From positions 1 to 13,400 of the forward strand of contig JAFXSE010000009.1 in assembly GCA_017525855.1 (NCBI GenBank): 13,400 bases of DNA, in the 5' to 3' direction. The translations under genes were made by a program, and so were the position numbers. Below the pieces are notes generated by a model that worked only from the letters and a program-made list of their open reading frames with translations, did no database searches and was not told the DNA's origin. The DNA is from Bacilli bacterium (lineage in GTDB: Bacteria; Bacillota; Bacilli; RF39; UBA660). The first letter of the stretch is position 1, and every line of letters starts with the position of its first letter. Below, one piece after another: positions 1 to 13,400 of the stretch.

Positions 1-231
1 AATTGTATAAATTTTTTTTAAAAATAAATTATAATATATTTAATAAAAAAAATTATTAAATATTTATTTAATAATTTTGAATTGTAAAAAAATAAAAGAA
101 TTTTAATAATAATTAATATACATTTTAACTAACCGTTTATATTATATAATAATGGAATAACAATAATAATAAATTAAAATAATTAATAAATTTAATAACT
201 TAATAAGGAGCAAAAATAATCATTAAAATTT
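1..231 (-). other. AT-rich 3' flank
   Basis: These 231 bases downstream of the stop are nearly all A and T, with no reading frame of note on either strand. An AATAAA-like string occurs on the minus strand near 63-68, but in such composition it is expected by chance. After the terminal TAA the same frame reads AAA TTT TAA TGA (220-231), two more stops at once. No telomere repeat and no RNA gene are visible. Confidence 0.5.
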
Positions 232-3200
232 TTAAGCATCACAGTTTTCTCTGCAAATGTGATCTTCACATAATGAATAAGGTTCAGAACAAGAGATACG
301 TTTACCACAAAATTTAGATTCTGCAACACAAATATTCGTAGAACAAAGATAAGGATAATCAATTGGGCATTCAAGCATAGGTCCACACATGATTTCATTT
401 TCAACACATTTAGTATCAGGACAAACAACATAATCAGGATTAGTACAAGTAATAGTAGATGGGCATAGACTATTTGAATCGGTTTGAGTTTGATCAACAC
501 ATCTTACCTTCTTAGTTAATATATCAGATCTAGGGCATTCATCATAATTATCTTTACAAGTTAAATCAGCACAAAGTACTTTACCATAAGGGCATACCAA
601 TTGACTTGGAGGTCTACCGCCTTCAGATCTACAAATACCATCAGCTTGTCTTTCAGCTCCTCTTTTTGGACATTTGAATTCCAAAAATATAGGACACATA
701 TCTTCTCTATCTTCTGGAACACAATATTTCATATAGTCACATTTAATATATCCAGTTGGACAATCACAATCAGTTTGAGATTTAACACAGGTTTCAACAC
801 CATCAACTTTACAAAGGAATGGAGCAGATATATTACATCCATTAGGTGGTTGAATACATGAAAGATAATCTGTAGCACATTCATTATTAGCACATAATAT
901 AGGAGTAGAACCTGAACATGTTCTTTTAACAAATTCTAATTGAATATCATTACCATATTTTAGACCATCATTTGATAATGAGATATAATAAATTGATGGA
1001 TAATCAGGAACAAATGATACAGTATATGAGCCATCATTATTATCTTCTATTTCAAGAGAAGTTAATTCTACATCATTATATTCCATTTTTCCTGTAACGA
1101 CAAATTCTTCACCACCAGTAGTAATTTTGTTATCATATTCATCATAACATTCAAAAGAAAAACTAAATGGTCTAACAGATACATATTTTTTGCTATTAGG
1201 TATATATACATGAGAATTATCTTCTGCCCGACACGGTCCTGGTTCTACAGTTAATTTGGGTAAAGGTTCATCACCATTGACTACTGTTATTTCAGTACCA
1301 TTGTAATACATATGCATTTGGTATGTTCCAGCTTTATGAATTTCTAATTCATAATTTAATTCTCCTGATTTAATTTCATATTTATCAGCTTCTAAGTCAG
1401 TTTCGTTATATGAATTAGTATCATCGGTTAATTCTATGGTAAGATCATTAAGTAATGGGTCAGTTAATTTATTTCCATATTTATCAGTTCCTGTAATTTT
1501 GAATTTTACCATATCAGTTACTGAAATATGTTCAGGGTCAAAGTCATATTCTAAATTGAATAATGAATATCCTAATGGAATACATACTTGGTTATTTTGA
1601 CCAATTAAAAGATTATTCCCATATACTTGAATAAGATAATCACCAGCATATTTATATATATCATCATCAGCAGTAATTATCTTGTATTCATTATTACATT
1701 CACCATTGGCTTCTTTTTTTGTTTTTTCAACTTGGTATACTTTAGTAAATAAATTAGGTGAATCGGCTGGGCCAGTAACTTTAATTTCGAAATAAGGACT
1801 ATAATCTTTACCATCATCGAAGCATTCTCCTTTCTTATCAAATGTATATAACCACATATCTAATAATTCTCCGACATATATTCTTTCTTTATTTTTAGAT
1901 ACAATTTGAGTTTGGTAATAATCAATAGTTGATTGAATATTCACTATAATATCATCCATGAAGCAATATACAGAATTTTCTCCATCATTATATTTAACGT
2001 TCATTACCATTTTATTTGGAGGATATTTTGGATATATTACTAATTTATAAGCTTCTTTATCATCATCTAATGCATCTAATGACATAGAAATTACTGATAT
2101 AGGATATTCATTATTTAATAAAGTTAAATAAGAATTATCTATTATATCATTTCTTCCTTTGAATGAATTATTAAATTTATCTGCTAAAGTAAAATGAATT
2201 TCGAAGTTTTCATCAGCTGGTATTATTGATTCAGGTTGTCTTATTATCTTAGTATAATTTTTGCATGGTACTTTATCTGGATAAACAGTATATTCAGCTG
2301 GACCTACATTTCCTTTTTCTCCTTCAGTTGATTTAGGATCAGTTAAAAATACATCCATAGAATAATCTCCTTTTTTCTCAGAATAAATAGTAATAGTATA
2401 TATTCCATAGTCAGAACCAGCTTTAACAACTTCTTTGCTAAATGATGGATCTAATTTATTTATTCCGATTTCAATATCTTCATCAATATCTATATCATCA
2501 TTATATAATAAACCTTCTTCAGTTCTTAATTCTAAAGTAAATTCTTCATAATTTCCTGCAACGAAAGATGTTTTTTTAGGAGTTAAAACGCATTTTTCAA
2601 TAACATATGGTCCATTACCATGTTTATCATCTCCATTTGTAACTACTACATAATATTTAAATGAAGCTTTATCTGAATCATATTTTACATCATAGGTTAA
2701 ATCATAAGTACCTTTTACTAAATGTTGATAAATATGAATTGCTTTTTCATTTTCATTAAAATCTAATCCGAAATATGAAGTATATTTACTAACATTGAAA
2801 CTTATCGGAGTCATTTTATTACCAGATAATAAAGGATCATCTACATTTGCTTTATTAGGTATATTTGAAATAAAGTTATTGTATTTATCATATAAAGTAA
2901 CATTTAAGATTAATGGTTCATTAACATCAACAGAGAAACTATCTCCATTTTTATATTGAGTAAATGAGCCTTTGGTTACTTCACGAGTTAATATTGATTT
3001 TGTTGGGTCTGGGTCACCAGGTTCTACAACAATGATAACATTAGATGTATCAACTTTTTGTGTTTTGTCATATACTAAAGTTACTTTAACATTACCGACA
3101 ATAGTAACAGGTGTAGTAGAAGTATAGACAACTTTTTCAATTAAAGAATCAAAAGCACCTGTTGAGTCATGTTCTTCATTATTTGCATCAATGAATGTTG

Positions 3201-6200
3201 CAGTGAATTTATTTACATAATTATCAACATATAGAGCATTACCATATTTATCAAATGCTTCAATTGTTATAGCTGGCTTACTTCCTGCTTTAATTGGAGT
3301 GGCTCTTTCTTTTACGACTAATTTAGATAAATCGATAACACCTGGATGAACAATGAATATTGATTCATTAGGTAAATATAATCCTTGTGGACCAGATTTA
3401 TCAGTGCTTACAACATATGTACCAGAAACAGTTATTTGAGAGGTATATTTTCTATATCCAGTTGATTTATCTGTTTCTGAGGTAGTATCTTCAACTTCAT
3501 CTCCTCCTTTTTTAGATACTTTAATTCCTACTACTTCTTGTAAAGTTTCAGCTAAATTACCATATTTATCGTATGAAGCCACTTCAAATACATATGGATT
3601 ATCTACTGTACCATCTTTTAATACATCACTTGATTTACCATCTTTATAATAATCTTCAAGTATTTTTGTCCTAACAACAGCATCAGGTGAAACTTCCATT
3701 TCAGGTTTTAAATCATTAATTAATTCATCATTTAAATAGATTTTTAATGGACATTCTTTTAATGTTGGATAAGTATTAGCTTTTTGACTAGTAACTGTTA
3801 TATAGAATACACCTTTAGTACCTGCTTTTTCTTGGACATAGTCAAATGTTTTATCATTTGGATCACATGATTCAACTTTAAATTCATATCCTTCCCATTG
3901 ATTCTTTCTAATATTATTTTTAGTTCTTAATTCTATTATCATATATCCAGTATTTCCTGCAACATATTTCAAATTTTGTTCAACAATATGAGTAGATTGG
4001 ATATCAACAGGTTCATTAGATCCTCCTTTACCATCTCCATATAAAGTAATATTATATGCTAATTTTTTAGTACCATCTGTAAATATTAAATCATAAAATC
4101 CTCCAACTAAATCAGTATATTTATGTTTATTGTTATCATCATCAATTGCGAATTCGGCATATTCTTGATTGGTTGTTTCTTTATTATTTAATTTAAGATT
4201 ATAAACAGTATCTTCAAATTGAGCAGATAAATATGATGAATATTTTTTAATTTCATCTTCTGGAAGAATATCTATAGAATTTCCAAATTCATCTCTAGGA
4301 TATAATCTATATAAAGGTTCATCTTTAGTATTCTTTTCTACAGTACCATTTTTCAATACCTCAAATTCATTTTTAGTTGGTTCTAATCTAAGAACATTAG
4401 AATTTAAGAAATCTATATCTTTAGCTTTAATATTAATTTTGCAAACAACACAATGAATAGGATTAGCATCAATATATCCATTAATAGTAGTTATACCTTT
4501 AACATAGAAAGAAGCAGGATAAGTAAGTACATTTTTACCATCTTTAACTTCTACAGATTGTTTAACAGTAATTATTTTATTTGTTTCTTTTTCATTACTA
4601 TATTTAACTTGATAAGGAGATACATCTTTATAAGCACTTGCATCTATATAGTTATTATATTTATCATATGGAGTAATATAAATTTTAACTTCTTGTCCTA
4701 CCCATACATCAGTATCACTTACTTCTAATAAACTGTTATCAGCATTAGGAGCTCCAGGGGTAAATATTATAGAATATTGATCTAATGGGAAATATTTACC
4801 AACTACAATATGTTCAATAGCATAAGTTGATTTTAATGTAATAATAATTTCACCGTTGGCTTGAGCAGCTAAATCAGCGCTCCAGGTATGAGACTTTGAA
4901 GTATTAACTGGTGCCATTTTAATTTGGAGAATGGCTAAATTGAAATCAATATTTGTTATTAAGTTGTCATATTTATCATAGAGTTTATTTATCATCTGGA
5001 ATGAATCTTCTACTGATACACTACCTAAATATGATTCTAAAATTTCTTCTCCAGTCATTCTGAATAATCTGGATTTATATGGCTCTGCTGGAATGACTTT
5101 AATTGTTATTGGTTTAGGTACCTCAACACCTTCAACTGTAACAGTAGCTTTAAATGGATCAGTTTTTTTATAACATTTGAATTTAATATTATATTGTCCT
5201 GGTTTTTCATCTCTAGCTAAAGAATAAGTACAATTTTTAACTTCTTCAGGGAATTTAACTGAAATATGTTTTTCTGGCTCAGCAAACCAATATGATTTTC
5301 GTTTATCATTTTCGGTTCTTAATTCTAAGGAAACAGTTCCTTCTTCTCCTGCAACTAAGGTTATTTCTGATGGTTCTAAACTTGTTTTTTCTGGAGCTAT
5401 TTGATCTGGATCACCATCTGAGTATCCTCCTGTTAATTTTACTGGATAAGTTAATTGTTCTTTTGTATCTTTATCAGTTACAATTAATTTATAATTTTCT
5501 CCATTAGGCACATATTGCCATTTTTCTTCATTTTCATCATTATCTTGAGATTTACATAATTTAGATAATTTATGAAGTTCATCATTTGATACACATAATT
5601 TAACATCAGTTACAACTATTTCAGTACCTACGTTTAATTGTTCTACTTCTTTTTTATCTGTTATAGGATTTTTATACTTATCATAGAAATTAAGTTGGAA
5701 GTTAGGTGGAATAGTTACAGGTAAAGTATTAAGTTCAGTTTGAGACATTTCTTTATTTTCATTTTTGTTAATAACTTTAGTTTTACTAAAATCTAATTTA
5801 CCTGGACCTATAGTAAATTCACAATTAATACATTTTACACTTTGGTCATCATAATCAACTAAAAATTGTGCATCACCAGCTTTAGTAATAATAGTTTGAC
5901 AATCAATATTTGTTGAAGCTTTAGAAGCATCACATTTATCAGAAATATCTTCTTTATAATCATTATCTATTGTATAATCAACATCAAATTTATCTAAATC
6001 ATCTTTAGTTGCATTAGTTACATCATTTCCATAAGCATCTTTTGGATGAATAATTAATTTAGTTGTATCTCCAGCTTTAACATCATCAGTTTTTTCTACT
6101 TCAGCATAAGATTGAGCTGGGTCAATTGGTCCACTCCATAAATAATATTCATAAGTATTAGGATTGTATTTAGATGTTAATATTACTTTTGTAACTTTTT

Positions 6201-8250
6201 TACTTCCATATTGGACATTTAAGAAGTAATCATCAGTAACATAGTTATTAGTAGTTAAATCATATCCTCTATCTGATGCACCATTTGTTAATTGTTCTAA
6301 TTTTGATTTTGGGAATAATGTTGTATTAGTTATATCAGTATATAAATTACCATATTTATCTTTTGGTATGAATTTAACAATTGAAGGATTTATAACAGTA
6401 CCATCTACTGCACCAGAATCATAAACTAATTCAAATAGATCAGGAGCACATTTAATATGTAGAGTAACTGTTTGAGGAATAGAATTTTTTTCATAAGTGA
6501 ATGAAAGGATATTATCTTTACCTCCAGTTGTTGCTACATATTGTGTTACAAATAATTTAATTTGTCCATCTTTTTCTCCTTTTGTTTTTTCAAGAATAAT
6601 TAAATTAGAATCTAATTTGTAAGAATTACTAATATCAAATGAATTAAGATTAACTTCATAGTTCCATCTTAAACCATCTTTACATCTAAATTCAATATCA
6701 ATTTGATATCTTTCTCCAGCTACACCATCTATATATGTAGGTCTAATATATGTTTTACTTAAATCATATTTTTGATATGGAGATACATCTTTTTCTCCTA
6801 ATAAATAAAGTGGATAATCAGCATATTGTCCATCAACAGTAAGTCCTAAATGATATAAGCCTCCTGGTAATTTTCTAAATTCAATGCAATCTTTATGAGA
6901 AATATAAATAAAATCATCCATATTAGATACCTCTAAATCCCATGTATTAACATCATTGAAAGTCATAACACATGAAGAACTAATTTTTTTATCATATAAA
7001 GTAATTTTTTCTCCATTAGCTGTATATAAATATAATTTATAGAAAGGACAAACTTCTAAATTATTTATATTTGTTTGTTCAGTAGTAGTCATATAATTTT
7101 CTACTCCATCTCCTATATCATAATATAATTTACTTGATTTTAAGTCAATTTTTTGGTAAGAAACAGTAACAGTTTTCTTTTCACCAATTTGTTTTCCATC
7201 ATAAGTGACAGATACTTCATATGTTCCTATGGCTTTATAAGTATATAAATATTTTATATTATTATCTTTTGTAACAGAATTATAATTATATTCAATATCT
7301 TTATCTTTATGAGTAACTACTTTAAGATTATCTTTTTCTTTTTCTAATTGCCCACTTACAGTACCTAAATTAACTCCATATTTATCTACTAAGGTAACTA
7401 AAACAGTTGATGATTCATTAATTATATATTCTGTTTTATCAATTGCCCAATATGATTTGTCTACATCTACTTTTCCAGGAATTCTAGTATAGGTAAATGA
7501 ATATTTTTTACCACTTTCATTACATACTATATTCCAAGTATGTTTATTAATTGCCATATATATTTTATCAGTGAATAAATAATCTTTTTTTTGGTCATTG
7601 AAATCATAATTGTAATAATTTTCATTAGTACCAAATGAATCAGAACTAATTGTAATTTGATTTGTACCTTTAACTGAAGTTAATATATAATTTTTATATT
7701 TATCTTGTAATTTAAAGTTGAAATTAATTTCATCATCATTTGATATATAATTTTTCCAAGTATATTTATCTCCAGAAACAGTAAATTTGTCTTTATCTTC
7801 TACTTCTAAATAATAAGCTGGACCACTAGTAACTATTAAATTTATTTTTTGATCTATTTTATTTCCATCAACCGTAACAGTGAAATAATTATTTTCATTT
7901 ACTTTACTACATGTTACTTTAATAGCATATTGTCCTGGTAAATCAGCTTTATCAACAGAATATGAACAAGTATCTTTATCTTCATTGAATTCTACTTTTA
8001 TTTTGTCATTAAAATCTGGATACCAATAATTTTTACGGACTTCTTTTGCTGTTCTAATTTCCATAATAGTTTTTCCTTCATCTCCGGCTTGTATTTTTAT
8101 TGTTGTTGGTTCAAACTTTGTTTTTGAGAAATCTGGATCATCTGATGAACCATCTGAACCTCCTATTATAGTAATATTATATTCAAGTTTATTATCTGGA
8201 ACACCTTTTTCTTGTACTATTAATTTATAATTGTCTCCATTTGTAATATA
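232..8250 (-). CDS. C-terminal part of the giant Ig/filamin-repeat, Cys-rich protein (residues 1653-4324)
   Basis: This is the continuation of the same frame after the internal TAA: 2,672 codons ending CDA then TAA at 232-234. The first codons read YITNGDNYKLIV and align with YVPNGENYKLIV at residues 2565-2576. The first ATG (8064, residue 1715) would start a 2,610-residue product in the middle of the LRT-type element of unit 4, without a signal peptide, so it is an unlikely true start. Contents: the end of unit 3, units 4-8, a clear filamin-type repeat (3989-4094), and a tail with 32 Cys in 229 residues. D-x-[YF]-x-N turns recur at residues 1835, 2283, 2390, 2509, 2744, 2848, 2972, 3213, 3319, 3440, 3676, 3908 and 4022. 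The long intact frame in AT-rich DNA argues for continuing or very recent coding selection. Confidence 0.9.
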   Translation of the reverse strand, partial: YITNGDNYKLIVQEKGVPDNKLEYNITIIGGSDGSSDDPDFSKTKFEPTTIKIQAGDEGKTIMEIRTAKEVRKNYWYPDFNDKIKVEFNEDKDTCSYSVDKADLPGQYAIKVTCSKVNENNYFTVTVDGNKIDQKINLIVTSGPAYYLEVEDKDKFTVSGDKYTWKNYISNDDEINFNFKLQDKYKNYILTSVKGTNQITISSDSFGTNENYYNYDFNDQKKDYLFTDKIYMAINKHTWNIVCNESGKKYSFTYTRIPGKVDVDKSYWAIDKTEYIINESSTVLVTLVDKYGVNLGTVSGQLEKEKDNLKVVTHKDKDIEYNYNSVTKDNNIKYLYTYKAIGTYEVSVTYDGKQIGEKKTVTVSYQKIDLKSSKLYYDIGDGVENYMTTTEQTNINNLEVCPFYKLYLYTANGEKITLYDKKISSSCVMTFNDVNTWDLEVSNMDDFIYISHKDCIEFRKLPGGLYHLGLTVDGQYADYPLYLLGEKDVSPYQKYDLSKTYIRPTYIDGVAGERYQIDIEFRCKDGLRWNYEVNLNSFDISNSYKLDSNLIILEKTKGEKDGQIKLFVTQYVATTGGKDNILSFTYEKNSIPQTVTLHIKCAPDLFELVYDSGAVDGTVINPSIVKFIPKDKYGNLYTDITNTTLFPKSKLEQLTNGASDRGYDLTTNNYVTDDYFLNVQYGSKKVTKVILTSKYNPNTYEYYLWSGPIDPAQSYAEVEKTDDVKAGDTTKLIIHPKDAYGNDVTNATKDDLDKFDVDYTIDNDYKEDISDKCDASKASTNIDCQTIITKAGDAQFLVDYDDQSVKCINCEFTIGPGKLDFSKTKVINKNENKEMSQTELNTLPVTIPPNFQLNFYDKYKNPITDKKEVEQLNVGTEIVVTDVKLCVSNDELHKLSKLCKSQDNDENEEKWQYVPNGENYKLIVTDKDTKEQLTYPVKLTGGYSDGDPDQIAPEKTSLEPSEITLVAGEEGTVSLELRTENDKRKSYWFAEPEKHISVKFPEEVKNCTYSLARDEKPGQYNIKFKCYKKTDPFKATVTVEGVEVPKPITIKVIPAEPYKSRLFRMTGEEILESYLGSVSVEDSFQMINKLYDKYDNLITNIDFNLAILQIKMAPVNTSKSHTWSADLAAQANGEIIITLKSTYAIEHIVVGKYFPLDQYSIIFTPGAPNADNSLLEVSDTDVWVGQEVKIYITPYDKYNNYIDASAYKDVSPYQVKYSNEKETNKIITVKQSVEVKDGKNVLTYPASFYVKGITTINGYIDANPIHCVVCKINIKAKDIDFLNSNVLRLEPTKNEFEVLKNGTVEKNTKDEPLYRLYPRDEFGNSIDILPEDEIKKYSSYLSAQFEDTVYNLKLNNKETTNQEYAEFAIDDDNNKHKYTDLVGGFYDLIFTDGTKKLAYNITLYGDGKGGSNEPVDIQSTHIVEQNLKYVAGNTGYMIIELRTKNNIRKNQWEGYEFKVESCDPNDKTFDYVQEKAGTKGVFYITVTSQKANTYPTLKECPLKIYLNDELINDLKPEMEVSPDAVVRTKILEDYYKDGKSSDVLKDGTVDNPYVFEVASYDKYGNLAETLQEVVGIKVSKKGGDEVEDTTSETDKSTGYRKYTSQITVSGTYVVSTDKSGPQGLYLPNESIFIVHPGVIDLSKLVVKERATPIKAGSKPAITIEAFDKYGNALYVDNYVNKFTATFIDANNEEHDSTGAFDSLIEKVVYTSTTPVTIVGNVKVTLVYDKTQKVDTSNVIIVVEPGDPDPTKSILTREVTKGSFTQYKNGDSFSVDVNEPLILNVTLYDKYNNFISNIPNKANVDDPLLSGNKMTPISFNVSKYTSYFGLDFNENEKAIHIYQHLVKGTYDLTYDVKYDSDKASFKYYVVVTNGDDKHGNGPYVIEKCVLTPKKTSFVAGNYEEFTLELRTEEGLLYNDDIDIDEDIEIGINKLDPSFSKEVVKAGSDYGIYTITIYSEKKGDYSMDVFLTDPKSTEGEKGNVGPAEYTVYPDKVPCKNYTKIIRQPESIIPADENFEIHFTLADKFNNSFKGRNDIIDNSYLTLLNNEYPISVISMSLDALDDDKEAYKLVIYPKYPPNKMVMNVKYNDGENSVYCFMDDIIVNIQSTIDYYQTQIVSKNKERIYVGELLDMWLYTFDKKGECFDDGKDYSPYFEIKVTGPADSPNLFTKVYQVEKTKKEANGECNNEYKIITADDDIYKYAGDYLIQVYGNNLLIGQNNQVCIPLGYSLFNLEYDFDPEHISVTDMVKFKITGTDKYGNKLTDPLLNDLTIELTDDTNSYNETDLEADKYEIKSGELNYELEIHKAGTYQMHMYYNGTEITVVNGDEPLPKLTVEPGPCRAEDNSHVYIPNSKKYVSVRPFSFSFECYDEYDNKITTGGEEFVVTGKMEYNDVELTSLEIEDNNDGSYTVSFVPDYPSIYYISLSNDGLKYGNDIQLEFVKRTCSGSTPILCANNECATDYLSCIQPPNGCNISAPFLCKVDGVETCVKSQTDCDCPTGYIKCDYMKYCVPEDREDMCPIFLEFKCPKRGAERQADGICRSEGGRPPSQLVCPYGKVLCADLTCKDNYDECPRSDILTKKVRCVDQTQTDSNSLCPSTITCTNPDYVVCPDTKCVENEIMCGPMLECPIDYPYLCSTNICVAESKFCGKRISCSEPYSLCEDHICRENCDA
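235..921 (-). other. cysteine-rich C-terminal repeat region
   Basis: Residues 4096-4324 contain 32 cysteines by hand count, about 14 percent, against very few per module elsewhere. About seven short repeats follow the pattern P-x-x-[YF]-x-x-C-x(3-6)-C-V-x(4-6)-C. Examples are GYIKCDYMKYCVPED, VVCPDTKCVENEIMC, YLCSTNICVAESKFC and SLCEDHICRENC. Disulfide-bonded small modules are expected outside the cell. The protein ends CDA with no hydrophobic anchor. I do not recognise a named family with confidence. Confidence 0.8.
922..2556 (-). repeat. repeat unit 8 (residues 3551 to about 4095), terminal and altered
   Basis: Opens with GNYEEFTLELRTEEGLLYND, so the Trp and the Arg pair of the opening element are lost. 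A GPAEYTVYPD link, DKFNN (3676-3680), DKKGE (3790) and DKYGN (3908-3912) follow. The usual NGxNYKLIV-type closing module is replaced by a further filamin-type domain, so this unit is longer and caps the series before the Cys-rich tail. Confidence 0.72.
925..1242 (-). other. filamin/ABP280-type Ig repeat
   Basis: Residues about 3989-4094. It starts PGPCRAEDS-like, has the turn DEYDN (4022-4026), and then DNNDGSYTVSFVPDYPSIYY (4055-4074). The D-G-S-Y-x-V-x-F-x-P signature followed by a Y-x-I-x-L-x-x-D-G strand is typical of filamin Ig domains. It is the best-defined of the Ig-like modules in this protein and supports the same fold for the less conserved ones. In an extracellular protein such modules act mainly as rigid spacers. 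Confidence 0.72.
2557..3957 (-). repeat. repeat unit 7 (residues 3084-3550)
   Basis: Opens with GNTGYMIIELRTKNNIRKNQ then W3104. DKYGN turns occur at 3213-3217 and 3319-3323, and DKYNN at 3440-3444. The links between modules are HPGVIDLSK and EPGDPDPTKS. The closing module is VKGTYDLTYDV, then TNGDDKHGNG before the next opening. There is no CxxC pair in this unit. Confidence 0.8.
3958..5349 (-). repeat. repeat unit 6 (residues 2620-3083)
   Basis: Opens with GEEGTVSLELRTENDKRKSY then W2640. It has a PGQYNIKFKC strand and TVEGVEV as in unit 4, then DKYDN (2744-2748), a PGAPNADNS link, DKYNN (2848-2852), a CxxC pair at 2919/2922, and DEFGN (2972-2976). The closing module is GGFYDLIFTDG followed by YNITLYGDG, the same position as NGENYKLIV in unit 5. 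Confidence 0.8.
5350..6717 (-). repeat. repeat unit 5 (residues 2164-2619)
   Basis: Opens with ERYQIDIEFRCKDGLRWNY (2165-2183). It carries DKYGN (2283-2287), SGPIDPAQSYAEV (2358-2370), DAYGN (2390-2394), a CxxC pair at 2459/2462, a PGKLDFSKTK link and DVKLCVSN (2534-2541). Its KWQYVPNGENYKLIV module (2562-2576) supplies the intact counterpart of the interrupted sequence in unit 3. Confidence 0.84.
6718..8085 (-). repeat. repeat unit 4 (residues 1708-2163)
   Basis: Opens with GDEGKTIMEIRTAKEVRKNY followed by W1728. Then come a PGQYAIKVTC strand and TVDGNKI, a GPAYY link, a module with DKYKN (1835-1839), a PGKVDVDKSYW link, and DKYGV (1941-1945). The second half matches unit 2. The unit is 456 residues long, exactly the same as unit 5. 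Confidence 0.82.
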
Positions 8251-9492
8251 TTACCATTTGTTGATGTTATCATCTCCATTAGATGATGGACATAATGTAG
8301 CAACTTTTTTACCTATTGAATTAGTTACACATAATTTAACATCAGCTCCTTCAAAGATTACTTCAATATCTAATTCTTCTAAGAATTCAGGATCTGTAAT
8401 ACTATTTTTGAATTGGTCAAAGAATGTTATATCAAATATTGGTTCTTTTTTGGCTTCTACTTCATTTTGCTTTTTTGTATCTAAATAATATTCTTTATTT
8501 TTATAATATGTTTTTGTATTTTGGAAATCAAATTGACTAGCAAAGACAGAAAATACACAATTTTTACATTCTATTTCATCTTCTAAATAATGTACATGGA
8601 AAGCTATATTACCAATATATGAAATTGGTGTAACACATTCAATTGTATCATAAACATTAGTAGTATCATCTATTAATTTTCTAATAATAATATCAATAGC
8701 ACTTGAATGCCCTTCACTTAGTTTACAGTCTTTTACAGTGAATTTTTCATCAGTTTCAACAATTTTATAATAAGTAAGGAATTCATCTTTTTGTTTATCA
8801 CCTAAATCATCAATATCATTTAGATATATATCTTTTGGATATATAACAATTGTATAATTACTTCCAGCAGCTTGATCTGGGGATGTTTGCATTTCAGCAT
8901 ATGATGTTTCAGGAGATATAGGACCACTTTTAATTCTATAGTTAATTGGCTCATCTAAATAATCTGAAGTTACTTGGACATTAGTACTAATAGTAGTTTT
9001 GTATTGAACTTTTAATAAACCATTTTCAAGATAATTATTAGTTGTTAAAGATACACCTTCTAAAGATTTTCCATGAGTTAATTTATTAAGATATTCTTTA
9101 GTTACTGAACTATCAAAGGTATATAAATTACCAAATGAATCTACTGGCTTGAAAGTTAAAATAGGATGGTTTATAACATTTCCATCAGTAGGTCCATCTA
9201 CTAACACTAATTTGGCAAAATCTCCTCCTTTAATTGTAAGTGAAACAGTTTGAGGTATTTGTTTGCTGTCATATAATATAGTTAATATATTATCTCCTTT
9301 ATCAGTAACTACATTTTGAGTAACAGATATTATATATTGACCTTTTTTATATCCTTCCACAACTTTAGTAATAAATTTATCACTACTTAATCCATAAGAA
9401 TTAGTAAATTTGAATTTATCCAAAGAACCCCTATAATTCCATCTTAGTCCATCTTTTGCTCTAAATTCTAATTTAATTTCATATGTTTTTCC
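8086..9492 (-). repeat. repeat unit 3 (residues 1239-1707), contains the internal TAA
   Basis: Opens with KTYEIKLEFRAKDGLRWNY (1240-1258), nearly the same as the opening of unit 5. Further matches to unit 5 are PQTVSLTIK, GNLYT, LTTNNYL, SGPISPETSYAEM, the C-x-x-C pair at 1547/1550, DVKLCVTN (1622-1629) and KW-stop-YITNGDNYKLIV. The TAA codon is residue 1652, near the start of the last module of this unit. Confidence 0.82.
8251..8253 (-). other. in-frame TAA at a conserved glutamine position
   Basis: On the minus strand the codons read AAA TGG TAA TAT ATT ACA. The paralogous position in unit 5 (near 5505-5520) reads AAA TGG CAA TAT GTG CCT, that is KWQYVP. The flanking residues on both sides are homologous, so the TAA replaces a CAA by a single C-to-T change (G-to-A on the plus strand). 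No frameshift is involved. All other codons from 13206 to 235 are sense. Whether this is a mutation, an assembly or read error, read-through, or a rare TAA-for-Gln reading cannot be decided from this window. Confidence 0.93.
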
Positions 9493-12400
9493 GACTTGAC
9501 CATCAATATGTGTTGGATCTACAAAGGTTTGAGATAAATCATAATCTTTTTCATTAGAATAATCGTTATCACCATCTCCTACTAAATATAATTGATAATC
9601 TTGGCTTTCTCCATCAGCTGTAACTGTTAAAATATAATCTCCACCTTTTAAACTTGAAAATTGGTCTTTATCTTCATTTTGATAAGTAAATTGAATATAA
9701 TCACCTTTTTTATTAACTTTTAAATTCATATTTATTCCTTGTCCAGTCATTGTACATGAAAATTGATTTGCTGAAGTATATATAGTTTTGAGTCCACCAG
9801 AAGTATATAAAATTAAATTATAGAAAGGAATTTGTAAACTATTTTGAATTGTATATTTTGTATTTGGATACATATCAATTGTAGAATCTAATACCATTTG
9901 TAATTTACTTGATTTCAAACTAAATTCAGGAGCTGTAACTTTTAAAATTTTTGAACCACTACATGGGATATCATGAGTATTATAATAGGCTATAATTTCA
10001 TAAGTACTTGCTGTATCAAAAGCATGTTGGAATCTAATAGCATAATTACTTGTAATTTGAGCAAATTCAAGATTAAAAGATTTTTTAGTAGATTGATCTA
10101 TTGCTGTAACTTGAACATTTCCTTTTATTTCATTTAATTTACCTTCAGTTATTCCCATAAATGCATTATTTCCATCTTTTAAATATACATCAACAAAACC
10201 ATATTCATTTATATTTATATCATTTTTTAATAAATTATAATAAGAATATTCTAAAGAAACTGTTTTTTTTATTCTTGATTGATCATATTTTACATAATAT
10301 TTGTGATTACAAGTACCATCTCTCATGTGAAATACCCAAGTATATTGTTGGTTTGCGAAATCAAGTTTATCTCTAAATTGATAGGCTTTAGCAGTTTTAT
10401 TATATGATATTGTATATTTTCTTGTATCAGCACCATATTGTAAGCAATAAATATCAACATTATTATCAAAGATATTATCTTTAGTTAAATTTTTATAGTT
10501 TTTATCTAAAACAAAGAAGAAAAATTCTAAATTACCATCTACATAATCTCCTATATAATCATAATAATGTTCTCTAGGTTCTGGTAAACTAGTAAATTCA
10601 AATAATTCAGGCTTTTGATATTGTAAATAACAAGCTTGAGATTCTGAAGAATAGACATAATAATTTGCTAATTCATTTCCTTCTACTGTTAATTTGATGT
10701 TACCCCAATATTGGCTACTTATAGTAGCATAAATTTCATAAGTACCCGCAATTGAAAGTGGTACAACTCTATAACTTAATGTTCCACTATTTGTTAATTC
10801 AACTTTAATATTTTTTTTACCTATATCATGATTATATAAATTATTATCATTTGTTTTTAATACAAGTGTGTTAAGCTTTTTTTCTACTCCCATTGAAAAT
10901 TCAATGTCATTATAATTCACACTAAATGATTCCTTTGTTTTTTGGAAACTATATTCATGGAAACAAGTGGTATAAGAACCAATTTTTAATGTATTTGAAT
11001 TAAATCTAAAAGTGACATATTTAACTTCACTTTTATAAGTTATCTTTAAAGTATAATCATAAGAAGATCTTGGAATAATATTATCAGAAGCTTTTTTATC
11101 TACATTATATATACCTATATATTCAGGGGAATTATTATCATGATATATTTCTGCAACAAATTTTGGATAATTAAAAGAATAATCGTGATCACTATAAAAT
11201 TCAACTTTAACTTCTGAAACATCGAAACTTGAAGGATAAGTCTTATATTTAGATATAAGTGTACCTGTTGAATCAGCGAAATCTAATGATGTTAATTTAC
11301 CTCCTTTATCATTTCTATATTCAATTACAGCATTATCTATATCTACCCATTTTTTAGTATAATAATTGAATATTTTTGCATTACCTAATGAAAAAGAAGA
11401 ACTTGATACATATATTATATTTACTTTTGGGCTAATAGTTGTTTTTGATTTTTTACTGTCTTTAGTAGTTAAATACCCATAAAATTGGTATATGCCTGGT
11501 TCTGTAATTTGGAATGGGCATTGATAATAATTTCCTTTATCATTATAACTATTTGTATATGTTTTAGATGAAGGAGTAGTTCTTTTTGTTTGGCAAGAAA
11601 AGTCATATTCACCTGTACTAATAAATGTTTTAATATCCATTATATTTCCTTTTCCATCTTTAAAGTAACAATTATAATATGCAGTATCTCCTTCTTTTAA
11701 AGTTGGCGCTTCAGTATATCCATCTATAGTACAATAAGAATCAGCAGCACTTACTCCCCCTATTATGACATTGAAATTAATAGATTCTGACATATAGGCG
11801 TTTTTAGTAATTTCATAGCTACCAGTTTTTACTACAGTAATAACTAATTGATAATGAGAATCTTTTTGTCTCATAGTAAGAGTGGCAGAATTTGCTTTAG
11901 TTAATGTTAATCCAGTATTTTTTAATATATCAGATGATGTTGTACCGGCATCTGCATCATTTCCAAAGCTATCTTTTAATTCAAAATCAAGTACTATTTC
12001 AATTGAAGATCCTTTTAAAGGGAAATCTCCATCTACTGTTCCATAAGTTAATGTTCTTACACCATTTGAAGAAGTTGAAAAATTATCTATATTTGTTACA
12101 GTTCCATCATGACCGATTAAATTTATATTGTTTATAGCACCTCCGACAATGGTATATTTATTTTCTGGTCCTACACCATGAGAAGCTTCAGATATACCAA
12201 TAGTGTGTTCACCAAGAACATTGCAAGCATTCATCGATAAGAAAAGGCTATATTCATCTTTCATTCTGATTTGTAAGTTAGAAGCAGCACAATCTAAAGA
12301 TAAAGAGAATGAATAAGTCCAGATACCTTGTCTGAAACAATGTGGTATTACTTGGCCTTTATTATTGATAAATGAGAAAAGATATTGAACAGTTTCACCA

Positions 12401-13206
12401 GCTTTATATGTATAAGTATCTAATTCTTGTTCATCCACATAGAATTTACCGCTCATTTTAGAAATATCAAAATTATCTTCACAAATAAATGTTCCAAGGA
12501 CATTTAATTCTCTTCTATTACCATTCATGTTACCAGTGAATCCTACATAAGCAGTATTTGAACCTAAAACACTATATAGATCTACATTATGAGAAAAAAG
12601 TAATTCATTTGGTCCAGAATATACCATTAATTTTTTGTCAGTATATATAAGCCTGAAATCCCAAGTCATGTCTTTTGAAGGATTAAATCTTTGATTAATT
12701 AATTTTCCAGAAATATAGGCTGCACTATCATCATTTGAGCATTGAGAATCACAATACCTGAAAGAATAGCTACTTTCATCAGGATCATTAAGAGTTTTAT
12801 CAAAATCAAATTCAAGAATAAAGCTTTTTGTGAATCCATAATATCCTATATAATCACTTGTTCCAGTACTTAATTTATTTTTGTTTTTAGAAATAACAAT
12901 AGTAAAACCTTGTAAAGTTCCTTCAGTATTAGTTTCTATATAATCAATTCCATTGATCTCAGCTTTTAAATGAACTTCAAATCTAGGCTCTATTAAAACT
13001 TTTCTTCTGTACCATAGAGCCCCATTACCTTCATGGAAAAGTAATGCTGGGACATAATTTCTAGCGGCACCTTCTTCACTTGCTGATGTTTCATCTAAAT
13101 ATGTTTTTCTCATACCTGATGGGCAGGTGTCTTGAGTCATAGTTGATTGGATGACAACCATCCATAATAATAATGCCAGAAAACTAAATCTTTTTATAGT
13201 TTTCAT
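8251..13206 (-). CDS. N-terminal part of the giant lectin/Ig-repeat protein (residues 1-1651)
   Basis: This is the 5' portion of the locus, 1,651 codons ending at the internal TAA. The ATG at 13206 is the first in frame: an in-frame TAA lies upstream at 13282-13284 with no ATG between. It begins with a basic and hydrophobic signal sequence (MKTIKRFSFLALLLWMVVIQ). An L-type lectin-like domain covers about residues 45-243. Repeat units 1-3 follow, with Ig/filamin-like modules marked by turns such as DSFGN (412-416 and 1356-1360) and DQFKN (1597-1601). A CxxC pair lies at 1547/1550. The last residues, NINKW, match the start of a module that goes on past the TAA, so the protein does not end at a natural domain edge. 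If the TAA terminates translation, the product would be a secreted protein of 1,651 residues lacking the Cys-rich tail. Confidence 0.9.
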   Translation of the reverse strand: MKTIKRFSFLALLLWMVVIQSTMTQDTCPSGMRKTYLDETSASEEGAARNYVPALLFHEGNGALWYRRKVLIEPRFEVHLKAEINGIDYIETNTEGTLQGFTIVISKNKNKLSTGTSDYIGYYGFTKSFILEFDFDKTLNDPDESSYSFRYCDSQCSNDDSAAYISGKLINQRFNPSKDMTWDFRLIYTDKKLMVYSGPNELLFSHNVDLYSVLGSNTAYVGFTGNMNGNRRELNVLGTFICEDNFDISKMSGKFYVDEQELDTYTYKAGETVQYLFSFINNKGQVIPHCFRQGIWTYSFSLSLDCAASNLQIRMKDEYSLFLSMNACNVLGEHTIGISEASHGVGPENKYTIVGGAINNINLIGHDGTVTNIDNFSTSSNGVRTLTYGTVDGDFPLKGSSIEIVLDFELKDSFGNDADAGTTSSDILKNTGLTLTKANSATLTMRQKDSHYQLVITVVKTGSYEITKNAYMSESINFNVIIGGVSAADSYCTIDGYTEAPTLKEGDTAYYNCYFKDGKGNIMDIKTFISTGEYDFSCQTKRTTPSSKTYTNSYNDKGNYYQCPFQITEPGIYQFYGYLTTKDSKKSKTTISPKVNIIYVSSSSFSLGNAKIFNYYTKKWVDIDNAVIEYRNDKGGKLTSLDFADSTGTLISKYKTYPSSFDVSEVKVEFYSDHDYSFNYPKFVAEIYHDNNSPEYIGIYNVDKKASDNIIPRSSYDYTLKITYKSEVKYVTFRFNSNTLKIGSYTTCFHEYSFQKTKESFSVNYNDIEFSMGVEKKLNTLVLKTNDNNLYNHDIGKKNIKVELTNSGTLSYRVVPLSIAGTYEIYATISSQYWGNIKLTVEGNELANYYVYSSESQACYLQYQKPELFEFTSLPEPREHYYDYIGDYVDGNLEFFFFVLDKNYKNLTKDNIFDNNVDIYCLQYGADTRKYTISYNKTAKAYQFRDKLDFANQQYTWVFHMRDGTCNHKYYVKYDQSRIKKTVSLEYSYYNLLKNDININEYGFVDVYLKDGNNAFMGITEGKLNEIKGNVQVTAIDQSTKKSFNLEFAQITSNYAIRFQHAFDTASTYEIIAYYNTHDIPCSGSKILKVTAPEFSLKSSKLQMVLDSTIDMYPNTKYTIQNSLQIPFYNLILYTSGGLKTIYTSANQFSCTMTGQGINMNLKVNKKGDYIQFTYQNEDKDQFSSLKGGDYILTVTADGESQDYQLYLVGDGDNDYSNEKDYDLSQTFVDPTHIDGQVGKTYEIKLEFRAKDGLRWNYRGSLDKFKFTNSYGLSSDKFITKVVEGYKKGQYIISVTQNVVTDKGDNILTILYDSKQIPQTVSLTIKGGDFAKLVLVDGPTDGNVINHPILTFKPVDSFGNLYTFDSSVTKEYLNKLTHGKSLEGVSLTTNNYLENGLLKVQYKTTISTNVQVTSDYLDEPINYRIKSGPISPETSYAEMQTSPDQAAGSNYTIVIYPKDIYLNDIDDLGDKQKDEFLTYYKIVETDEKFTVKDCKLSEGHSSAIDIIIRKLIDDTTNVYDTIECVTPISYIGNIAFHVHYLEDEIECKNCVFSVFASQFDFQNTKTYYKNKEYYLDTKKQNEVEAKKEPIFDITFFDQFKNSITDPEFLEELDIEVIFEGADVKLCVTNSIGKKVATLCPSSNGDDNINKW
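9493..10890 (-). repeat. repeat unit 2 (residues 773-1238)
   Basis: Opens with a degenerate element, LVLKTNDNNLYNHD (781-794), in the place of LELRT....R.N.W. Modules later in the unit match unit 4 well. FSLKSSKLQ (1095-1103) and IPFYNLILYTSGG (1126-1138) correspond to IDLKSSKLY and CPFYKLYLYTANG of unit 4. KGGDYILTVTADG (1187-1199) corresponds to PGGLYHLGLTVDG. The unit ends in DPTHIDGQVG just before unit 3. Confidence 0.68.
10891..12399 (-). repeat. repeat unit 1 (residues 270-772), divergent
   Basis: This is the first and most divergent unit. It opens with YKAGETVQYLFSFINNKGQV (268-287), which fits the AG-plus-strand opening of later units but lacks the LRT and Trp residues. Ig/filamin-like modules follow, with turns DSFGN (412-416) and DGKGN (517-521) and link-type starts IGGVSAADS (482-490). 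It is about 40 residues longer than the other units. Assignment to the series rests on spacing and the opening motif and is the weakest of the eight. Confidence 0.5.
12478..13074 (-). other. L-type (legume-like) lectin domain
   Basis: Residues about 45-243. Seen in order: TLQGFTIVISKN (98-109, like the D-G-F-A-F-V-I strand of legume lectins); LEFDFDKTLNDPDE (131-144), matching the family's E-F-D-x-x-x-N-x-x-D-P metal-binding strand and loop with D134, N140 and D141; TWDFRLIYTDKKLMVYSG (181-198), like the W-x-V-x-I-x-Y strand; and TAYVGFTGNMNG (218-229) followed by LNVLGTF, the usual closing Y-V-G-F-[ST] strand. C152 and C156 form a close pair. Proteins with this fold bind sugars, often with Ca2+ and Mn2+. 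Sugar binding here is inferred. Boundaries are approximate. Confidence 0.72.
13135..13206 (-). other. signal peptide
   Basis: Residues 1 to about 24. There is a positive start (K2, K5, R6), a hydrophobic core (FLALLLWMVV) and a small-polar stretch (STMTQ) before the first cysteine at 28. This is a classic N-terminal secretion signal. The exact cleavage site is uncertain, probably between residues 21 and 25. It indicates entry into the secretory pathway. Confidence 0.88.
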
Positions 13207-13400
13207 TTGTTTTTTAATTGTTTTAAAAAATATTTTTTCGTATTTATCATATATTAGATAAATGAATAAAAACTTTAAATATTATAAATAATATTTAAAT
13301 CATTTAATTAGGATTAAGTTTAATGATATATAATTATTTATTATTTTTTTAAATTCAATAATTATTTTGTATAAATAATCAAATGAAAATATTATATTAT
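13207..13400 (-). promoter_or_regulatory. AT-rich 5' flank and probable promoter region
   Basis: These 194 bases upstream of the start are almost entirely A and T, a sharp change from the coding region. The bases just before the ATG read AAAAACAA, an A-rich leader common in AT-rich protists. In-frame TAA at 13282-13284 closes the frame upstream. TATA-like strings are everywhere, so no particular one can be assigned. No divergent gene, tRNA or telomere repeat is seen. Confidence 0.45.

Follow-up and report, generated by a model that had tools for sequence, protein, structure and literature searches.

Gene-sized macronuclear chromosomes of litostome gut ciliates are the closest described counterparts of the locus considered here. 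Those of Balantidium ctenopharyngodoni carry (CCCCAAT)n telomeres, and among its 22,334 nanochromosomes the 6,807 well-assembled ones are single-gene (PMC10978948); no statement on its genetic code was found in the accessible part of that report. Muniziella cunhai, a litostome gut ciliate, also has a (CCCCAAT)n telomere; it has a GC content of 26.3% and uses the standard code, TAA being its commonest stop, and its complete chromosomes average ~28.6 kb with ~6 genes, according to the accessible portion of its genome paper (PMC11316547). Litonotus pictus, of the Litostomatea, is given in the corresponding part of another report as using the standard code, UAA making up 85% of its stops (PMC4967479). 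Transcripts of the rumen litostome Entodinium caudatum, on the other hand, were translated with 'ciliate nuclear genetic codes', which in the available text is a setting and not an inferred code (PMC6925433), and the accessible parts of papers on reassignment in other ciliates do not settle the litostome code (PMC11687900, PMC6879139, PMC10384029).

The window, by which we mean the whole 13,400-nucleotide stretch of DNA analysed, holds a single giant gene with a second TAA inside its frame.

232..13206, minus strand: frame of the giant gene, ATG at 13206, 4,324 codons plus the final stop; the sole gene in the window
8251..8253, minus strand: internal in-frame TAA, codon 1652; CAA in the near-identical contig C9
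5515..5517, minus strand: CAA, codon 2564, at the equivalent site of a later repeat
232..234, minus strand: gene-ending TAA

With one gene on a short chromosome, a (CCCCAAT)n telomere and low-GC ends, this chromosome resembles those of B. ctenopharyngodoni, from which it differs in being 13.4 kb long for one gene and in having repeats at only one end of C9 and none in the window. The telomere is also that of M. cunhai, whose chromosomes are unlike it in length and gene number. Read on the minus strand from 13206 to 232, the frame comprises 4,325 codons, only two of which are stops, both TAA, at codon 1652 and at the end; neither TAG nor TGA occurs in frame within it. The first-pass annotation had described the site accurately: the TAA lies on the minus strand at 8251-8253, and a later repeat has TGG CAA TAT there (the CAA at 5515-5517). 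It was equally right that the other glutamine codons of the gene are CAA or CAG (121 and 1, respectively) and that the frame stays open for 2,672 codons past the TAA. Because the other five frames reach only 106 codons in their longest open run there, the long frame beyond the stop is not a product of chance. The start of the frame looks, by eye, like a signal peptide, and internal repeats are visible in sequence comparisons.

Provenance of the chromosome

Telomere repeats are absent from the window itself and were found at one end of C9, which is contig 9 (13,437 bases) of assembly G000, and at one end of L006, a contig carrying a homolog of the gene. In both, the gene ends in TAA and ATTGGGG repeats follow; in G000 the doubled repeat occurs nowhere else. 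Because these repeats match the litostome (CCCCAAT)n, the window most probably represents a macronuclear chromosome with one gene, from a gut ciliate, that was binned with bacteria, and from the telomere repeats and base composition we infer that the organism is a litostome, probably rumen, ciliate. The bin of L006 is titled Bacilli bacterium, that of L007, a further piece described below, Acholeplasmatales bacterium, and C9 lies in G000.

The gene is absent from five other genomes of the genus of G000. A search of the class, its query taken from beyond the stop, matched 3 of 395 genomes (G000, G314 and, weakly at E 7.6e-4, G057); a search of the order matched 1 of 385 (G000), and neither returned a further DNA copy of the TAA site. 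Such rarity across genus, class and order is as expected for a stray contig in a bin. Bins labelled as bacteria thus contain eukaryotic chromosomes, very probably of gut ciliates.

Near-identical copies and the protein family

C9 is the only other DNA copy of the site compared. It differs from the window by 18 substitutions over 12,975 coding bases, with no indel, reads CAA at codon 1652 and has a frame without internal stop. The near-identical P0001, known as protein only and standing for 67 clustered members, has Gln at the site and, leaving the stop aside, differs from the window at 16 residues. A third relative, L007, is a piece of 3,745 bases with sheep rumen in its record title; it covers window positions 2508-6252, a part that excludes the TAA site, and sides with C9 at both places where C9 differs from the window. 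Over ~45 bases the upstream end of the window (~13355-13400) does not resemble the start of C9, the remainder being 99.8% identical; a different chromosome end might explain this, or misassembly in the window or in C9. We also note that, of the 18 substitutions, 5 are packed into 79 bases (1642-1720), as they would be in a recombined or mixed-haplotype patch. Because of the 18 differences and the unlike upstream end, the window would seem to be a separate assembly of an almost identical chromosome and not to derive from C9 itself. C9 is therefore an independent assembly with CAA at the site, a finding that the earlier annotation had equated with an error in the window, and one compatible both with a true variant and with an error.

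At this position 72 further homologs have Gln (39), Lys (20), another residue (10) or a gap (3). In an alignment of 37 homologs, counted without P0001 and the window, the residues are 32 Q, 3 N, 1 L and 1 E; in one of 35 more distant homologs, counted without P0001, they are 20 K, 7 Q, 3 Y, 1 S and 1 H, with 3 gaps. Judging from these alignments, Gln is typical among nearer relatives and the position is variable further out, so that the description of the residue as a conserved Gln applies to the first set and fails in the second, where Lys prevails. No stop was met at the same place in relatives, 69 of the 72 having a sense residue and 3 a gap; since protein records cannot reveal internal stops, the ends and beginnings of shortened proteins were compared instead.

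The homologs (P0001-P0085) form a large family of giant Ig-repeat proteins of ~4,340 residues. In a first search, which scored the 7,985 candidates sharing most words in a database clustered at 90% identity and so is not a census, 65 of 73 proteins, counting P0001, are each encoded on a contig of 13-15 kb. Seven of these 65 have proteins shorter than 4,200 residues, with breaks near 454, 650, 961, 1018, 1882, 2457 and 3824 in P0001 numbering, and interrupted frames, as far as these records can be read, are not unusual among these proteins. When the 1,651-residue part served as query in a second search, 13 proteins were found, 12 of them new and one among the seven shortened. No shortened relative aligned from either search ends within 100 residues of 1651. 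A conserved short form was accordingly set aside as a candidate, none of the 13 proteins matching the 1,651-residue part ending in that interval. Four homologs of ~4,470-4,480 residues (P0018, P0029, P0034, P0036) carry PF00652, and three of them PF14200, which we take to be ricin-type lectin domains; both are absent from the protein of the window. Relatives were found neither in viral contigs (tblastn) nor in plasmids, and a literature search on ciliates with filamin and GEX2 found no paper on a giant Ig-repeat family.

The stop within a modelled domain and the readings of the TAA

The effect of the stop on the protein can be considered from the following features.

8164..8532, minus strand: Ig-like domain holding the site, residues ~1559-1681 (AlphaFold2 model of the C9 copy, Foldseek; limits deduced from the modelled strands)
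5836..6096, minus strand: GEX2 N-terminal Ig-like domain (PF23616), beyond the stop (Pfam)
967..1212, minus strand: filamin/ABP280 repeat (PF00630), beyond the stop (Pfam; solved filamin-type structures)
235..939, minus strand: Cys-rich tail, residues 4090-4324, with 32 of the 83 Cys of the frame

These two Pfam domains are the only ones above cut-off in 4,324 codons, and at E 0.1 Pfam matches nothing in the 1,651 residues before the stop. For the C9 copy, residues 1420-1900 were modelled with AlphaFold2 using 29 sequences (mean pLDDT 88, pTM 0.63); the model is strand-rich, and its best solved Foldseek matches are Ig-like chains, of the adhesin FdeC (TM 0.32) and of Dictyostelium filamin rods (TM 0.21), these scores being low and taken over the whole model. 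The Pfam matches beyond the stop and the Ig-like fold around the site liken the protein to filamin-type and GEX2-type Ig-like repeat proteins; unlike them it is much longer and secreted-looking, with a Cys-rich tail and only two Pfam domains. Codon 1652 corresponds to model residue 233, at the end of a short helix, and strands 238-247 and 254-262 come after it. We read these in the model as the last two strands of the Ig-like domain, so that the stop would precede them, and a protein stopping at 1651 would then appear to lack part of its last domain, which is not what one would expect of a designed short form.

We consider it highly probable, at roughly 0.92, that the TAA in this copy of the gene is of an ordinary kind, either a variant that breaks the gene or a difference between assemblies, in a ciliate in which TAA is a true stop. 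The earlier suggestions of a recent nonsense mutation, a macronuclear variant or an assembly error are borne out as a group by the CAA of C9 and the Gln of P0001. In the scenario we propose, the window would be one haplotype of a ~13.4 kb macronuclear chromosome that carries a single gene. The ciliate, probably a litostome, would live in a gut, its DNA having been binned with a bacterial metagenome assembly. At codon 1652 a Gln codon would have undergone a recent single-base nonsense change, and as TAA would be a true stop in this organism, translation presumably terminates there. The protein of the TAA copy would then break off inside a domain after 1,651 residues, or perhaps no stable product would form, and copies with Gln would make the full protein of 4,324 residues.

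Such an event would not need to be rare. Stops make up ~3.7% of random changes in this gene when transitions are weighted (6.2% unweighted), and with that weighting the chance of at least one stop among 18 changes is 50% under neutrality. Of the 17 changes that make no stop, 9 are replacements and 8 are silent, a balance below the neutral expectation that does not reach significance (P 0.07), and they carry no sign of long decay and do not prove constraint; 3 of them precede the stop and 14 follow it, again not significantly (P 0.13). At residues 1949 and 2323 the window is family-typical where C9 and P0001 are not, and in this comparison it appears to be a separate haplotype, which moderately favours a true variant. 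A recent real nonsense variant, either a germline allele or a macronuclear sub-population, seems to us the probable form of the ordinary reading. The same reading also contains, and its probability also counts, a pure assembly or base error, in which the molecules have CAA and the contig took the wrong base. The Gln of C9 and P0001 fits such an error, and both the clustered differences at 1642-1720 and the unlike upstream ends are possible signs of mixed assembly in the window or C9. Yet there is not one indel across 13 kb of AT-rich sequence, and the family-typical 1949 and 2323 make many of the window's differences look biological; we hold an error to be possible, though doubtful, and think a real variant the more likely of these two ordinary outcomes. 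The window also has residues of its own at invariant sites, such as the rare S1767 (T in 36 of 37 homologs), which could reflect relaxed constraint or errors.

Let us assume, alternatively, that the TAA is sometimes decoded, by programmed or leaky read-through, so that short and long secreted forms come from one gene. The 2,672 intact codons past the stop would agree with this, as would the non-stop changes beyond the site (7 replacement, 7 silent), which are slightly, and not significantly, below the neutral expectation (P 0.07). A recent mutation, however, accounts for the intact frame equally well, the near-identical copies carry Gln, no shortened relative compared ends within 100 residues of 1651, and the short form would, in the model, stop inside a domain. 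We know of no read-through signal formed by a TAT after TAA. The short and long pair that the first-pass annotation had offered as an option thus finds no support in the relatives' ends, the modelled domain or the copies, and we regard read-through here as very unlikely. Scarcely less improbable is that the cell makes the long form alongside a short one lacking the Cys-rich tail, from a TAA allele that is real and partly decoded, or that is kept as a minority among many chromosome copies.

A further alternative takes TAA as Gln in this organism, either throughout or, depending on context, at a distance from the 3' end. The 'ciliate nuclear' code setting does read TAA as Gln. Codes of this kind exist in some ciliates, according to the accessible part of one report (PMC4967479), the TAA sits at a Gln position, and the E. 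caudatum transcripts were, in the available text, translated under that setting (PMC6925433). Nevertheless, there is one TAA against 122 CAA or CAG codons in the gene of the window, in-frame TAA is absent from C9 and from 2,578 codons of L006, both genes ending in TAA, and the standard code is stated in the accessible text for Muniziella (PMC11316547) and Litonotus (PMC4967479). Within this one gene family, then, in-frame TAA does not recur, with one case in the window and none in C9 or L006. The context-dependent stops of Condylostoma, as described in the accessible part of the source (PMC4967479), likewise include in-frame TAA far from the end of a gene; in contrast, ours is a single case in one copy whose sister copies are sense, in a class reported with the standard code. 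ARAGORN, run with its bacterial setting, found no tRNA in the window, which is uninformative for the tRNA set of a ciliate. Decoding by context, also raised in the first-pass annotation, gains no support from litostomes with a stated code, which in the portions of the sources at hand have the standard code with UAA as the main stop. On the codon counts in three family sequences and the litostome codes as given in those portions, reassigned TAA was set aside, and we judge this reading exceedingly unlikely.

Lastly, irrespective of which ordinary outcome applies, the significance for the genetic code is small, as one candidate for context-dependent decoding is removed. For the biology of these organisms, the finding means that gene-sized chromosomes, very probably of gut ciliates, sit in bins labelled as bacterial and carry a family of giant Ig-repeat proteins.
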